This document shows, one piece after another, positions 1 to 64,000 of a stretch of DNA of 64,000 nucleotides. Position 1 is the stretch's first letter. Each line of letters starts with the position of its first letter. Position numbers and translations under genes: made by a program. A model generated the notes under the pieces. That model was not told the origin of the DNA, searched no databases, and saw only the letters and a list, made by a program, of their open reading frames with translations. This DNA is from Methanomicrobiaceae archaeon. Lineage in GTDB: Archaea; Halobacteriota; Methanomicrobia; Methanomicrobiales; Methanomicrobiaceae. The DNA lies in NCBI GenBank assembly GCA_016937345.1, contig JAFGWE010000021.1, positions 1 to 64,000 on the forward strand. Reading direction: 5' to 3'.

Positions 1-149
1 TACATGAAATCCACTATGTGAAGTTCATGGTAAATTAGCAGTCTCTATATATTGGAAAGATATGTTTTTATACCTTTTGAGATTGAACCGAAAATAAAAA
101 AAGAAAATTCTAAAAAAAACGTATGTGCAGATTAAAAAACATCCATGTG

Positions 150-392
150 CTAATTTTTTTCTTCTGAAAGAATCATTGTCCTTCCGCGTACCTGAAGAAT
201 AACGGTTCTGCTTTTTTGTGCAATCTCTTCCGGGATAATATCTGTGTTTTTAAGCCATTTAACTTTGATAATTTTATTATCTTTTATCTGCCTGCGGATC
301 TCTTCGATTGTACTTTCAGTACAGCCTTTTTTTCCTATCCACAGGGTGGCTTTCAGCTGATTTAAATCTCTTTTTAATTCTTTATTGGTCAT
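150..392 (-). CDS. CRM-domain (YhbY-like) RNA-binding protein
   Basis: An 80-residue protein that fits the YhbY/CRM fold, a small RNA-binding domain linked to ribosome assembly and intron splicing factors. It shows the GKKGCT glycine loop (the family GxxG signature), followed by an ESTIEEIRRQIKDNKIIKVKW stretch split here as EEIRRQIK and KIIKVKW, and a C-terminal VILQVRGRTMIL strand. I start it at the ATG at 392 rather than the longer frame, because that ATG overlaps the stop of the upstream RNase P gene in an ATGA arrangement and begins the recognisable domain. It is probably co-transcribed with rnp4, which suits a role in RNA maturation. Family assignment is good; the exact RNA target is unknown. 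Confidence 0.85.
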   Translation of the reverse strand: MTNKELKRDLNQLKATLWIGKKGCTESTIEEIRRQIKDNKIIKVKWLKNTDIIPEEIAQKSRTVILQVRGRTMILSEEKN

Positions 393-709
393 TTTGTTTT
401 TCTCTCCGATATTGGATATCTGCGGATATTTCCACAGGCTTTGCATGTAGCAATAACTTTTCCTCTGTGAACTCTGATTTTCATATTGTATCCCGGTATA
501 AGATAACTGGAGCATTTGCGGCAGTATTTTCTGTTGTAAGGCTTTGGAATTCTGATCCGGTATCTCATTGAGATTTTTTTTGCATGTTTTATGCAGTTTA
601 TACTGAAGGATGGATGAGTTTTTAAAAATTCATCGGCTGTTTCAAAAAGGCATATTATTCTTTCTTTTGCTAATGCCTTCTGTTTTGACTTGTCATTTCT
701 TTTTGCCAT
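389..709 (-). CDS. rnp4: RNase P protein component 4 (Rpp21)
   Basis: A 106-residue basic protein matching archaeal Rpp21, a subunit of ribonuclease P, which removes the 5' leader from pre-tRNA. The N-terminal half is helical (KERIICLFETADEF), and the C-terminal half carries a zinc ribbon with CRKC and CKACG pairs spaced about 25 residues apart, together with the RYRIRIP motif typical of the family. Length is normal. It overlaps the downstream CRM-domain gene by four bases, so the two are translationally coupled and both concern RNA processing. Confidence 0.93.
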   Translation of the reverse strand: MAKRNDKSKQKALAKERIICLFETADEFLKTHPSFSINCIKHAKKISMRYRIRIPKPYNRKYCRKCSSYLIPGYNMKIRVHRGKVIATCKACGNIRRYPISERKTK

Positions 710-809
710 AGGAATTATTGACTCTCCTTCAGAAATCTGGCTTAAATCCGGTGTCTGTATTTATTGGTTGCCGGATTGTATAATATGAATGGGAGATATA
801 TTCCACATT

Positions 810-1418
810 TCAATTATTTAGCAATCTTACTTTTCTACCCTCTATTTTCAAATTGTCTTCACAAAATAGTTTAACAGCCAGTGGGAGGGCGACATGCTCC
901 TTTTTTATTATTCTTTCAGTTAATTTGTCCTCATCATCATCATCAAAAACCGGTACAGTCTGTTGAAGAATAATGGGTCCCGTATCCATTCCCTCGTCCA
1001 CAAAGTGGACTGTGCATCCTGCTACTTTAACTCCATAGCTGACAGCCTGTCTTTGGGCATGAAGTCCGGAGAATGCAGGTAAAAGCGCCGGATGTATGTT
1101 TATCATTTTTCCACGAAATTCTTTTGCTGTTCTTTTATCCAGAAGGCGCATATATCCGGCAAGCACAAAAAGGTCCGGATTTATTTTCAGCATTGTTTCG
1201 TGAAGATTCTTGTTGTATTCGTCTCTGTTTTCAAATGAGCTGTAATCAATAACTTTTACAGGAATACCTGCACTTTCCGCTCTTTTTATTGAGTATGCAC
1301 CTGGCTTGTCTGTTATCAGGCAGACTATCTCTGCATTAATAAATCCATTATTGACATTGTCAATAATCGCCTGAAAATTTGAACCCCTGCCTGAGGCAAG
1401 CACTGCGATGCGTTTCAT
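810..1418 (-). CDS. purN: Phosphoribosylglycinamide formyltransferase
   Basis: PurN transfers a formyl group from 10-formyltetrahydrofolate to glycinamide ribonucleotide in de novo purine synthesis. The N-terminal MKRIAVLASGRGSN motif binds the ribonucleotide phosphate. The catalytic region is visible as VLAGYMRLL and the INIHPALLPAFSG segment (Asn-His pair), then HFVDEGMDTGPIILQ. About 202 residues, the usual size. An in-frame ATG six codons upstream (1436) is possible, but family members normally start at MKRIAV. Neither start has a good ribosome site. Presence of a folate-type PurN in a methanogen is known for several lineages. Confidence 0.93.
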   Translation of the reverse strand: MKRIAVLASGRGSNFQAIIDNVNNGFINAEIVCLITDKPGAYSIKRAESAGIPVKVIDYSSFENRDEYNKNLHETMLKINPDLFVLAGYMRLLDKRTAKEFRGKMINIHPALLPAFSGLHAQRQAVSYGVKVAGCTVHFVDEGMDTGPIILQQTVPVFDDDDEDKLTERIIKKEHVALPLAVKLFCEDNLKIEGRKVRLLNN

Positions 1419-1461
1419 GGTAAGAAGTTTTGACATTTTAAAGATGAATAATTATTGTATA

Positions 1462-2724
1462 TCATTCATTATGACCTGGTATAGTAATTCTTATTTCAAC
1501 TATTTTTCTTCCTCTCATCTTCATTACCTGCATCATAATTCCGTTCTCAAGACTGATGATTTCACCACGTTTTGGGATGTGTCCAAGCCTGTCAATCAAA
1601 AGACCCCCAATTGATTCATATGATTCGTCAAGTGGCAGATCTACCGGAATTTCTTCGTTTATTCTTGAAACCCATGCGCCTGCATCTATTATATATACTC
1701 CTTCATCTATCTTTTGTATCTGTGGTTCTTCCTCATCGAATTCGTCAAGAATTTCTCCTACAAGTTCTTCGAGTATATCTTCCATAGTGATGACGCCGGC
1801 AAATGTCCCATATTCATCTACAACCATAACAAGGTGGGTTTTTTTCCTTTGCAGTTCGTTTAAAAGCTCATCGATATTTTTGCTTTCAGGAACAAATACG
1901 GGTTCATATACAAGATTTGGTATTCCTATGCCCTGTTTTTTGTTGTAAATTGCAGCGAATACATCTTTTACATTTAATACTCCTGTAATGTTGTCTACCT
2001 GTTCGTGATAAACCGGAATCCTTGTAAAACCAGTTTCATTGAAGATGTCTATTGCTTCTTCCAGGGAACTCTGATCACTTATCATCTTTACATCGCCGCG
2101 TGGAGTCATTGCTTCACGTGCAATGGTGTCTGTGAATCTGAAAACACGGTAGAGCATCTCATGCTCTTCCTCTTCAATAGTTCCGCTTTCCTCTCCTACA
2201 TCAATCCATTGTTTTATCTCTTCTTCTGTTACTGTGGGACGTGTGAAATTGGTTTCAATATTAAATAATTTTCTAATGCTGTCATATATCCAGAGAATTG
2301 GTGTCAGGATGTACGAAAAGGCAAGTATGAATCTTGATGAGAAAAGAGCAATCTTTTCAGGATATCTTGCTGAGTATGTTTTAGGACCTATTTCTCCAAA
2401 TATGAGCATTAGTACTGTAACGACTCCTGTTGCAATGCCTATTCCAACATCGCCGTAAATATCAATGGCTATTGCTGTTGCAATTGATGCTGCTGCAATA
2501 TTTACAACATTGTTTCCAATAAGTATGACAATGAGAAGGTGATCGGTATTCTCTTTTAATATTGAGAGTGCTTTTGCTCCTCTCTTTTTTTGTTCAACCA
2601 GAGCCCTTACTTTTGCATGGTTGATTGAAACCATTGCAATTTCCGATCCTGAAAAAAAGCCTGAAAGGATCAGGCACAGAAAAAAAAGAAAAAAACCCAG
2701 GCTATTCTCAATCATTGTTTCCAC
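1462..2724 (-). CDS. CNNM-domain/CBS-pair membrane transporter-like protein (CorC/HlyC family)
   Basis: A 420-residue membrane protein of the CNNM/CorB-like family, often annotated hemolysin or Mg/Co efflux protein. Four hydrophobic segments lie near residues 8-28, 60-86, 94-112 and 128-150, and the NVVNIAAAS and GEIGPKTYS signatures of the DUF21/CNNM domain are present. A tandem CBS pair occupies about 205-325 (MTPRGDVKMI; VVDEYGTFAGVITMEDILEELVGEI), and a CorC_HlyC domain fills 335-420. Archaeal CorB homologues bind Mg-ATP in the CBS pair, so Mg or Na/Mg exchange is the likeliest job; that is family knowledge, not visible here. Confidence 0.88.
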   Translation of the reverse strand: METMIENSLGFFLFFLCLILSGFFSGSEIAMVSINHAKVRALVEQKKRGAKALSILKENTDHLLIVILIGNNVVNIAAASIATAIAIDIYGDVGIGIATGVVTVLMLIFGEIGPKTYSARYPEKIALFSSRFILAFSYILTPILWIYDSIRKLFNIETNFTRPTVTEEEIKQWIDVGEESGTIEEEEHEMLYRVFRFTDTIAREAMTPRGDVKMISDQSSLEEAIDIFNETGFTRIPVYHEQVDNITGVLNVKDVFAAIYNKKQGIGIPNLVYEPVFVPESKNIDELLNELQRKKTHLVMVVDEYGTFAGVITMEDILEELVGEILDEFDEEEPQIQKIDEGVYIIDAGAWVSRINEEIPVDLPLDESYESIGGLLIDRLGHIPKRGEIISLENGIMMQVMKMRGRKIVEIRITIPGHNE

Positions 2725-2850
2725 GCCGCATATGCGGCTGCATTATTGTTTTTATTCATGAATGCGATATCATTTATTTATATGATTGTAAACTAATATA
2801 AATTGTTTCGTCGTTTTTTCAAAGACCTTGGAATATTTTTGTTTGGTTTC

Positions 2851-3675
2851 TTAAGGTTCAAAGATATTTTTCATAAATTCAATCTGTTCATTCAGAATTG
2901 TGATTTTTTCTTTTGAATCAAGATGACTTTTAAAGTTTAGATCTTCAATTTCAAGTGTGAGATGTTTGTTATAGCCGCAATCAGAGAGATAATTTAACAC
3001 TTCATTTGCATCGCCACAATTTTTTGGAAGTGTATGTGTTTTTTTGCCTTCAGTTCCGCTGACATGAATATTTTCAATCTTCTCAAAGAAAAGATCTACA
3101 AATTTAATTGCTTCTTTTTTTGAATTTTGTATTGCATGTGCAATGTCAAATGTAAAATAAAGCCATGTCTCATTTTCAAGAATTTCTTTCAGTGTTTCAG
3201 TGCTGTATAAAAGAGCATTTACTTTTGGCTGCATGTTTTCAATTGCAACCTTTATTTTCTTTTTATCCTGTGCATTTTTTACTCTTTGGAGGTAATAGCA
3301 AAGTCTTTTTTTGTCTCTTTCACCGGGAGGTCTTTTTGCTGTCCTTCTTCCTGGATGAATTGTAATTATAGGTGCATTGATCTCTTCGGCAATCTTAATA
3401 GATCTTTCAGCTGATTGTATTGATACTTCGGCAATATCAGGATTCACTGAACATGGATTGATATCAAGTACCGGAGAATGGACAGTAATCTGCCTTATTT
3501 TTTTGTGTTGAGCGATTATTTCCTTTAAATTATCTGCAGGAAGTCCGTTAAGCCAGAAGTCGGGCGTTTCAATCCAGAATTCCATTGATGAACATCCGGC
3601 ATCAGACGCAAAGTCAAAAATATCACTTATTTTGTATTCATGAAAATACATGCTTGAAACTGAATATTGGGGCAT
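2851..3675 (-). CDS. Sugar phosphate isomerase/epimerase-like TIM barrel (AP endonuclease 2 superfamily)
   Basis: A 274-residue protein with the xylose isomerase-like/AP endonuclease family 2 barrel layout: SSMEFWIETPDFW near residue 29, ITVHSPVLDINP, ITIHPGRR, a VAIENMQP strand, FDIAHAIQ and NIHVSGTEGKKTHT, ending LTLEIEDLNF. These strand ends place His, Glu and Asp residues where the family binds a divalent metal. The substrate cannot be read from the sequence, and a role in sugar metabolism or base repair are both possible. It stands alone between the CNNM protein and the TM2 protein. Confidence 0.72.
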   Translation of the reverse strand: MPQYSVSSMYFHEYKISDIFDFASDAGCSSMEFWIETPDFWLNGLPADNLKEIIAQHKKIRQITVHSPVLDINPCSVNPDIAEVSIQSAERSIKIAEEINAPIITIHPGRRTAKRPPGERDKKRLCYYLQRVKNAQDKKKIKVAIENMQPKVNALLYSTETLKEILENETWLYFTFDIAHAIQNSKKEAIKFVDLFFEKIENIHVSGTEGKKTHTLPKNCGDANEVLNYLSDCGYNKHLTLEIEDLNFKSHLDSKEKITILNEQIEFMKNIFEP

Positions 3676-3721
3676 TTCTCTCTAAAAAATTTACATTCAT
3701 CCTAAAAAAACTATTTTATAA

Positions 3722-4222
3722 TTAAATATTTTTGTAGTAATCTGTATTGTAAATATCAGGATTCATAAGGGAGCTGGCATCAGGAAATAAACCCCCCAGA
3801 CTGCCTAATATCTGTATGGCTATAAATAATGAGATGAAAACAAAAATAAGCATTACTATGAGGGGGATTAATATCATGAGAACTATATCTCTGTTTTTTG
3901 TTTCTCTGTATTCTATTTCTCTCCGGTTTATTGTATCCGCAACTGAGTAGGCATCATACATGCCATATACCCAGATTATTAGTCCTGGTATTAGGAAGAG
4001 AAATGAGCCTAATATAGAACCAAAAAAAAACCCCAGACCTTTGATTAATGAATCTCCGTTGTAGATCTGACCCAGCCCGGGAAACAGACTCGAAAGAATC
4101 AGTGATATTAATGGTACTTTGAGTTGTTTTGGAAATTCTGATGTCAGATTTATAGATTCAGTTTCATTTCCGGATGAATCACTTATATCCGCACCACAAC
4201 AGGGGCAGAATTTTCTTACCAT
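3722..4222 (-). CDS. Zinc-ribbon and TM2-like small membrane protein
   Basis: A 166-residue protein beginning with half a zinc ribbon (CPCCGAD at residues 6-12), then a linker and a TM2-like segment (SLFPGLGQIYNG, a GLGFFFGSI helix and a YDAYSVADTINR loop), followed by another strongly hydrophobic helix around residues 112-138. TM2-type proteins with an N-terminal zinc ribbon are common in methanogens and their function is unknown. It is divergent from xseA; about 125 bp separate the two starts. Confidence 0.7.
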   Translation of the reverse strand: MVRKFCPCCGADISDSSGNETESINLTSEFPKQLKVPLISLILSSLFPGLGQIYNGDSLIKGLGFFFGSILGSFLFLIPGLIIWVYGMYDAYSVADTINRREIEYRETKNRDIVLMILIPLIVMLIFVFISLFIAIQILGSLGGLFPDASSLMNPDIYNTDYYKNI

Positions 4223-4348
4223 TAATTCAGTTATATGTTCTGTTTTCCGATATTCTTTTTTGTATAAGATCTTATTTTTTTTATAAGGGATTAATATTTA
4301 AATATTCACAAAATGCATATCATTCAGAAGAATTAAAGGATAAATTAT

Positions 4349-5590
4349 ATGGACTGGTTTGGAACACAGACTGATGAAGAAAAAAGATTCTATAAAACAG
4401 TTTCTGAACTTTCATTCACAATCAGCAGGCTTCTTGATGACGGGTCATTAAAAAGCATATGGGTTGAGGGTGAAATAACAAATTTTCATCGACATGCATC
4501 AGGCCATTTTTACTTTTCACTTGCCGAGATAAGGGATGCCATGACTTATGTTATAAACTGCGCCATGTGGCGCAGCTCTGCAAAAGAACTGGATTATTTG
4601 CCAGTAAATGGAGCAAGAGTGAGGCTTTATGGTTCGGTTGAGGTATATGAACCACATGGAAAATACCAGTTCATTGCAAGAGATATTGTTCCATGCGGAG
4701 AGGGTGAAAAACATATTCTTGTTCAAAGATGGAAGGCCGAACTCTCTGAAAAAGGTGTTTTTGATGAAAATCTAAAAAAACCGCTTCCAAGATTTCCCCA
4801 GAGAATAGGGGTTGTAACTGCATCCGGAGGTGCGGTAAGAAGAGATATTGAAAATATTATTTTGAGACGATATCCTGTTGAAATAGTTCTCTGCGCTGCA
4901 GCAGTACAGGGTGATCGGGCACATTTAGAAATTGCGGATGCCATACGCAGAATTGATGGAACAGTGGATGTTATTATTGTGGGAAGGGGCGGTGGTAGTT
5001 TTGAGGATCTTTTTGCATTTAACCATCCTGATGTTGTAATGGCGGTTTTCGAATGTGTAACTCCTGTTGTAAGTGCAGTAGGCCATGAAGTTGATTTCAC
5101 TTTGTGTGACTTTGCTGCAGATGTGCGTGCGCCAACTCCTTCTGCGGCAGCAGAAATTGTGGTGCCTGATATCCGTGATCTACGCAGGGAAATGGATTAT
5201 CTTCGAAAATCTTTAAATGGCACGTTTTCAAACAGAATTGGAAATGAAAGAAATTGTCTGGAGGATTTACGACTCAGGCTGAATCCTGCAAGGCTTCAAA
5301 AAATAATTAACGGGCAGTATGAAAGAATGGATGATTTATCAGGCCGTCTGTGTCGCGGCCTTTATCAGAGACTGGAAAGGGAGAAGATATCATTGATTGC
5401 TTTTAAATCCGGACTTGACATTTTAAATCCGATAATGCCTCTAAAGAAAGGATTTTGCATGATAAAGTCTGGTGATAAGATTATAAAATCCATGTCAGAA
5501 TTAAGGCAGGGGCAGTCGGTGACCTTATGCATGAATGATGGTTCTGCAGAAGCAGATATTAAGGAGGTTTATTATGACCAAAAGTTATGA
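4349..5590 (+). CDS. xseA: Exodeoxyribonuclease VII large subunit
   Basis: A 413-residue XseA, the catalytic subunit of a nuclease that digests single-stranded DNA from both ends to acid-soluble oligomers. An N-terminal OB fold is visible (IWVEGEITNFHRHASGHFYF to GKYQFIARDI, about residues 35-115). The catalytic region follows with VTASGGAVRRDIENI, GRGGGSFEDLFAFN and AVGHEVDFTLCDFAADVRA, then a coiled-coil region (about 265-370). All are hallmark bacterial XseA motifs. The gene is followed by xseB, whose start lies inside its 3' end. Exonuclease VII is mostly bacterial, so this looks like an acquired gene pair, although codon use does not obviously stand out. Confidence 0.95.
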   Translation: MDWFGTQTDEEKRFYKTVSELSFTISRLLDDGSLKSIWVEGEITNFHRHASGHFYFSLAEIRDAMTYVINCAMWRSSAKELDYLPVNGARVRLYGSVEVYEPHGKYQFIARDIVPCGEGEKHILVQRWKAELSEKGVFDENLKKPLPRFPQRIGVVTASGGAVRRDIENIILRRYPVEIVLCAAAVQGDRAHLEIADAIRRIDGTVDVIIVGRGGGSFEDLFAFNHPDVVMAVFECVTPVVSAVGHEVDFTLCDFAADVRAPTPSAAAEIVVPDIRDLRREMDYLRKSLNGTFSNRIGNERNCLEDLRLRLNPARLQKIINGQYERMDDLSGRLCRGLYQRLEREKISLIAFKSGLDILNPIMPLKKGFCMIKSGDKIIKSMSELRQGQSVTLCMNDGSAEADIKEVYYDQKL

Positions 5591-5753
5591 AGAACAGATA
5601 GATGAGTTGAAGTTAATTATTTCCAGAATTGAAAATAATGATGCGGGTCTTGATGAGAGTCTTGCACTTTATGAACGTGGCATCAATATTCTCCGAAATT
5701 GTGAAAAAATTCTTGAAGATGCAGAACTGAAGGTGACTGAGCTTCAGAATTAA
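5574..5753 (+). CDS. xseB: Exodeoxyribonuclease VII small subunit
   Basis: A 59-residue helical protein with the XseB pattern: YEEQIDELKLIISRIEN, then DESLALYERGINIL and a final CEKILEDAELKV helix. Several XseB copies bind the XseA coiled coil and are needed for a controlled nuclease. I chose the ATG at 5574 because an excellent ribosome site (AAGGAGG at 5561-5567) sits seven bases upstream, inside the end of xseA, and family members start this way. It overlaps xseA by 17 bases, so the two are coupled. Its 3' end runs into the tail of the opposing DUF371 gene. Confidence 0.9.
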   Translation: MTKSYEEQIDELKLIISRIENNDAGLDESLALYERGINILRNCEKILEDAELKVTELQN

Positions 5754-6195
5754 GGATGACCTCCATAAAAACAGTCATTATTTCACCTGTTTTTAGAATA
5801 TTTACAATTTTTCTGGGTATTAAGGCAGCTGAATAATCAGAATATATTCCAACAGTTCTTGGGCACACAAAACTGCTTTTTCTCCAGACAAGGTCAGTTG
5901 GATGGCTGAGTGTCATTTTTGAATGCCCGCAGGATAAAATTGTAAATTCCAGATTCTTTATTTTCAATGTTGTTTTAAGAATGGATCTGTCATCAGAGAG
6001 TATTTTTTTAAATTCATCATTCAAATCCGCTGCACCTTTGTCTGCGCCGACTGCTATGATGCATGTTCCTTTTTCTGTCAGATGAGTCTCTTTTGTAATC
6101 TCAAATGTTGATCTGTGTTCTGATCTGATATTTTCATGCCCCCTGCATTTTATTGTCTCTGTTGCAGTCAATATCGCATAAGATTCTGAATTCAT
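5683..6195 (-). CDS. DUF371 family protein
   Basis: About 170 residues with the archaeal DUF371 signatures: IKCRGHENI, THLTEKGTCIIAVGADKGAADL, and LSHPTDLVWRKSSFVCPRTVGI near the middle. Function is unknown; the conserved GHENI, CGH and CPRT residues suggest a structural or nucleic-acid-related role, but this is open. I start it at the ATG at 6195; an upstream ATG at 6240 is possible. The recognisable family core ends near 5750, and the last 20 or so residues run through the 3' end of xseB in the opposite direction, a 71-bp convergent overlap. Confidence 0.85.
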   Translation of the reverse strand: MNSESYAILTATETIKCRGHENIRSEHRSTFEITKETHLTEKGTCIIAVGADKGAADLNDEFKKILSDDRSILKTTLKIKNLEFTILSCGHSKMTLSHPTDLVWRKSSFVCPRTVGIYSDYSAALIPRKIVNILKTGEIMTVFMEVILNSEAQSPSVLHLQEFFHNFGEY

Positions 6196-6263
6196 ATATA
6201 TCTCTGGTCTTTTTTTGTACCTTGGGAGATTATATCTCATTATATTACCTAATTATTAATGCA

Positions 6264-6842
6264 ATGTATGCTGAGTTTTTTTGTCCGTCATGTAACGGCT
6301 TAAGGGAACATACCATATTAAAGGAAACATCTGATCTTCTTGTTGAATGTAAAAAATGCCACAGAGTTCATCATGTAGAAAAGATTAAGGAACCCGCAGA
6401 AATTGAAGTAAAAACAATAATAAGTATTGAAGGGGAGTCAAAAAGAGGTATTATAGAACTTGATGAAGATGAGATCGTAAGGGTTGGTGACCTGCTGGTT
6501 GCAGAAACTGACGGTGATGCAGTCGGTGTTGAAGTAACGTCCATTGAGTCAGGTGACAAGAGACTTGGCAAAGCATCTGCGGCAGATATTGACACTCTCT
6601 GGACACGCATGATTGACAAGGTTATTTTAAAAGTATCATATCATGATGACAGGAAGACAATACCGCTCTACCTTGAATATGAAGGCGAAGATGACATTGT
6701 CATTGGTGATGTTTACCACTGTGGAAATTATAGTTTCAGGGTAACTCATATAAAACTAAGAAACAGTTCTATGATGAGAAAAGAGGGATGGAAAGCCTAT
6801 GCACGAAAAATAAAGCGTGTTTATGGTATAAAATCCCGTTAA
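6264..6842 (+). CDS. HVO_0476-family archaeal zinc-finger protein
   Basis: A 192-residue protein starting MYAEFFCPSC. An N-terminal zinc ribbon has CPSC at residues 7-10 and CKKC about 22 residues on, followed by beta-rich segments (RVGDLLVAETDGDAVGVEV, LWTRMIDKVILKVSYHD, DVYHCGNYSFRVTHIKLR). This matches the conserved euryarchaeal HVO_0476 zinc-finger family. It may bind nucleic acid, but no function is proven to my knowledge. The ATG at 6264 is the first that gives the ribbon without a hydrophobic non-family leader. Confidence 0.78.
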   Translation: MYAEFFCPSCNGLREHTILKETSDLLVECKKCHRVHHVEKIKEPAEIEVKTIISIEGESKRGIIELDEDEIVRVGDLLVAETDGDAVGVEVTSIESGDKRLGKASAADIDTLWTRMIDKVILKVSYHDDRKTIPLYLEYEGEDDIVIGDVYHCGNYSFRVTHIKLRNSSMMRKEGWKAYARKIKRVYGIKSR

Positions 6843-6894
6843 TATAATAAAAGCCCTGATTTTTGGAAAAATAAATAAATTAATTCAAAAAAGT

Positions 6895-6924
6895 CCTGCA
6901 ATATTTTACCAGGAATATTTTTTT
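6895..6924. terminator. Possible terminator hairpin between convergent genes
   Basis: A CCTG/CAGG stem (6895-6898 with 6910-6913) is followed by a run of seven T (6918-6924), between the HVO_0476-like gene and the FKBP-like gene that face each other. The stem is short, so the T-run may be the real signal, as in archaeal termination. Confidence 0.35.
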
Positions 6925-6998
6925 AATATGCTAAATTTTGTCATAATATGACTAATTTCTTTCATAATGACGGAATAATAATTAAAAATAGTAGTATT

Positions 6999-7679
6999 TT
7001 ATCCAATCTGACTGATCTGAATTTCTGCTAATGCATATCCATATCTGAGAACAATATTGTCTTCTGTTTTTTCTACAATAACTGAAGGTCTTTGAAGACT
7101 GACAGAAGTTTCTGTGGAATTATCTTCAGTATCTGGATAATAATTGAATGCAAGTGGAACAAGAAGTCCGATTTGTGCTTCAGTAAAATTTCCACCGACT
7201 GAATTGTACTCCTCGGCAGTCATATTCTGTGTAAGTCCGTCTGCAAATTCAAGATCAATCTTTTTGACATCTCCTTCATGCATTCCGATAACATCTGAGC
7301 TGATTGCGTCAAGTTCCAGGTCTATAAGTGCATATTGGGTCATACCCTCGGGGTAGACATAAGCATCTACGGGCAATATTTTTTCATTCTGAAGAGCTCC
7401 TGCCTGGAGAATAAGCTGATTTGTCATTGCAACCGGAAAGCCGTTTTTGTATCCATTCTCAACTATAGACTGTGAGGAGGAGATAATTGGTGCTCCATTT
7501 TCAAAGCTTAAGGTATAATCAACAATTACATAATCTCCTGCTTCAGCTTTTTTAAAGATTGAGAAAAATGAGAAGGTAAGTGAAAAGCCGACTACACATG
7601 ATAATAAAATGAATACTATAAATATTCTTGACAGCGTTTTTTGCATGTCTTTGTCTTTTTTAGTCCCCTGTTTTTTCAT
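6999..7679 (-). CDS. Membrane-anchored FKBP-like peptidyl-prolyl isomerase
   Basis: A 226-residue protein with one N-terminal membrane helix (about residues 16-42, after a Lys-rich start), so the rest probably faces outside. The soluble part opens GDYVIVDYTLSFENGAPI and later has VIGMHEGDVKKIDLEFADG, the two most recognisable blocks of FKBP domains, with a long insert between them. A second part (AEEYNSVGG onward) could be the chaperone-type insert. Several active-site aromatic residues of classical FKBP are not obvious, so isomerase activity is uncertain. Probable role: folding of secreted proteins. Confidence 0.65.
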   Translation of the reverse strand: MKKQGTKKDKDMQKTLSRIFIVFILLSCVVGFSLTFSFFSIFKKAEAGDYVIVDYTLSFENGAPIISSSQSIVENGYKNGFPVAMTNQLILQAGALQNEKILPVDAYVYPEGMTQYALIDLELDAISSDVIGMHEGDVKKIDLEFADGLTQNMTAEEYNSVGGNFTEAQIGLLVPLAFNYYPDTEDNSTETSVSLQRPSVIVEKTEDNIVLRYGYALAEIQISQIG

Positions 7680-7760
7680 CCTTATATATGTCTGATTTAT
7701 ATGAGATAAATAAATGCATGTTCTGTTTTTTGGCTGCTTTAAAAAAAGCTCTTGCTATTA

Positions 7761-7770
7761 AAATATAAAT
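7761..7770 (+). promoter_or_regulatory. Candidate TATA box for hsp20
   Basis: AAATATAAAT lies about 80 bases before the Hsp20 ATG at 7847 in the divergent gap with the FKBP-like gene. It has the archaeal TATA look. A second AT-rich box near 7827-7833 overlaps the ribosome site, so this upstream one is preferred. No obvious heat-shock palindrome was seen next to it. Confidence 0.35.
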
Positions 7771-7846
7771 ATGATTAATGTCTACTTACAGTCAGGTATC
7801 TGTTTGATGCCATGATAAAGTTGATACATATAAAGGAGGGATTGTT

Positions 7847-8317
7847 ATGGTTAGAAGGCGTATTTATCCGGTTCATTCTTTCTGGAATGAGATTGATGAT
7901 ATGATGGCTGAGATGGAAGGAAGACTTGCACAGACATTTGGTGGATATAACAATGCATTCTCTCAGCGTATACTTCCTGCTATAACCGGGGAATGTCGTG
8001 TTGATGTCCTTGATCATGATGATGAGGTATTAGTTGTTGCTGATTTACCCGGTGCAGAAAAAGATGACATAAAGGTAAAACTTATTGATCCAAAGACAGT
8101 TGAACTTTCATGTCAGAGGGGAAAAGAAGTTGAGGAAGAAGATAAGGAATCCGGTTACTACATGCGTGAAAGGTCTTATGGGAGCATGAAAAGATTGGTA
8201 GCTTTGCCGGCAGATGTATCGGAAGCGGATTCAAATGCAACTTTTAAAAACGGAGTCCTTGAGATTCATCTGAAAAAAGCAGAACCTCTTGCAATAAGTG
8301 AAATTTCAATTGAATGA
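7847..8317 (+). CDS. Hsp20/alpha-crystallin family small heat-shock protein
   Basis: A 156-residue small heat-shock protein, an ATP-independent holdase. The alpha-crystallin domain runs from about residue 48 (ECRVDVLDHDDEVLVVADLPG) to ADSNATFKNGVLEIHLKK, containing the A-x-x-x-n-G-v-L signature as ATFKNGVLEIHL, and ends in a short IxI-type tail (AISEISI). The N-terminus has a Met-rich amphipathic stretch (FWNEIDDMMAEMEGRL). A very strong ribosome site (AAAGGAGGG at 7832-7840) precedes the ATG. It is monocistronic with a clear T-rich terminator after the stop. Confidence 0.95.
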   Translation: MVRRRIYPVHSFWNEIDDMMAEMEGRLAQTFGGYNNAFSQRILPAITGECRVDVLDHDDEVLVVADLPGAEKDDIKVKLIDPKTVELSCQRGKEVEEEDKESGYYMRERSYGSMKRLVALPADVSEADSNATFKNGVLEIHLKKAEPLAISEISIE

Positions 8318-8335
8318 AAAAAAAGCTTTTTTTTT
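8317..8335 (+). terminator. Terminator hairpin after hsp20
   Basis: Eight A, GC and nine T form a perfect A-T hairpin just after the Hsp20 stop, followed by a second T-rich run. This is a convincing termination signal in T-run-terminating archaea. Confidence 0.6.
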
Positions 8336-8390
8336 AATTTTTTTTATTTACCGAGTCCTTCATATTGTTATACAGCAATTATTCTAAATA

Positions 8391-9176
8391 ATGGATAAAA
8401 AAAAGGTCAAAAATTATATGACCTCTGATGTTGTCACAATTGACGTAAAAGGAACTGCCAAAAATGTTATTGAAGCAATACGTCTTACAAAACATGATGG
8501 ATTTCCTGTTGTTGACGGCAAAAAGGTGGTAGGATATATTGCAGCCCGGGATCTTCTTTTTGTTTATCCTTCAACACCTATTGAAAGGGCTATGTCCAGA
8601 CATCTTATTGTGGCAGATGCAGATATGAGTATAAATGATGCTGCCCGTGTAATCTTCCGTTCGGGCATTCAAAAATTACCTGTTGTGGATGATGAAGGAA
8701 ATATTATGGGAATCATTTCCAATGCCGATGTTATAAGATCACAAATTGAACATGTTTCTCCTGAAAAAGTCTTTAAATTTATTGAAACACTCAAAATGCT
8801 TCATGACGTTGATCCAAAACTTGATCGGGAGGTTGTTCCGGTAAAAAATCTTCTGCCTACTCAGTCTAAAATATATGAGGATGAACTGGAAGGAAGAATA
8901 TATGAGATAAAAAAGGGACTTGCAGAGCCAATTATTGTTGTTAGAAGGCCTGGAAAACTTATACTTGTTGACGGCCACCACAGGGCGGTTGCAGCAAAGC
9001 GTCTTGGGATAGAGGAACTGGATGCATATGTTATTGATATTGAGGAAGATGTTGAACTCGGTCTTGAAAAAACAGCAAAAGAAATGAATTTAAGAACTCT
9101 GGATGATATTCGGGTTCTGGATTACGCAAGACATCCTCTTGTGGCAATAACTCATCGTCTTGTAAGACATAATTAA
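8391..9176 (+). CDS. CBS-pair protein fused to a ParB/sulfiredoxin-like domain
   Basis: A 261-residue fusion. Residues 1-125 form a tandem CBS pair (VKNYMTSDVVTID, DGFPVVDGKKVVGYIAARD, IQKLPVVDDEGNIMGIISNADV), an adenine-nucleotide sensor. Residues about 140-225 form a ParB N-terminal/sulfiredoxin-like domain: VPVKNLLPTQSKIYEDE, then IVVRRPGKLILVDGHHRAVAAKRLG, with the GHHRA loop that contacts nucleotide in this superfamily. No DNA-binding helix-turn-helix or partner ParA is seen. The family occurs in methanogens; a regulatory or kinase-like use of the ParB-type fold is possible. It stands alone between hsp20 and the opposing nucleotidyltransferase. Confidence 0.82.
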   Translation: MDKKKVKNYMTSDVVTIDVKGTAKNVIEAIRLTKHDGFPVVDGKKVVGYIAARDLLFVYPSTPIERAMSRHLIVADADMSINDAARVIFRSGIQKLPVVDDEGNIMGIISNADVIRSQIEHVSPEKVFKFIETLKMLHDVDPKLDREVVPVKNLLPTQSKIYEDELEGRIYEIKKGLAEPIIVVRRPGKLILVDGHHRAVAAKRLGIEELDAYVIDIEEDVELGLEKTAKEMNLRTLDDIRVLDYARHPLVAITHRLVRHN

Positions 9177-9180
9177 ATTT

Positions 9181-10359
9181 TTATGAGCCTGAATATGATG
9201 AATCAAAATCATCATTCAGGATATGCTCTTTGACAATCTGTCCCTCTTCTGTTATAACCTCGGGCCAGATTCTTGTTCCTGAATGAACCACTGTCCTGTC
9301 TTTTAGTAATGTTCTTGGCCCAATGACAGTATCATTCTCAATACTGCATGAAATCCCGATTTTTGCTTCATTGTCTATGATACTTCCACTTATTGTTGAA
9401 AGAGCTCCAATCTGAACTTTGTTATATATTGATGATGAGAATATCTTGGAATCATGGTTTATGGTACAATTCTCTCCAATGCTTGTATAAGGTCCTATGA
9501 GGACATTATCTCCTAATTTCGTTCCTGAACCTATAGATACGGGACCGATTATTTTTGAGTTTTCACCAATGGTGACAGAGTCACCAAGTTGTACAGGTCC
9601 TAAAACATGGGCTCCTTTAACAGTTACATTACCTTTGATATTTGTATACTGCATATCCTGGAGTTTCCAGTGCTCTGCTTCCCTGAGACATTGGGGGCTG
9701 CCGACATCTGTCCAGTTGCCCCGTGCAAGCCACCCTTTAATAGTAATCTCTTTTTGCATTAGAAGAGGGAAAAGGTCTTTTGCAAAGTCAAATTTTTCTC
9801 CTTTTGGAATAAAGTCAAAAATTTCCGGGTTACAAACATATATTCCTGTGCTTGCCAGATTTGAGAAAATTTCTCCAGGAGAAGGTTTCTCCCTGAATCT
9901 TTTTATATGGTAATTGATGTCTATTTCGGCAATACCATAGTCGCAGGGTTCATCGATGCTTATAAGGCCTATTGATACAAGGCTTTCGCCTTTAATATGA
10001 TCTCTGTAAAAGGACAGAAGATCGATATCGGTTACATGATCACCGCCGACAACAAGGAATGGTGAACCTTCCAGATATTTTTCTGCGTTTTTAACACTTC
10101 CTGCAGTTCCGAGTTTTTTATCCTCATGGACATAGGTAATGTTAACTCCAAGAAGAGATCCGTCTCCAAGGGCATTTTGAATCGCATCTCCCTTGTATCC
10201 AATGGTAATTATAATATCATTAAATCCAAGGTTTGAAAGGTGAGAAACCAGATGTTGTATTGATGGGAGGTTAACTATTGGAATGCAGGGCTTTGGGCGC
10301 TCAAATGTAAGTGGACGGAGTCTTGTTCCTTCCCCGCCGCACATAATACAGACCTTCAT
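9181..10359 (-). CDS. Sugar-1-phosphate nucleotidylyltransferase (mannose-1-P guanylyltransferase-like)
   Basis: A 392-residue enzyme. Residues 1-235 are a nucleotidyltransferase domain with the GGEGTRLRPLTFERPKP signature, GTAGSV and VVGGDHVTD metal site, and the FREKPSPG and WTDVGSP motifs. The C-terminal part (about 250-370) is a left-handed beta helix built from hexapeptide repeats (IGENSKIIGPVSIG, LGDNVLIGPYTSIG). Such proteins make GDP-mannose, UDP-glucose or dTDP-glucose for glycans; the sequence alone does not settle the nucleotide. No glycan gene cluster surrounds it. Confidence 0.85.
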   Translation of the reverse strand: MKVCIMCGGEGTRLRPLTFERPKPCIPIVNLPSIQHLVSHLSNLGFNDIIITIGYKGDAIQNALGDGSLLGVNITYVHEDKKLGTAGSVKNAEKYLEGSPFLVVGGDHVTDIDLLSFYRDHIKGESLVSIGLISIDEPCDYGIAEIDINYHIKRFREKPSPGEIFSNLASTGIYVCNPEIFDFIPKGEKFDFAKDLFPLLMQKEITIKGWLARGNWTDVGSPQCLREAEHWKLQDMQYTNIKGNVTVKGAHVLGPVQLGDSVTIGENSKIIGPVSIGSGTKLGDNVLIGPYTSIGENCTINHDSKIFSSSIYNKVQIGALSTISGSIIDNEAKIGISCSIENDTVIGPRTLLKDRTVVHSGTRIWPEVITEEGQIVKEHILNDDFDSSYSGS

Positions 10360-10448
10360 ATATAATGAATCTTAGTAGTATTCTCTAATAAGGCAGTCGA
10401 TTGGTGTTAAAAGAAGAATCATTTATTATCTAAGTAATGATTTTAATT

Positions 10449-10937
10449 ATGGCCGAATTTATCTGTACACTTTGTGGTAGATGCTGCATGGGAATGGGTA
10501 AGTATGTGAAAATTTCCGGACAGATTGGTCAGGGGAGATATGCTGCGCATCACGGACTTTCAAATGAGACATTTTATCCTTCAATAATGAGGGAATACAG
10601 AGATACTTTTTCTCCTTATGATCGTAAAACCCCTAAAGAGTGGTGCCCCTTCCTTCTTGATGCGGATGAATCAGGAAAATATATTTGTGTAATACATGAT
10701 TCCCTGCCTTCTTTCTGCAGGAATTTTAAGTGTTATTTATTCAAGATATATAATTCCGATAATATTTATGTGGGGGAAGTAAAAGGCAAAACAACTCTCA
10801 TATCAAATGATGAAATACTTAACAAAATGTGGAATGATGAAATCTCTAACATTTCTACTGAAAATATGTCTTTATGGAGGAAAAGTATGATTTCAGCACT
10901 TGAAAAAAAGGGATATTTCGTGGTGGATTATGAATGA
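10449..10937 (+). CDS. YkgJ-family cysteine cluster protein
   Basis: About 162 residues. The N-terminal CTLCGRCCMG and the later CPFL, C-x-I-HDSLPSFCRNFKC cysteines match the YkgJ zinc- or iron-chelating family. Its role in archaea is unknown. Two in-frame ATGs are available (10437 and 10449); I prefer 10449 because a TATA-like TTTATTA at about 10423 lies roughly 24 bases upstream, which would give a leaderless mRNA. It overlaps the following small gene by eight bases, so the two probably work together. Confidence 0.78.
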   Translation: MAEFICTLCGRCCMGMGKYVKISGQIGQGRYAAHHGLSNETFYPSIMREYRDTFSPYDRKTPKEWCPFLLDADESGKYICVIHDSLPSFCRNFKCYLFKIYNSDNIYVGEVKGKTTLISNDEILNKMWNDEISNISTENMSLWRKSMISALEKKGYFVVDYE

Positions 10938-11196
10938 TCAAAATCTCCGGACTCTTAATGTTGAAAAAGGAACTGTACAGTGCCTTTCCTGGAAGAAGGA
11001 AAGTATTGAAAAATGTCGTTTCTGTGTTCATTCAGTCTCGTTTTTAGAAAATGGCCGTTGGATAAAATCACCTGCAAGAGCATTTTGTACAAAGTGCAGA
11101 TCAACAGACGAGGTATCTCTTCCTGATGTTGCAGCAGTATTATGTGATGACAGAAATGAGGAAGGTTACAGGAGTATTATGAATATTATCAGTTAA
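10930..11196 (+). CDS. Small four-cysteine (zinc-ribbon-like) protein of unknown function
   Basis: An 88-residue protein that I do not recognise. It has CRFC and CTKC pairs about 27 residues apart, as in a zinc ribbon, followed by an acidic helix and no membrane segment. The ATG at 10930 overlaps the stop of the upstream YkgJ-like gene (ATGAATGA), so the pair is translationally coupled and both are rich in metal-binding cysteines. The opposing cobyric acid synthase ends four bases downstream. Confidence 0.65.
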   Translation: MNDQNLRTLNVEKGTVQCLSWKKESIEKCRFCVHSVSFLENGRWIKSPARAFCTKCRSTDEVSLPDVAAVLCDDRNEEGYRSIMNIIS

Positions 11197-11199
11197 AAA

Positions 11200-12657
11200 T
11201 TATATATTAGTGAAAAAACCCATTATTTTTTCAATATCCACATTATTTTCAAAATGTTCCGATAATGAATTGTAAGCGGCCTCGTAATCTGAATCTTCTT
11301 CAATTATTCCTTTAAAGGGAATATTTTTTCTTGAGTACAAATACTTTAGAAGAGCGTCTGCCATATTTTTATTTTTAAACAGACCGTGCATATATGTCCC
11401 TATCACAAGTCCGTCATTAGATACTGCTCCATCGCCAAAAAAAGCCTCTGATACATTATTACGACTCGTTTTTCCCATATGTATCTCATAGCCTACTACT
11501 TCTCCTACCAGTGAAAGAATAGGTCCTACTTTATTTGCAGTTCTGTTAACCTGAACGGTTGTTTTATTGTATGCGTCAAAGGTTGTTTTTATGTCCAAAA
11601 GACCAAAACCATCAAAATTGCAACTTTTATCTGATTCGTATCCTTCGTCTTTTATCTCTCTTCCAAGCATCTGATATCCACCGCAGATTCCAATTATTGG
11701 TATTTTATTCCGACGCGCAGCCTGTATTTTTTCTTCAAAACCGGCTTCTTTGAGTTCCAGGAGATCTTCTACTGTGTTTTTTGTCCCCGGAATTATTATA
11801 CAGTCAAAGTTATCTGTGTCTGTACCGGGATCAATATACTCAACCGATGCGTATTTCTCAAGAATTTCAAAATCACTAAAATTTGAGATCCTTGAAAGTC
11901 TTATGATTGCAATCTTCACTGGCATATTTGAAGATTTTTTGTCTTTTATTGAAAGTGAGTCTTCACTTGGAAGCTGAATATTAGTATATGGAAGCACTCC
12001 AAGAACCGGAATGCCTGTTTTTTCTTCAATTATCCTGACTCCGTCGGTGAAGAGATTAGGATCTCCCCTGAATTTATTAATAAGAAATCCACACACATTT
12101 TTCTTAACATCAGGAGGAAGAAGCTCATATGTTCCGATTATCTGTGCAAAAATGCCCCCTCTTTCGATATCCCCAACAATAATTATAGGGAGCTGGAGTT
12201 TTTTTGCAAGCAGAATATTTGCAATATCCCTTTCATAAAGATTTAGCTCCGCAGCACCGCCCGCCCCTTCGATTACAATGTTGTGATACTTCTTTTTAAG
12301 TGATTCATAGGACTCACCGGCTATTCCTAGCAGATAATCTGTTTCTTTATAATAATCACTGATGTTTAAATCCCTGTAGGGTTTTCCAAGGAGAACTATC
12401 TGTGAAGTTCTGTCCCCTTTTGGTTTTAAAAGGACAGGATTCATCTCAGCCACCGGGTCTGTCATGCAGGCAAAAGCCTGCACTGCCTGTGCAATACCTA
12501 TCTCAGCACCGTCTTTTGTAACAAATGAGTTCAGACTCATATTTTGCGACTTAAAAGGTGCGATACTAATTTTACGTTTTGAGGCACAACGGCATATTGC
12601 TGCAACAATTGTACTTTTTCCTACGTGTGAGGCTGTTCCCAGTATCATCAGTGACAT
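11200..12657 (-). CDS. cobQ: Cobyric acid synthase (glutamine-hydrolysing)
   Basis: A 485-residue CbiP/CobQ that amidates adenosylcobyrinic acid a,c-diamide at side chains b, d, e and g. The N-terminal dethiobiotin synthetase-like domain has GTASHVGKSTIV (P-loop) and PFKSQNMSLNS; FLINKFRGD follows. The C-terminal glutamine amidotransferase domain has the nucleophile in IIGICGGYQMLG and the HGLFKN histidine region. Length is typical. It is isolated from the main corrin cluster, which begins 37 kb away. Confidence 0.95.
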   Translation of the reverse strand: MSLMILGTASHVGKSTIVAAICRCASKRKISIAPFKSQNMSLNSFVTKDGAEIGIAQAVQAFACMTDPVAEMNPVLLKPKGDRTSQIVLLGKPYRDLNISDYYKETDYLLGIAGESYESLKKKYHNIVIEGAGGAAELNLYERDIANILLAKKLQLPIIIVGDIERGGIFAQIIGTYELLPPDVKKNVCGFLINKFRGDPNLFTDGVRIIEEKTGIPVLGVLPYTNIQLPSEDSLSIKDKKSSNMPVKIAIIRLSRISNFSDFEILEKYASVEYIDPGTDTDNFDCIIIPGTKNTVEDLLELKEAGFEEKIQAARRNKIPIIGICGGYQMLGREIKDEGYESDKSCNFDGFGLLDIKTTFDAYNKTTVQVNRTANKVGPILSLVGEVVGYEIHMGKTSRNNVSEAFFGDGAVSNDGLVIGTYMHGLFKNKNMADALLKYLYSRKNIPFKGIIEEDSDYEAAYNSLSEHFENNVDIEKIMGFFTNI

Positions 12658-12753
12658 GTTTATAATATTAATCTGTATTAGATCTAAATAAATTGAATAT
12701 GGTGTGTCTGTGTGGTTTCATATATCGGGAGTAAAACCTGTGTTTCTTCGTGA

Positions 12754-12778
12754 CATTATTGCTGAAATAATGCGTTTT
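12754..12778 (+). terminator. Hairpin followed by T-run in the cobQ-aIF1 gap
   Basis: CATTATT and AATAATG form a perfect 7-bp stem with a 5-base loop (12754-12772), then CG and five T. It looks like a terminator on the + strand, but no gene precedes it in that direction. It could instead be a protein-binding palindrome. The rest of this 348-base gap (12658-13005) holds only an AT-rich stretch, a TCTAATTAGA palindrome at 12892-12901 and the aIF1 promoter. Confidence 0.35.
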
Positions 12779-12972
12779 TGAATTGATTTTTGCAATACAA
12801 AAGAGGAAACAATGGTTGGATTGGCAAATGCGGCAATGATTTTTTATTGTTTGGAATTATGTGTTCATATTGCGCGTTAATACATAATATCTCTAATTAG
12901 AATTGTTTTGATAATGATTTTATATCCAGTGTATTTGTTGCTTAGCTATATTCCGGCATCTCGCATGCTAAC

Positions 12973-12982
12973 AAATATATAA
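12973..12982 (+). promoter_or_regulatory. Probable TATA box of the aIF1 gene
   Basis: AAATATATAA lies about 28 bases before the ATG at 13006, the archaeal TATA-to-start spacing, so the mRNA would have a very short or no leader. Confidence 0.55.
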
Positions 12983-13005
12983 CCAGACTTTAAAGGTACA
13001 TGGTA

Positions 13006-13311
13006 ATGACAGGTGGTATTTGTCCAAAGTGCGGACTGCCAAAAGAATTGTGTATTTGCGAAGAAGTAGCAAAAGAGCAACAGCAGATTAGTGTTAAGAT
13101 CAATAAAAGGCGTTATGGCAAGGAAGTTACTGTAATAGATGGTCTTGATCCATATGATATTGATCTTGATGAACTTCAGAAATTCCTTAAAAGCAAACTG
13201 GCATGTGGTGGAACTATAAAAGGAAATTCCATTGAATTGCAGGGCAATCACCGTGAGAGGGTTAAAAATCTTCTTATGGATAAGGGCTACAAGCTTGACA
13301 ACATAAGCTGA
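13006..13311 (+). CDS. Translation initiation factor aIF1 (SUI1 family)
   Basis: A 101-residue aIF1, which helps the small ribosomal subunit choose the right start codon. An N-terminal CPKCG/CICEE segment gives a metal-binding knuckle, followed by the SUI1 fold: [28 protein letters not shown] and [20 protein letters not shown]. The start could also be ATG 13000; 13006 gives the standard [10 protein letters not shown] opening. It stands alone, with a good TATA box. Confidence 0.93.
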
Positions 13312-13394
13312 TATTTACATCTCTCTTTCCGGGTGAATATCTATTGATATTCAATTTTTTTTAAAAATTCTTTCTAAAAATGTTTATGCATTTT

Positions 13395-14411
13395 TTATAT
13401 TAAGAACCTGAATGCAATCCATGCAATAGCAAGCATCATTATTGAATATTTAAGGCCTCCGACTGCCCGGCCTTCGCCCATTTGCCCGGCCACAAGGCCT
13501 GAAAAGAATCCCTGGATCATTGCAGCGTGTGTGAATATACGTGTGTATAAATCCATGTCGATTGCAGCTCCGAATGTTCCGCTTGCCGCTGCCTCGCTGC
13601 CTGAAGAAGCAACAGCAGCACCTGCATCCGCCATTGTGCTCAGGAATGTTCCGGCCATAATTGCTATTACAAACATGAATACCAGAAATGACACTATAAC
13701 AATCACCACATAGATCATCATATTGTTTCTGCGTTCATCGGCGAGATTTATGAATTCATATGAGTCATTTGCTGCGGCTTTTAATACCTCGCTTACATTT
13801 CCTCCGGCAAGACTTGCCTTTGCTATAAGATCAACACTTCTTCTTGCCAGAGGAGTTCCCAGTCTTTCCCCAAAACGGGATATAGCTTCAATAAAAGGGA
13901 TATTCCATGAGATTTCGTTGTTCATTTTTTTGATATAAGGCGTCAGACTTCCGTAATCTCCATTTGATACTGTGCTTATTGCATTTGTGAGTGTCATACC
14001 GCTTTCATTCATCCCGGCGACGTCCCTGAAAAAGTTTGGCAATGCAACCTCAATATTTCTTCTTCGCATTGCCTCTTTTGTGTCAAGTATTGCATATGGC
14101 AGAAGGGCAATTATGATAGAGAAAACCACAAGATCATCAATAAATGTTGAAGTCAGAAGGGAATATATTCCATATTGAGATATTGTGCTGATAAAACCTA
14201 AAATGAAAAGAATAAAAGCCAGAGGCAGGGTAACCAGAAGTATATTCTCAGGTTTTTCGGTTAAAACTTTTATAGGGTGCTTAAAAATTCTATTGAATCC
14301 CTCATTATATTTATTTCGCTCTTCAATTTTCTCAATAATTTCTTTCTGTTCCTGATCTTCTTTGGATATTTTTTCAATTTCTTTTTCCGGTTTTTTTCTG
14401 AAAATACTCAT
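13395..14411 (-). CDS. Type IV pilus/Tad-type membrane platform protein (second GspF-domain protein)
   Basis: A 338-residue protein with a type II secretion F (GspF) domain at about residues 125-250 (LPNFFRDVAGMNESGMTLT; GTPLARRSVDLIAKASLAGGNVSE). Membrane segments lie near 57-80, 88-108, 228-256 and 305-335. The first 45 residues are highly charged (KEIIEKIEERNK) and may form a helix that touches the ATPase. In this family, membrane platforms anchor pilus growth. It follows its paralogue by four bases and is the last gene of the operon. Pairs of split platform genes occur in Tad systems and in the Epd pilus genes of Methanococcus. Confidence 0.85.
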   Translation of the reverse strand: MSIFRKKPEKEIEKISKEDQEQKEIIEKIEERNKYNEGFNRIFKHPIKVLTEKPENILLVTLPLAFILFILGFISTISQYGIYSLLTSTFIDDLVVFSIIIALLPYAILDTKEAMRRRNIEVALPNFFRDVAGMNESGMTLTNAISTVSNGDYGSLTPYIKKMNNEISWNIPFIEAISRFGERLGTPLARRSVDLIAKASLAGGNVSEVLKAAANDSYEFINLADERRNNMMIYVVIVIVSFLVFMFVIAIMAGTFLSTMADAGAAVASSGSEAAASGTFGAAIDMDLYTRIFTHAAMIQGFFSGLVAGQMGEGRAVGGLKYSIMMLAIAWIAFRFLI

Positions 14412-14415
14412 TATT

Positions 14416-15339
14416 TCAGACCTCCGGAGTCATTGCATCAATCAATATTACGAACATGATACTGCCCAGGGGAATTATTCCGTATATAACAGCATACAAA
14501 AATATAGGACTTGAAGAACCACTTATGGACGACATGATTGATTGAAGGATTATAAGAAACAGAGTTCCGGCAACAAGTGCAGTTACATATGATTCAGAAA
14601 TAAGCCCCAGAGTTTCAAGGAATGTTTTCTGTTCAAGTCTGTTTTCCCGTGTGTATTGCTCGGATTTGTTCCGAAAGTATTCAGTGAGATTGCTTCCGCT
14701 TGAAATACTTGCAACAGCACCCTGCAAAAAATCTCTCATTCTGTTGCTTGGAGTATATTGTCCGGCAGTTCTCAGGGCATCCAGCAGATCTTTTCCAAAT
14801 ATATCTACTTCTCTTGTAATATATCTGGCTTCAACAGCACTCTCTCCATAGATCTCACTTTCTCCAAGAAGCCTGAAAACCTCAGCCGGAGTTATTCCTG
14901 CGGTGGACATTGCCGTTATGTAATTAATTGCATAGGGAAGTGTGGCATCAATATTTCTTTTTCTCTCACCTGCAAGAATACCCGGATAAATGAGAAAAGC
15001 AGCATAAGTCATTCCTCCAAAAAACAGAAAAGATATTATGATGAACAATATTGTTCCAATTATCATGCTGTATCTTGTTAATTCAGAGAAGAGATCTGGG
15101 AGATTTCCTCGGTATACAATGATCTCCGGAATTCTTAGAAGAAATGTTATAATTCCAATCATCAATGCCATTAGAATTCCGACAAGAAATGAACTTATGA
15201 ATGCAGTTGAAAGATAGGTTTCAAATGAAATTTTCATCCTGGCCCTGAGCATGTCATTTCTCAGAGTACTATAATCATCCCTCTTTTTTTGTATCCTTTC
15301 TCCGAGTATATTGAAGCAGAAGCGCTCATAACTATTCAT
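14416..15339 (-). CDS. Type IV pilus/Tad-type membrane platform protein (first GspF-domain protein)
   Basis: A 307-residue GspF-family protein with membrane segments near residues 47-70, 90-120, 238-262 and 275-300, and the domain core at about 130-225 (TLPYAINYITAMSTAGITPAEVFRLL is the region; ISSGSNLTEYF). Its start overlaps the end of the ATPase gene by eight bases, so it is coupled to it. It is clearly related to, but distinct from, the downstream 338-residue protein, which suggests a heterodimeric platform. Confidence 0.85.
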   Translation of the reverse strand: MNSYERFCFNILGERIQKKRDDYSTLRNDMLRARMKISFETYLSTAFISSFLVGILMALMIGIITFLLRIPEIIVYRGNLPDLFSELTRYSMIIGTILFIIISFLFFGGMTYAAFLIYPGILAGERKRNIDATLPYAINYITAMSTAGITPAEVFRLLGESEIYGESAVEARYITREVDIFGKDLLDALRTAGQYTPSNRMRDFLQGAVASISSGSNLTEYFRNKSEQYTRENRLEQKTFLETLGLISESYVTALVAGTLFLIILQSIMSSISGSSSPIFLYAVIYGIIPLGSIMFVILIDAMTPEV

Positions 15340-18300
15340 ACAAATCCTCTCTTACAAGCTTTATCACAGCCTCCGGATCACGATAGTAGGACATAAGAAC
15401 CTTTCCAACGTCTTTGTAATTTCTAAGCTTTTTAATCCTCATCCATTCAAGAATCTCCTGGCGGCGTTTTAGTTCCTCAACCATTCTGGCTTCATCCCAC
15501 CCGCGTGATTCCATTATATCTTCAAGGATGTATGATTTTCCTGAGTATCGTATTTCGTCAGTTGCCTGGTTCCATTTGAAGACTTCATTTGTGATGAGCT
15601 CTCTGGTTCTTGGATCAATGTCAAGTATCTCAATTAACTGCTTATTTCGTCTGGTTCTTTGCCCTCCAATTCTGACCTGAACCTGTACGCTTATGAGATC
15701 AAGTGAACTTAGCATATTTCTGGGAACATTTAATGGCGGATTTTCGATACGGTGAACTACACTTGCAACCGAGTCCGCATGCATTGTTGCATATGTCACA
15801 TGGCCTGTGCTCATTGCCTGGAAAAGTGTCTGTGCCTCAGCGCCTCTTACTTCACCAACCAGTATATACTCGGGTCTCTGACGGAGTGCTGCTCTCAGAA
15901 GTTCGTACATATCAATTGAGCCTTTTCCATCCTTGTCAAATGATTCCCTTGTGGTACTTGGAATCCAGTTTTGATGAGGCAGTTTTAACTCCCTTGTATC
16001 CTCAAGTGTTACAATTTTTGCCAGCGGAGGGATGAAGAGGGATATTGCATTAAGAGAGGTTGTCTTTCCTGATGCTGTTCCTCCTGCAAATATACAGGAT
16101 TTGCCGGCTTCGACAGCAAGCCATATGTAGGCAACTGAAAGGGGTGAGAAAGTACCCCATTCTATTAGATCAGTTGGTGATATTGGCTCGTCTTTGAATT
16201 TTCTTATTGTAAATGTTGAACCATGTGCTGTAACTTCGGTTCCAAGTGTCATCTGTATACGTGATCCATCTGACATAGTTGCATCAAGCATCGGTTCTGC
16301 AATTGAAATGTATTTTCCTGCCTTTTGAGCAAGCTTGGTCACAAAGGAATCAAGTATTTTATAATCCTTGTAAAAAATATTTGTCTGAAGTGATTCATAG
16401 TTTGTGTGAAAAACAAATAACGGGGTGTTCAGACCGTCACATGATATATCCTCGATATATTTGTCATGCATAATCGGGTCAATAAGACCGTTTCCTAAAA
16501 ATTCCTTGTTAATGTGATATATTATCTTGGCTCTTTCTGCCGGACTGAGTTTGAGCCCGTAATCTGCAATAATTTCATTTACTGAATCTTTCAGAATTTC
16601 TGTTGCTTTATCTTTTGTCAGATCCTTTGTATTTATATCAAGGGTCTCAAAAAGGCGTTGTTCTATTTCAGAAAGGAGTTTATTTTCGGCATCGTTTAAA
16701 ACAGGTTCAATAATCTTGTATATATATTCATTTGTATTTTTATCATATACAATTCTTATATATGCATAAGGTTCATTAACCGGGTATAATTCAATCTCTT
16801 CTATACCTTCAGGCTCTTTAAATGATAGATCTACAACCGGTCCGTGAATCGAAGGATTATATTCGAATCTGTCTCTTTTTTCTGCTTTGAAAAGATCAAA
16901 TAATTTGGATTTTTCTTTCTTCTTTGTTTCTGACAGATCAAGTTCAGTTATCTTTTCAAGATCTAAAGGAGGAAAATGTTCAGAGTATATTTTATCAATC
17001 TTTGAGATTGTTTCATCCAGATCTTCGGGCAGAAGCTCTTTTTTAAAGGATTTGACACTGAACTCCTCTATCTTAAAAGTAGCGCCTTCTGGCAAAACCA
17101 GCCCGGAATATCCCTTCTCGATTTCGTTAACTGAAATTAAACCTGCTTTTGCCTCATCGATCTCGGAATCATTTTTGGACCATTTGGTTTTTTTTGCTGA
17201 ATAAAGGGTTTCTCTTTTGGCATTATCTTCTTCTTTCTGTATTATTTCTTTATTTTGGTTAGAATCTTTTTCCGACCATCTGGTTTTATTTGCTATATAC
17301 TTTTTTGAAATTTTATTCTCTTCATCATTCTCAGAGCTTTTATCTCTTAGATTTATTTCTCCCTGATTATTTTTATTTTCTATAGATTTTTCCTTTTCAG
17401 GTATATTCTGCTGAGAAAATGACTCTTTATTGCTGTCTTTCTTATTAGTCTCATAACCATTTACTATGCTTTCTTCTATTATGATTTCATTAACCGGCTC
17501 TTTAAGATTTTTTAAAGAATCCGGTTTTTCTTCTAAAAATTCCTTTGAACTCTCTTTTGGAACATTTTCTAAATCTGTGTATATTGGTTCTTTTTCATTT
17601 TTTGTATTTTTCTCTGCATTTTTAATTTTTTCAAGAATTGTCTCAAGCTCTGAGAAAGATTTTTTGGATTTTGCCTCTGAAGTTTTTAATAAATATTCGG
17701 TATCAATTTTATCATGTCCGGATTTATGAGTAATTATTTCTCCGTTTGTTTCTTCAAAAGGTTTAAAGGATTTATCTTCTGATTTTTTCTCTTCTTTTTT
17801 GATATTTATTATCTCTTCTGCTTTTTGAATTCTGTCAAAAATTTTATTTATATCGGATGTTTCTTTTCGCTCTTTTTTTGAATCATTAGCAGAAACATAT
17901 GAATTTTGATCTGATGTTTTTAAAACATCTATTTCTTTTGAGCTTATTAATGGTTCGAATTCATTAATTTTTGTATTATTTTCAGTTACCACGTCTTTCT
18001 CATCTTTTAAGTATAGTTCAGATCCTGATTTTTGTTTTTTAATTTCTTCAATGATTTTTTCAAGTTCTGACTTTGGTTTTTGCAATTCCGATTTGTTGTA
18101 ATCCTGATCTATTTCAGGATAAAATGTTTTTTTTATGGAATCCTGGTTATCAGAATCTTCTTTTTGTGTTTGAATTTTTTTGATAAGTTCTGAGAGCTCC
18201 TTCTGCCTGGAAGTATTCATTTCGTCCTGTGGAAAAAAGTCCGGAGCGCTTTCTGTCTCATTTCTATCATTGTTAAAAGGAGAATTAATTTTATCTGTAT

Positions 18301-18370
18301 ATTTTACAGTTTCTTTCTTTTTTCTTCTAAAAAACCTGAAAAACCCCTTATTGCCTTTATTGTTTGTCAA
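15332..18370 (-). CDS. Secretion/pilus assembly ATPase (GspE/FlaI superfamily) with long charged N-terminal extension
   Basis: A 1012-residue hexameric-type ATPase that powers pilin or filament assembly. The catalytic half runs from about residue 520. GGTASGKT (763-770) is Walker A, LEDTREL (789-795) the Asp box, ILVGEVRG (836-843) Walker B and ATMHADS (861-867) the His box. These are all intact. The first ~500 residues are unlike the family (usual length 500-600): Lys/Glu/Ser-rich, likely disordered, with four copies of a short helical motif around 57-72, 100-118, 172-187 and 239-255 and a doubled TRWS/TKWS motif (363-366, 395-398). The gene sits between the unknown 226-residue gene and two GspF genes. 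A role in pilus or secretion is well supported; the extension's role is unknown. Confidence 0.9.
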   Translation of the reverse strand: MTNNKGNKGFFRFFRRKKKETVKYTDKINSPFNNDRNETESAPDFFPQDEMNTSRQKELSELIKKIQTQKEDSDNQDSIKKTFYPEIDQDYNKSELQKPKSELEKIIEEIKKQKSGSELYLKDEKDVVTENNTKINEFEPLISSKEIDVLKTSDQNSYVSANDSKKERKETSDINKIFDRIQKAEEIINIKKEEKKSEDKSFKPFEETNGEIITHKSGHDKIDTEYLLKTSEAKSKKSFSELETILEKIKNAEKNTKNEKEPIYTDLENVPKESSKEFLEEKPDSLKNLKEPVNEIIIEESIVNGYETNKKDSNKESFSQQNIPEKEKSIENKNNQGEINLRDKSSENDEENKISKKYIANKTRWSEKDSNQNKEIIQKEEDNAKRETLYSAKKTKWSKNDSEIDEAKAGLISVNEIEKGYSGLVLPEGATFKIEEFSVKSFKKELLPEDLDETISKIDKIYSEHFPPLDLEKITELDLSETKKKEKSKLFDLFKAEKRDRFEYNPSIHGPVVDLSFKEPEGIEEIELYPVNEPYAYIRIVYDKNTNEYIYKIIEPVLNDAENKLLSEIEQRLFETLDINTKDLTKDKATEILKDSVNEIIADYGLKLSPAERAKIIYHINKEFLGNGLIDPIMHDKYIEDISCDGLNTPLFVFHTNYESLQTNIFYKDYKILDSFVTKLAQKAGKYISIAEPMLDATMSDGSRIQMTLGTEVTAHGSTFTIRKFKDEPISPTDLIEWGTFSPLSVAYIWLAVEAGKSCIFAGGTASGKTTSLNAISLFIPPLAKIVTLEDTRELKLPHQNWIPSTTRESFDKDGKGSIDMYELLRAALRQRPEYILVGEVRGAEAQTLFQAMSTGHVTYATMHADSVASVVHRIENPPLNVPRNMLSSLDLISVQVQVRIGGQRTRRNKQLIEILDIDPRTRELITNEVFKWNQATDEIRYSGKSYILEDIMESRGWDEARMVEELKRRQEILEWMRIKKLRNYKDVGKVLMSYYRDPEAVIKLVREDLYE

Positions 18371-18390
18371 CCTGATCAGACTCCTTTGAA

Positions 18391-19071
18391 TTATATTTTA
18401 ATAGTAATTAAAGACTCTTTTCCAGAAAGTTTAACCTGGAAAATGTGTTCCTTGCTGTCTTTTTCAATAATGATGCAATGATAATCACCGCCCTGTAGAA
18501 AAAAACCTGCGTTTCCATCAGAAGATGTATAGTCATGGCTTATAGCAACATTATTCTTTTTCATTATTATCTTTAGTCCACAAGCTGGCTTTTCATCCTT
18601 TAAAACTATTATTTTAACTTTTGAAGGTTTTGTGCTGAAATTTTTAATGTCATACAGGTTCTTTGAAAAATTATCCTGCTTTAGATTTTTTTTATCAAAT
18701 ATCCTTGTTCTTGCTGCAAGTCCTTCTGCAATTTTTTTTTCTATCAGATATAATTTATAAGAACCGGATTTATCAAGGCTGTATATGACTTTATCCCCGT
18801 AAAGCATCCCATAATCATCAATTTGGGCTGCACCTTCGGCTTGACCGGATACGAAGACTAAAAGTATGCTTTTTCTGTTATTTTCACCTGTAGCAATTCC
18901 ATTATATTTATGTTCAAAAACATGTCTGAGCAGTTTACCATACTCAAAATCTCCGGCAAATTCCGATCCGGATATCGCTTTTTCAAAGAGTTCTGCCATC
19001 TGCATAAATGATGAAGTTTCTCCCTGTGATTTTTTTGATTTATTTTTATTTTCCAGCAATGCAATTATCAA
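18391..19071 (-). CDS. Unknown protein, first gene of the pilus-type operon
   Basis: A 226-residue protein I cannot assign. Residues 1-60 are charged and helical with no signal peptide. A central segment around 65-125 (ILLVFVSGQAEGAAQIDDYGMLYG, given here in part as FVSGQAEGAAQIDD) looks like an alpha/beta fold. The C-terminal 70 residues resemble a small beta-sandwich or carboxypeptidase-regulatory-like domain (KIIVLKDEKPACGLKI, TSSDGNAGFFLQGGDYHCII). It precedes the secretion ATPase by 20 bases and probably acts with it in the cytoplasm. Only the context supports a link to pili. Confidence 0.65.
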   Translation of the reverse strand: MIIALLENKNKSKKSQGETSSFMQMAELFEKAISGSEFAGDFEYGKLLRHVFEHKYNGIATGENNRKSILLVFVSGQAEGAAQIDDYGMLYGDKVIYSLDKSGSYKLYLIEKKIAEGLAARTRIFDKKNLKQDNFSKNLYDIKNFSTKPSKVKIIVLKDEKPACGLKIIMKKNNVAISHDYTSSDGNAGFFLQGGDYHCIIIEKDSKEHIFQVKLSGKESLITIKI

Positions 19072-19203
19072 TATTATTTTATCAGTTTTATTTTGATATT
19101 ATGGTTTTATTGGATGCATTACATTTGAAGATATCTATTATATGCTAAATTTTCATAATTCATCGCCACACATAAAAAGAGTGCAATACAATCTTTATTA
19201 TTC

Positions 19204-19995
19204 ATGATCGAAGTGCTTTTTATTTCTTCAGTAGCGATAATAATTACACTGATATATGCATCTCTACTTGATTTGAAGGAAAGGCGTGTTCCCTTTAAAA
19301 CCTGGTATCCTATGCTTCTTATAGGAATTCCACTGGCATTATGGGTTTATGCAACTTTTTTGTTAAGTAATTCAAAAGCAGCATCAGGATATATTTTTCT
19401 GGTTGTAATTTTCTGTGCTATTTTTTATTTTTCTTCAGCCTATCTTCATCTCTTTGGGGGTGCTGATGCATGGGCCTTTATTTTTATCACAGCGCTTGTC
19501 CCTCTGTATCCTCTGGAGCCGTTGTGGGGTTATCCTGCAATAGCATTCTTCCCTTTATCTGTTCTCATTAATGCAGTTATTTTGAATATTGCAGCACCTG
19601 TAGGAATTTTCATTTATAATATAGTGAAGGGTAACAGAGCTCCAATTTTTTATATGATTGTGGGATTTCCCGTTGATGGAAAAAAGATAACAGATTCTTT
19701 TGGCTTTATAATGGAGGATTTTGAGGAGACTGAGGATGGGATAAAAAGAAAGTTTATCTCATTTAATGCTTCCCTAAAAAGAATGATCTCAGGAAGACGC
19801 CGGATGTATACTCAGGACCTAAAAAAATATCCCGGGGAGTACAAGAAAGAACTGGATTTATATGCCCGTTCAGGAAAGATCTGGATCTCTTTTGGTGTCC
19901 CTTTTATAATACCAATAACAGCAGGGTTTATATCTGCGCTTCTTTTAGGAGATATAATTTATGAAATACTCAAAATAGTTATGGGAGTGATTTGA
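19204..19995 (+). CDS. Prepilin peptidase, archaeal A24 family (FlaK/EppA-like)
   Basis: A 263-residue integral membrane aspartic protease that removes class III signal peptides from archaeal pilins or archaellins. The two catalytic aspartates are visible: D23 in [10 protein letters not shown] and D88 in GGADAW, the GxGD-type motif with a Gly-Gly-Ala-Asp form. About six hydrophobic segments are present, with a cytoplasmic charged loop near residues 155-225. It is divergent from the pilus-type operon (132-bp gap), strongly suggesting it processes that system's pilins. hisI begins one base after its stop. Confidence 0.88.
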
Positions 19996-19996
19996 A

Positions 19997-20356
19997 TTGG
20001 ATATTAATTTTGATAAAAATGGTCTTGTTACTGTTGTAGCACAGGATTGGGAAACCAAAAAAATTCTTATGGTCGCCTGGGCAGACAGGGAGGCTGTTGA
20101 GATGACACAAAAAACAGGGTACGCTTATTATTTTTCCCGGAGCAGAAGAAAAATATGGAAGAAGGGAGAGGAAAGCGGCCATATCCAAAGAATTGTCCGG
20201 ATTCTTATAGACTGTGACTGCGATACCCTTGTATATCAGGTATGCCAGACCGGAGGTGCATGCCACACCGGCTATGACAGTTGTTTTTACAGAACAATAG
20301 ATGGTGAAGTGGTCGGAGACAAAATTTTTGATCCTAATAAGGTATATGCTAATTAG
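19997..20356 (+). CDS. hisI: Phosphoribosyl-AMP cyclohydrolase
   Basis: A 119-residue HisI, which opens the purine ring of phosphoribosyl-AMP in histidine synthesis. Conserved features: [41 protein letters not shown] (the signature SRSR-x-x-xWxKGE-x-SGH), the DCDCDTL metal motif and [14 protein letters not shown] cysteines that hold zinc. It starts with TTG at 19997, one base past the prepilin peptidase stop. No HisE domain is fused. Confidence 0.95.
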
Positions 20357-20391
20357 GTATTGAATACATTATTTTTAAGGGAGGTTTTTTA

Positions 20392-22314
20392 GTGATACTT
20401 ATACCTGATACTAGCGTCGTCATAGACGGACGCATCACCTCGATGATACAGGAATCGGGGGAATATAGAGGGGCCACAATAATTGTTCCTGAGGCCGTAA
20501 TAGCAGAACTTGAAGCACAGGCAAACCAGGGGCGTGAAATAGGTTTTAGCGGCCTTACAGAGCTTCAGGAACTCTCCAAGCTTGCAGAAGAGGGAGTAAT
20601 TACGATAAAATATGTCGGTTCAAGACCAAGTCTTGATCAGGTCAAACTTGCAAGTGGCGGGGAGATTGATGCACTGATAAGAAATGTTGCACTGGATTAT
20701 GATAATGCAAAATTCATAACAAGTGATGTGGTTCAGTCAGAAGTTGCCCGGGCAAAAGGTCTGGATGTCCTTTATTTAAAGCCACAGATTGGTGAATTTT
20801 CGCCGCTCAAAATAGATAATTATTTTGAGGAAAACACCCTTTCAGTCTTTTTAAAGGAGCGCGCAAGACCCGTTGCAAGGCAGGGAACATTAAAGGAAAG
20901 CAGGAATGTAATTCTCTCAGAAGATCCTATCTCCGAGTATGAATTAAGACACATAGCCCAGGAGATACTTGAACGTGCAAAACGTGATCCTGATGGATTT
21001 ATCGAGCTTGAAAAGCGTGGAATTACAATTGTTCAGATAGGTTCAATGAGAATATCAATAGCAAGAAGACCTTTTTCAGACGGAATGGAGATTACTGCTG
21101 TAAGGCCTATTGCTGACAGATTAATTGATGATTACAATAAATCAGCTGTCCTGAAAAAGCGGCTTCTTGAAAGCAGAAGAGGCCTTATTATCACAGGGAC
21201 ACCCGGGACTGGAAAGACAACTCTTGCACAGAGTATTGCAATATTCCTTTCTGATAATCAATACTCAGTAAAAACAATGGAGGCACCGCGTGATATTCAG
21301 GTTCCTGATAATATTACCCAGTATACTGCCCTTGAGGGCAGTATGGAGAATACAGCAGAAGTGATGCTACTTATGCGGCCTGATTTTGTGATATTTGATG
21401 AACTCAGGAAGAGCTCAGATTTCAGTGTATTTTCTGATATGCGCCTTGCAGGTATTGGTATGGTTGGAGTGGTTCATGCAAATGATGCCCATGATGCACT
21501 TCAGAGATTTTTGGGAAGAACTGAATTTGGTGTGCTGCCGCAGATTATTGATACAATTGTTCTTGTAAAAGACGGAGATATTTCAAAGATATATGATATT
21601 AACTTTGATTTCAAGGTTCCTGAAAGCATACCTGATGAGGATGATGAGCTCTCTGCAAGGCCTGTAGTCTCTGTTGTAAACAATCAAACCGGAGAGGTTG
21701 AATCTGAAATATTCCGCTATGACGGAGAACCGATAATCATTAAGTTTCCACTTACAGCAGAGACACCTGTACCTGAAATTCAGACAATAAGCATTCCTGA
21801 AGAGGATATCTCATTAAAACTTGTTGAAAGAGAAATTCAAAGAGAGATAGGCAGATTTACAGACGGTTCTGTTGAAGTGAAAATGCAGAATGAGAATAAG
21901 GCTGTTGTGTATATTGATGATAAGGATGTCCCTGCTGCAATTGGTAAGGGTGGAAAGAATGTTGCTGCAATTGTAAACAAACTGAGCATTGGAATTGATA
22001 TCCGCCCAAGGACGGAGCTTCCACAAACCGGTTTAAAAGAACCAGTCCTGGAGGCTTCTTCATCTCTTGAACCTGAGCCACCAGCAGTCTCTTCCGGCAA
22101 TGGTATTGAAATAAAAGTAGACAAGAAGTTCCTTTCAATCTCAGCGAAAGAGCATAAAGGAAAAATTGTTGACGTTTTTGGAGGAAAAGAGTATCTCTTC
22201 ACGGCAACAGTTAATGAACAGGGAGAGATTCACATGTCCAAAAATAATAGTATTGCAATGGAGATGATCCGCCGTTATAATGACGGAGAGGAGATCAGAC
22301 TCCGGCCAGTATAA
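20392..22314 (+). CDS. PINA: PIN-domain/ATPase/KH-like protein
   Basis: A 640-residue archaeal PINA. Residues 1-125 form a PIN domain (PDTSVVIDGRIT; acidic residues in AELEAQ and GGEIDALI; TSDVVQSEVA). Residues about 225-430 are a VirB11/PilT-like ATPase with GTPGTGKTT around 268-276 and FVIFDELRKSSDF. The C-terminal part has a KH-like AAIGKGGKNVAAIV element and a TRAM-like end. In Sulfolobus, PINA acts in Holliday junction migration with Hjc/Hjm; that link is known for the family, not shown here. It starts at GTG 20392 after a GGGAGG site, with leuS downstream. Confidence 0.92.
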   Translation: MILIPDTSVVIDGRITSMIQESGEYRGATIIVPEAVIAELEAQANQGREIGFSGLTELQELSKLAEEGVITIKYVGSRPSLDQVKLASGGEIDALIRNVALDYDNAKFITSDVVQSEVARAKGLDVLYLKPQIGEFSPLKIDNYFEENTLSVFLKERARPVARQGTLKESRNVILSEDPISEYELRHIAQEILERAKRDPDGFIELEKRGITIVQIGSMRISIARRPFSDGMEITAVRPIADRLIDDYNKSAVLKKRLLESRRGLIITGTPGTGKTTLAQSIAIFLSDNQYSVKTMEAPRDIQVPDNITQYTALEGSMENTAEVMLLMRPDFVIFDELRKSSDFSVFSDMRLAGIGMVGVVHANDAHDALQRFLGRTEFGVLPQIIDTIVLVKDGDISKIYDINFDFKVPESIPDEDDELSARPVVSVVNNQTGEVESEIFRYDGEPIIIKFPLTAETPVPEIQTISIPEEDISLKLVEREIQREIGRFTDGSVEVKMQNENKAVVYIDDKDVPAAIGKGGKNVAAIVNKLSIGIDIRPRTELPQTGLKEPVLEASSSLEPEPPAVSSGNGIEIKVDKKFLSISAKEHKGKIVDVFGGKEYLFTATVNEQGEIHMSKNNSIAMEMIRRYNDGEEIRLRPV

Positions 22315-22353
22315 ATTAGATTTTTTCTTTTTTAAAATGTGGAGTGATTTATA

Positions 22354-25137
22354 TTGAGTAAATTTGATATGAAGGAATTTGAGGAGGAATATCTGGATCA
22401 ATGGTCAAACATTTTTGAAGTTGATCCCCGTGAAGCGGATAAATTCTACCTTAATGTTGCGTATCCCTATCCAAGTGGTGCGATGCATGTGGGTCATGGA
22501 AGAACATATATTGTTCCTGATGTAATCGCCCGCTATAAAAGAATGCAGGGAAAACATGTTCTTTTCCCAATGGCTTTTCATGTAACCGGGACTCCTGTAA
22601 TAGGGATATCAAAAAGGATTGCGAAGGGTGATGAAAAGACAATAAAACTCTATCGTGATCTATACCGTGTACCTGAAGATATTCTGGAGAATTTTGTAGA
22701 GCCGGCAGAGATTGTCAGATATTTTAGCAATGAGTATGAGCGGGTGATGCGCTGCTGTGGTTTATCTATTGACTGGAGGAGGAGATTTACAACTGTTTAT
22801 CCTCAGTACAGCAAATTTATCGAATGGCAGTATCTTCATTTGATGGAGCAGAATCATGTCATAAGAGGAGCTCATCCGGTTAAATACTGTCCTCAGTGTG
22901 ACAATCCTGTTGGAGATCATGATCTTTTGGAAGGAGAAAAGGCAGAGATAGTAAAATATGTGCTTGTTATGTTCAACTGGGGCGAATATAGGATTCCCTG
23001 TGCAACTCTGCGACCTGAAACCACATATGGTGTTACAAATCTTTGGGTAAATCCCTGCGTTAATTACAAAAAAATAACGGTTGACGGGTTTAAATGGATT
23101 GTATCTCCGGAGGCGGCATTAAAACTCTCATTGCAGGATCATGAGGTCATTGAAGAGGGTGATATACCCGGTTCAGAACTAATAGACAATGTAGTTTCTC
23201 ATCCTTTCTGTGGTGAAATTCCGATTCTTCCTGCTGAATTTGTTGATCCTGATATGGCAACAGGTATTGTAATGAGTGTTCCTGCGCATGCTCCTTTTGA
23301 TTACATAGCACTTCGTGATCTTCAGAATGAGGGAAAATATACAGATATAATTCCTGTCTCTTTGATTACTGTTCCGGGTTATGGTGAATTTCCGGCAAAG
23401 GATGCTGTTGATAAATCAGGCATAAAAGATCAAAAGGATCCCGGAATGGAAACACTTACACAGGAAGTTTATAGTGCAGAATTTTCAGGCGGCCGTATGC
23501 TTCCACAGTACGGTGGAAAACCTGTAAAATTCGCCCGTGAAGAATTTGCCACAATTATGCTTGAGCAGCATGGTTCATTGGTTATGTATGATTTTGATAA
23601 TCGTAATGTTATGTGCCGCTGTGGAAGCCGCGTTTATGTAAGAATTTTAAAGGATCAGTGGTTCCTTCAGTACAGCGATCCTGAATGGAAAGAAGAGGTT
23701 CACAGCCAACTGGAAAAGATGGATCTTGTCCCTCCAGAAGTACGTGCTGAATTTGACAGAACAGTTGACTGGCTAAAAGACTGGGCATGTACAAGAAGGA
23801 TAGGTCTTGGAACATTACTTCCATGGGATAAAAACTGGCTTGTGGAACCACTTTCTGATTCTACAATCTATATGGCCTTTTATACAATTGCACATAAACT
23901 TCTGGAGCTGGAGGCTGAGAAGCTTACGCCTGAAGTATTTGATTACATCTTCAGAGGTGAGGGTTTAGCAGATTCTCTTCCGCTTTCAAAAAATATAGTT
24001 GAAGATTTAAGAAAGGAATTTTTATACTGGTATCCTTATGACTTCCGTTTCTCTGCAAAAGATCTGATCTCAAATCATCTGACATTCCAGCTTTTCCATC
24101 ACAAGGCAATATTCCCTGAAGGGTTACAGCCCAAAGGGATGGTTGTTTTTGGAATGGGTCTTTTGGAAGGAGCAAAAATGTCTTCATCCAAAGGTAATGT
24201 GTTCCTTTTGGAGGATGCAATAAATGAGTTTGGTGCTGATACTGTTCGTATGTTCCTTGTTGGCAGTGCAGAACCCTGGCAGGACTTTGACTGGAGACGT
24301 GAGCTTGTATCATCAACGAAAAAGCAGATAGAAAGATTCTGGAATACAATTCGTGAGGGTGATGATTCTGAAAGTCAATACCCGATAGACAGCTGGCTTA
24401 TGTCAAGGATGCAGGAGCGTATTAGACGGACAACAGATGCATTGTCCGCTTTCCAGACAAGGCAGGCACTTCAGGAAGCATATTTTGGTATAGAGTCTGA
24501 TCTGAAGTGGTACCGCCGTCGTCTTCCGGAAGGTGTCCGTGCATCATCGGTCATAGGAGAGATAAGCAATGCATGGATTCGCCTTCTTGCTCCGTTTATT
24601 CCTTTCACATGCCAGAAGCTTTGGGAGGAAACCGGCCGGGAAGGAAATGTGGCATTTGCAGACTGGCCTGTATCTGAAGAATCAAAGGTAAATATTCCGG
24701 TTGAGCTTGCAGAAGAGCTTCTTCAAAGAATTGTTGAAGATATTGAGTCCATTATGAAGCTTATTCAGATAGAGTCTTCGTCAATTACACTTTTTATCTC
24801 ACCTGAGTGGAAGTTTGATGTCTTTAAGATTATTTCAACAGCAGAAGATAAAACAAAAGTAATTCCCCTTCTCATGAAGGATGAATCCATGAAAAAGCGC
24901 GGCAAAGAAGCGACCGATGCCGCAAAACAGATTACAAATCTGATTCATCGCTTGTCTCCTGAAATTGTTGAAAGGATTGTCAGATTTGGAATTGATGAGG
25001 CCGGTGTTTTTGAGTCTGCAAAGGGTTTCCTTGAACTTGAGTTTGGCCTTCCTGTAAAAATTGTTCATTCAGATGATAATAGTCATCAGAAGGCTCGTAT
25101 GGCTCTTCCCTTCAAACCTGCAATATTAATTGATTAA
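22354..25137 (+). CDS. leuS: Leucyl-tRNA synthetase (archaeal type)
   Basis: A 927-residue class I enzyme that charges tRNA-Leu. The HIGH motif is HVGHG in YPYPSGAMHVGHG, and KMSKS reads KMSSSKGNV. A large CP1 editing domain (about residues 165-500) contains ATLRPETTYGVTNLWV, and GIVMSVPAHAPFDY matches the editing site. The archaeal C-terminal extension follows the anticodon domain. The start is TTG at 22354, with GGAGTGAT upstream, 39 bases after the PINA stop. Length is usual for archaea. Confidence 0.97.
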   Translation: MSKFDMKEFEEEYLDQWSNIFEVDPREADKFYLNVAYPYPSGAMHVGHGRTYIVPDVIARYKRMQGKHVLFPMAFHVTGTPVIGISKRIAKGDEKTIKLYRDLYRVPEDILENFVEPAEIVRYFSNEYERVMRCCGLSIDWRRRFTTVYPQYSKFIEWQYLHLMEQNHVIRGAHPVKYCPQCDNPVGDHDLLEGEKAEIVKYVLVMFNWGEYRIPCATLRPETTYGVTNLWVNPCVNYKKITVDGFKWIVSPEAALKLSLQDHEVIEEGDIPGSELIDNVVSHPFCGEIPILPAEFVDPDMATGIVMSVPAHAPFDYIALRDLQNEGKYTDIIPVSLITVPGYGEFPAKDAVDKSGIKDQKDPGMETLTQEVYSAEFSGGRMLPQYGGKPVKFAREEFATIMLEQHGSLVMYDFDNRNVMCRCGSRVYVRILKDQWFLQYSDPEWKEEVHSQLEKMDLVPPEVRAEFDRTVDWLKDWACTRRIGLGTLLPWDKNWLVEPLSDSTIYMAFYTIAHKLLELEAEKLTPEVFDYIFRGEGLADSLPLSKNIVEDLRKEFLYWYPYDFRFSAKDLISNHLTFQLFHHKAIFPEGLQPKGMVVFGMGLLEGAKMSSSKGNVFLLEDAINEFGADTVRMFLVGSAEPWQDFDWRRELVSSTKKQIERFWNTIREGDDSESQYPIDSWLMSRMQERIRRTTDALSAFQTRQALQEAYFGIESDLKWYRRRLPEGVRASSVIGEISNAWIRLLAPFIPFTCQKLWEETGREGNVAFADWPVSEESKVNIPVELAEELLQRIVEDIESIMKLIQIESSSITLFISPEWKFDVFKIISTAEDKTKVIPLLMKDESMKKRGKEATDAAKQITNLIHRLSPEIVERIVRFGIDEAGVFESAKGFLELEFGLPVKIVHSDDNSHQKARMALPFKPAILID

Positions 25138-25191
25138 TTTTTTTTTAAAAGTGAAGAATTTAAAGTCTTATAAATTCAGGTCCGGCTGAGA

Positions 25192-25536
25192 TTAATTTTT
25201 CTTAACAGCTTCACTTGCTTTCTTTTTTCTCTCTTTTGTGCTATAGCCTGTAACATATTCAAGATATTTTCTAAATCTGGAATTCGTATCAAGTACTATT
25301 TTATCTGCCTCCTCTTCAGGATATTTGTCATAAATGCTGCTGTTTGAAGCAGTATCAATGACGAGCATGTTGCCTTTTTCATTAATCCATGCTTCAAGAC
25401 GCTTGAAAGAACCATATTCAATCATATAATGTCCGTTTTTTCCTTCGGCCTCAATTTCAAAACATTCTTTAAGGCCGGCTTTTATTCTTTCTTCAAGGCC
25501 CTCTTTGAAACCTCTTTTAATTGAATATTCCTGCAT
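25192..25536 (-). CDS. DUF5611-like small protein
   Basis: A 114-residue protein that looks like the methanogen DUF5611 family: MQEYSIKRGF start, then a YGSFKRLEAWI strand-helix and DTNSRFRKYLEYVTGYSTKERKKKA at the end, a conserved NxRFRxxLE-x-xTG-x-xxKER pattern. Its function is unknown. Basic C-terminus, no membrane segment. It lies alone, opposite in direction to leuS and divergent from the PAC2 gene. Confidence 0.7.
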   Translation of the reverse strand: MQEYSIKRGFKEGLEERIKAGLKECFEIEAEGKNGHYMIEYGSFKRLEAWINEKGNMLVIDTASNSSIYDKYPEEEADKIVLDTNSRFRKYLEYVTGYSTKERKKKASEAVKKN

Positions 25537-25724
25537 GATTATTTATTTCACACGGCCTGCATTAATCTTTTTTGGAAATGTGCAGAAGATTATCTGTGCA
25601 AAAAACTAACAAATCCATGTCAACAAACCATGATTCGGAAATTTCAACCGTTAATACTATAAACCGGCCTGATATATTTGTTATCTATACAAATTCTGGA
25701 ATTAATTTTGTCAGGTGAATATTA

Positions 25725-26447
25725 ATGGATGATGTTAGAGTAATATCTGAACCTCCAAAGGCCGAGGAAATAACAGCTCTTATAGGATTTCCGGGGAGTG
25801 GTCTTGTAGGAAGTATTTCGATACAGTACCTTGTCGATAATGCAGGTTTTGAATATATTGGCAGTATTACAAGCAAGTATTTCCCTCCTATTGCAATGAT
25901 GGTTGATGGTGTCATTAATGCTCCTATGAGAATATACAGCAAGGATTCTTATGTTGCATTTGTATCTGATATCCCTATTCATGCTTCCATATGTTATGAA
26001 ATTACCAATGGGATACTTACATGGCTTAAACAGTTTAAAATAAAGGAAATAGTGGTTATTGCAGGCATTGTTACAAATACCTTTGAAAAAAGGGTTTTTG
26101 GAGTTGCTTCCGAGCCATCATATCTTGAAAATATCATGGATAAAATTGAAATTCTTCCAATGGGAAGCATATCAGGAATGCCGGGAAGTATTTTGACAGA
26201 GTGCAAGTCACTTAACATCCCGGCAATAGGTTTTCTGGGTGAAACTGTGAGTACACCTGATCCCAGATCCTCTGTTTCAGTGTTGAGAGTTTTAAATGAA
26301 ATTTATAAATTTGATGTAGATATTGAACCTTTGACTGAGCAGGCAGAAGAAATAGAGGCATCTATGCAGAAGATTGCAGAACAGGTAAGGCAGAGCGAGC
26401 AGACAGACGAATTGCCAAAAAAAGAGCATCTTCCTATGTATGGGTGA
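25725..26447 (+). CDS. PAC2-family protein (proteasome assembly chaperone-like), copy 1
   Basis: A 240-residue protein of the PAC2/PbaB family. Features: IGFPGSGLVGSISIQYLVD, an SKYFPPIAMMVDG segment, VVIAGIVTNTFEKRVFGVA and ALGFLGE-like IGFLGETVSTPDPRSS. It ends in an acidic/Gln-rich helix and Tyr-Gly, like the HbYX-type tails of proteasome-binding factors (PMYG is close but not exact). In archaea such proteins can bind the 20S core. The start is ATG after a GGTGAAT site. A second copy lies at 47574. Confidence 0.85.
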   Translation: MDDVRVISEPPKAEEITALIGFPGSGLVGSISIQYLVDNAGFEYIGSITSKYFPPIAMMVDGVINAPMRIYSKDSYVAFVSDIPIHASICYEITNGILTWLKQFKIKEIVVIAGIVTNTFEKRVFGVASEPSYLENIMDKIEILPMGSISGMPGSILTECKSLNIPAIGFLGETVSTPDPRSSVSVLRVLNEIYKFDVDIEPLTEQAEEIEASMQKIAEQVRQSEQTDELPKKEHLPMYG

Positions 26448-26452
26448 TAATA

Positions 26453-26845
26453 GTGAAGATTAATGCATTAACCGGAATTTCCCCTGCAATTATTGCAGAA
26501 CTAAAGAAGTACAAGCCGCGAACCCTTGAACTTCAGAGTGCGCATAACATTATAACACTCATGGACGTTCTCCCTGGTGATCATATATTTCTGACAGAAA
26601 TTGATCTTGACGATTTATGCCTTGGAGATCAGGGGATTATTGTTGAGGTTCTTAGTATTACAATTAATATGAAAAGGATGATTGAGTATATCCAGCCATA
26701 TTATTGTGAAGAGCGGGAGAGGATGTCAGCGCGTTTAAAGGTAAAATATGTCGATAAAACATTTGCAAAATGTGTTGAAGGAAGGGAATGGGTCAAACCT
26801 ACTATAGTTGAAATTGTTAAGTCATCTGTTTTTCATGCAGGATAA
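26453..26845 (+). CDS. DUF473 family protein
   Basis: A 130-residue protein with the DUF473 pattern: INALTGISPAIIAEL at the start, TLELQSAHNIITLMDV, and GDHIFLTEIDLDDL in the middle. Function unknown; restricted mainly to methanogens. The GTG at 26453 is preferred over GTG 26444 because family members start right at this point and a GGGTGAT site precedes it. It follows the PAC2 gene with a five-base gap, so the two form an operon; tRNA-Arg is downstream. Confidence 0.82.
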   Translation: MKINALTGISPAIIAELKKYKPRTLELQSAHNIITLMDVLPGDHIFLTEIDLDDLCLGDQGIIVEVLSITINMKRMIEYIQPYYCEERERMSARLKVKYVDKTFAKCVEGREWVKPTIVEIVKSSVFHAG

Positions 26846-26927
26846 CATACCCCTGTTTTTTGAGTTAACTTGCAAAGGATTAATATCAAAGATGTATAAC
26901 AGTATAGAGCAACATTCCTGGTAATGT

Positions 26928-27002
26928 GGATCTGTGGCTTAGCCAGGACATAGCGCCGGGCTTCTAACCCGGACGTCGGGGGTTCGAATCCCTCCAGGTC
27001 CG
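26928..27002 (+). tRNA. tRNA-Arg (anticodon TCT)
   Basis: A 75-base cloverleaf. The acceptor GGATCTG pairs with CAGGTCC (one T-G wobble). The anticodon stem CCGGG/CCCGG encloses loop CTTCTAA, giving TCT. The T arm is GGGGG TTCGAAT CCCTC. The discriminator is G; CCA is not encoded. No intron. Confidence 0.97.
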
Positions 27003-27008
27003 TTTTTT
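27003..27008 (+). terminator. T-run after tRNA-Arg
   Basis: Six T follow the tRNA discriminator base directly, a usual archaeal stop signal for tRNA transcripts. Confidence 0.5.
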
Positions 27009-27092
27009 ATACTTTTATTTTAGTTCTGATTTTTTGATTTTAAATCTGTAAAAATTATGTTTGTTAAAAAAGAATCCTGATAAAATTTTTTT

Positions 27093-29093
27093 TTAAAGAA
27101 CTTTAGTTCCTGGTGCGACTTTTATTTTTGTCGTAAGCAGTGATGCTTCTTCACCTGCTGCAAGTATCATGCCGTTTGACTCAACTCCAAAAAGTTTGGC
27201 AGGTTTTAGGTTTGTAACAACAATTACATCCTGATCTGCAAGTTCTTCAGGGTTATAGAACTGTGCAATTCCTGATACTATCTGTCTTTTTTCATCTCCA
27301 AGATCTACCTGAATTCTTAAAAGCTTCTTTGATCCGTCAATCTTTTCTGCTTCAATAATTCTTCCTGCTTTTAACTCTACTTTTGCGAATTCATCAATAG
27401 TTATCATATTTTCTTCCTTTTTTTGTGATTTTTCTTTTAATTTTGCTGTTTCCACTCTCATTCTTAGAGTTTTCTCATACTCTTCAATTTTCTCATCCTC
27501 AATCTTGTCAAATATTATTTCCGGGTTTGGAAGAATTTCTGAATCAAATCCTGTTTTTGCTTCAGAAAGAGTATGATCAATTACTTTGTCACCATATCCT
27601 AAAAGCTCCCATGATTTCTGTGCTTTATCAGGAATTACAGCATCAAGAAGTATTGTAAGTGCTTTGACTATCTGAAGACAATTTCTTATTACCTGTTTTG
27701 CGCCTTCTTCATCAGTCTTCATAAGTTTCCATGGAGCATTTGTCTGAATGTAAGCATTTCCGAATGATCCAAGAGCCATAATTGCCTCTATTGCGGATTT
27801 AAATTCGTACTCCTGTATTGATCTTTCAGTTTCTAGAATTGCTTTTTCAATTTCTGCCAGAATTTCCTGTTCTGGTTCTTTTTGAGGGATCCCTCCAAGT
27901 TTTTTTGCTGCAAAATGTAGTGTTCTGTAAAAGAAATTTCCTATAGTATCTACAAGTTCATTATTGACTCTTGTCTGGTATTCTTTCCATGAAAAATTCA
28001 GCTCTTTTGTATGGCTTGTATATGAAAGAAGGTAATATCTCAGATAGTCTGAAGAAAGTCCCAGATCAAGATAATCCTCATTTGTCCAGACTACATATCC
28101 TCTGCTTTTTGAGAACTTTTTGTCATCAATTTTTACCATTCCGCTGGCAACAACAGCATCAGGTGGCATATATCCTGCACCTTTTAAAAGCGCAGGCCAG
28201 AATACGCAATGATGATATACAATGTCCTGTCCGATAAAGTGAATTACAGGAGAACTCCCTTTCCAGAACTGTTCCCAGTCTCCGCCTGTTTTCTCAGCCC
28301 ATTCTTCAGTAAAGGACATATACCCTATAGGTGCGTCAACCCAGACATATACTACAAGCTCCTCACTTCCTGGAAATTTTACACCCCAGTTTAGTGTCCT
28401 TGTAATACACCAGTCATGAAGTCCCTCTTTAACCCAGCCTGAAGCATAGTTTCTTGCATTGGATGTCCCTTTAAGCTGAGGGAGATACTCTTCAAGAAAG
28501 TCAGAAAAATCTCCAAGTTTGAAGAAATAATGCTCCTGATCACGAAGTTCTGCTTTTCCGCCACATATTTTGCAGATTGGATCTTTAATTTCTCCTGGTT
28601 CAAGATGTTTGCCACAACCCTGATCACATTCATCACCTCTTGCTTTTTCTCCGCAATGAGGACATGTACCTTCAACGTATCTGTCGGGGAGAAACATCTG
28701 GCAGTGTGGACAGTAGCTCTGATTAATAATTTTCTTATATATGTGATTATTATCAATAAGTTTCTGAACAATTTCCTGTGTACGTTTGTGATTTGTCGGA
28801 TCATCTGTCATACCAAATCTGTCAAAATCTATCCCCATTTTCTTGAAGGTAGTCTCAAAGTGTTCGTTATAACGTTCTGACATCTCACGGGGGGTGATTC
28901 CTTCCGCTTCTGCACTGATTACTATTGGTGTTCCATGATTGTCTGAACCACAGACAAAGATGACCTCTTCACCTTTATGCCTCATGTATCTGACAAAAAA
29001 ATCTGCAGGTACATAGGTGCGCAGGTGGCCAATGTGGCAGGGTCCGTTTGTATATGGAAGTCCGCATGTCACAAGTAATGGCGTATCACTCAT
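27093..29093 (-). CDS. metG: Methionyl-tRNA synthetase with C-terminal tRNA-binding domain
   Basis: A class I enzyme of about 666 residues that charges tRNA-Met. The HIGH motif is CHIGHL, and KMSKS reads KFSKSRG. The zinc insert has four Cys pairs (CPHC, CPHCG, CDQGCG, CKICG), a two-zinc form. Residues about 565-666 are a Trbp111-like domain (VELKAGRIIEAEKIDG, GIAQFYNPEEL, NLKPAKLFGVESNGM). The start at 29093 (MSDTPLLVTCG) is preferred over 29129, because the extra 12 residues are not family-like and a TATA-like box lies in that stretch. Confidence 0.97.
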   Translation of the reverse strand: MSDTPLLVTCGLPYTNGPCHIGHLRTYVPADFFVRYMRHKGEEVIFVCGSDNHGTPIVISAEAEGITPREMSERYNEHFETTFKKMGIDFDRFGMTDDPTNHKRTQEIVQKLIDNNHIYKKIINQSYCPHCQMFLPDRYVEGTCPHCGEKARGDECDQGCGKHLEPGEIKDPICKICGGKAELRDQEHYFFKLGDFSDFLEEYLPQLKGTSNARNYASGWVKEGLHDWCITRTLNWGVKFPGSEELVVYVWVDAPIGYMSFTEEWAEKTGGDWEQFWKGSSPVIHFIGQDIVYHHCVFWPALLKGAGYMPPDAVVASGMVKIDDKKFSKSRGYVVWTNEDYLDLGLSSDYLRYYLLSYTSHTKELNFSWKEYQTRVNNELVDTIGNFFYRTLHFAAKKLGGIPQKEPEQEILAEIEKAILETERSIQEYEFKSAIEAIMALGSFGNAYIQTNAPWKLMKTDEEGAKQVIRNCLQIVKALTILLDAVIPDKAQKSWELLGYGDKVIDHTLSEAKTGFDSEILPNPEIIFDKIEDEKIEEYEKTLRMRVETAKLKEKSQKKEENMITIDEFAKVELKAGRIIEAEKIDGSKKLLRIQVDLGDEKRQIVSGIAQFYNPEELADQDVIVVTNLKPAKLFGVESNGMILAAGEEASLLTTKIKVAPGTKVL

Positions 29094-29137
29094 GACTATG
29101 TTTTTAGCTTTTAGATGGTATAAATACATTATATTCT

Positions 29138-29929
29138 ATGAAAAAAAGGCAAAATCTTATCTTAAAATCTTTTGGTGCCGGGGATCTCAAAAATCCTGAC
29201 CCTCTGTTGCTTGCAGAATGGATTGGGGGGCAGAAAAAAGTTTGTTGTGATCTTATATCATATAAAATTGAAAGTCAGGTAAAGGCTCAAAAAAATGTTG
29301 CCGATGTTTCATGTTCGGGCGGGATATTTTACAGGCACAGAATTTTTGAATCTTTATTAGGAATAAAATCCGGTTTTTTAATAGATGAACCTTTTTTTGA
29401 GTCAGAATACATAAAGCTTGATGCTGAAAGAGTGCGCAAAATCAGCAGAGACACCTGGTTTTCGTTTCCGCCGCCTTCGGGTATGCATATAGAGGATAAT
29501 TATTACAAAAACAGATCTGACTTCATTGGAGGCATGTGTTCTGTTTTTAAAAAAATAATGCGTGAACAGCGCGATTTGGGAATAAAAAAACATATTCTTG
29601 TCGCAGATTTTTATGATAAAACCGAGCTTGATGAACTCAGTTCTGAGCGTGTTTTTTTCTTCTCACCCAAAGGCGGATCAAAGGTTTTAGAATCCATTCT
29701 TGAATATCAGAATAGAATTGCAGTATTTCCGGAAAAACTGGCTGTAGTCTTTAAAATCCTTGATGAGTATGAAATAAAAAATATAGCAGTTATAGATGGC
29801 AGTCCGGAAGATTTTGAAAGCTGTCTTAATTATTTTGATCCTGAAGATATTTTTGCTGGGGGATTTTGCAATTTTTGTGAAGAGAATTACTGGGTTAAAT
29901 TAAAAGAGAGAGCTTTTTTAATGAGATGA
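29138..29929 (+). CDS. Unrecognised 263-residue protein
   Basis: I do not recognise this family. It is soluble, with a Lys-rich start (MKKRQNLILKSFGAGDLKNP), a Cys-rich front (VCCDLI, VSCSGG) and a C-terminal GGFCNFCEENYW motif with a CxxC pair. The middle has FSFPPPSGMHIEDNYY, which suggests a tight turn-rich loop. It is divergent from metG (44 bases between starts) and meets the DHH phosphoesterase gene tail to tail with a two-base gap. The CxxC pair could hold metal or act in redox. Function open. Confidence 0.65.
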   Translation: MKKRQNLILKSFGAGDLKNPDPLLLAEWIGGQKKVCCDLISYKIESQVKAQKNVADVSCSGGIFYRHRIFESLLGIKSGFLIDEPFFESEYIKLDAERVRKISRDTWFSFPPPSGMHIEDNYYKNRSDFIGGMCSVFKKIMREQRDLGIKKHILVADFYDKTELDELSSERVFFFSPKGGSKVLESILEYQNRIAVFPEKLAVVFKILDEYEIKNIAVIDGSPEDFESCLNYFDPEDIFAGGFCNFCEENYWVKLKERAFLMR

Positions 29930-29931
29930 AA

Positions 29932-30903
29932 TTATTCCTCTTTGACTTTTTCTGCAACATCAAAAAGTTTTTGGAAGTGTTTGCTCTTTTTAAAGATTAT
30001 AAAAGTCATTTTGTCGGCAAATGAGAATTTAAATGAGCCTCCTGCTGCAGGAGGATGTCCTCCACCACCAAATTTTTTTGCTATTATATGGCTTATCGGA
30101 GGAACAGAACGAATGGAGAATTTACCTGTTTCTGAGACAATTACTTCAATATCTGTGTTCATCATGTCTCTTATTGCATGTGCAGTTTCACTCGGGTATC
30201 CGTAAAGCGGTGCAAATGCAATAATATATCTTCCTTTGATAATTTTTGTATTTTTAATGCTTTTTTTTATTGAATGTTCCTTTTCTTCTGATATTTCTTT
30301 ATATATTTTGAGAATTTCAGCATTTGTAATATTTCCCTCTGTAAAACAGTTGCGCACCAGGTTCAGGTTCCTGAATTTTGTGCAGACTTCGCCAAGTATT
30401 TTTGAATCAGGTTCATTATGTTTCCATAAGTCATAATCACAGACAACCCTGGCAATTTTTTTTGAAAATTCATCATCAGGCAGAAGATCGCGTGCTACAA
30501 TGCCTGTTGCGCATACATTTGTATCCACACATAGGTAATCTGTTATCGCTTTAACCTTCGATATTTCTTCATCACTCCATCTGTGATGATCCCGCCATTC
30601 AATCTTCCAGCCATTTTTTTTGGCGTTTGTTAAAGCTTCAGCGGCATTATCCTGGTAACCCAGGTCTGATATGCTTAAGAGGTCTCCTTTCCCCTGAATT
30701 TTGCTGACTGCTGATAAATTCGATGAAAACTTGCCAACAGATGACCAGATGGTAAAAACATCGCCAAACTTTTTTCTGTGAATTGAGTCACATCCTGCAG
30801 CATCAAGGTCATTGTGTGTGAGATGAACTACATGTGAGTTTCTTTCATTTATTGCATCTAAAAATCCGTTTTTGTCTCTCTTTTTATTTTTCTTTTTGGC
30901 CAT
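29932..30903 (-). CDS. DHH-family phosphoesterase
   Basis: A 323-residue DHH/DHHA1 phosphoesterase, the superfamily of RecJ and nano-RNase/cyclic-dinucleotide hydrolases. The N-terminal metal motif reads HNDLDAAGC, SDLGYQD follows, then RDHHRWSD (the DHH triad) and a C-terminal DHHA1 GGGHPPAAGG motif. A Lys-rich leader (MAKKKNKKRDK) precedes the domain. Archaeal members act on RNA ends, short oligonucleotides or cyclic dinucleotides; which one this is cannot be read here. Confidence 0.87.
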   Translation of the reverse strand: MAKKKNKKRDKNGFLDAINERNSHVVHLTHNDLDAAGCDSIHRKKFGDVFTIWSSVGKFSSNLSAVSKIQGKGDLLSISDLGYQDNAAEALTNAKKNGWKIEWRDHHRWSDEEISKVKAITDYLCVDTNVCATGIVARDLLPDDEFSKKIARVVCDYDLWKHNEPDSKILGEVCTKFRNLNLVRNCFTEGNITNAEILKIYKEISEEKEHSIKKSIKNTKIIKGRYIIAFAPLYGYPSETAHAIRDMMNTDIEVIVSETGKFSIRSVPPISHIIAKKFGGGGHPPAAGGSFKFSFADKMTFIIFKKSKHFQKLFDVAEKVKEE

Positions 30904-31073
30904 ATTTGTTTCCTGTATATTAAATGGACTGCAGGATTTATAATAAATGGGCCAATTATGAATTATTTCCGGTTATCGTTTTGCAGTTAATATTGATCTT
31001 TAATTGAATTTCAAAAAAAATAGCGCTGTAATAAATCAAATCATTTATTAGTCAGAATAACCAATATTAGTTG

Positions 31074-31102
31074 CTCAAATGAGATCCGTTTGAGTGCCTC
31101 AA
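31074..31102 (+). other. Alternative-pairing leader of tRNA-Phe
   Basis: CTCAAA (31074-31079) pairs with TTTGAG (31089-31094). The latter can also pair with CTCAA (31098-31102) of the tRNA acceptor stem across a three-base loop. The 5' leader can therefore form mutually exclusive hairpins with itself or with the tRNA. Confidence 0.3.
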
Positions 31103-31169
31103 TAGCTCAGCCTGGGAGAGCGCCAGACTGAAGATCTGGTTGTCCCCGGTTCAAATCCGGGTTGAGGCA
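31096..31169 (+). tRNA. tRNA-Phe (anticodon GAA)
   Basis: A 74-base cloverleaf. The acceptor GCCTCAA pairs perfectly with TTGAGGC; the anticodon stem CCAGA/TCTGG encloses CTGAAGA, giving GAA. The T arm is CCCCGG TTCAAAT CCGGG. Discriminator A, no encoded CCA, no intron. A T-run follows at 31173-31177. Confidence 0.97.
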
Positions 31170-31172
31170 TAA

Positions 31173-31177
31173 TTTTT
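31173..31177 (+). terminator. T-run after tRNA-Phe
   Basis: Five T, shortly followed by five more, a few bases past the tRNA-Phe discriminator; likely the transcript end. Confidence 0.45.
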
Positions 31178-31281
31178 ATTTTTAGATGTTTTTTTAATAT
31201 TGCTAATTGACAAATAATTGGCATTTATACTTTGATGATAAAAAGGAAACAAAGATTTCATATGATGTTTTAAAATAAGAA

Positions 31282-33123
31282 TCAGTTATTAGCAATTTCA
31301 ATTATTTCTTTTGGAAGGCTTACAGTGAAAGTGCTCCCCTTTCCTTCTGAACTATCAACCGAGATGTCTCCGCCATGGACATTGATATATTTTCTTGCGA
31401 TTGAGAGTCCAAGACCTATCCTTCCGTATTTTCTGCTGAGTTTTTCAGAATTGCTTATGTAAAAAGGTTCAAATATCCTCTCTAATGAATTTTTTGGAAT
31501 TCCTGTTCCATAGTCTTTAAAGATTATGTAGTGATTCGTTTCACTTTCATTGTAAGAAATTTTTACTTTCTTTTTATCAGTATTGTATTTTACAGCATTT
31601 GATATAATCCCGTCAAAAACCTGATATATTTTGTCAGAATCTGCCTTAATAGAAATGTTTTTTGGAATATCAACCAAAATTTCATAATTACTGGAATATT
31701 CACTTATGCTTATAATATCGTTAATCATCTCAAAAAGATTGATATCTGTCAGATAAAGTTTTACTGCGTATGAATTAATTATTCCATTTTCAAGCATCCT
31801 TTCAACAATAGAGCATTCTCTTTCAACACTTATGAGGCATTTCTTTAGAATTTTTATAGTTTCTTCATTTATTCCGGATTGCTCTGGTTTTTCCAGTAAA
31901 AGATTCAGATAGCCCAATACCGGCTGAAGAGGCGTTCTGAGTTCATGTGCGGCAGTATTGATAAAATTATTCCATCTCCTTGCTTCAAATTCACTGACAA
32001 GTTCCTGAGTGGATTTTTTTCTGTTCTGTTCTTTTTCATGAAGATTTCCAATAATTCCGGTAATTTTGCCAGTTGAATCATTATGTGGACCAAAGATTAC
32101 AAGGAAATATCTTGTTTCTCCTTTAAGCCTTATAGCAGCGTCAAAAGAAATTGTTTTTCCGTTTTCAAGAACTTCTTCTGTAAACGCTTTGTATTCTGAA
32201 GGTCCGGGATTTTCAATAATTTCTGAAAAGGATTTGCCAATAAATACTTCAAAATCCGACTCTTCCAATGTACTGTTAATAAATTGAAATTTTTGAATAC
32301 TTCCCTTTTCATCAAGTACAAACATCAAATCCTGAGTGGAGCTGATAAAATCCAGAAGCTTTCTTTTTTCTTCGTTTATACTGATATTTTCAGATTCCTG
32401 CTTTGAGATATCAACAACTGTGAATCCAATTACATTATCTGAATTATTATTCCTACAGGATATTAGAACTGTGGCTGTTTCGCCTGATTTTTTGACCAAA
32501 CGTGCTTTTAATTCTTTGATGTCTCCTGTTATAAGATTTATTCCGGGATTATTTTGATTATTCTCAAAAACAAGGTTGCTTAATTCCGTTAATGTTTTTC
32601 CGATAATTTCTTCTCTGTTATATCCTGAAAGATCAACAATTTTTTGGTTTATCTCTATGATTTTGTGATTTTTTCTGTTAATTATCAAAAGACCGGCATT
32701 TGCATTTTTTAAAAAATTAAGATATTTTAAATTGATAAATCCTGAATTGTGAGCAATCTGAGTGGTCGCAATGACAACCCATAGATATATTGCGGCATTG
32801 AGGCCGGCAATAAAAGGATCAATCCGGATTCCTATAGAATAGTAATAAGTTATTATCGCTAAAAATCCGGCAATCATGAGGATTGTGGCCTGAATACTTT
32901 TTTTTGGGTACCATATTGAAAGAAGTATAATTGGTATATAGTAAAGCTGGGGAAACAAAAAGAGAAAAGAGCTATTGATGTCCTGTCCATATTCACTGAA
33001 TACAAAGAATGTAATGAGGGTGCTTAATAATAAAAATGAAGCAATTATAAAAATTTTAACTATATCTGTATCATTGATATTATTGGTAAATTTTTTTCCA
33101 TTTACCTTATTGATAATTGCCAT
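31282..33123 (-). CDS. Membrane-bound PAS-domain sensor histidine kinase
   Basis: A 613-residue sensor kinase. Residues about 25-125 hold four to five membrane helices, then two PAS domains (AGLLIINRKNHKIIEINQ and LMFVLDEKGSIQKFQFIN regions, about 140-255 and 260-370). HisKA has the phospho-acceptor H393 in AAHELRTPLQP. The HATPase domain follows with SNAVKYNTD, KDYGTGIPKN and GLGLSIAR. No response regulator is adjacent, so it is an orphan kinase. The signal is unknown; PAS domains without visible Cys or heme ligands give no hint. Confidence 0.9.
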   Translation of the reverse strand: MAIINKVNGKKFTNNINDTDIVKIFIIASFLLLSTLITFFVFSEYGQDINSSFLFLFPQLYYIPIILLSIWYPKKSIQATILMIAGFLAIITYYYSIGIRIDPFIAGLNAAIYLWVVIATTQIAHNSGFINLKYLNFLKNANAGLLIINRKNHKIIEINQKIVDLSGYNREEIIGKTLTELSNLVFENNQNNPGINLITGDIKELKARLVKKSGETATVLISCRNNNSDNVIGFTVVDISKQESENISINEEKRKLLDFISSTQDLMFVLDEKGSIQKFQFINSTLEESDFEVFIGKSFSEIIENPGPSEYKAFTEEVLENGKTISFDAAIRLKGETRYFLVIFGPHNDSTGKITGIIGNLHEKEQNRKKSTQELVSEFEARRWNNFINTAAHELRTPLQPVLGYLNLLLEKPEQSGINEETIKILKKCLISVERECSIVERMLENGIINSYAVKLYLTDINLFEMINDIISISEYSSNYEILVDIPKNISIKADSDKIYQVFDGIISNAVKYNTDKKKVKISYNESETNHYIIFKDYGTGIPKNSLERIFEPFYISNSEKLSRKYGRIGLGLSIARKYINVHGGDISVDSSEGKGSTFTVSLPKEIIEIANN

Positions 33124-33196
33124 CTGATGTAGTATATTTTATATTTCTCGATATATAGCTGTTTTTTTGCAATGCAAAAGCGTTCATCGTATTAGA

Positions 33197-33215
33197 TTGT
33201 CACAGGCGATGACAA
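33197..33215. promoter_or_regulatory. Inverted repeat upstream of the RibD-like gene
   Basis: TTGTCA and TGACAA, seven bases apart, lie about 40 bases before the RibD-like start in the divergent gap with the histidine kinase. The size and location are those of an operator; the bound regulator is unknown. Confidence 0.4.
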
Positions 33216-33256
33216 AGATTGATTAAGATTTGTTCTAATAATTAATCAGAATAATT

Positions 33257-33943
33257 ATGCGTCCTTTTGTTTTTGTTAATCTTGCAATGAGTGCTGACGG
33301 GAAACTATCCACATTTGAAAGAAGGCAGGTAAAAATATCCGGGAAAGATGATTTTTCAAGAGTGGATGCCATAAAAGCGGATGCTGATGCTATTATGGTT
33401 GGTGTAGGTACAGTTATTGCAGACGATCCGTCGCTTACGGTCAAATCACCTGAATATAAAGCCGGAAGGGTTAATAAAGGTCTTGATGAAAATCCTTTGA
33501 GAATTGTAATAGATAGTACTGGAAGAACGCCTGAAAATTCTGAAATTCTGCATAAAGGGGAAGGTCAGAGAGTTATTGCAGTCTCAAATAAAGCATCTCA
33601 GGAGAGAATTGAGTCATTAAATGAATATGCGGACATATTTGTCAGTGGTGAAGAAAAGGTTGATCTGAATTCCTTAATGGAGGCTTTATATGACAACGGT
33701 GTCAGGAAAGTTATGGTGGAGGGAGGAGGTACACTCATATGGTCATTAATTAAAGATGGCCTTGTTGATGAGATTTATACCTGCATTGGAAATTTAATAA
33801 TTGGTGGTAAAAATGCTCCAACCCCTGTTGATGGTGAAGGTTTTTTTAGAGATGATGAATTCCCAAGGCTTCAGTTAATTGACGTTGAGAAGATGGATGA
33901 CGGAGTATTGTTGCGCTGGAAAGTATTGGATAACGAAAATTAA
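33257..33943 (+). CDS. Archaeal RibD-like 2,5-diamino-6-ribosylaminopyrimidinone phosphate reductase
   Basis: A 228-residue reductase of the RibD C-terminal/dihydrofolate-reductase-like fold that reduces the ribosyl side chain in archaeal riboflavin and F420 precursor synthesis. Hallmarks: FVNLAMSADGKLST at the start, DAIMVGVGTVIADDPSLTVK, LRIVIDSTGRTP, VMVEGGGTLIWSLI and the final LLRWKVL. No deaminase domain is fused, as expected for archaea. The start is ATG at 33257. The neighbours do not concern flavin metabolism. Confidence 0.93.
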   Translation: MRPFVFVNLAMSADGKLSTFERRQVKISGKDDFSRVDAIKADADAIMVGVGTVIADDPSLTVKSPEYKAGRVNKGLDENPLRIVIDSTGRTPENSEILHKGEGQRVIAVSNKASQERIESLNEYADIFVSGEEKVDLNSLMEALYDNGVRKVMVEGGGTLIWSLIKDGLVDEIYTCIGNLIIGGKNAPTPVDGEGFFRDDEFPRLQLIDVEKMDDGVLLRWKVLDNEN

Positions 33944-34011
33944 ATTAAAAAAATCATTTTATAATTTTTTTTATGTAAATTATTCGGCAAAAGCCGTTTC
34001 AGGAACAATTT

Positions 34012-34488
34012 TTAAGTGTTGTCAGTCCTTTTTCTGTATTCAAGAAGTTCGTCAAATATTTTGTAAGATTCGCCATTATCAAGCGAAGCGACAACAACAA
34101 CTCTGTCAGTTCCTTTTGTTCCCTCTGTAAACAGAGCCTCTGAATTTACATCCGGAGCGATATTTCTCTCTATTATCTGTCCTGTTGAAAGATAGATCTT
34201 CACATTTAGTTTGTTTGCCATATAAAGACCCGGACCTCCGCGTGAAATTACAGTTACTGCGCCGTCCAGGGGATCTTTCTCAGCATCAACATTTATTGCC
34301 AGATTACTTGGAATTTCGTCCGTTGGGGTGGGATTTAATGAAAAGCCTGAAGCAGAAGAAGATTGTGCCTGGCTTTGTGCTGTCGTCTGTTCTCCGGATA
34401 CCGCTGCATTTTCATTGCCTGTGCACCCTGCTGATAGAATTATTGCAAAAAGACCTAAAATTATTGCCAGAAACAAAATTTTTTTCAT
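34012..34488 (-). CDS. Predicted lipoprotein
   Basis: About 158 residues. A signal peptide (MKKILFLAIILGLFAIILSAGC) ends in an LSAGC lipobox, so the mature protein is probably lipid-anchored outside the cell. A Ser/Ala/Gln-rich linker follows, then a beta-rich domain (GAVTVISRGGPGLYMAN, LNVKIYLSTGQI, VVVVASLDNGESYKIFDELLEYRKR). The start at 34488 gives a clean signal peptide; an upstream ATG at 34509 is possible. I do not recognise the domain. Confidence 0.75.
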   Translation of the reverse strand: MKKILFLAIILGLFAIILSAGCTGNENAAVSGEQTTAQSQAQSSSASGFSLNPTPTDEIPSNLAINVDAEKDPLDGAVTVISRGGPGLYMANKLNVKIYLSTGQIIERNIAPDVNSEALFTEGTKGTDRVVVVASLDNGESYKIFDELLEYRKRTDNT

Positions 34489-34592
34489 AATTCTGAATGG
34501 TTTTGACATATATATGAGTCTTTTGGCAATGTACTGAATATCACTTAATTATCGGATTATATTTATCCAATAAAAACTCTGTTATTTAATTT

Positions 34593-35336
34593 ATGGTTAA
34601 ATTCAACTGGGAAGTTAAACTGTCACTGACTCTTGTGGCTATGACTGTCATTATATATTCATTTAAATTTTTTGTGCTGCGGAATCCTGGTGATACTTTA
34701 AATTATATATTTAATGCACTTGGTTTTTTGCCAATAAATGTCCTTCTTGTAACAATTGTTCTGAATAAACTTCTTATAATCCGTTCGAGACGTGAAAAAT
34801 TTGAAAAAATGAATATGGTTATTGGTACATTTTTTACCGAGATTGGAAATCATCTAATAAAAGAGATATCTAAAGGAGATTCCGGCATTGATGATCTTAA
34901 GAATTCTCTTGTTGTCAAAGATGATTGGGATGATGATAAGTTTGAAAATGTACTGAAAAAATTATCTGCTCATGTTTATTCAGTTGATACATCAATGATT
35001 AATCTATACATATTAAATGAATTTTTATCTTCAAGAAGGGATTTTATGCTTAGACTGCTTGAAAATCCTGTACTTATTGAGCATGAATCATTCACAGATC
35101 TTTTACGGGCAGTCTTCCACCTCACAGAAGAGCTCAAATGCAGGGGTGATTTCAGTTGTCTGCCTTATACTGACCATGTTCATCTTTCAGGAGATATTGG
35201 GCGGGTATATGAGAGACTTATAATTCAGTGGCTTAATTATATGAAATATTTAAAAAATAATTATCCATATCTGTTTTCACTTGAAATGCGAACAAATCCC
35301 TTTGATGCTGCTGCTTCACCAATTGTAAAGCAATAA
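34593..35336 (+). CDS. Two-helix membrane protein with helical cytoplasmic domain, unknown
   Basis: A 247-residue protein with two N-terminal membrane helices (about 9-29 and 41-62). After them comes a basic stretch (IIRSRREKFEKMN) and a helical cytoplasmic region with SLVVKDDWDDDKFENV, RDFMLRLLENPVLIEHESF and FSCLPYTDHVHLSGDIGRVYER. It resembles uncharacterised proteins of methanogens; I recognise no domain. It lies before the ferritin gene with its own gap, so no operon is claimed. Confidence 0.65.
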   Translation: MVKFNWEVKLSLTLVAMTVIIYSFKFFVLRNPGDTLNYIFNALGFLPINVLLVTIVLNKLLIIRSRREKFEKMNMVIGTFFTEIGNHLIKEISKGDSGIDDLKNSLVVKDDWDDDKFENVLKKLSAHVYSVDTSMINLYILNEFLSSRRDFMLRLLENPVLIEHESFTDLLRAVFHLTEELKCRGDFSCLPYTDHVHLSGDIGRVYERLIIQWLNYMKYLKNNYPYLFSLEMRTNPFDAAASPIVKQ

Positions 35337-35352
35337 CTCATCATCCAATAAC

Positions 35353-35364
35353 CATAAATATTTT
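35353..35364 (+). promoter_or_regulatory. Probable TATA box of ferritin
   Basis: CATAAATATTTT lies about 53 bases before the ferritin ATG. The transcript would start near 35385, with a short leader that includes the AGAGGGTGATG ribosome site. Confidence 0.5.
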
Positions 35365-35411
35365 GACCTCATTTCAAAAAATGTTACAACACAATTAGAG
35401 GGTGATGAACA

Positions 35412-35948
35412 ATGGCTATGAATCCGAATGTAGAAAAAGCGTTGAATGATCAGATTCGCTGGGAACTTTATTCCTCATATCTTTATCTCTCAATGTCATC
35501 GTGGTATGAATCTGTTGGGCTTCGCGGATTTGCAAACTGGGAGTATGTCCAGGCACAGGAAGAAAAAGATCACGCTATGAAAATCTATCAGTATATTATA
35601 TCCAGAGGCGGGCGGGTTAAGTTACAGGCAATAGATGTGCCCCCTTATGAATGGAAATCACCTTTGGATGCATTCAGAGTCTCGCTTGAACATGAGCAAA
35701 AAGTAACATCACTGATTAATGGTCTTGTTAATCTTGCCATAAAAGAGAAAGATCATGCAAGTACAAATTTTCTTCAATGGTTTGTCGATGAACAGATTGA
35801 AGAGGAGGGAGATGCCGGTCAGATTGTGGATCAACTTAAGATGATAGAGAAAGATGGCGGCTCCGGTCTTTTATACATGCTTGACAAAGAGCTGGGGACA
35901 AGAGTATATACTCCTTTAACGACAGCAACGCCACCTGGCTCCCAGTAA
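35412..35948 (+). CDS. ftnA: Ferritin
   Basis: A 178-residue ferritin that oxidises and stores iron in a 24-subunit shell. The four-helix bundle shows the ferroxidase residues: Glu in RWELYSSYLYLSMSSWY, Glu-x-x-His in QEEKDHAMK, Glu in LEHEQKVT and Gln in DEQIEEE. The C-terminus ends in a short Thr/Pro tail. A good ribosome site (GGTGATG region) precedes the ATG. It is monocistronic. Confidence 0.95.
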   Translation: MAMNPNVEKALNDQIRWELYSSYLYLSMSSWYESVGLRGFANWEYVQAQEEKDHAMKIYQYIISRGGRVKLQAIDVPPYEWKSPLDAFRVSLEHEQKVTSLINGLVNLAIKEKDHASTNFLQWFVDEQIEEEGDAGQIVDQLKMIEKDGGSGLLYMLDKELGTRVYTPLTTATPPGSQ

Positions 35949-36182
35949 TTAATTTTAATCTGTTCTTTTTTTAGAAATATACTTTTAGATGAAATTTTCT
36001 GAAGTAATTATAAAAAATTGTAAATATTTTTAATTTGACATTTGAAGCAGATAATTTGTGATTGTTAATAAATTCTTATTATTATAATTCACATAACAAT
36101 AAGACTTTTATTCATTTTGCAATTCATATAGTTTTAAGGATTCAGAAGATAAATAAAAAATCACAAATTTAGGTGAGTTATA

Positions 36183-36689
36183 TTGGCAATAGGAAATTTT
36201 GTACCAAAGAAGGTTTTTTTCACTTCTGGTTCTGGTTCCCATCAGGACAGACTGACATCCTTTGAGATGGCGTTAAGGAGGGCATCTATTGAGTGTTATA
36301 ATCTGGTGGAAGTAAGCTCTATATTACCACCCAAATGTCAGATTGTATCAAAACAGGAAGGTTTAAGAGATCTCTTTCCCGGAAGCATTGTATTCACTGT
36401 GATGTCAAGACTTTCTTCAAATGAAGCCAAAAACAGAATAACATCCTCTGTCGGGATGGCTATCCCAAAAAATCCTGATACTGAGTGGGGATATTTTGCT
36501 GAATATCATACTTTTCATGAGACAAAGGAAGAGGCAGGTGATTACTCGGAGATGATTGCTAATAATATGTACACAAGTATTTCAGATAAGATTCCTGCAA
36601 AAACAATGAATGTAACCGAATCTGTTGTGGTTCCGAATAATGGAGACTGGGCAACTACTATTGCAGCGGCAGTGTTTATAATGGAATAA
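36183..36689 (+). CDS. pdaD: Pyruvoyl-dependent arginine decarboxylase
   Basis: A 168-residue proenzyme that cuts itself to form a pyruvoyl group and converts arginine to agmatine, the first step to polyamines. The cleavage serine sits in VEVSSILPPKC (cut between the two serines), with FTSGSGSHQDRLTSFEMALR at the start and YFAEYHT, the C-terminal Glu-containing strand. It starts with TTG at 36183; AGGTGA lies five bases upstream. The 234-base gap before it is AT-rich and holds an inverted repeat (36074-36080/36098-36104). Confidence 0.94.
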   Translation: MAIGNFVPKKVFFTSGSGSHQDRLTSFEMALRRASIECYNLVEVSSILPPKCQIVSKQEGLRDLFPGSIVFTVMSRLSSNEAKNRITSSVGMAIPKNPDTEWGYFAEYHTFHETKEEAGDYSEMIANNMYTSISDKIPAKTMNVTESVVVPNNGDWATTIAAAVFIME

Positions 36690-37018
36690 TTTTTTTCAGA
36701 TGATTTATGAAAAAAGAATGATTCAAAACTAAATTTATCATACAAATTTCCTTTATATCTGTATAAACTATATATCAATCTGTTGGATTTCATATTTTTA
36801 TTAATGCAGGCTTTTATCCATTTGTTTTAAACTATATCCTGTCAAACCTGTATGATTTTGGATATGTTTTAAAGTCAGGATTTAATAAATCAGTTGAATA
36901 GTAACTCATATTTATCTGTCCGTTTTGTTTTACAGAATTAAATTTAGGGAAAAATATAGTAATTATAATAAATAATTGATAAAAAAAATTGCGGATTAAA
37001 AAGAGAATTGGTACCTGA
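36690..37018. other. Gene-free AT-rich gap between pdaD and proS
   Basis: A 329-base intergenic stretch between convergent genes. It holds a T-run after pdaD, a TATA-like TGTATAAAC near 36761, an ATCCTG/CAGGAT inverted repeat far apart and no open frame with family features. I see no RNA gene or repeat array in it. Confidence 0.5.
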
Positions 37019-38452
37019 TTAGTAGCTTCTTGCAACAAGTGCAGGTTTAGAGGGCTTGCCGCAGATTATACATGTGTCTTCTTTTTCTTCAATGTATTCT
37101 GATCGGATCTCACTTCCAAGAACACTAACATCAAGTTTCTGCTCGATTTCATCGGCGCATTTCTTACTCCCGCACCATTGTAAGACTGCAACACCTGTTT
37201 CTGCTGCCTCTTTTGCCCCTTTTAGAGAATCTACTATTCTTATCTGCTCTTTTGCCTTTGATGAGGCTTTAAATTTCATATCCTTTTTAAATGACTCAAG
37301 TTGCTCTTTTATTCCGGATATTGCTTCTTCTCTTTTTATTGAAGTCTTCTGACCAAAGCGGTTTACAGCCATAATTACTCCGTTTTGAATATCTCTCGGA
37401 CCAATCTCAATTCTGAGGGGAACTCCTCTCATCTCCCAGTGATAGTATTTTGCACCCGGTCGAAGATCTCTTGAATCTGTTTTTACACGCATTCCTGCTG
37501 ATTTTATCTCTGTTTCAAGTAATTTTGCTGCATTCAGGATTTCTTCGGCGTTCTTTTTCATTATAATTGGAACAATTATTATCTGCAAAGGAGCAATTTC
37601 CGGCGGGAGAACAAGACCCTTATCGTCTCCGTGAACACTAAGCAGTGCAGCAATACACCTTTCAGAGATCCCATAGCATGTCTGGAATGCAAGCTTTTGC
37701 TCCCCTTTCTCATCCTCATATTTCAGATCAAATGTTTTTGAGAAGTTATCGCCGAGATGATGAACTGTACCTACCTGAAGTGTCTTGCCGTCAGGCATAA
37801 TGGCATCTGCAGCCATTGTGTAGTCAGCACCGGGAAACTTATCCCATTCCGGACGTTTTGAAAATATAATCGGAACGCATATTCTGTCATAAAATTCCCT
37901 GTATAGCGCGATTGCGTCTTCGACCTGATTTTTGGCATCATCCCACGTGGCATGAACAGTATGTGCTTCCTTAAAAGAGGTAATTTCACGCAGTCTGATA
38001 AGAGGGCGGGTATGCTTAGTCTCATAGCGGAAGGTGTTTACAATCTGATAGAGTTTAATTGGCAGGTCAGCATGTGAGCGCAACCAAAGAGCGTACATCG
38101 GGTATATTGCAGTCTCACTTGTCGGCCTTAATGCAAGCTTTATGTCAAGTTTGGTTGTGCCGCCATGTGTTACCCAGTAAACCTCCTCTTCAAATCCTTT
38201 GATGTGCTCTGCCTCTTTCATAAATTCATTCTCAGGAATAAGAAGTGGAAAGAGTGTTTCCTCATGATCGCGGTCTAAAAGTTCGCGAAGTATATTGTAT
38301 GTTGAACGTCGGAGTGAGAAGCCGTGCGGGTACCATACATAAAGACCCTTTACCGGGTAACGTACATCCATTATCTCTGCACGCCACAGTATTTCATTAT
38401 ACCATTCACTGAAATTTTCTTTTAAAGGAAGTGCTCCGCTGTCTTCTGCCAT
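37019..38452 (-). CDS. proS: Prolyl-tRNA synthetase (archaeal/eukaryote type)
   Basis: A 477-residue class II enzyme that charges tRNA-Pro. Motif 2 and the ATP site are in [25 protein letters not shown], with [14 protein letters not shown] before it and the anticodon domain ([18 protein letters not shown]) after about residue 285. The C-terminal zinc-type domain (CGSKKC, CIICGKP) ends in the conserved RSY tyrosine of the archaeal type. No INS editing domain. It follows spoIIM-like by two bases and ends the DUF63-SpoIIM-proS run. Confidence 0.97.
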
Positions 38453-38454
38453 AT

Positions 38455-39030
38455 TCAGACTCCTTGAAGTACTAGATCTATGATTTGGGGCGTAATAAAT
38501 GCCTCTGTAACAGCCGCGAATGCAAGAAGTGGTATTACTATTAAGATAAATTGTTGTGCAAGAGATTTTGCATCTGATGCCGCATCGCCCTTACCTTTGA
38601 ATTCATCCCACAGGGATACAGAAAGTAAAAGTCCAAGACCTGCTGCTATTAAAAATGCCGGGATTTCCATTATGCCGTGCGGGATTATTGATGCCATAAC
38701 AGGAAGAATTCCTTTTTCCTCAGAAGCATAGCTTAAGACAAATCCAATTATAATTCCGTTTGTCATCAGAACAAACATGGTCACAAGCCCGAAAGTAGCA
38801 CCGCCTATAAAGAGTAAAACTGCTGCCTCAAGATTGTTTAAGAAAAGCTTTAATGAGAGCACTGCCTGATTGTCATCCGCTACAAATGCATACATCTCAT
38901 TTTGCAATGATGAGAGAAGGGTTTCTGCCATCTCTTCATTTTGTGCAAGCGAAAAGGCACCTACAAGGCAGAAAAAAAGGAATATTGCAAGTGATATGCA
39001 TACAGCTAATGAAAGTTTGTTCTTAAACAT
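38455..39030 (-). CDS. SpoIIM-family (stage II sporulation protein M) membrane protein
   Basis: A 191-residue integral membrane protein with about five hydrophobic segments and the SpoIIM/DUF95 signature [20 protein letters not shown] and [17 protein letters not shown]. Archaea do not sporulate; family members probably form small membrane complexes of unknown job. It overlaps DUF63 by eight bases and precedes proS by two, so the three are likely one transcript. The functional link to proS is unclear. Confidence 0.85.
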
Positions 39031-39868
39031 AAAGGATCATCCTGACCATATCACGTATACCCGGAGCCATTCCCACCATTATCATTGCAAATATTATAAG
39101 GTGCCAAAGTGCCTGGCTGCCTTCTTTTCTATACATTTCAAGGATATATATTCCAGGAATAATCACGATGAGTTTTAGGGCAAACATTGAAAATGCAGTG
39201 CCTGTTGCCTCAATAAGAAAAGAACCTGCTACATGCTGCTCAACATATGCCATATCATGAAGATCTATCCCAAAACTTGTTGCACTTGCATCAAGCATGT
39301 GACCAAAAATAAGTAGTTTGTATAAAATGTCAGATACATATTCCCATTTAAGTACATATTTGAGGAATATCCAGACTGCAAATGAAGTTGCAGATGCCAT
39401 TGCAAGAATGAAGAACATCACAAAAAGATCTATCTGTGTTTCTGTAATCCCAACCCAGATTAATGGTATAAGAGATATCGCGCATGCAAAAACTCCTGCT
39501 GCACCAAATCCCCTGTTATAATTTTCAATAAAATTTATATTTTTTAGAAATCTTGAGAAAGAAAGTGCAGATATTGCATAGACAAAAATTACAAAATAAA
39601 TAACAGGCGTTATCAGCAGAATATACCAGGGGTAAGGTATTATTCCCGTATCTTCAACGACGCGTAAAAGACCTCCTAGCACTACATAGGGCATTAGAGC
39701 CAGAATAAACTCGTGATCAATATTAATTCCGGTTTTGATAAACCAGCGATATACAAGATATACTGCAATTATAAGGATGGCAGCATATGTGAGAGTGTCA
39801 ACTATTGTATATGCCTCTCCGTTGATGATCGGACCAACGTAATATTTGTATATAAAATCCCCTATCAT
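39023..39868 (-). CDS. DUF63 membrane protein
   Basis: A 281-residue protein with about eight membrane helices and DUF63 motifs (MPYVVLGGLLRVVEDTGIIPYP as ALMPYVVLGG and VEDTG, and FGHMLDASATSFGID). It is found in euryarchaea and has no known function. Its start is 14 bases from the divergent egsA start, and its probable TATA box lies inside egsA. It is the first gene of the DUF63-SpoIIM-proS run. Confidence 0.88.
   Translation of the reverse strand: MIGDFIYKYYVGPIINGEAYTIVDTLTYAAILIIAVYLVYRWFIKTGINIDHEFILALMPYVVLGGLLRVVEDTGIIPYPWYILLITPVIYFVIFVYAISALSFSRFLKNINFIENYNRGFGAAGVFACAISLIPLIWVGITETQIDLFVMFFILAMASATSFAVWIFLKYVLKWEYVSDILYKLLIFGHMLDASATSFGIDLHDMAYVEQHVAGSFLIEATGTAFSMFALKLIVIIPGIYILEMYRKEGSQALWHLIIFAMIMVGMAPGIRDMVRMILYV
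39849..39857 (+). promoter_or_regulatory. Probable TATA box of egsA, inside DUF63
   Basis: TATATAAAA lies within the first codons of the opposing DUF63 gene, about 30 bases before the egsA ATG at 39883. The mRNA would be leaderless or nearly so. Confidence 0.55.
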
Positions 39869-39882
39869 TTATTGATAAAATA

Positions 39883-40962
39883 ATGAGCGCAGATGGTATA
39901 AACGTACTCAAAAAACCCCAATTTGACAAATCCAGATGGCTTCAGATGCCGCGGGATGTTATTATTGGACATGGAACGATAGAACAGCTCCCAAAAGTCT
40001 GCGAAGATCTGCACCTGGGAAAATCTGCTCTTATTATTGCCGGCGAAAATACAATGAAGGCCGCCGGCGGTCATGCCCGTGACCTTCTTGAAGAAAGATA
40101 TGATGTAGAGATATTTGGTGCAAAAAATATCTCTCCGGAGACGATTGAAAACGCCGAAAACGCTGCAAAAGGGCTTGATTTCATTGTGGGTGTCGGCGGT
40201 GGAAAAGCAATAGATATTGCAAAAATTGTCTCTTATAATCTTGACTGCCAGTTTGTCAGTGTTCCAACTGCTGCCTCTCACGATGGAATCGCTTCATCGC
40301 GTGCATCAGTTCCAACAGAAGGGGGCAGTGTGTCTCTTGATGCCCATCCCCCGCATGCTATAGTGGCAGACACTGAGATTATTGCAAAAGCGCCTCACCG
40401 GCTTATGGCATCAGGATGTGCAGATATTATCTCCAATCATACTGCAATTTTGGACTGGGAATTATCCCACAGGATTAAGGGAGAAGAAATAAGTGAATAT
40501 GCTGCGGCGCTCTCTAAAATGACGGCAGAGATACTTGTTCAAAATGCGCATCTGATATATCCTGGTTCTGAGGAAGGTGCCTGGATTGTGACAAAAGCTC
40601 TTGTCTCATCCGGTGTTGCCATGAGTATTGCAGGTTCATCCAGACCTGCTTCAGGCGGAGAGCATAAATTCAGCCACGCTTTGGATATAATTGCTCCCGG
40701 TAAGGGCCTTCATGGAGAACAATGTGGTGTGGGTTCGATTATGACGATGTACCTTCATGGCGGCAACTGGCGCGAGATTAGAAAATCCTTAAAAGATATC
40801 GGCGCGCCAACCACCCCTAAAGGACTGGGCATTGATGATGATACAGCTGTAAAAGCTCTTTTAATGGCAAAAAACATAAGACCCGAAAGATTTACAATTC
40901 TGGATATGGGTCTTGAAAAAGAATGTGCAGAAAAGCTTGTAAAAATGCTTTATGCGGAGTAA
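39883..40962 (+). CDS. egsA: sn-Glycerol-1-phosphate dehydrogenase
   Basis: A 359-residue enzyme that makes sn-glycerol-1-phosphate, the backbone of archaeal lipids, from dihydroxyacetone phosphate with NAD(P)H. The GGGKAIDIAK motif, VPTAASHDGIASSRASV and the zinc-site Asp and His residues (SGCADIISN, SGGEHKFSHALD, GLHGEQCGVG) are visible. Length is usual. It is divergent from DUF63 and followed by a UPF0179 gene after six bases. Confidence 0.96.
   Translation: MSADGINVLKKPQFDKSRWLQMPRDVIIGHGTIEQLPKVCEDLHLGKSALIIAGENTMKAAGGHARDLLEERYDVEIFGAKNISPETIENAENAAKGLDFIVGVGGGKAIDIAKIVSYNLDCQFVSVPTAASHDGIASSRASVPTEGGSVSLDAHPPHAIVADTEIIAKAPHRLMASGCADIISNHTAILDWELSHRIKGEEISEYAAALSKMTAEILVQNAHLIYPGSEEGAWIVTKALVSSGVAMSIAGSSRPASGGEHKFSHALDIIAPGKGLHGEQCGVGSIMTMYLHGGNWREIRKSLKDIGAPTTPKGLGIDDDTAVKALLMAKNIRPERFTILDMGLEKECAEKLVKMLYAE
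39897..39902 (-). promoter_or_regulatory. Probable TATA box of DUF63, inside egsA
   Basis: TATAAA in + orientation reads TTTATA on the - strand. It lies inside the egsA coding start, 29-34 bases from the DUF63 ATG (39868), the usual TATA distance for a leaderless message. Confidence 0.45.
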
Positions 40963-40968
40963 TTAGTT

Positions 40969-41424
40969 ATGGAAGAGAATCAGATTCGTATAACTCTGAT
41001 TGGCAAAGCCCTCTCTAAAATCGGAAATGAGTTTATTTATAAAGGTGATCTTCCTGAATGTGAAGGCTGCAGGATGTTTAAAGTCTGTAATAATCTGATT
41101 CCAAAGCGGCGTTATCGAATTGTAGGATTGAGGGGTGAGAATGTACATTCATGCAATGTTCATTATGAGGGTGTGTGTGCGATAGAGGTTGTTGAAGCGC
41201 CGATAACTGCACTTATCGATTCAAAGAAGGCAATATTAAATTCTGAAATAATTTATGAACCCTTGTGCACTGAAACCGGCTGCAAAAGCTATGATCTGTG
41301 TTTTGCAGAGGGATTAATCGAAGGTGAGCGTTATCTTATCTCTTCTGTATCGGACTATTCAAAATCAGAATGCATTAAAAAGAAAGCAATGAAAAAGGTA
41401 GAGCTGACTCCTGTATCCGGTTAA
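40969..41424 (+). CDS. UPF0179 family protein
   Basis: A 151-residue archaeal UPF0179 protein. Cysteine pairs stand out: CEGCRMFKVCNNL, CNVHYEGVCAIEVVE and CTETGCKSYDLCF, eight in all, pointing to bound metal or an iron-sulfur cluster. It is nearly universal in euryarchaeal methanogens and has no known function. It lies just downstream of egsA, likely in one transcript, and overlaps the opposing ADP-ribosylglycohydrolase by four bases. Confidence 0.88.
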   Translation: MEENQIRITLIGKALSKIGNEFIYKGDLPECEGCRMFKVCNNLIPKRRYRIVGLRGENVHSCNVHYEGVCAIEVVEAPITALIDSKKAILNSEIIYEPLCTETGCKSYDLCFAEGLIEGERYLISSVSDYSKSECIKKKAMKKVELTPVSG

Positions 41425-42302
41425 AAAGCTTTTTTTGCCAGTGAAAATGCCGCTTTTTCAATTCTTTCTCTATGTTTTAGTTTTAATCTCCACCTTTTTG
41501 GAATTTCATCCAGTCCCCAGAACGCCCCTCCAAGAGCGCCGCAGACAGCGCCTATTGTGTCGGTGTCTCCACCCATATTGACTGCCTGAATGAGCATCCC
41601 TTCAAAATCTGAAGAATGCATAAAAACAGATACTGCACAATGCGTAGCTTCAAGTGCGTCCAGAGATGGCTTTAATGGAGTTTTCCTTCTCTCCGACAGC
41701 ATATTGAGAACTTCTGTATTTTTACATTCTGATAGTGAATTGCAATAGGCATCTGTTCTGTTCTCACCCCTGCATAATCTGCTTACCATATTGTTCACAA
41801 AAGCTGTACACTCGCATGCAACAGGATGGTAGTGTGTAATTCTTGAACAAATTATGCTGTACAAGCGTGTTTTATCCGGAGGGAAAAAAACTCCCAGGGG
41901 TGCTCCACGCATAACGCTGCCGTTGCTTCTCCCTCCGCCTTTTTCATACAGATTGCGGGAGAGGATAACAGGGTCGCCTCCATTTATCATCCCCACAAAT
42001 ATCTGAGATGAAGTCGGGCCGTAAAATGCCGGATTCTTTTGGTACTCCAAACACATTCTGCGGGCAATATCATCTGCAAAAAAATCTTCATTCTCTATTA
42101 GGGATTCAGCAACCGCGAGCGCCTGAAAGGTATCATCAGTTATGTCGCCTGCCTGCAAAAGGTGTAATCCTCCGTAAACCATCTCGGTTACGGGTATTTC
42201 TCGCGCAGGTAAGCCCTCCAGCGGCGCGCCCAGAGAATCACCTGTTGCAAGTCCGATCAAAGTTCCTGTTCCCCGCAAATAATCAAATATAAAGATCACC
42301 AA
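41421..42302 (-). CDS. ADP-ribosylglycohydrolase family protein
   Basis: A 293-residue all-helical hydrolase of the DraG/ARH family that removes ADP-ribose from proteins or small molecules. The metal site is read as GLATGDSLGAPLEG, DITDDTFQALAVAE and GGDTDTIGAVCGALGGAFWG. Substrate unknown. The family in methanogens has been linked with nitrogenase control (DraG), but no nitrogenase or DraT is near. It faces UPF0179 tail to tail. Confidence 0.9.
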   Translation of the reverse strand: MVIFIFDYLRGTGTLIGLATGDSLGAPLEGLPAREIPVTEMVYGGLHLLQAGDITDDTFQALAVAESLIENEDFFADDIARRMCLEYQKNPAFYGPTSSQIFVGMINGGDPVILSRNLYEKGGGRSNGSVMRGAPLGVFFPPDKTRLYSIICSRITHYHPVACECTAFVNNMVSRLCRGENRTDAYCNSLSECKNTEVLNMLSERRKTPLKPSLDALEATHCAVSVFMHSSDFEGMLIQAVNMGGDTDTIGAVCGALGGAFWGLDEIPKRWRLKLKHRERIEKAAFSLAKKAF

Positions 42303-42352
42303 TTAATTATATCTTGTTAGGATTGTAGTATTTTTTAAGGATTGGTGATTGA

Positions 42353-42619
42353 GTGCAGAAGGAGGAATTACTTCATTTACATATGCTTCTTGTACAGGTT
42401 AAGAAGTACTATGAATCGATTGATAAAGATGAGATTATTACAGACAAATATGACAGACTGAATATTTCACCTGTTCATATTCACAAAAACAAAATATGCC
42501 ACAAAGAAGCTATTTTAACCCTCGGTGGAGAGCTTGTGGGATATATTCATCATGAACATGTGCCGGCAGTTGATTATGCTTCAGGTACCGGTTCTGAAGA
42601 GGTTGCCGTTGAAAACTAA
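42353..42619 (+). CDS. UPF0058 family protein
   Basis: An 88-residue archaeal protein of UPF0058: N-terminal ELLHLHMLLVQVKKYYE helix, DRLNISPVHIHKNKICHKEAIL, and an acidic tail. Function unknown. The GTG start at 42353 is preceded by GGTGAT. The following elp3 TTG start lies inside its 3' end, so the two are coupled. Confidence 0.85.
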   Translation: MQKEELLHLHMLLVQVKKYYESIDKDEIITDKYDRLNISPVHIHKNKICHKEAILTLGGELVGYIHHEHVPAVDYASGTGSEEVAVEN

Positions 42620-44201
42620 TCCGGCTGATTATCATTCTATTTTAAGGGAGATTATTTCCCGTATTTTATCTGAAGCAAAAACACCTTCAGATGTTCAAAA
42701 AATAAAGGCCTCAGTTGCAAAGAAGTATTCACTTCATTCATTCCCGCGGAACTCTGATATTTTTGCAGCGGCACGAAAAGAAGAAAAAGAGTATCTGCGC
42801 TCATTTGTTCAGGTAAAACCATCACGTACTATTTCAGGAGTTGCTCCTGTTGCAGTGATGACATCGCCGCATCCCTGCCCGCATGGTATTTGTCTCCCGT
42901 GTCCCGGAGGGCCTGATAATCCGCTTTTCAGATCCCCGCAAAGTTACACCGGTGAAGAACCTGCCGCACTTAGGGCAAGGCAGCTGGATTACAATCCTTA
43001 TATACAGGTTCAGGCAAGGCTTCGCCAGTTTGAGGAGCTTGGTCATCATATTGAGAAAGCCGAACTAATTGTCATGGGTGGAACAATGACTGCACGCGAG
43101 CCTGAATATCAGGAATGGTTTATGCGGTCATGCATACGTGCAATGAATGAATATGGGGAATCTGATCGTGGAGATATTTTCACTTTTGAAGAGCTCTGCA
43201 ATGAAAATGAACATTCCAGAGTAAGATGCATAGCTGTTACATTTGAGACAAGACCTGACTGGTGCAAAAAGGAGCATATAGACCGGATGCTCTCTTTGGG
43301 AGTTACAAAGGTTGAACTGGGTGTTCAGCAGATCGATGATAATATTCTTGAATATAACCGAAGGGGCCATCTGGTAAAAGAGTCTGTTTTGGCAAATTGC
43401 AATCTCCGGAATGCTGGAATTAAGGTCGGATTTCATATAATGCCCAACCTTCCGTCAGCAACAATTGAAGATGATATGAAAATGTTTGACACTCTCTTTA
43501 CTGACGAGAGGTTTTGTCCTGATTTCATTAAAATATACCCTACACTTGTGACTCCCGGTTCTGAAATAGAAAAACTCTGGGAAAATGGTGAATACAGGGT
43601 TTATGATGAGGACGAATTGATTGATCTTGTAGCTTATGGGAAATCAAAACTTCCTGAATATGTGCGCCTTCAGAGAGTTCAGCGTGATATTCCTGCAAAA
43701 CTTATTGTCGCAGGTTCTCATTATAGTAATTTCAGGCAGCTTGCAAAGGAAAGATTACTTCTAAATGGGGGAAATTGCAGGTGTATTAGATGTCGGGAAG
43801 CTGGAAGAAATGAAATTTCAGAAGAGCCCTCGATAAAAATTACTGAGTACAAATGCTGCGGCGGGACTGAATATTTTATTCAGGCGGTTGCAAATGACTC
43901 TCTGGTTGGTTTTGTAAGACTTCGACTTCCTTCTAAAACGTGGAGGGATGAGCTAAAAGATGCTGCACTTGTAAGGGAACTTCATGTATATGGTGCCGTT
44001 GTTCCTATCTCTGAAAAAGGATCCGGTAACAAGTGGCAGCATCGAAATTTTGGGGATCGTCTTTTAAGGATTGCAGAAGATATCTCAAAAGATAAAGGTT
44101 ATGGGCGTGTTGCAGTAATGAGTGGAATCGGAGTTCGGCCGTATTATCAAAAACGCAATTATGAAAGACGCGGACCATATATGGTTAAGGAAATTGCATG
44201 A
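42609..44201 (+). CDS. elp3: Elp3: tRNA U34 carboxymethyl-transferase
   Basis: A 530-residue radical-SAM/acetyltransferase fusion that modifies wobble uridine in tRNA. The SAM cluster cysteines are in CPHGICLPCPGG (a C-x4-C-x2-C pattern), with the AREPEYQEWF region after it and the GNAT domain from about 390 on (LVRELHVYGAVVP, QHRNFGDRLLRIAE). The TTG at 42609 is chosen because GAGGTTG precedes it and homologues begin here; the longer frame is not family-like. The last bases overlap priS by four. Confidence 0.93.
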   Translation: MKTNPADYHSILREIISRILSEAKTPSDVQKIKASVAKKYSLHSFPRNSDIFAAARKEEKEYLRSFVQVKPSRTISGVAPVAVMTSPHPCPHGICLPCPGGPDNPLFRSPQSYTGEEPAALRARQLDYNPYIQVQARLRQFEELGHHIEKAELIVMGGTMTAREPEYQEWFMRSCIRAMNEYGESDRGDIFTFEELCNENEHSRVRCIAVTFETRPDWCKKEHIDRMLSLGVTKVELGVQQIDDNILEYNRRGHLVKESVLANCNLRNAGIKVGFHIMPNLPSATIEDDMKMFDTLFTDERFCPDFIKIYPTLVTPGSEIEKLWENGEYRVYDEDELIDLVAYGKSKLPEYVRLQRVQRDIPAKLIVAGSHYSNFRQLAKERLLLNGGNCRCIRCREAGRNEISEEPSIKITEYKCCGGTEYFIQAVANDSLVGFVRLRLPSKTWRDELKDAALVRELHVYGAVVPISEKGSGNKWQHRNFGDRLLRIAEDISKDKGYGRVAVMSGIGVRPYYQKRNYERRGPYMVKEIA

Positions 44202-45343
44202 ATGCAGCAACATATGAATATCTGAAACAGAATTTTTCCGAATATTACCGCGGGGCTGTTTTTGAGATACCCCCAGCTCTTGAGCAGCGGGAATGGGGTT
44301 TTATATTTTTTGATTCTGAGAATGATGTCAGAATGAAGAGGCATATTGCATTCGGTTCAAAAGGTGAAGTTGAAAACTATCTGAAAACTATGGTGCCGCA
44401 GCATGCATATTATTCAACAGCCTATTATGCTCTTCCTTCAGCCGGTACAATGCAGGATAAGGTATGGTCGGGTGCAGATTTGATATTTGATCTTGATGCT
44501 GACCATATTGTACGTGGCGCATATGACAAAATGCTTGACAGAGTTAAGGAGGAGACCTTTAAAATAATCGGAATGCTCACAGAAGAGCTTGGTTTTTCCA
44601 AAAAAGATATAAAACTTGTATTCTCCGGAGGCAGGGGGTATCATATTCATATAAGAAACCTTGAGGTCAGGAACTGGTCAAGTGCAGAAAGACGTGAACT
44701 GGTCGATTATGTATGTGGAACAGGTCTTGATCCTGACATAATGCTCAGGGGCAGAGGCAATAGTGAAAATGTTTCAGGGTGGTCACTGCGTTACAGACAG
44801 GCATTAATTGAATATCTTCGTGAGTTAAAAAATCTTGGAGAAGAAGGGGCTGTAAATAAAATATCTTCATTAAAGGGTATCAGTAAGGATTCTGCCAGTG
44901 AATTTGTATACTCTATTGACAATACTATTGCACGACTAAAAAAACCTGAGAAGGGAGTTTTGGTAAACCGTGTATTAAGGACTGTTCTTACGGGCGAAGA
45001 CACCGATTTTTACAAAAAAATCAGGGAGAAAGCAGCACTTACAGACGAACCGGTGACGACCGATATTAAACGTCTGATAAGGATGCCAGGCTCTCTTCAC
45101 GGGGGCAGCGGGTTTAAAGTCTTAAGCCTTTCATTGAAGGAATTTGAAGAGTTTGATCCCCTTATTGATGCAGTTGTTTTTGGAGATGAATCTGTAAAGG
45201 TGGATCTGGCCTTTGGACTTGAAATGCCACTCTTAGGAAATAAATATTCTCTTGAGAAGGGAATAAATATTGTACCTGAAGCACTTGCTGTTTTTCTGTG
45301 TGCCAGAGGTATTGCAGATTATAGCGGAGGAATGATGAAGTAA
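44198..45343 (+). CDS. priS: DNA primase small catalytic subunit
   Basis: A 381-residue PriS that makes RNA or DNA primers for replication. The metal-binding DLIFDLDADH motif (Asp-x-Asp), SGGRGYHIHI, the RMPGSLHGGSGFKV basic loop and the N-terminal YYRGAVFEIP are all family marks. It overlaps elp3 by four bases and is followed by a GINS gene after one base. The large subunit is not in the window. Confidence 0.96.
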   Translation: MNAATYEYLKQNFSEYYRGAVFEIPPALEQREWGFIFFDSENDVRMKRHIAFGSKGEVENYLKTMVPQHAYYSTAYYALPSAGTMQDKVWSGADLIFDLDADHIVRGAYDKMLDRVKEETFKIIGMLTEELGFSKKDIKLVFSGGRGYHIHIRNLEVRNWSSAERRELVDYVCGTGLDPDIMLRGRGNSENVSGWSLRYRQALIEYLRELKNLGEEGAVNKISSLKGISKDSASEFVYSIDNTIARLKKPEKGVLVNRVLRTVLTGEDTDFYKKIREKAALTDEPVTTDIKRLIRMPGSLHGGSGFKVLSLSLKEFEEFDPLIDAVVFGDESVKVDLAFGLEMPLLGNKYSLEKGINIVPEALAVFLCARGIADYSGGMMK

Positions 45344-45344
45344 A

Positions 45345-46046
45345 ATGGACTTTGATTATCTCAGACTTATTTCACTTGATGAAAGGGAGAGTGGTAAACT
45401 ATCCTCAATATCAATAAACACTTTTGATATGGCCCGTGATTATCTGGCCGAACTCTATGATGAGGCAAAGTCTATTGATCATTTCATGACGGAAAGAGGA
45501 AGCGAGCTCATAAATGAGATTGAGAGTGTTCAGTCAGTATTGCAGACAATAATAGATCAAAGATTTAAAAAGATAATCAAACTTGCAGAGAATCAGATAG
45601 GCAGCGGGAAGATAGACAAAGAAGAGCTTAAGATGCTCATACCTGTTGAAAGGGAGATGTTCGATGAAATTTTAAGCGCGATAGGAGAATGCAGGGATAA
45701 GATAACCGGAGTTTGTATTCAACCTTCAAATGAATCTTCAAAGGCGCACCTATCTAAAAAGATGAAATCTGCTTTAAATTCAGCAGATGAAGTAACTATG
45801 TTTCCTGAGTCTGATGAAGCTATATGTCGGGATATAAGGGAGATCCCCGCCTCCCAAAGCACAGATAATTTAGAAGACGATTTTGAATATGGGATTGTTT
45901 ACATAAAGGAAAATATGGACTCTTTTATGGGTCTTGATGGTCATATATATTCATTATCCGCTGAGGATGTTGTATCACTTCCTTTACAGAATGCATCAGT
46001 TCTCTACGGACGCAACATAGCCTTAAATATCAGGGTTAGCAAATAA
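45345..46046 (+). CDS. GINS complex subunit (Gins51/Sld5-type)
   Basis: A 233-residue protein matching archaeal GINS. The A domain runs from the N-terminus (YLAELYDEAKSID, SELINEIESVQSVLQTIIDQRFKKII) to LIPVEREMFDEI, and a B domain sits at the C-terminus (YIKENMDSFMGLDGHIY, SAEDVVSLPLQNASVL). A charged linker joins them. In archaea GINS bridges MCM and Cdc45-like proteins. Position right after priS repeats the known archaeal order. Confidence 0.85.
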   Translation: MDFDYLRLISLDERESGKLSSISINTFDMARDYLAELYDEAKSIDHFMTERGSELINEIESVQSVLQTIIDQRFKKIIKLAENQIGSGKIDKEELKMLIPVEREMFDEILSAIGECRDKITGVCIQPSNESSKAHLSKKMKSALNSADEVTMFPESDEAICRDIREIPASQSTDNLEDDFEYGIVYIKENMDSFMGLDGHIYSLSAEDVVSLPLQNASVLYGRNIALNIRVSK

Positions 46047-46152
46047 TAATGAGATTTATTGTGAAGACTTCCCGTCAGGGGTGTTTTCCCGGCCGGAGTA
46101 AACTAATGATTTTACGCCGGTTAATATCCAAATCAAAGGGGCTAAACGTTTT

Positions 46153-46431
46153 ATGAAGATGCCAACAAAGTTCAAGACATATTGTCCATACTGCAGAAAG
46201 CACGAGATCCATGAGGTAGAAAAAGTAAAGAAAGGCCGTGACCTTCACCTTCATTGGATTGACCGCCAGAAAGGACGCAGAGGAAAAGTAGGTAACATGG
46301 GAAAATTCTCAAAGGTTCCTGGTGGAGACAAACCTACAAAGAGAATTAATGTCAGATACCGTTGCACAGTATGCAAGAAAGCACATCTTAGAAGCGGTGT
46401 TAAAGCAGGCAAATTTGAACTTACGGAGTGA
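46153..46431 (+). CDS. rpl44e: Ribosomal protein L44e
   Basis: A 92-residue large-subunit protein with a zinc ribbon: CPYCRKH in the N-terminal part and CTVCKKAH near the end, and the basic [20 protein letters not shown] core. The start is ATG at 46153. It opens the L44e-S27e-aIF2-alpha-Nop10 run, which is conserved in archaea; the 106-base gap before it likely holds its promoter. Confidence 0.97.
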
Positions 46432-46437
46432 TATAAT

Positions 46438-46626
46438 ATGGTTCGTGTAAACAGAGAAAACAGAACAAAATTCTATACAGTGAAATGTCCTGACTGCGAG
46501 AATGAACAGAAGATCTTCCAGAGAGCAAGTACAGTTGTAGATTGTGTTGTTTGTGGAAAGGTTCTCGCAGAGCCGAAAGGCGGAAATGCAGAGATAAAGG
46601 CAGAGATTATTGCCGAAAACGAGTAA
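46438..46626 (+). CDS. rps27e: Ribosomal protein S27e
   Basis: A 62-residue small-subunit zinc-ribbon protein: CPDCENEQ and CVVCGKVL pairs with the ASTVVDC strand between them. It follows L44e by six bases. Confidence 0.96.
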   Translation: MVRVNRENRTKFYTVKCPDCENEQKIFQRASTVVDCVVCGKVLAEPKGGNAEIKAEIIAENE

Positions 46627-46636
46627 ATATATTGTT

Positions 46637-47422
46637 ATGACTGAGAGAGAGTGGCCGGAAGAAGGAGAACTGGTCGTATGTACTGTTGCAAATGTTAAGG
46701 ATTTTGTAGCATTTGTAACACTGGACGAATATAACGATCGGGAAGGTCTGATTCCAATAGCCGAAATTGCGCGTGGATGGATAAAACATATTCGTGACTT
46801 TGTACGTGAAGGACAAAAGGTTGTATGCAAAGTTCTTCATGTAAATACAAGTCGCGGTCATATTGATCTCTCTCTTAAAGATGTCAATGATCATCAGCGC
46901 AAAGATAAGATACATGAATGGAAGAATGAGCAAAAAGCCAAAAAATGGATTGGTTTTATTGCAGAGGCTTCCGGTGTTTCAGAAGATCTTCTGAAATCAA
47001 AATTCTATCAGGAATATGGGGCACTTTTCCCTGTTTTTGAGGATATACTTGTTGATGAGGCTGCTACACTTAAAAAGCTGGGTCTTGATGAACCTGTCGC
47101 AAAAGCACTTGTTACAATTGCAGGTGAGAATGTAAAACTCCCTAAAGTGACAATTACAGGAACTCTTGTCCTGACATCAAACAAACCTGACGGAGTTAAT
47201 GTAATTAGAAGAGCACTCCGTAGTGCCCAACCGGTTATTGATGAAGTGGAGATCGAGCTTGTTTATGTTGGCGCTCCTAAATATCGTGTTAAAGTGACGG
47301 CACCTGATTACAAATCGGCAGAAAAGGCCATTAATAAAGTTGCAAGTGCAGCTATAGGTGTTATGGAGCGTGCTGAGGGTGAAGGAAGCTTTGTCCGAAA
47401 ACAGCGTGCTGGTAAGAGCTAG
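46637..47422 (+). CDS. Translation initiation factor aIF2 alpha subunit
   Basis: A 261-residue alpha subunit of the factor that brings Met-tRNA to the ribosome. An S1 domain fills residues 3-85 (GELVVCTVANVKDFVAFV, VNTSRGHIDLSLKDV), followed by the helical domain and a C-terminal alpha/beta part (VNVIRRALRSA, YRVKVTAPDYKSAEKAINK). The start ATG 46637 begins MTEREWPEEG. Nop10 starts directly after the stop. Confidence 0.95.
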   Translation: MTEREWPEEGELVVCTVANVKDFVAFVTLDEYNDREGLIPIAEIARGWIKHIRDFVREGQKVVCKVLHVNTSRGHIDLSLKDVNDHQRKDKIHEWKNEQKAKKWIGFIAEASGVSEDLLKSKFYQEYGALFPVFEDILVDEAATLKKLGLDEPVAKALVTIAGENVKLPKVTITGTLVLTSNKPDGVNVIRRALRSAQPVIDEVEIELVYVGAPKYRVKVTAPDYKSAEKAINKVASAAIGVMERAEGEGSFVRKQRAGKS

Positions 47423-47581
47423 ATGAGCCGAAAAATAAGATGCTGTCCAAAGGATGGCAAATATACTCTCTCTTCTGAATGTCCTGTTTGTGGGAGCAAA
47501 ACCAGGATTGCACATCCTCCACGTTACTCTCCTCAGGACCGATATGGGGATTTACGCAGGGTGATTAAGAAAAATGCATGA
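47423..47581 (+). CDS. nop10: Nop10: H/ACA RNP component
   Basis: A 52-residue protein missed by simple length filters. It shows CCPKDGKYTLSSECPVCG, the zinc ribbon of archaeal Nop10, then HPPRYSPQDRYGDLRR, the conserved RNP-binding tail. Nop10 is part of the pseudouridine-making H/ACA complex with Cbf5. Its ATG abuts the aIF2-alpha stop, and its last bases overlap the ATG of the next gene. Confidence 0.96.
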   Translation: MSRKIRCCPKDGKYTLSSECPVCGSKTRIAHPPRYSPQDRYGDLRRVIKKNA

Positions 47582-48320
47582 TATTGTTGTTAACTTTTTT
47601 AAAGAGGACAGTTATTCCTGCGATATATTGATTGAAGGATTGCCTGGTGTTGGCCAGGTTGGAAAACTTGTTGCAGAGCACATGATAGATGAACTCGGTG
47701 CAGAGAAAATTGCAGAGATTCATTCACTGTATTTTCCTCCCCAGGTACTTATCGACGAAAATGGTGTAACAAGTCTTCCTAATAATGAAATCTACAGGTA
47801 TGAGGGAGATAACTTTAATGTTATGTTTCTTGTTGGCGATTTTCAAAGTGCATCTCCTGAAGGTCACTATCTTTTAACCGATAAATATCTGGAAATAGCA
47901 GAAAAAGCAGGTGTAAGAAGGATATACACTCTTGGTGGCTATGGTGTGGGTCATCTCATCGAAGATGTGCGTGTTCTCGCAGCCGTCAACGATGAAAAAT
48001 TAAAAGATGAAGTTGAGTCTGCAGGAGCCGTTTTTACAAACGGAGAACCTGGAGGCGGAATAATCGGAGCCTCTGGTCTTCTTCTGGGTATGGGCCATAT
48101 AAGGGGTATTGAAGGGATTTGTCTGATGGGAGAGACATCAGGATACCTTGTAGATCCCAGGAGCTCAAACTCGGTGCTGTCTGTTCTTTCTAAACTCATT
48201 GGCATCGAGGTGGATGCAACAAAACTTCAGGAAAGAGCTGATGAAATGGAAAATTTTGTTGAAAAGATAAAGGCATCTGAGAGGGCAAGTTCGGAAGAAG
48301 AGCTAAATTATATTGGTTAA
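47574..48320 (+). CDS. PAC2-family protein (proteasome assembly chaperone-like), copy 2
   Basis: A 248-residue PAC2 paralogue: EGLPGVGQVGKLVAEHMID, SLYFPPQVLIDENG, VRRIYTLGGYGVGH and GETSGYLVDPRSSNSVL. Its last three residues (Tyr-Ile-Gly after Asn) are close to but not a strict HbYX tail. It overlaps nop10 by eight bases and precedes endonuclease Q by two. The position after nop10 repeats in archaea, so it is probably constitutive. Confidence 0.88.
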   Translation: MHDIVVNFFKEDSYSCDILIEGLPGVGQVGKLVAEHMIDELGAEKIAEIHSLYFPPQVLIDENGVTSLPNNEIYRYEGDNFNVMFLVGDFQSASPEGHYLLTDKYLEIAEKAGVRRIYTLGGYGVGHLIEDVRVLAAVNDEKLKDEVESAGAVFTNGEPGGGIIGASGLLLGMGHIRGIEGICLMGETSGYLVDPRSSNSVLSVLSKLIGIEVDATKLQERADEMENFVEKIKASERASSEEELNYIG

Positions 48321-48322
48321 AT

Positions 48323-49441
48323 ATGATTCTTACTGCTGACTTTCACATTCACTCTCTTTTTTCAATGGCAGCATCAAAGAATACAACTCCTGAATTACTT
48401 ACTAATTCCTGCAGGATTAAAGGTCTGGACGTTCTGGGGAGCGGAGATGCATTTCATCCTGTATGGCGGAGAATGTGGGAGAATTTTTCTGAAAATTCTA
48501 AAGATATTTTGATTGTGCCATCTGCGGAAGTTGAAGGGAATGGTAAGGTGCACCATCTGATATTGATGGAAGACTTCTCGCAGGCGGCTGAAATATCTGA
48601 AAAACTTCAACCTTTCAGTTCAAATATTGATAGGGCCGGAAGGCCAAATGTTGGATTGAATGGATATGAAATCGCCGAAATTGTTCATGAGTGTGGTGCA
48701 TATATTGGTCCTGCACATGCCTTTACTCCCTGGACGGGTATGTATGGTCGTTTCAGCAGTATAAATGACTGCTATTCTGATGAGAAGCCTGATTTTCTTG
48801 AACTGGGTCTTTCTGCGGATACATCATATGGTGACAGAATATCTGAACTTGATGATATACCGTTTCTTTCGAATTCAGATGCACATAGTTCGTTGCTTCA
48901 TAAAATTGGAAGGGAGTTTAATCGTATCAAATCTGTTTCCGGACGGCCTGAGGATATTCTAAGATCTGTCTTAAAAGGAGATATTGTTTTAAATGCAGGT
49001 TTTTTTCCAGAAGAAGGTAAATATAATCGGACTGCCTGTTCAAGATGCTATAAGCATTATTCTCTTACCGAAGCTGAAGAACTGTCCTGGAAATGTCCTC
49101 TGGATGGTGGAAGAATAAAAACCGGAGTTTCTGACAGGGCATTTTCTATGAGTGATAGGAAAGAAAAAAGTAAAAGACCTCCTTATTTACACATAATGCC
49201 TCTTGGAGAGATTATAAAAGAGGTGATGGGCCTTTCCTCACCCTGTACAAAAAAGTGTTCTGATTTATATTATGAGTTGATATCTGCTTTTGGAAATGAA
49301 ATAGCTATACTTATAGATACTCCTGTAGAAAAAATATCTGAAATTTGTAATCCTGTTGGAATAGCAATAGGAAAATTCCGGGAAGAAAAAGTTATTCTCC
49401 ATCCGGGTGGTGGCGGGATGTACGGATCTTTTGAAATTTAA
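48323..49441 (+). CDS. Endonuclease Q (PHP-domain DNA repair nuclease)
   Basis: A 372-residue EndoQ-type protein that cuts 5' of deaminated bases such as uracil and hypoxanthine. The PHP metal site is DFHIHSLFS, GSGDAFHP, PSAEVEGNGKVHH, and HAFTPWTGMYG, with FLSNSDAHS further on. The zinc-ribbon part has CSRCYKHYSL and CPLDGG. The C-terminal third (PPYLHIMPLGEII onward) matches the family. It closes the long rightward run. Confidence 0.9.
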   Translation: MILTADFHIHSLFSMAASKNTTPELLTNSCRIKGLDVLGSGDAFHPVWRRMWENFSENSKDILIVPSAEVEGNGKVHHLILMEDFSQAAEISEKLQPFSSNIDRAGRPNVGLNGYEIAEIVHECGAYIGPAHAFTPWTGMYGRFSSINDCYSDEKPDFLELGLSADTSYGDRISELDDIPFLSNSDAHSSLLHKIGREFNRIKSVSGRPEDILRSVLKGDIVLNAGFFPEEGKYNRTACSRCYKHYSLTEAEELSWKCPLDGGRIKTGVSDRAFSMSDRKEKSKRPPYLHIMPLGEIIKEVMGLSSPCTKKCSDLYYELISAFGNEIAILIDTPVEKISEICNPVGIAIGKFREEKVILHPGGGGMYGSFEI

Positions 49442-49457
49442 TATTTCTCTATTATTT

Positions 49458-49634
49458 TTATTTTGAACTTTCTCGAATCTGGCCCTGTATCTGGTTTCTG
49501 ATCTCTTTAATCTCCTCAAGTGCTTTATCTCTTGTTTCATAATCTCCTCGTTCATGTGCGGCCGAAGCTACGTCTGTTAATTGTATGAGGAGGGAAAAAG
49601 TGTCTTTGTCTTCAAGGATTCTGTTTGAGATCAT
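49458..49634 (-). CDS. Small helical protein of 58 residues, unknown
   Basis: A short open frame on the minus strand in the gap between EndoQ and the CbiA-like gene. It starts MISNRILEDKD and ends IRNQIQGQIRESSK. The sequence is a plausible two-helix protein (FSLLIQLTDVASAAHERG, ALEEIKEIRNQ) with normal amino-acid make-up. A GTGAAAAGAA stretch lies 10-19 bases upstream. I do not recognise it. It is short, but the composition is better than random and no other gene covers the region. Confidence 0.55.
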   Translation of the reverse strand: MISNRILEDKDTFSLLIQLTDVASAAHERGDYETRDKALEEIKEIRNQIQGQIRESSK

Positions 49635-49687
49635 TGCTTCTTTATTCTTTTCACAGGTTTAATAGATAAATTTACTTAAACCTATTC

Positions 49688-51028
49688 TTATAAATTGTTT
49701 TTATTCTTAAATGCCTTCAAAACGAAATTTTCTGCAAATTTGTCTGTAAAATATGCATGTGTGTATCCGGCAAGGACATTTTGTACATATATGCCGTCGT
49801 AGTTGTCTTCAATGCCTGTTCCTCTGGATAGTTTTATTGCAAATTTTGTATCATATCCACAGTTAATTTTAGTGTAATGGAATTCATGTCCTTTATAGGA
49901 TATGTTTTGTGGGAGAATACTTTTGTCTGTAATACATTTTGCAGATACGTAGCCCAGCGCCTGAAACCGATCCATTTTTATTGCATCTGCAGGAATTATT
50001 CCACACATTTTTGAATTTTTATTTTCATATGTCAGTTTTTCACAGAGATATGTGAGTCCTCCGCATTCTGCATATATTACCATGCCATTGTCTGCTGCTT
50101 TTTTTATGTCATCCCGGCAATTTGATTCTTCAAGTTTTTTCATGTGGAGCTCCGGATATCCCCCTCCAAAATAAACAGCATCAACTTCCGGAAGACTGTT
50201 CCTAATCGGGCTGAAAAAGACAAGTTCTGCACCAAATTTTTTTAATCTCTCAAAATTGTCCTGGTAATAAAAGTTAAATGCCTCATCAAATGCAATTCCG
50301 ATTCTGACTTTTTCTTTTTCACAACTGAAATCCTCTTTTAACTGTAAATCATTATAGGAGTTTTCTTTTGTTTGTTTTGAAATTTCAATTATTGCATCAA
50401 TATCTGAATTTTTTTCCAGTATTTCTGTAAATTCTGCCATGGCACTCGTTTCATGAGCCATTTTAAGTCCTAGATGGCGGCTTTCAGTTGATTTTTCTTT
50501 ATGGTGTGGGATCCATCCAAGTGCCGGAAGATAAAGTGATGACTTTATCATTTCAGAATGTCTGTTACTTCCCAGATTGTTAAAGATGATTCCTGCAATA
50601 TTAACATCAGTGTCAAAAGAAGCAAATCCTTTTGCAACTGCATTTACACTTCTTGATGATCCCTTTGTATCGATTACAAGGATTACAGGAGCTTTTAGAA
50701 TTTTGGAGACATGTGCCGTACTTCCTGTGTCTTCTCCGTCCAGACCGTCATACATGCCCATGACTCCTTCTATTACTGCAATATCCGCTCCTTCACAGGC
50801 AAGTGCGAATGTTTCTTTCACTCCATTTTCACCCATCATGTAGGGGTCAAGATTTCTTGAATTTCGTTTGCAGATTGCTGTATGATGTGAAGGATCAATG
50901 AAATCCGGTCCTACTTTAAAGGGCTGAACTATTAGCCCTCTTTTACGTAGAGCTGACATTAAAGCGCTTGCAATTGTTGTTTTGCCACATCCGCTGTGTG
51001 TTCCTGCTATTATTATTGTCGGGATCAT
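49688..51028 (-). CDS. cfbB: Cobyrinate / Ni-sirohydrochlorin a,c-diamide synthase (CbiA/CfbB)
   Basis: A 446-residue amidotransferase that amidates side chains a and c. The N-terminal domain has GTHSGCGKTTIASAL and KVGPDFIDPSHH, EGVMGMYDGLDG, and INNLGSNRHSEM; the C-terminal domain has YAECGGLTYLCE with the nucleophilic Cys and GHEFHYT. In methanogens the same family makes the F430 precursor (CfbB) and cobyrinate diamide (CbiA); placement next to cobalt uptake and cbi genes is equally fitting for both. It may serve both pathways. Confidence 0.9.
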   Translation of the reverse strand: MIPTIIIAGTHSGCGKTTIASALMSALRKRGLIVQPFKVGPDFIDPSHHTAICKRNSRNLDPYMMGENGVKETFALACEGADIAVIEGVMGMYDGLDGEDTGSTAHVSKILKAPVILVIDTKGSSRSVNAVAKGFASFDTDVNIAGIIFNNLGSNRHSEMIKSSLYLPALGWIPHHKEKSTESRHLGLKMAHETSAMAEFTEILEKNSDIDAIIEISKQTKENSYNDLQLKEDFSCEKEKVRIGIAFDEAFNFYYQDNFERLKKFGAELVFFSPIRNSLPEVDAVYFGGGYPELHMKKLEESNCRDDIKKAADNGMVIYAECGGLTYLCEKLTYENKNSKMCGIIPADAIKMDRFQALGYVSAKCITDKSILPQNISYKGHEFHYTKINCGYDTKFAIKLSRGTGIEDNYDGIYVQNVLAGYTHAYFTDKFAENFVLKAFKNKNNL

Positions 51029-51100
51029 CTGATTATCCTTATTTTATTTTTTAAAATTCTGTTTTTCAATCTTTTGAATTGTAAAATAATGGTCTTTATG

Positions 51101-51120
51101 GTATAATATTAATATTGTAT
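51101..51120. promoter_or_regulatory. Palindrome in the cfbB-cbiM divergent gap
   Basis: GTATAATATTAATATTGTAT has a perfect AATATTAATATT centre and matches its own complement at 16 of 20 positions. It lies about 75 bases upstream of cfbB (on the minus strand) and could overlap a promoter. Confidence 0.4.
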
Positions 51121-51180
51121 CCTTTAAATGAATCATTTCAACTTGGCTAAAAATAAATAGTAATAACTCAAATTAATCTG

Positions 51181-51220
51181 ATGATTGTAGTATTCAATCA
51201 TATAATCATAATTTTGATTA
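51181..51220. promoter_or_regulatory. Twin inverted repeats upstream of cbiM
   Basis: ATGATTG (51181-51187) pairs with CAATCAT (51195-51201), and TAATCA (51203-51208) pairs with TGATTA (51215-51220). The four TGATT-type half-sites lie in alternating orientation, 30-65 bases before the cbiM start. They look like a double operator. No riboswitch-like fold is seen. Confidence 0.5.
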
Positions 51221-51247
51221 ATATATCATTTAAGGAGATTTAAAAAA

Positions 51248-51946
51248 ATGCATATTATGGAAGGTTTTCTACCATCACCATGGTGGCAGATATGGTGGAT
51301 TCTGGCTTTGCCATGTATTATTTATGGTTTTTATAAACTGAGGAGTATCCTCAAAGAAAACCGCGAGCTTCTTCCTCTTCTCGGTGTTGCAGGCGGTTTT
51401 ATCTTTGTTCTGTCAGCATTAAAACTGCCGTCAGTTACAGGAAGCTGTTCACACCCGACAGGTACAGCACTTTCTGCAATAACATTTGGTCCATGGATTA
51501 CTGCTGTTCTTGGGTTTATAGTACTTCTGTTTCAGGCTCTTTTCATTGCTCACGGAGGAATTACCACACTTGGTGCAAATGCCATGTCGATGGCTATTGT
51601 GGGTCCTGTTGTCGGGTATTATGTCTATAAGGGTCTTGATAAAATAAACTTCAATTTCTTTGCAAATGTATTCATTGCAGCATTTTTGTGTGATATTGTG
51701 ACATACTGTGTTACATCACTTGAGCTTGCACTTGCATTCCCTGCAACAGCAGGAGGTTTTGTTGCATCTTTCGGTGCTTTCCTTGGAGTTTTTGCACTGA
51801 CTCAGTTGCCTCTTGCAATTATTGAAGGACTTGTGTTTGTTGTTATATTCAAGTATATCATAATGCTGAAACCGGAACTTCTAATAAAATTAAAAGTTCT
51901 CTCCGAAGAAAAAATGAAGAAAGTACAGGGGGAAATTGAAGAATGA
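51248..51946 (+). CDS. cbiM: Cobalt ECF transporter S component CbiM
   Basis: A 232-residue membrane protein that binds cobalt through its N-terminus. It begins MHIMEGFLP, the family signature in which Met1-His2 chelate the metal, so the start is fixed. About seven hydrophobic segments and the GSCSHPTGTALSA and AHGGITTLGANAMSM motifs are present. A ribosome site AAGGAGA precedes it. It overlaps cbiN by four bases. Confidence 0.96.
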   Translation: MHIMEGFLPSPWWQIWWILALPCIIYGFYKLRSILKENRELLPLLGVAGGFIFVLSALKLPSVTGSCSHPTGTALSAITFGPWITAVLGFIVLLFQALFIAHGGITTLGANAMSMAIVGPVVGYYVYKGLDKINFNFFANVFIAAFLCDIVTYCVTSLELALAFPATAGGFVASFGAFLGVFALTQLPLAIIEGLVFVVIFKYIIMLKPELLIKLKVLSEEKMKKVQGEIEE

Positions 51947-52254
51947 AATATAAACTTGAGATAATTACAGTTATTGCAATTATAATCTTTATTGGTATAT
52001 TTTTGTATACAGACACTCTTGTACAGGCAACCGGTGAAGAAGGCTGGGGTGGCTCCGATGGTCTTGGTTCTGAGATGCTTGAAGCACAGGGCTATGAACA
52101 ATGGATAGACAATTCGGATTATACTTTTACACCACCATCAGGCGAGATTGAATCCTGTCTTTTCGCGCTTCAGGCAGTATTTGGAGGACTTTTAATCGGC
52201 TGGGTCTTTGGATCCTGGTATACTGAAAGAAGACTTAAGAAAAATCCAAACTAA
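51943..52254 (+). CDS. cbiN: Cobalt transporter accessory protein CbiN
   Basis: A 103-residue protein with two membrane helices (about 7-25 and 70-90) flanking an extracellular GEEGWGGSDGLGSEMLE segment, typical of CbiN. CbiN assists CbiM loading with cobalt. Its presence argues for cobalt rather than nickel uptake. Confidence 0.93.
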   Translation: MKYKLEIITVIAIIIFIGIFLYTDTLVQATGEEGWGGSDGLGSEMLEAQGYEQWIDNSDYTFTPPSGEIESCLFALQAVFGGLLIGWVFGSWYTERRLKKNPN

Positions 52255-52270
52255 TTTTTTTAAACATTAA

Positions 52271-53071
52271 ATGTATTATGAATTCCTGGAAGATATTGCT
52301 CAGACAAACCGGCTGAGGGATCTCCATCCGCTTATAAAAATTATTCTGGGACTTGGCTGTATTCTGATATCGGTCTCTTCACAGAGCATTGTTGCTCCTT
52401 TAATTATAATAATTACAATTAGTTTTGCAACGATATTCCTTGCAGGAATTGATTTCAGGTTTTATCTGAAATTGCTCCTTATACCACTTGGATTTGCGGT
52501 ATTAAGTGTTATTGTGATTGTTTTTATGCGAAACAGCGGGCAGATTCTTTTTAGTTATCCGCTTGGTGACTGGTTTTTATTAACAGTGTCATATGGCAGT
52601 TTAAATGAGGGAATTCTTATATTTTCGCGTGTATTTGCTGGTATGTGCTCTTTGTTTTTCATATCCCTTACAACGCCTGTAACCGAGACTTTCGGACTTG
52701 CTGTAAGGTGTCGTATTCCCGGAGAATTTATTGATCTTTCAATGCTCATATACAGGTTCATCTTTGTTCTTATTGAACAGGCAGCACAGATTTATAATGC
52801 ACAGCATATGAGGCTTGGATATGGAAATTTAAAAGAGGGAATTAACTCTTTTGGGATGATGGCAGGAGCCCTTTTCATAAACACCTGGAATGCAGCAGAA
52901 AATCTCATTATGGCTATGGACTCGCGATGCTATGACGGCAGGTTTGCTATGCCGGATGATAGTGCAGCCATGTCATTTCCCCTGCTTTGTCTTGTAATTG
53001 TTTACCTTATGGTAAATACGGGTATAGCAGTATATACATCAGGATTTGTTCTTTTTGGAGTTGCATATTAA
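52271..53071 (+). CDS. cbiQ: Cobalt ECF transporter T component CbiQ
   Basis: A 266-residue integral membrane protein with about five helices and the ECF-T coupling motifs in cytoplasmic loops (AAQIYNAQHMRLGYG, an A-R-G-type helix, given as QAAQIYNAQHMRLG). It couples CbiM to the ATPase. Its stop overlaps the cbiO start by one base. Confidence 0.92.
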   Translation: MYYEFLEDIAQTNRLRDLHPLIKIILGLGCILISVSSQSIVAPLIIIITISFATIFLAGIDFRFYLKLLLIPLGFAVLSVIVIVFMRNSGQILFSYPLGDWFLLTVSYGSLNEGILIFSRVFAGMCSLFFISLTTPVTETFGLAVRCRIPGEFIDLSMLIYRFIFVLIEQAAQIYNAQHMRLGYGNLKEGINSFGMMAGALFINTWNAAENLIMAMDSRCYDGRFAMPDDSAAMSFPLLCLVIVYLMVNTGIAVYTSGFVLFGVAY

Positions 53072-54252
53072 TGAATAATATAATTGAGATAAAAAATATC
53101 AGTTACAAATATCCGAATGGTCCCGATGCTTTAAAAAATATCAGCTTCAGCATAGGCAAAGGTGAAAAAATAGCCCTTGTCGGTCCAAACGGTGCAGGCA
53201 AATCAACTCTTCTTCTGATGCTCAACGGAATGATAAAACCGGATTTGGGTGAGATCCATTTTTCAGGCAGCCCTGTCAGATATGACCGGAATAACCTTAG
53301 GGAACTGCGAAGAAGAGTAGGATTTGTCTTTCAAAATCCTGATTCACAGATTATTGCACCTACGGTTTTTCAGGATGTGGCATTTGGCCCTGTTAATCTG
53401 GGTCTCTCAAAGGATGAGATCAAATCGGTTGTAGGGGATGCATTATCCGCTGTAGGACTTAAAGGATTTGAGAGAAGGCCGCCTCATCAACTTAGCGGTG
53501 GAGAAAAGAAGAGAGTCGCAATGGCAGGAATTCTTGCAATGAGTCCTGACGTTCTGGTATTTGATGAACCGACAAGCGCTCTTGATCCGGCAGGTTCTGA
53601 GGATATTATGGAACTGTTGGATGAGATGCATATTGATGGTAGAACAATCATCATCTCGACTCATGACGTTGAACTGGCATACCCCTGGGCAGACAGAGTT
53701 ATTCTTATTCAGGAGGGTGAGATTCTGGCCGAAGGGACTTCGGGAGAGGTATTTTATAATAAATCCCTTGTAAAATCGGCAAAACTATCAATGCCTGTTC
53801 TTCTTGATTTATATGATGGCCTTGTTGAAAGAGGGATGCCTGAATCAGACAATCTTCCTAAATCTATTCTGGATTTCATCCATCTTTTGTATGCAAACAG
53901 TTCTGATATAAGAAATACTGAAAATATGGATTGCGGAATTATTTATCTTGTAGATGCCGACAGGATAAATCCGGGGGAGATTAAATCGCTAATTTCTTCT
54001 CTTGAAATTAATGGAATTGGGGCTATGGGCTCTAAGGCAAAAATGATGGCAGATATTGAGAAAATTGAGCTTGATTATACCTATGGTGTCATAGACAAAT
54101 GTCTTCTTAAATCAATAAATCGTAAAAATTCGATGATTATAACCACTGCCGGTATGATTAAAAGGGTTTATGACAGGGTTTTGGAATTTAATCAGGAGAG
54201 TATGCGGGATATTACAATAAGAAACTGCACTGAGATTAATACAAAATTATGA
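53071..54252 (+). CDS. cbiO: Cobalt ECF transporter ATPase CbiO with C-terminal extension
   Basis: A 393-residue ABC ATPase. GPNGAGKST (38-46) is Walker A, LSGGE (141-145) the signature, VLVFDEP (161-167) Walker B and His198 the switch. Residues about 275-393 are an extra domain (CGIIYLVDADRINPGEIKS, VIDKCLLKSINRKN, ITTAGMIKRVYDR) that I cannot name. The start is ATG 53071, overlapping the cbiQ stop; the longer frame upstream is not real. It converges with cbiE, eight bases apart. Confidence 0.93.
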   Translation: MNNIIEIKNISYKYPNGPDALKNISFSIGKGEKIALVGPNGAGKSTLLLMLNGMIKPDLGEIHFSGSPVRYDRNNLRELRRRVGFVFQNPDSQIIAPTVFQDVAFGPVNLGLSKDEIKSVVGDALSAVGLKGFERRPPHQLSGGEKKRVAMAGILAMSPDVLVFDEPTSALDPAGSEDIMELLDEMHIDGRTIIISTHDVELAYPWADRVILIQEGEILAEGTSGEVFYNKSLVKSAKLSMPVLLDLYDGLVERGMPESDNLPKSILDFIHLLYANSSDIRNTENMDCGIIYLVDADRINPGEIKSLISSLEINGIGAMGSKAKMMADIEKIELDYTYGVIDKCLLKSINRKNSMIITTAGMIKRVYDRVLEFNQESMRDITIRNCTEINTKL

Positions 54253-54260
54253 TATTTTTT

Positions 54261-54842
54261 TTAGAAATTACCAATAATTAATACAAAAAGACTGCTTATC
54301 CTTTCCGGCGGGTCGGATATCGGGGATGTTACTATTCTTTCGTTATCATATCCAAGATTTTCGCATAATGATACTTTTAGAGAAGAATTGATGCATTTTA
54401 GATTGTTGCATAATATATTGATATCAAATGCAGGGTCTGCAATTAAAAATACAATATATCCACGTTCTATCTCCTCTGAGGCCTTTTTTATCGCCGCAAT
54501 GTGATCCTTTCCATGGGCGTTTACCACAACAGCTTTTGTAAGAGGTATTTTGATTTTTGCAAATGCATACTGCATTGAGGAGATGCCGGGAATTATTTTG
54601 CCACTAAGATATCCAAGACCTGCAAGCATGGGATCGCCAGTTGAAAGCACTACAGCTCCCTCAGGAAGATTTTTGAGAGCCTTGTAGTCTGTTATCTCAT
54701 TTACTTTGGAATTTGTTCCAATGTATTTTTTGCATAATTCGATGGCCCTTTTGGAGCCATATATAAGATCTGCGGATTTTATGGTCGAGATTGCCTCTTC
54801 AGTAAGCATTCCCGGTCCGCATCCTGAGCCAACGATCTTCAA
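54261..54842 (-). CDS. cbiE: Cobalt-precorrin-7 C5-methyltransferase
   Basis: A 193-residue SAM methyltransferase that methylates C-5 in the anaerobic corrin route. The fold begins MKIVGSGCGPGMLTEEAI and shows STGDPMLAGLGYL and VVNAHGKDH; a final ERISSLFVLIIG. Its start overlaps the cbiD stop by four bases. It is the last gene of the operon. Confidence 0.9.
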   Translation of the reverse strand: MKIVGSGCGPGMLTEEAISTIKSADLIYGSKRAIELCKKYIGTNSKVNEITDYKALKNLPEGAVVLSTGDPMLAGLGYLSGKIIPGISSMQYAFAKIKIPLTKAVVVNAHGKDHIAAIKKASEEIERGYIVFLIADPAFDINILCNNLKCINSSLKVSLCENLGYDNERIVTSPISDPPERISSLFVLIIGNF

Positions 54843-55873
54843 TCAGAATCACCTGCAATTTTCCCGTTGCGATCGATTAAAACTACTCTTAAACCTGGCA
54901 TTTTCTTTTTGTATCCTGATAGATTATCTGATATAATTTTGTTCCACTGTGGTGACTGGCTTAGTTCTTCAACAGTACTGTATCCTGTTCCTTCAAGTAT
55001 CCGTGGGTTAATGAATTTGAGAATCAGAGCGGGAAGACCACAAAGAATCACATCTTTTGAGGAGGCCGCTGCTTCAATACCTTTTTGCATATACTTGCCG
55101 ACAAGAATCACTTCATGGTCCGGAAATAAAAGTCTTGAATATCTCATTCCTACTCTTCCTGTTGTGAGAACAATTTTTTCTTTATCCTTGATCCTTTCAA
55201 TTGCTGACTCTGACAGATGATCATCCCATGGTTCAACAAGTCCGGTTGAGCCAAGAACCGATATGCCTCCAACGACTCCTACTTTTGGATTCAGGGTTTG
55301 AATTCCAATCTCCTCTCCTTCTGGAATGGTCAGCTCAATATATACTCCACTGATTCCTGATGCCAAAACAGCCTCTTTTACAGACGAATGGATGCATTCC
55401 ATTGCGGTTTTACTTATTGCAGGCTCGCCTTTCCTGTAACGTGGTGTGTTTCTTTCAAATCTTCCTATACCTTTACCCGCAAAAATTTCAATTCCATTAT
55501 CTTTTAATTTTGCCTTTGCGCAGAAAAGAATATTTGAAGTTATATCACTTTTATAGTCACCTGAGTACTTGCGGGATGTTCCTTTGCCTCCTTTTCCTTC
55601 TGCAAAAACACAATAGACAAGATCGCAGGGGAGTCTTATCTCTACGGTTGATACGGGATTTTTGAGTGAAAGAACTGCGGCTTTGCACGCAGCAGCTGCA
55701 GTGGTTCCGGTTGTAAATCCTCTTTTTAGTACTTCACCATTTGATGTAAGAACTCCCAGACCTTCTTTTACAAGTCTCAGATTTTTATCATCACTGCATG
55801 CCTTTACCCATTCAGTGGGATATTCATAGCCTGTTACCGGATCTGTTATCATTTCTTCAGGAATTTTTTTCAA
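54839..55873 (-). CDS. cbiD: Cobalt-precorrin-5B C1-methyltransferase
   Basis: A 344-residue enzyme that methylates C-1. Motifs: LKRGFTTGTTAAAACKAA, GKGIGRFERNTPRYRKGEPAI (as GKGIGRF and YRKGEPAIS), EIGIQTLNPKVGVVGGISVLGSTG. It overlaps cbiE by four bases and cbiC by 17. Confidence 0.95.
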   Translation of the reverse strand: MKKIPEEMITDPVTGYEYPTEWVKACSDDKNLRLVKEGLGVLTSNGEVLKRGFTTGTTAAAACKAAVLSLKNPVSTVEIRLPCDLVYCVFAEGKGGKGTSRKYSGDYKSDITSNILFCAKAKLKDNGIEIFAGKGIGRFERNTPRYRKGEPAISKTAMECIHSSVKEAVLASGISGVYIELTIPEGEEIGIQTLNPKVGVVGGISVLGSTGLVEPWDDHLSESAIERIKDKEKIVLTTGRVGMRYSRLLFPDHEVILVGKYMQKGIEAAASSKDVILCGLPALILKFINPRILEGTGYSTVEELSQSPQWNKIISDNLSGYKKKMPGLRVVLIDRNGKIAGDSD

Positions 55874-56489
55874 TATACATTGTAATTATTTCATTGAGTG
55901 CTGCAACTGCAGGAGGCGTTCCTCCTCTTGTACCCCTGTTTGATATTGAAGGAATATTTTTTGTTCTCAGGAGTTCTTTAGACTCTTTTGCATTTACAAA
56001 TCCTACTGCGCTTCCTATTACAAGTCCTGGTTTGATTCCCTCATCAATCATTTCACAGACTGCAATAAGGGCTGAGGGAGCATTTCCTATTACAATTATT
56101 GATCCTTCAATTTTTTCCTTTAGTGCAATAAAACCTGCTGAACTTCTTGTAATGCCCTCTTTTTTTGATATTTCCGCACCATAATCAAGGGCACAGATAA
56201 CCTCGCTATCATGCTCTTTTTTTCGAATTCCCATCTGAACCATTCTGATGTCAGTGATTATGGGTGCCTTATTTTGAAGTGCCTTTAATCCTGCTGATAC
56301 CGGTTCATTTATGAATTCCATAAGATCAGCCATTATAAAGTCGCCTACAGATATTGCACACCTTTGTTTTATTCTGTCCTCAGGAGAGTTGTCACCTATA
56401 ACCTGGCGTGCAAGAGCCCTGCTTGTAGATGAAATTTTATAGCCTTCTGCTGTATCCGCTCCCGGATCAATATATGTATTTCCGTTCAT
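55857..56489 (-). CDS. cbiC: Cobalt-precorrin-8 methylmutase
   Basis: A 210-residue mutase that moves a methyl from C-11 to C-12, forming cobyrinic acid. Motifs: RQVIGDNSPEDRIKQRCAISVGDF, VIGNAPSALIAVCEMIDEG, and SNRGTRGGTPPAVAALN. It overlaps cbiD by 17 bases and cbiH by 23. Confidence 0.95.
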   Translation of the reverse strand: MNGNTYIDPGADTAEGYKISSTSRALARQVIGDNSPEDRIKQRCAISVGDFIMADLMEFINEPVSAGLKALQNKAPIITDIRMVQMGIRKKEHDSEVICALDYGAEISKKEGITRSSAGFIALKEKIEGSIIVIGNAPSALIAVCEMIDEGIKPGLVIGSAVGFVNAKESKELLRTKNIPSISNRGTRGGTPPAVAALNEIITMYIEKNS

Positions 56490-57240
56490 AACCCCTCGGT
56501 GTAATGATGCCTTTTCTTTTTCCTACTTGCATGAAACGAGACTCCTCTCCGCCTATTATAACAACTGAGTGCATATCAACAAAATTATCGTTGTCATAAA
56601 GTTCCTTTAGAGTATAATATCTAATTTGCTCTCCGTCCCGGCAGGCATTTTTAATAACTGCAACCGGAGTTTCGGGAGATTTAAATCTAAGTGCAATTGA
56701 AAGGGCAATTGCCAGGTTGTCCGGTCTTCCCCTGCTCTTGGGGTTGTATAAAACAACAGGTATCCCAATCTGGGTTGCAAGGTTTAATCTCTTTTCAATT
56801 ATTTCCAGTGGTGTCAGGAGATCTGATAGTGATATTGTTATAAAATCTCCTGAAAGAGGTGAGCCAACCCGTGATGCTGCGGCAGTTGCTGCAGTAACAC
56901 CAGGTATTACCTCAAAATCAATATCTGTTCCGTCATGTTCAAGCACTTCCAGTACTATGCCTGCCATTCCGTAAACACCGGGGTCTCCACCGCTGACCAT
57001 TGAAATTACATGCTCTTTTGCTATCTCAATACATTTCCTGGCTCTTTCAACCTCTTTTCCCATTGAACTCCAGATGACTTCTTTTCCTTTGAGATGCTCC
57101 TCAATAAGGTTAAGATAGAAGTCATTTCCTATTACATAATCTGACTCTTTTACAGCTTCTATTGCTCTTTTTGTCAGATATGATGTGTTGCCCGGACCTG
57201 TGCCGACTATGTAGAGTTTTCCCTTACCTGATGATTGCAA
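56467..57240 (-). CDS. cbiH: Cobalt-precorrin-3B C17-methyltransferase
   Basis: A 257-residue SAM methyltransferase that contracts the ring and methylates C-17. Motifs: LYIVGTGPGNTSYLTKRA, SMVSGGDPGVYGMAGI, VIPGVTAATAAAS and VLYNPKSRGRPDNL. It overlaps cbiG by 17 bases. Confidence 0.94.
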   Translation of the reverse strand: MQSSGKGKLYIVGTGPGNTSYLTKRAIEAVKESDYVIGNDFYLNLIEEHLKGKEVIWSSMGKEVERARKCIEIAKEHVISMVSGGDPGVYGMAGIVLEVLEHDGTDIDFEVIPGVTAATAAASRVGSPLSGDFITISLSDLLTPLEIIEKRLNLATQIGIPVVLYNPKSRGRPDNLAIALSIALRFKSPETPVAVIKNACRDGEQIRYYTLKELYDNDNFVDMHSVVIIGGEESRFMQVGKRKGIITPRGYERKYIY

Positions 57241-58099
57241 CTGTAACCCTCCCGAATATCTGTTTTTTCATTATAATCTCTTTTCTTTTTGATAGTGCAA
57301 GTGCTGAGGACTCTGCAACGCTATAAAGGCCAATTTTATCAAAAGCTCTTGAAGGGGATAAAGGGATTTCTGAATTTATTGCGTTGTCATCCAGAAAAAC
57401 AAGATTCCCGTTAATGCTGTTTATTGCATTTATGAGGCCTTCTTCGTCTTCCTTAAGTTTTGTTGTTGCATAGGCAAAAATTTCATCGTTGTTTATCCCT
57501 GACATTAAAAGAGCCTCATTTATTGCACTTAAAATTTCATCTTCTGAAATGCCTCTTCTGCATCCTAGACCGACAATATATTCTCCTTTTTTGAGCAGAA
57601 TAGAAACAGAGGGAGAAACAATTGCAACTGCAGGTCCGGTTAACATATATTTTGGGATTCTTCCTTCCAGAACTGCAGCATTTACTTTACGGGTAGAATC
57701 CTTATTTAAAATATACATACCACCTTTTTCTGCAAAAGATTCTACAGATATCATGCCCTTTGTTTCGGTTGCAGTCGTAATTACAGGCTGAATCCCAAGA
57801 TCAGAAACTCTTTTTGCGAGATCGTTTCCTCCGTGATGACCTCCTATGATGGGAATTGCAAATTTAAAATCCGGACTTACAACAACAACACAGGGGTCTG
57901 TCCATTTATCCCTTAAAAGATTTGAGATACCTCTTACTGCAATTCCGGCTGACATTACAGCAATAATTTTTTTATAATCGTAAAAGATTTCCTTGAAAAT
58001 ATCCTTTTTATAGCAGGCATAATCTGCATTTAAAGCATCAGCTATTCTTTGTGATCCTTCCTTAAATGCTTCAAGTGATATTACAATAGTATCTTTCAT
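57224..58099 (-). CDS. cbiG: Cobalt-precorrin-5A hydrolase
   Basis: A 291-residue enzyme that opens the delta-lactone in cobalt-precorrin-5A. Motifs: MSAGIAVRGISNLL, PIIGGHHGGNDLAKR, and the C-terminal VGLGCRRGISEDEI with AYATTKLKEDEEGL. It overlaps cbiF by four bases. Confidence 0.93.
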   Translation of the reverse strand: MKDTIVISLEAFKEGSQRIADALNADYACYKKDIFKEIFYDYKKIIAVMSAGIAVRGISNLLRDKWTDPCVVVVSPDFKFAIPIIGGHHGGNDLAKRVSDLGIQPVITTATETKGMISVESFAEKGGMYILNKDSTRKVNAAVLEGRIPKYMLTGPAVAIVSPSVSILLKKGEYIVGLGCRRGISEDEILSAINEALLMSGINNDEIFAYATTKLKEDEEGLINAINSINGNLVFLDDNAINSEIPLSPSRAFDKIGLYSVAESSALALSKRKEIIMKKQIFGRVTVAIIR

Positions 58100-58821
58100 C
58101 CGTAAAGGTGTGAGTTTACATATCCTGAATTAACGGCATCAACAACATTTCCGATTATTATCAGTGCTGTCTTTTCTATTCCTGCTTCCCTTGCTTTTTT
58201 TGCAACATCAGATACTGTTCCCCTGATAATTTTCTGATCAGGCCATGTTGCCCTGTATACAACAGCTGCAGGAGTATCAGGATGGCATTCTACTTTCTCA
58301 AAGATATCTTCCATATGTTCTGTCCCTAAAAAAATTACCATTGTCTGACCCAGTCTTGAAATCTCAGCGATCTGATCTTTTTTAAGGGTTGTTCCGGCAG
58401 GACGTGTAACAATTACTGATTCAGATACCCCTCGTAATGTAAGCTGAATTCCAAGCTCTGCGGCTGCGCCAAACATTGAAGAGACGCCGGGGATTCTCTC
58501 TGATTGAATGCCTTCTTTTTCAAGCAGTGATACCTGTTCAATAATTGCGCCATAAAGCGAAGGATCACCCGAATGTAGTCTAACGACAGTTTTGCCATTT
58601 TTTACTGCATCAATCATTATATTTGTCATCTCTTCTAGCTTCATGCCCCAGCTGTCATATTTTTCCTTTGCCGGACATTCTTCTACAAGAATGGGGTTTA
58701 CAAGAGAACCTGCGTAGATTAAGACATCTGCATTTTCAAGCAGTTTTTTACCTTTTACAGTTATCAGATCAGGATCTCCGCATCCTGCGCCTACAATATA
58801 AATTTTTTTCAATTTTTTCAC
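58096..58821 (-). CDS. cbiF: Cobalt-precorrin-4 C11-methyltransferase
   Basis: A 241-residue SAM methyltransferase. Motifs: IYIVGAGCGDPDLITVKG, VRLHSGDPSLYGAIIEQ, ERIPGVSSMFGAAAEL and VIFLGTEHMEDIF. It overlaps cbiG and cbiL by four bases each. Confidence 0.95.
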   Translation of the reverse strand: MKKLKKIYIVGAGCGDPDLITVKGKKLLENADVLIYAGSLVNPILVEECPAKEKYDSWGMKLEEMTNIMIDAVKNGKTVVRLHSGDPSLYGAIIEQVSLLEKEGIQSERIPGVSSMFGAAAELGIQLTLRGVSESVIVTRPAGTTLKKDQIAEISRLGQTMVIFLGTEHMEDIFEKVECHPDTPAAVVYRATWPDQKIIRGTVSDVAKKAREAGIEKTALIIIGNVVDAVNSGYVNSHLYG

Positions 58822-59426
58822 TTCCTTGCAAACATTACGCTGAAATATGCACTTTTTTCAGGAATTTCATCGTTTCTGTAAATTTTCTGGTCTTTCATAT
58901 ACATCTTTTCAGCCAGAACAAACTCCTTAAAACCTTCTTTTTTAAGAGAATCAATAATTTTTCGTGGTTCCCTGATTTTAAGAAGAATTCTTGAATTCTC
59001 CAAAGATCCGTCAGTTATGAAAATCCCGCCGTTAACACTGATTCCTGTGGCTGATGCAAATGCAGTGATTGAACTAATGCCAGGTATTGTACTGTACTCA
59101 ATAGAAGGGAATTTTTGCTTTATGATTTCACAGAGTCTTCCAAAAGTCCCGTAAAAATTGGGATCTCCAAGTATACAGAATACGGCAAGACCTGACTCTG
59201 CAACGGGTGCAATTATCTCTGCATTTTTATGCATACATTCTTTGATATAATCTTCATCATCAGTCATTGGAAATGAAAGAACCTTTATATCCTGCCTGTA
59301 AGGTGAGATTATTTCCTTTGCCACATTCCCGGGAACAAACACTGCATCCGCATTTTTAATCAAATTTACTGCTTTTATAGTAAGTAATTCCGGGTCCCCA
59401 GGACCTATTCCGATTGCCACTAACAT
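58818..59426 (-). CDS. cbiL: Cobalt-factor II C20-methyltransferase
   Basis: A 202-residue SAM methyltransferase, acting early in the anaerobic route. Motifs: [32 protein letters not shown] and [15 protein letters not shown]. It overlaps cbiT by seven bases. Slightly short for the family (about 210-240). Confidence 0.92.
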
Positions 59427-59956
59427 TTTTCCTCACATACTTTTCCTACGATAATATAAACGGGGTTGATTGGCTTTAACATAATATCGTCCATAAGGGG
59501 ATATGAACGCGATACCTGAACATGGATTAACTCTTTAAAAATACCCAGCTCTTTCATTTTTTTAACAGTTTTTTCAACTGTTCCAAGAAGAACAGCATTA
59601 ACAACAATATTTCTGCGGACAATTTTTGAAAGTATTTCAAGAATTTCCTCGATGTTTGTTGAACCGCCAAGGAATGCACAGTCCAGATAGTCAAAATTCT
59701 TCAGGATGTCGGTAGCCTCACCATGAAAAATATCAATGTTTTTCTTTCCAGAATTTTTAACCTCTCTTTTTGCATATTCTATGGCTTCTCCTCTTTTGTC
59801 TATTCCAATAACCCTTCTACAGGCATCTGAAATTTTTATGGAAATTTTGCCAGTGCCGCATCCTATATCTGCTACAATATCATTTTCAAATAAATCAAGC
59901 TTTAATAATGATATTGCCATTATTTCATCCTGCGTGGGGCCGCCTTTCAACTGCAT
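59420..59956 (-). CDS. cbiT: Cobalt-precorrin-7 C15-methyltransferase (decarboxylating)
   Basis: A 178-residue class I methyltransferase: [14 protein letters not shown] motif [23 protein letters not shown] and [12 protein letters not shown]. It is the first gene of the operon cbiT-L-F-G-H-C-D-E, all leftward with overlapping ends. The 155-base gap upstream also serves the ferredoxin gene. Confidence 0.94.
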
Positions 59957-60061
59957 AATAATACCGTAGATAATTGATAGATTTTAATTTCTAATAATAT
60001 ATGATTGAATTGCTTTTTACATTTGGGGATAAAAAAGAAGATTCATATTTTTTTTTGTAAT

Positions 60062-60079
60062 TTTCACTAATTAGTAAAA
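60062..60079. promoter_or_regulatory. Palindrome upstream of the ferredoxin-GGR pair
   Basis: An 18-base palindrome with one mismatched pair and a perfect ACTAATTAGT centre. It lies 33-50 bases before the ferredoxin ATG and also in the cbiT upstream region. It has the look of an operator for one of them. Confidence 0.42.
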
Positions 60080-60111
60080 GTTAAAGTCCAAATCAGCCGA
60101 ATATATAACCA

Positions 60112-60291
60112 ATGATCAAAGTTCGTAGAGAGGTATGTGGATATTGCGGAGCATGCGTTTCTGTATGCCCTGAAGGAGCAATTGAGCTTATTGACGCTTA
60201 CCTTTCAGTGGATAATGAAAACTGCAAACTCTGTAAGATCTGTGTAAGAGTCTGTCCGCTTGGTGCACTGGAGGTTTCAGATGAAGAGTGA
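60112..60291 (+). CDS. Two-cluster ferredoxin
   Basis: A 59-residue protein below the usual length limit. Two complete C-x2-C-x2-C-x3-CP motifs (C9, C12, C15, C19; C38, C41, C44, C48) would hold two [4Fe-4S] clusters. The stop lies inside the start of the geranylgeranyl reductase gene (11-base overlap). A matching ferredoxin next to this reductase is known in Methanosarcina, where it is the electron donor. That role is likely here too. Confidence 0.94.
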
Positions 60292-61480
60292 ATATGACGT
60301 TTTAATCATAGGTGGGGGTCCGGGTGGAGCTCTTGCAGCTAAGACCTGTGCAGAGAAGGGATTGTCTGTTTGTATTGTTGAGAAAAGACCTGCAATCGGG
60401 ACTCCTGTACGTTGTGCCGAGGGAATAGGTGAAGATCTTATTGGTGAATTTTTTGATAAGATTGATCCAAAATGGATATCAGCTAAGATTAAAGGCGCAA
60501 AACTCATCTCCCCTGATGGAAGCAGTTTTTATTTAAATCCTGAGATGGCGGGCAATGAAGTGGGTTATGTACTTGACAGAAAATTCTTTGACCGTGATCT
60601 CGTGTGGCAGGCTGTAGAAGCAGGCGCGGAATGCTATGTGAAAGCCCGTGCTGTTGATGCAATTCTTGAAAACGGAGTTGTTAAAGGTGCTGTTATAGAG
60701 CATTTTGGAATATTGAAAGACGTCCGTGCTTCGATTGTAATTGCAGCAGATGGTGTGGAGTCAAAGTTTGCAAAATATTGTGGTATTGATACTACAGTTC
60801 CACTAAGAGAACTTGAGACCTGTGCGCAATATCTCATGACAGATATTGACATCGAGCCGGGTATTACTGCATTTTATGTGGGGCGCGAGATCTGTCCTGA
60901 AGGTTATATCTGGATATTCCCCAAAGGAGATCGGACTGCAAATGTCGGTATTGGAATCTCCGGTACACAGTCAAAGGATGGCAGCAGGGCAAAAGATTAT
61001 CTTGACAAATTTGTGAGTAGGAATTTCCCTGAAGGAAAAATTATTGAACTGATAGTTGGTGGTGTCTCAGTTTGTGAACCGCTTGAATGCACTGTAGCAG
61101 ACAATCTGATTATTGTCGGAGATGCTGCACGCTTAAGTGACCCTATAACAGGGGGCGGGATATACAATGCCATGTATACAGGACGTCTTGCAGGTCAGGT
61201 GGCAGCTGAAAGTATCAGATCAGGTGACTGTAGCAAAAAAGCACTTATGAAATATGAGACTACATGGCGCTCCTCAAAAATGGGTAAAGCACTCGATAGG
61301 AACTATCAGATAAAAGAGATATTTGTAAAACTTTCCGACAAGCAACTTGACTCAATATTGACTTCAGTCAGTAACATTGTAATGAAGGATTTTTCAACTC
61401 TTACACTCATAAAAGAGATTATAAAACTGAACCCCAAGCTCATAAAAGAACTTTCCGGGTTAAGAAAATATTTTGAATAA
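60281..61480 (+). CDS. Geranylgeranyl reductase (digeranylgeranylglycerophospholipid reductase)
   Basis: A 399-residue FAD enzyme that saturates the isoprenoid chains of archaeal lipids. An N-terminal FAD fold ([21 protein letters not shown], split here as [14 protein letters not shown]), [18 protein letters not shown]-type central strands and [26 protein letters not shown] at the C-terminal part. The ATG at 60281 is preferred over the upstream frame, since [12 protein letters not shown] starts the domain. It overlaps the ferredoxin gene. Confidence 0.94.
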
Positions 61481-61502
61481 TTTTTAAGCTTTAAATCATT
61501 TT

Positions 61503-62168
61503 TTATTTTGGACTTTTAAGCTGATTATTTAATATTTTTAAACACTCTTCTTCGGCTTCCTTTTTTGTAAATACCATAATTCTGTCATCAGGTTTTATTC
61601 TGATTGTTCCACTTGGAATAATTATTTCTTTTCCCACTCTTTTGATGGCAATAAAAACGAAATCCTTTACATTGAGTTCTCTTATTTCGTGATCAACAAA
61701 TGGCGCATTCTTATCAACAGTAATTTCAAATATTGTCCCTCCCGGTATTGTTGCAAGCTGCTGCATATCAGGATTTTCAGACCAGTAGTATAAACGATTT
61801 GCAACCAGTTCATCAGGATTCTCACTGATTCTGACTCCTACTTCCTTAAAAAGTTCAGAGTGTTCTATCTGGTTTACTATTGATATCAGATTTTTGACCT
61901 CAAAGCGTTTTGCAAGCCAGCATGTCATCAGATTAACTGCATCATCACTTGTTGTTGTAATAAGGGCATCTGCTCTGTCAATACCTGCATCTTCAAGAAT
62001 TGATCTGTCCGTTGAATTTCCTGTTATTGCCATAACGTCATGGTGTTCAAGTATTTCATTACAGCGGAATTCGTCTTTATCAATTACAACAACACTGTCA
62101 CCGTGTTCAGCGGCAATTGCCGCAAGATTTTTTCCGATGCCTCCCAGACCGATTATGATGATATACAT
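61503..62168 (-). CDS. TrkA-family potassium channel regulator
   Basis: A 221-residue protein with TrkA-N (IIIGLGGIGKNLAAIAAEHG, a Rossmann fold for NAD, VVVIDKDEFRC, TGNSTDRSILEDAGI) and TrkA-C (VDHEIRELNVKDFVFIAIKR) domains. It would gate a Trk/Ktr-type K+ transporter; no TrkH partner is near. It is divergent from rnhB. Confidence 0.9.
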   Translation of the reverse strand: MYIIIIGLGGIGKNLAAIAAEHGDSVVVIDKDEFRCNEILEHHDVMAITGNSTDRSILEDAGIDRADALITTTSDDAVNLMTCWLAKRFEVKNLISIVNQIEHSELFKEVGVRISENPDELVANRLYYWSENPDMQQLATIPGGTIFEITVDKNAPFVDHEIRELNVKDFVFIAIKRVGKEIIIPSGTIRIKPDDRIMVFTKKEAEEECLKILNNQLKSPK

Positions 62169-62228
62169 TTAAATCACCTATCAAGCATGACTATAGATAT
62201 AATTTATGAAATGTAATAATACTTCTAA

Positions 62229-62867
62229 GTGATTTGTGGAATAGATGAGGCAGGGAAGGGTTCTGTTCTCGGGCCTATGGTAATAGGGGGAGTAATGGGG
62301 TCATCTTTGTCTGAATTTGAAGATATGGGATTTTCAGACTCAAAAATTCTTACTCCGAAAAGGCGTGAACTGATGTATGAAGAGATTGTATCATGCTTTA
62401 AAACAACTTCTGTAGTTATTGAGGCGCATAAAATTGATGAGAGCAGGCTTTCATACTCTATGAATTTAATTGTTGCCAGGGCCCATGCATCTGCAATAGA
62501 TAATCTGTCACCAAAAAAGGCATACCTGGATGCCTGTGATGTCAACGAGATCAGATATGGAATTAATGTCAGGGAAAACCTGAAAAATCCGGTTGAAATA
62601 ATATCGGAGCATAAGGCAGACAGTAAATATGCAATTGTAGGGGCGGCATCGATTATTGCCAAAGTAACAAGAGACAGATTAATAGTAAAAATTTCTGAAG
62701 AATATGGAGATATAGGGAGCGGATATCCTTCTGATCCAAAAACTATAAAATTTCTTGAAAATTATATTGCTGAGAACGGTGATTGCCCCTGTATAAGCCG
62801 TAAAAGCTGGAAGACTGTTTCAAATATAATTGGAAAAATCCAGCAGAAAAGTCTTTTTGAATTCTGA
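62229..62867 (+). CDS. rnhB: Ribonuclease HII
   Basis: A 212-residue nuclease that removes RNA from RNA/DNA hybrids. Motifs: ICGIDEAGKGSVLGPMVIGG (Asp6-Glu7 active site), DSKILTPKRRE, AYLDACDVNE, HKADSKYAIVGAASIIAKVTRDR and GSGYPSDPKT. The start is GTG at 62229; no alternative in-frame ATG precedes the DEAG motif. Confidence 0.95.
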   Translation: MICGIDEAGKGSVLGPMVIGGVMGSSLSEFEDMGFSDSKILTPKRRELMYEEIVSCFKTTSVVIEAHKIDESRLSYSMNLIVARAHASAIDNLSPKKAYLDACDVNEIRYGINVRENLKNPVEIISEHKADSKYAIVGAASIIAKVTRDRLIVKISEEYGDIGSGYPSDPKTIKFLENYIAENGDCPCISRKSWKTVSNIIGKIQQKSLFEF

Positions 62868-62992
62868 TATTATTAAGATTTTTTTTCTTTAAATTAATTT
62901 TTTAGAAATAATCTTGTGGATTAGCCACTGTTTTGTAATTTCATTGTATGGCGAAATTTCATCATAAATGCAGGTAATATTAATAAGATAAG

Positions 62993-64000
62993 ATGGACTG
63001 GCTTTTAATAGTAATATTCTGTATAGCACTATATTTTTTAATCGTAGGTTATATCAGGGCAAATAATCTATGGGAGAATCATGTGATGTTTTATGGGCCA
63101 ATACTTGCCCTTAAAACAGAAAATGTCAGATTTTTTGATAAATTTATTCCATATTCGCGTTTTTTTAAATTATACGGGACAATTGGTGCTCTGATGGTGG
63201 TTTTAATTTCGGTACTTATGTCTCTGATGCTTATATTTACTCTTCAGAGGACTATTGTATCCCCCCCCCTTCCAACAGGTATATATGAACCACAAAATAT
63301 ACTGGCAATTCCCGGAATAAATGAATTTCTTCCTCTTTCGTTTGCGGTTATCTTTGCCTTTATTGTAACACTTGTTGTTCATGAAGGAGGACATGGTATT
63401 CTTGCCCGTATTGAGGGGATGCGGGTTAAAAGTACGGGTATTTTGTTCTTCATAATTCCAATAGGCGCTTTTGTAGAGCCCGATGAGGAGGAAGTTGAAA
63501 AAGCACAACCTGCATCTAAAATAAGAATGTTCGGTGCAGGTATAACAAATAACCTTGTTGTGGCACTTCTTAGTTTTCTAATTCTTGCATTTTTGATGGG
63601 TTTTGCAGCGCCTGTTGATGCCCCTTATATTAAGGGTATTTACAAGGAGTATCCGGCTTATGATGCAGGAATCCCTCCGAACTCTATTGTGGTATCATTA
63701 AACGGCATAAAAATAGATTCCCGGGAAGAATTGTCTAATTTACTTGACAAGACAAAACCTGGGGATCAGATAACACTTGGGATATTAAAAGACAATATTC
63801 TGAGAGATTACATCATAATTCTTGAGGAATGGCCTGAGAATTTAAACCCAAGAGATTCCGGCTTTATGGGAGTTTATTATTATGATTCAGCATCAGTAAA
63901 AAGTCTTTATGATGATGTAATTAAGAGTCCCCTGGGTCCGCTTTTATTGGTTTATGTTCCAATTAATGCAGTAATTGATGATGACACCATGGGTCTTGGG
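62993..64000 (+). CDS. Site-2-type membrane metalloprotease (M50 family), incomplete
   Basis: The first 336 codons, open to the end of the window. Hydrophobic segments lie near residues 3-20, 60-85, 110-130, 143-160 and 190-215. HEGGH (H130, E131, H134) is the zinc motif of M50 intramembrane proteases. A PDZ-like region follows (residues about 215-270: YPAYDAGIPPNSIVVSLNG, KTKPGDQITLGIL). A run of nine C at 63261-63269 lies in frame. Substrates unknown. The start is ATG at 62993. Confidence 0.88.
   Translation, partial: MDWLLIVIFCIALYFLIVGYIRANNLWENHVMFYGPILALKTENVRFFDKFIPYSRFFKLYGTIGALMVVLISVLMSLMLIFTLQRTIVSPPLPTGIYEPQNILAIPGINEFLPLSFAVIFAFIVTLVVHEGGHGILARIEGMRVKSTGILFFIIPIGAFVEPDEEEVEKAQPASKIRMFGAGITNNLVVALLSFLILAFLMGFAAPVDAPYIKGIYKEYPAYDAGIPPNSIVVSLNGIKIDSREELSNLLDKTKPGDQITLGILKDNILRDYIIILEEWPENLNPRDSGFMGVYYYDSASVKSLYDDVIKSPLGPLLLVYVPINAVIDDDTMGLG

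Follow-up and report, generated by a model that had tools for sequence, protein, structure and literature searches.

Repeated amphipathic helices in the disordered arm of a Methanomicrobiales pilus motor ATPase co-vary with a MinD-family gene and suggest a docking function

What would an archaeal pilus motor do with some 500 charged residues placed ahead of its catalytic half, and with a short amphipathic motif repeated four times among them? We examined this question for an ATPase gene of a Methanomicrobiaceae archaeon (contig JAFGWE010000021.1) within the window, meaning the whole stretch of 64,000 nucleotides that was analyzed (Table 1). The open reading frame lies on the minus strand with exactly the boundaries listed, the plus strand being crowded with stops; it was noted that the earlier note on this DNA had left the strand unstated. 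The start codon is a TTG at 18370 preceded by GGAG, and the N-termini of same-genus relatives align with the protein from their own starts. A score of 118.4 bits against T2SSE (PF00437; curated cut-off 24.9) places the protein in the secretion/pilus motor superfamily, and its Walker A motif reads GGTASGKT (residues 763-770). It scored under the equivalog cut-off of 550 for FlaI (NF058587; 419.8 bits), under the family cut-off of 373 for TadA/CpaF (TIGR03819; 154.4 bits), and slightly under the gathering score of 27 for each of the PilB3 profiles PF23990 and PF23989 (24.3 and 21.7 bits). A separate FlaI-like gene without a long tail was seen in the same genome, behind what by eye is a FlaH-like gene.

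Table 1. Features of the ATPase locus, with positions in the window and residue numbers of the ATPase
Feature	Residues	Positions	Strand	Basis or remark
Type IV pilus/Tad-type motor ATPase gene, 1012 aa		15332..18370	-	T2SSE Pfam match residues 678-954
Disordered N-terminal arm	1-409	17144..18370	-	AlphaFold2, composition, variable length/gaps among relatives
Aromatic-basic patch GFFRFFRRKKK	9-19	18314..18346	-	sequence
Motif copy 1, LSELIKKI	59-66	18173..18196	-	helix; retained in most close relatives
Motif copy 2, LEKIIEEI	103-110	18041..18064	-	helix; absent from closest relatives
Motif copy 3, INKIFDRI	174-181	17828..17851	-	helix
Motif copy 4, LETILEKI	242-249	17624..17647	-	helix
NKTRWS, first of two KxTxWS-like short motifs	361-366	17273..17290	-	
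KKTKWS, second KxTxWS-like short motif	393-398	17177..17194	-	
Conserved segment LISVNEIEKGYSGLVLPEGATFKIEEFSV, adjoining the array	411-439	17054..17140	-	
Folded N-domain and catalytic core	501-1012	15335..16870	-	AlphaFold2, sequence
First GspF/TadB-like platform protein, 307 aa		14416..15339	-	T2SSF match
Second GspF/TadC-like platform protein, 338 aa, carrying the KEIIEKIEERNK helix		13395..14411	-	
P4, upstream operon protein, 226 aa		18391..19071	-	
Prepilin (A24) peptidase, divergent neighbor		19204..19995	+	PF06847 and PF01478

The first ~500 residues had been described as rich in lysine and glutamate and likely disordered, and both composition and structure prediction bear this out. 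Lysine makes up 17.4% and glutamate 15.2% of residues 1-500, and an AlphaFold2 model built on 66 sequences predicts disorder over residues 1-498 except for short helices, with pLDDT below 50 at residues 1-53, 70-103, 112-175, 191-240, 252-451, and 465-498. The sole helices predicted in the tail up to residue 410 span residues 51-77 (with a short one at 79-82), 101-112, 168-193, and 239-254, and they match the four motif copies that had been read from the sequence at residues 57-72, 100-118, 172-187, and 239-255. It was noted that several relatives also begin with aromatic-basic residues, the first 25 residues carrying a net charge of +1 to +8 in the seven tails shown.

We assessed the motif by taking the core of the previously proposed consensus with aliphatic classes and applying it to relatives that the earlier note had not covered. 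Across 63 tails, 145 matches were found compared to 12.9 +/- 3.4 in shuffled tails (maximum of 27 in 1000 shuffles), so that the array exceeds chance in unseen relatives. This set was drawn from 81 sequences (80 loci and the window) by removing 13 without the anchor pattern and the loci open at the 5' end. Among 35 hydrophobic spacings, phi-x-x-phi-phi-x-x-phi ranked first, with 114 matches against 10.6 expected in 44 non-redundant Methanomicrobiales tails; for this comparison the count was restored to 73 (72 loci and the window), reached after setting aside seven 5'-open loci and L076. The latter, a short-tailed relative without the array, was later counted as G034 and is among the 66 sequences of alignment A1. 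Phenylalanine was excluded from the pattern in the 63-tail shuffle test, the residue-frequency analysis, and the first motif-versus-linker comparison, and it was allowed at the inner positions in the P4, TadC, clade-by-clade conservation (six clades), copy-distance, negative-control, and MinD analyses. Successive copies are separated by a median of 47 residues (quartiles 38-71). The trailing K-K-x-K of the proposed consensus proved not to be general among relatives.

The array is specific to this orthologue group. Tails of relatives from outside the class showed no enrichment of the motif (6 matches versus 8.8 expected), and none was found in paralogues and folded cores. The tails of C14-type paralogues, which look alike by eye, yielded 2 matches against 1.9 expected and were rejected as array carriers. 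In most clades the motif copies are more conserved than the linkers. In all clades tested, their hydrophobic positions exceeded the hydrophobic columns of the linkers, weakly so in Methanoculleus (p 0.06), and the polar positions were conserved in four of six clades. Linkers as conserved as the motifs would have told against the proposal; instead, the copies hold position while the linkers vary, and in the window's own family this is carried by the hydrophobic positions only, the x-positions being equal to linkers in conservation (0.24 vs 0.24).

The same motif was encountered in two further proteins of the operon. P4 consists of an N-terminal helix, a mixed alpha/beta domain, and a transthyretin/carboxypeptidase-regulatory-like C-terminal domain; PDB searches by sequence and by structure recovered only the transthyretin-like domain, the structure list spanning residues 148-226 only. 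In a class sample of 61 genomes, P4 accompanied the ATPase orthologue in all 54 that have it and was missing from the 7 that do not. Its N-terminus carries the motif in 31 of 40 relatives compared to 4.5 when shuffled, and the window's own P4 has it in weakened form only. In G034 and G051, P4 is joined to apparent receiver and PAS modules, as judged from the look of the sequence. At the extreme N-terminus of TadC, the motif was present in 28 of 61 relatives compared to 3.1 when shuffled, the set comprising those of 73 loci with a TadC match that had a defined start; the window's own TadC lacks it. The KEIIEKIEERNK helix of this protein, which had been put forward as a related motif, does exist; it is without the first hydrophobic position, and the aligned region matched in 0 of 61 relatives.

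Copy number ranges from 0 to 7 across the order, a natural series in which the arm can be set against whether or not a MinD-family gene is present. The co-varying gene encodes a CbiA P-loop domain (PF01656; E 1.9e-22 for L071:2188-2979), which assigns it to the MinD/ParA family; in the window's own genome the family member lies at C42:67367-68146. At least two motif matches were found in 31 of 47 MinD-positive genomes and in 0 of 7 MinD-negative ones, and at least one in 44 of 47 versus 4 of 7, these four retaining one variant copy. The segment LISVNEIEKGYSGLVLPEGATFKIEEFSV was present in 47 of 47 MinD-positive and 0 of 7 MinD-negative genomes. The N-terminal motif of P4 was absent from all 7 MinD-negative sample genomes; P4 itself was retained in all 7 and is therefore independent of the array. 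As the sole receptor P4 is weakened as a candidate, since it persists in array-less genomes and carries the motif itself. By our count, 27 of 47 genomes have the MinD gene within ~10 kb of the ATPase; this gene directly adjoins P4 in families f2 and f3 and is not adjacent to the ATPase in sample families f1 and f4.

On the tree there are three separate MinD-less lineages, all with the array lost or reduced. In a clade that includes Methanomicrobium mobile and lies within the window's own genus, MinD, P4, and the array are missing together. The clade of G002, G003, and G005 is without MinD yet keeps segment LISVNEIEKGYSGLVLPEGATFKIEEFSV in the readable tails of G002 and G005, the tail of G003 being cut and uninformative on the array. 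The three genomes of another clade (g17) have lost the array with MinD, P4, and segment LISVNEIEKGYSGLVLPEGATFKIEEFSV kept. The tails of G047 and G013 end at the locus edge, and their copy counts are lower bounds. Relatives with short or array-less tails, which had been expected to refute the proposal, do exist; most of them belong to lineages that also lack the MinD-family protein, so that the loss is informative rather than refuting. With only three loss events, and with the P4, TadC, and MinD tests devised after the data were seen, the correlation between MinD and the array is suggestive, and the true receptor could be encoded by a different gene that these lineages have also lost.

The arm had been proposed to serve for tethering or multivalent docking. 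This is the best-supported reading, and the copies keep their place while the linkers change; the part that tied the arm, via KEIIEKIEERNK, to the platform protein of 338 residues is unsupported, that helix lacking the motif. The first ~440 residues would form a disordered multivalent docking arm on a hexameric motor ATPase, within what is presumably a Methanomicrobiales type IV pilus whose pair of platform genes recalls Tad systems. The individual motif copies may be two-turn amphipathic helices that fold upon binding. The likeliest receptor would be a positioning ATPase of the MinD/ParA type or else an adaptor acting with one, and P4, with the same helix at its N-terminus, could be a second client or an adaptor bringing in signals. 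Six arms per motor with several copies each would give high avidity, and in this way the pilus machine could be kept in place, clustered, or gated at a particular spot on the membrane. Because the arm shrinks or vanishes in lineages without a MinD-type protein, it probably helps to park or cluster the machine at the right cell site. That it joins the motor to a MinD-dependent positioning module, presumably through direct binding, is a reading we give equal weight for and against. A more specific version, in which a MinD-type ATPase positions motors by gripping the LD-like helix array on the arms, the P4 peptide competes or cooperates, and three operon proteins share the motif, is tentative and on balance doubtful. 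CetZ was also considered as a partner and set aside, cetZ of Methanomicrobiales having been found without a link to pili (PMC9856176). If true, the docking arm would amount to an avidity-based code by which archaea could place pili; the more specific version would make it a multivalent code for siting a secretion machine, built from one eight-residue motif in three operon proteins. The natural series supplies a short peptide open to testing, a receptor candidate, and losses that can serve as controls.

Other explanations were weighed against this docking arm. The motifs might instead have a regulatory role, docking on the N-domain of the motor itself or on that of P4 and adjusting its ATPase activity or the extension of the pilus. 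This resembles a proposal for bacterial CpaF and its short disordered region, where truncations lowered pilus activity while ATPase activity persisted (PMC12019362). The perfect association of P4 with the ATPase in the class sample, and its linkage to apparent receiver and PAS modules, would suit such regulation. However, P4 carries the motif itself rather than only a receptor, a switch in cis would need fewer than several spaced copies over 200 residues, and none of the copies was placed on the core with confidence by AlphaFold2 (pTM 0.40); we consider this reading unlikely. Also unlikely, in our judgment, is that the helices pack together across ATPase arms, P4, and TadC as stickers with no separate receptor. 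Variable copy number and linkers are what sticker-and-linker behavior would produce, and one hydrophobic spacing does recur in three proteins of a single operon; yet the window's TadC is without the motif, 13 of 47 MinD-positive genomes have a single copy where several would be expected, and the shrinkage of the arm where the MinD-family gene is missing is left unexplained.

It is improbable that the copies act as in-plane amphipathic helices keeping the motor near the membrane. They are amphipathic, and an aromatic-basic patch opens several tails, but their near-neutral charge (mean net charge of +0.22 per 16 residues, with 35% at or below -1) disfavors a general membrane anchor, a helix of eight residues, four of them aliphatic, is short for that role, and the conserved polar positions suggest a protein partner. 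Unlike the copies, the N-terminal patch is a possible membrane-proximal anchor and may still tether the motor. Neutral drift, with short helices arising by chance in a low-complexity tail, fits the low-complexity, fast-evolving linkers and the orthologues without an array but is very improbable given the excess of the hydrophobic spacing, the lack of enrichment in outgroups, paralogues, and cores, and the conserved hydrophobic positions in all clades tested (Methanoculleus at p 0.06).

Among the open-access papers listed on disorder or motifs in archaeal pilus ATPases, no title or abstract opening described such an array; several known systems resemble parts of it. PATAN-receiver regulators acting on PilB1 are similar to P4 in joining a small domain, tied in some lineages to receiver modules, with a pilus motor gene (PMC7690835); the likeness is by eye, and in 13 genomes P4 gave no match to the PATAN/DUF4388 profile (PF14332) at E 0.001, while 3 of 14 control genomes matched. 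Type IV pilus systems of archaeal Clade 2 combine a euryarchaeal secretion ATPase with tadC genes in pairs; they are also expected to have a FleN/MinD ATPase (arCOG00589), in most cases encoded by a stand-alone gene (PMC4858521). Our locus is alike in its secretion ATPase with two tadC-like genes, by layout and not by tree. Subclade 4F ATPases of methanomicrobia possess a cysteine-rich N-terminal domain (PMC4858521), whereas the composition of the window ATPase tail includes no cysteine.

The paxillin LD motifs (LDxLLxxL), of which an N-terminal region carries four or five, are amphipathic helices that dock on hydrophobic patches (PMC7703752). Both motifs have the hydrophobic spacing 0, 3, 4, 7, but position 1 has no conserved acidic residue in our motif (D 11%, S 27%, R 16%), and the resemblance implies no kinship and is at most convergent. 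Class II CpaF/TadA of Caulobacter crescentus shares with our protein the motor superfamily, two platform proteins, and a disordered region before the N-domain (PMC12019362); the window ATPase has predicted disorder N-terminal to the motor N-domain, the mark of class II architecture, a likeness of layout only. The CpaF region measures ~79 residues versus ~410 here, where the arm carries a repeated helix motif, and our protein falls under the TadA-family cut-off. Where PMC12019362 turns to the role of that region, its authors leave it for future work and speculate on protein contacts. In Caulobacter, the MinD-family protein CpaE has been modeled as six dimers around CpaF (PMC13170226), a partner of the same family as the candidate receptor here.

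The N-terminal arm of the window's pilus motor ATPase, predicted to be disordered, carries four copies of a short amphipathic helix motif, and we assessed this array in 63 tails by comparing matches to the core consensus of the earlier note, with aliphatic classes, against shuffles. We found 145 matches compared to 12.9 +/- 3.4 in the shuffles, with 46 of the 63 tails individually significant (p < 0.05). Of 35 placements of four hydrophobic residues within eight, the spacing 0-3-4-7 was by far the most enriched (114 observed vs 10.6 expected in 44 non-redundant tails). The pattern was not enriched in 20 loci outside the class (6 vs 8.8) or in 8 C14-type paralogues (2 vs 1.9), and the folded cores that go with the 44 tails likewise showed no enrichment (125 vs 134). 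Asp or Ser was favoured just ahead of the helix and Gly or Lys behind it, with Lys or Arg preferred at motif positions 5 and 6; the 44 tails held 0 to 7 copies, mostly 1 to 4, at a median distance of 47 residues. It was also noted that a KxTxWS-like short motif lies at 17177-17290 (minus strand), with two occurrences in the window's genus; the strict form K-x-[TSA]-x-W-S was found in 8 of 73 sequences and looser forms in more, and a similar KTGWSE occurs within the extended tail of one relative's TadC (L035).

An AlphaFold2 model of the ATPase from 66 sequences had low confidence up to residue 498, and its tail helices coincided exactly with the four copies; further helices were placed in this region at 417-420 and 448-465, and no docking of the copies onto the core is claimed (pTM 0.40). 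In four clades, motif columns showed 72-73% identity and 0 to 6% gaps vs 38-51% and 19-22% for linkers. Because hydrophobic columns are conserved anyway, copies and linkers were also compared like with like in six clades by random draws, hydrophobic against hydrophobic and polar against polar columns. In each of the six clades, hydrophobic copy positions were better conserved than hydrophobic columns of the linkers, with p ranging from 0 of 5000 draws to 0.06. For polar positions this held in four of six; the exceptions were the OWC clade (p = 0.14) and the window's genus and family, where copies and linkers were equal (0.24 vs 0.24). Copy 2 of the window ATPase is without a counterpart in its closest relatives.

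The own genome encodes four motor ATPases of this kind, the window gene included. The tail of the paralogue C14 (locus L087) bears a PEEVIPEEVTP-type repeat, and two divergent proteins beside it appear KaiC/RecA-like by eye. At 20392-22314 (plus strand) the window also encodes a fusion of a PIN domain with a T2SSE-like ATPase, which resembles the archaeal MJ1533-like family as described in PMC4858521.

Motor operon of the window and paralogous motor ATPases of the same genome
Feature	Position	Strand	Remarks
Motor ATPase gene	15332-18370	minus	1012 residues; TTG start at 18370, GGAG upstream
P4	18391-19071		first in operon order (P4, ATPase, TadB-like, TadC-like)
TadB-like platform gene	14416-15339		directly after ATPase in operon order
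TadC-like platform gene	13395-14411		last in operon order
Prepilin peptidase	start 19204		divergent from operon
C14			972 aa; long-tailed paralogue of window ATPase
C23			614 aa; paralogue of window ATPase
C45			620 aa; FlaI-like motor ATPase behind FlaH-like gene

In tests devised post hoc, and with N-terminal amphipathic helices being common, the motif was found within the first 20 residues of P4 in 31 of 40 relatives (vs 4.5 in shuffles) and within the first 22 of TadC in 28 of 61 (vs 3.1). The window's own P4 lacks a strict match at its N-terminus, and the juxtamembrane TadC helix that the earlier note had related to the motif matched in 0 of 61. An N-terminal GIKDxFNNLLNR-like stretch of TadC is doubled in some Methanoregula-type proteins (L050, L060, L069, L073). 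P4 was predicted confidently (pLDDT 86.7). It ends in a transthyretin/carboxypeptidase-regulatory-like domain: structural matches within residues 150-226 reached a Z of 12.3, with an rmsd of 1.7 across 75 residues, and 20 of 40 members match CarboxypepD_reg. In two genomes, G034 (L202) and G051 (L201), the P4 domain lies at the C-terminal end of a longer protein that begins with what resembles a receiver plus PAS module, and these fusions suggest that P4 is a signalling output domain.

A genome scan yielded 80 relative loci, Methanomicrobiales wherever assigned more finely than Euryarchaeota, which puts the window's organism in that order. Of 61 genomes sampled evenly across the class, 54 have an ATPase orthologue (identity at least 67%); P4 occurred in all 54 vs 0 of the 7 others. 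Two Methanoregulaceae-type loci (L071, L060) place a MinD/ParA-family ATPase gene between P4 and the ATPase, and roadblock, V4R and receiver-PAS proteins are encoded there in one or the other. This MinD-family protein was found in 47 of the 61, each of which belongs to the 54 that carry the ATPase; in 27 of these 47, by coordinate count, its gene and the ATPase gene are no more than about 10 kb apart. In the own genome the gene lies outside the window, 3.4 kb past its end and some 49 kb away from the arm. It adjoins roadblock-like and receiver-like genes (L198:3355-5459; the latter two by eye), a neighbourhood that we take to be reminiscent of bacterial polarity modules. Adjoining MinD in the two Methanoregulaceae-type loci is an unannotated protein with a small domain and a low-complexity tail (L071:3210-3983, L060:4683-5312), a candidate MinD adaptor.

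The tails of all 54 ATPase-bearing genomes were then read against MinD status, a comparison prompted by the data and covering few independent events: the segment ISVDEI...LILPKGATF after the array was present in 47/47 MinD-positive vs 0/7 MinD-negative genomes, at least two motif matches in 31/47 vs 0/7, and at least one in 44/47 vs 4/7. The three copy-less MinD-positive genomes all belong to one clade (g17). An N-terminal motif adjoining the P4 domain was found in 0/7 MinD-negative genomes; the sole motif match in their P4 proteins, in G051, lies far upstream within the PAS-like part, and both genomes with receiver-PAS-like fusions are MinD-negative. On a tree of cores the MinD-negative sample genomes form two lineages. 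A third MinD-less lineage, the clade G002, G003 and G005, falls in the window's own genus; neither P4 nor MinD-family matches were found in these genomes (74-91% complete), and their two readable tails are copy-less yet keep the segment. One stretch in G005 is identical to the Methanomicrobium mobile BP locus L006, which makes the window's source a relative of Methanomicrobium. FlaI-like genes remain in G002, G005 and G017, so archaellum loss would not account for the loss of MinD.

Taken together, these findings are most simply explained if the Methanomicrobiales arm serves, through putative binding, as a multivalent ligand of a MinD-dependent module, of which P4 may be a signalling client or adaptor. 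A cis-regulatory role of the arm, homotypic clustering via the motif helices and membrane tethering are possible alternatives. The motor family is already known, as is the presence of disordered regions in motors of this sort; within the open-access literature searched, as far as its available text goes, we found no description of the repeated helix, of its being limited to this orthologue group, of its occurrence on P4 or of the co-variation with MinD.

PMC9178275 describes ParA/MinD-family ATPases as organisers of cell-division sites, chemoreceptor clusters and further cargo. For the Tad machine of Caulobacter, PMC13170226 presents a model in which six dimers of the MinD-family protein CpaE surround the hexameric motor CpaF; the short disordered region of CpaF is described in PMC12019362 as required for full pilus activity and dispensable for ATPase activity. 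Compared to the paxillin LD motifs (PMC7703752), the archaeal motif has equal hydrophobic spacing but does not keep the LD-defining acidic residue; the archaeal array is thus LD-like in function at most and does not belong to the LD class.
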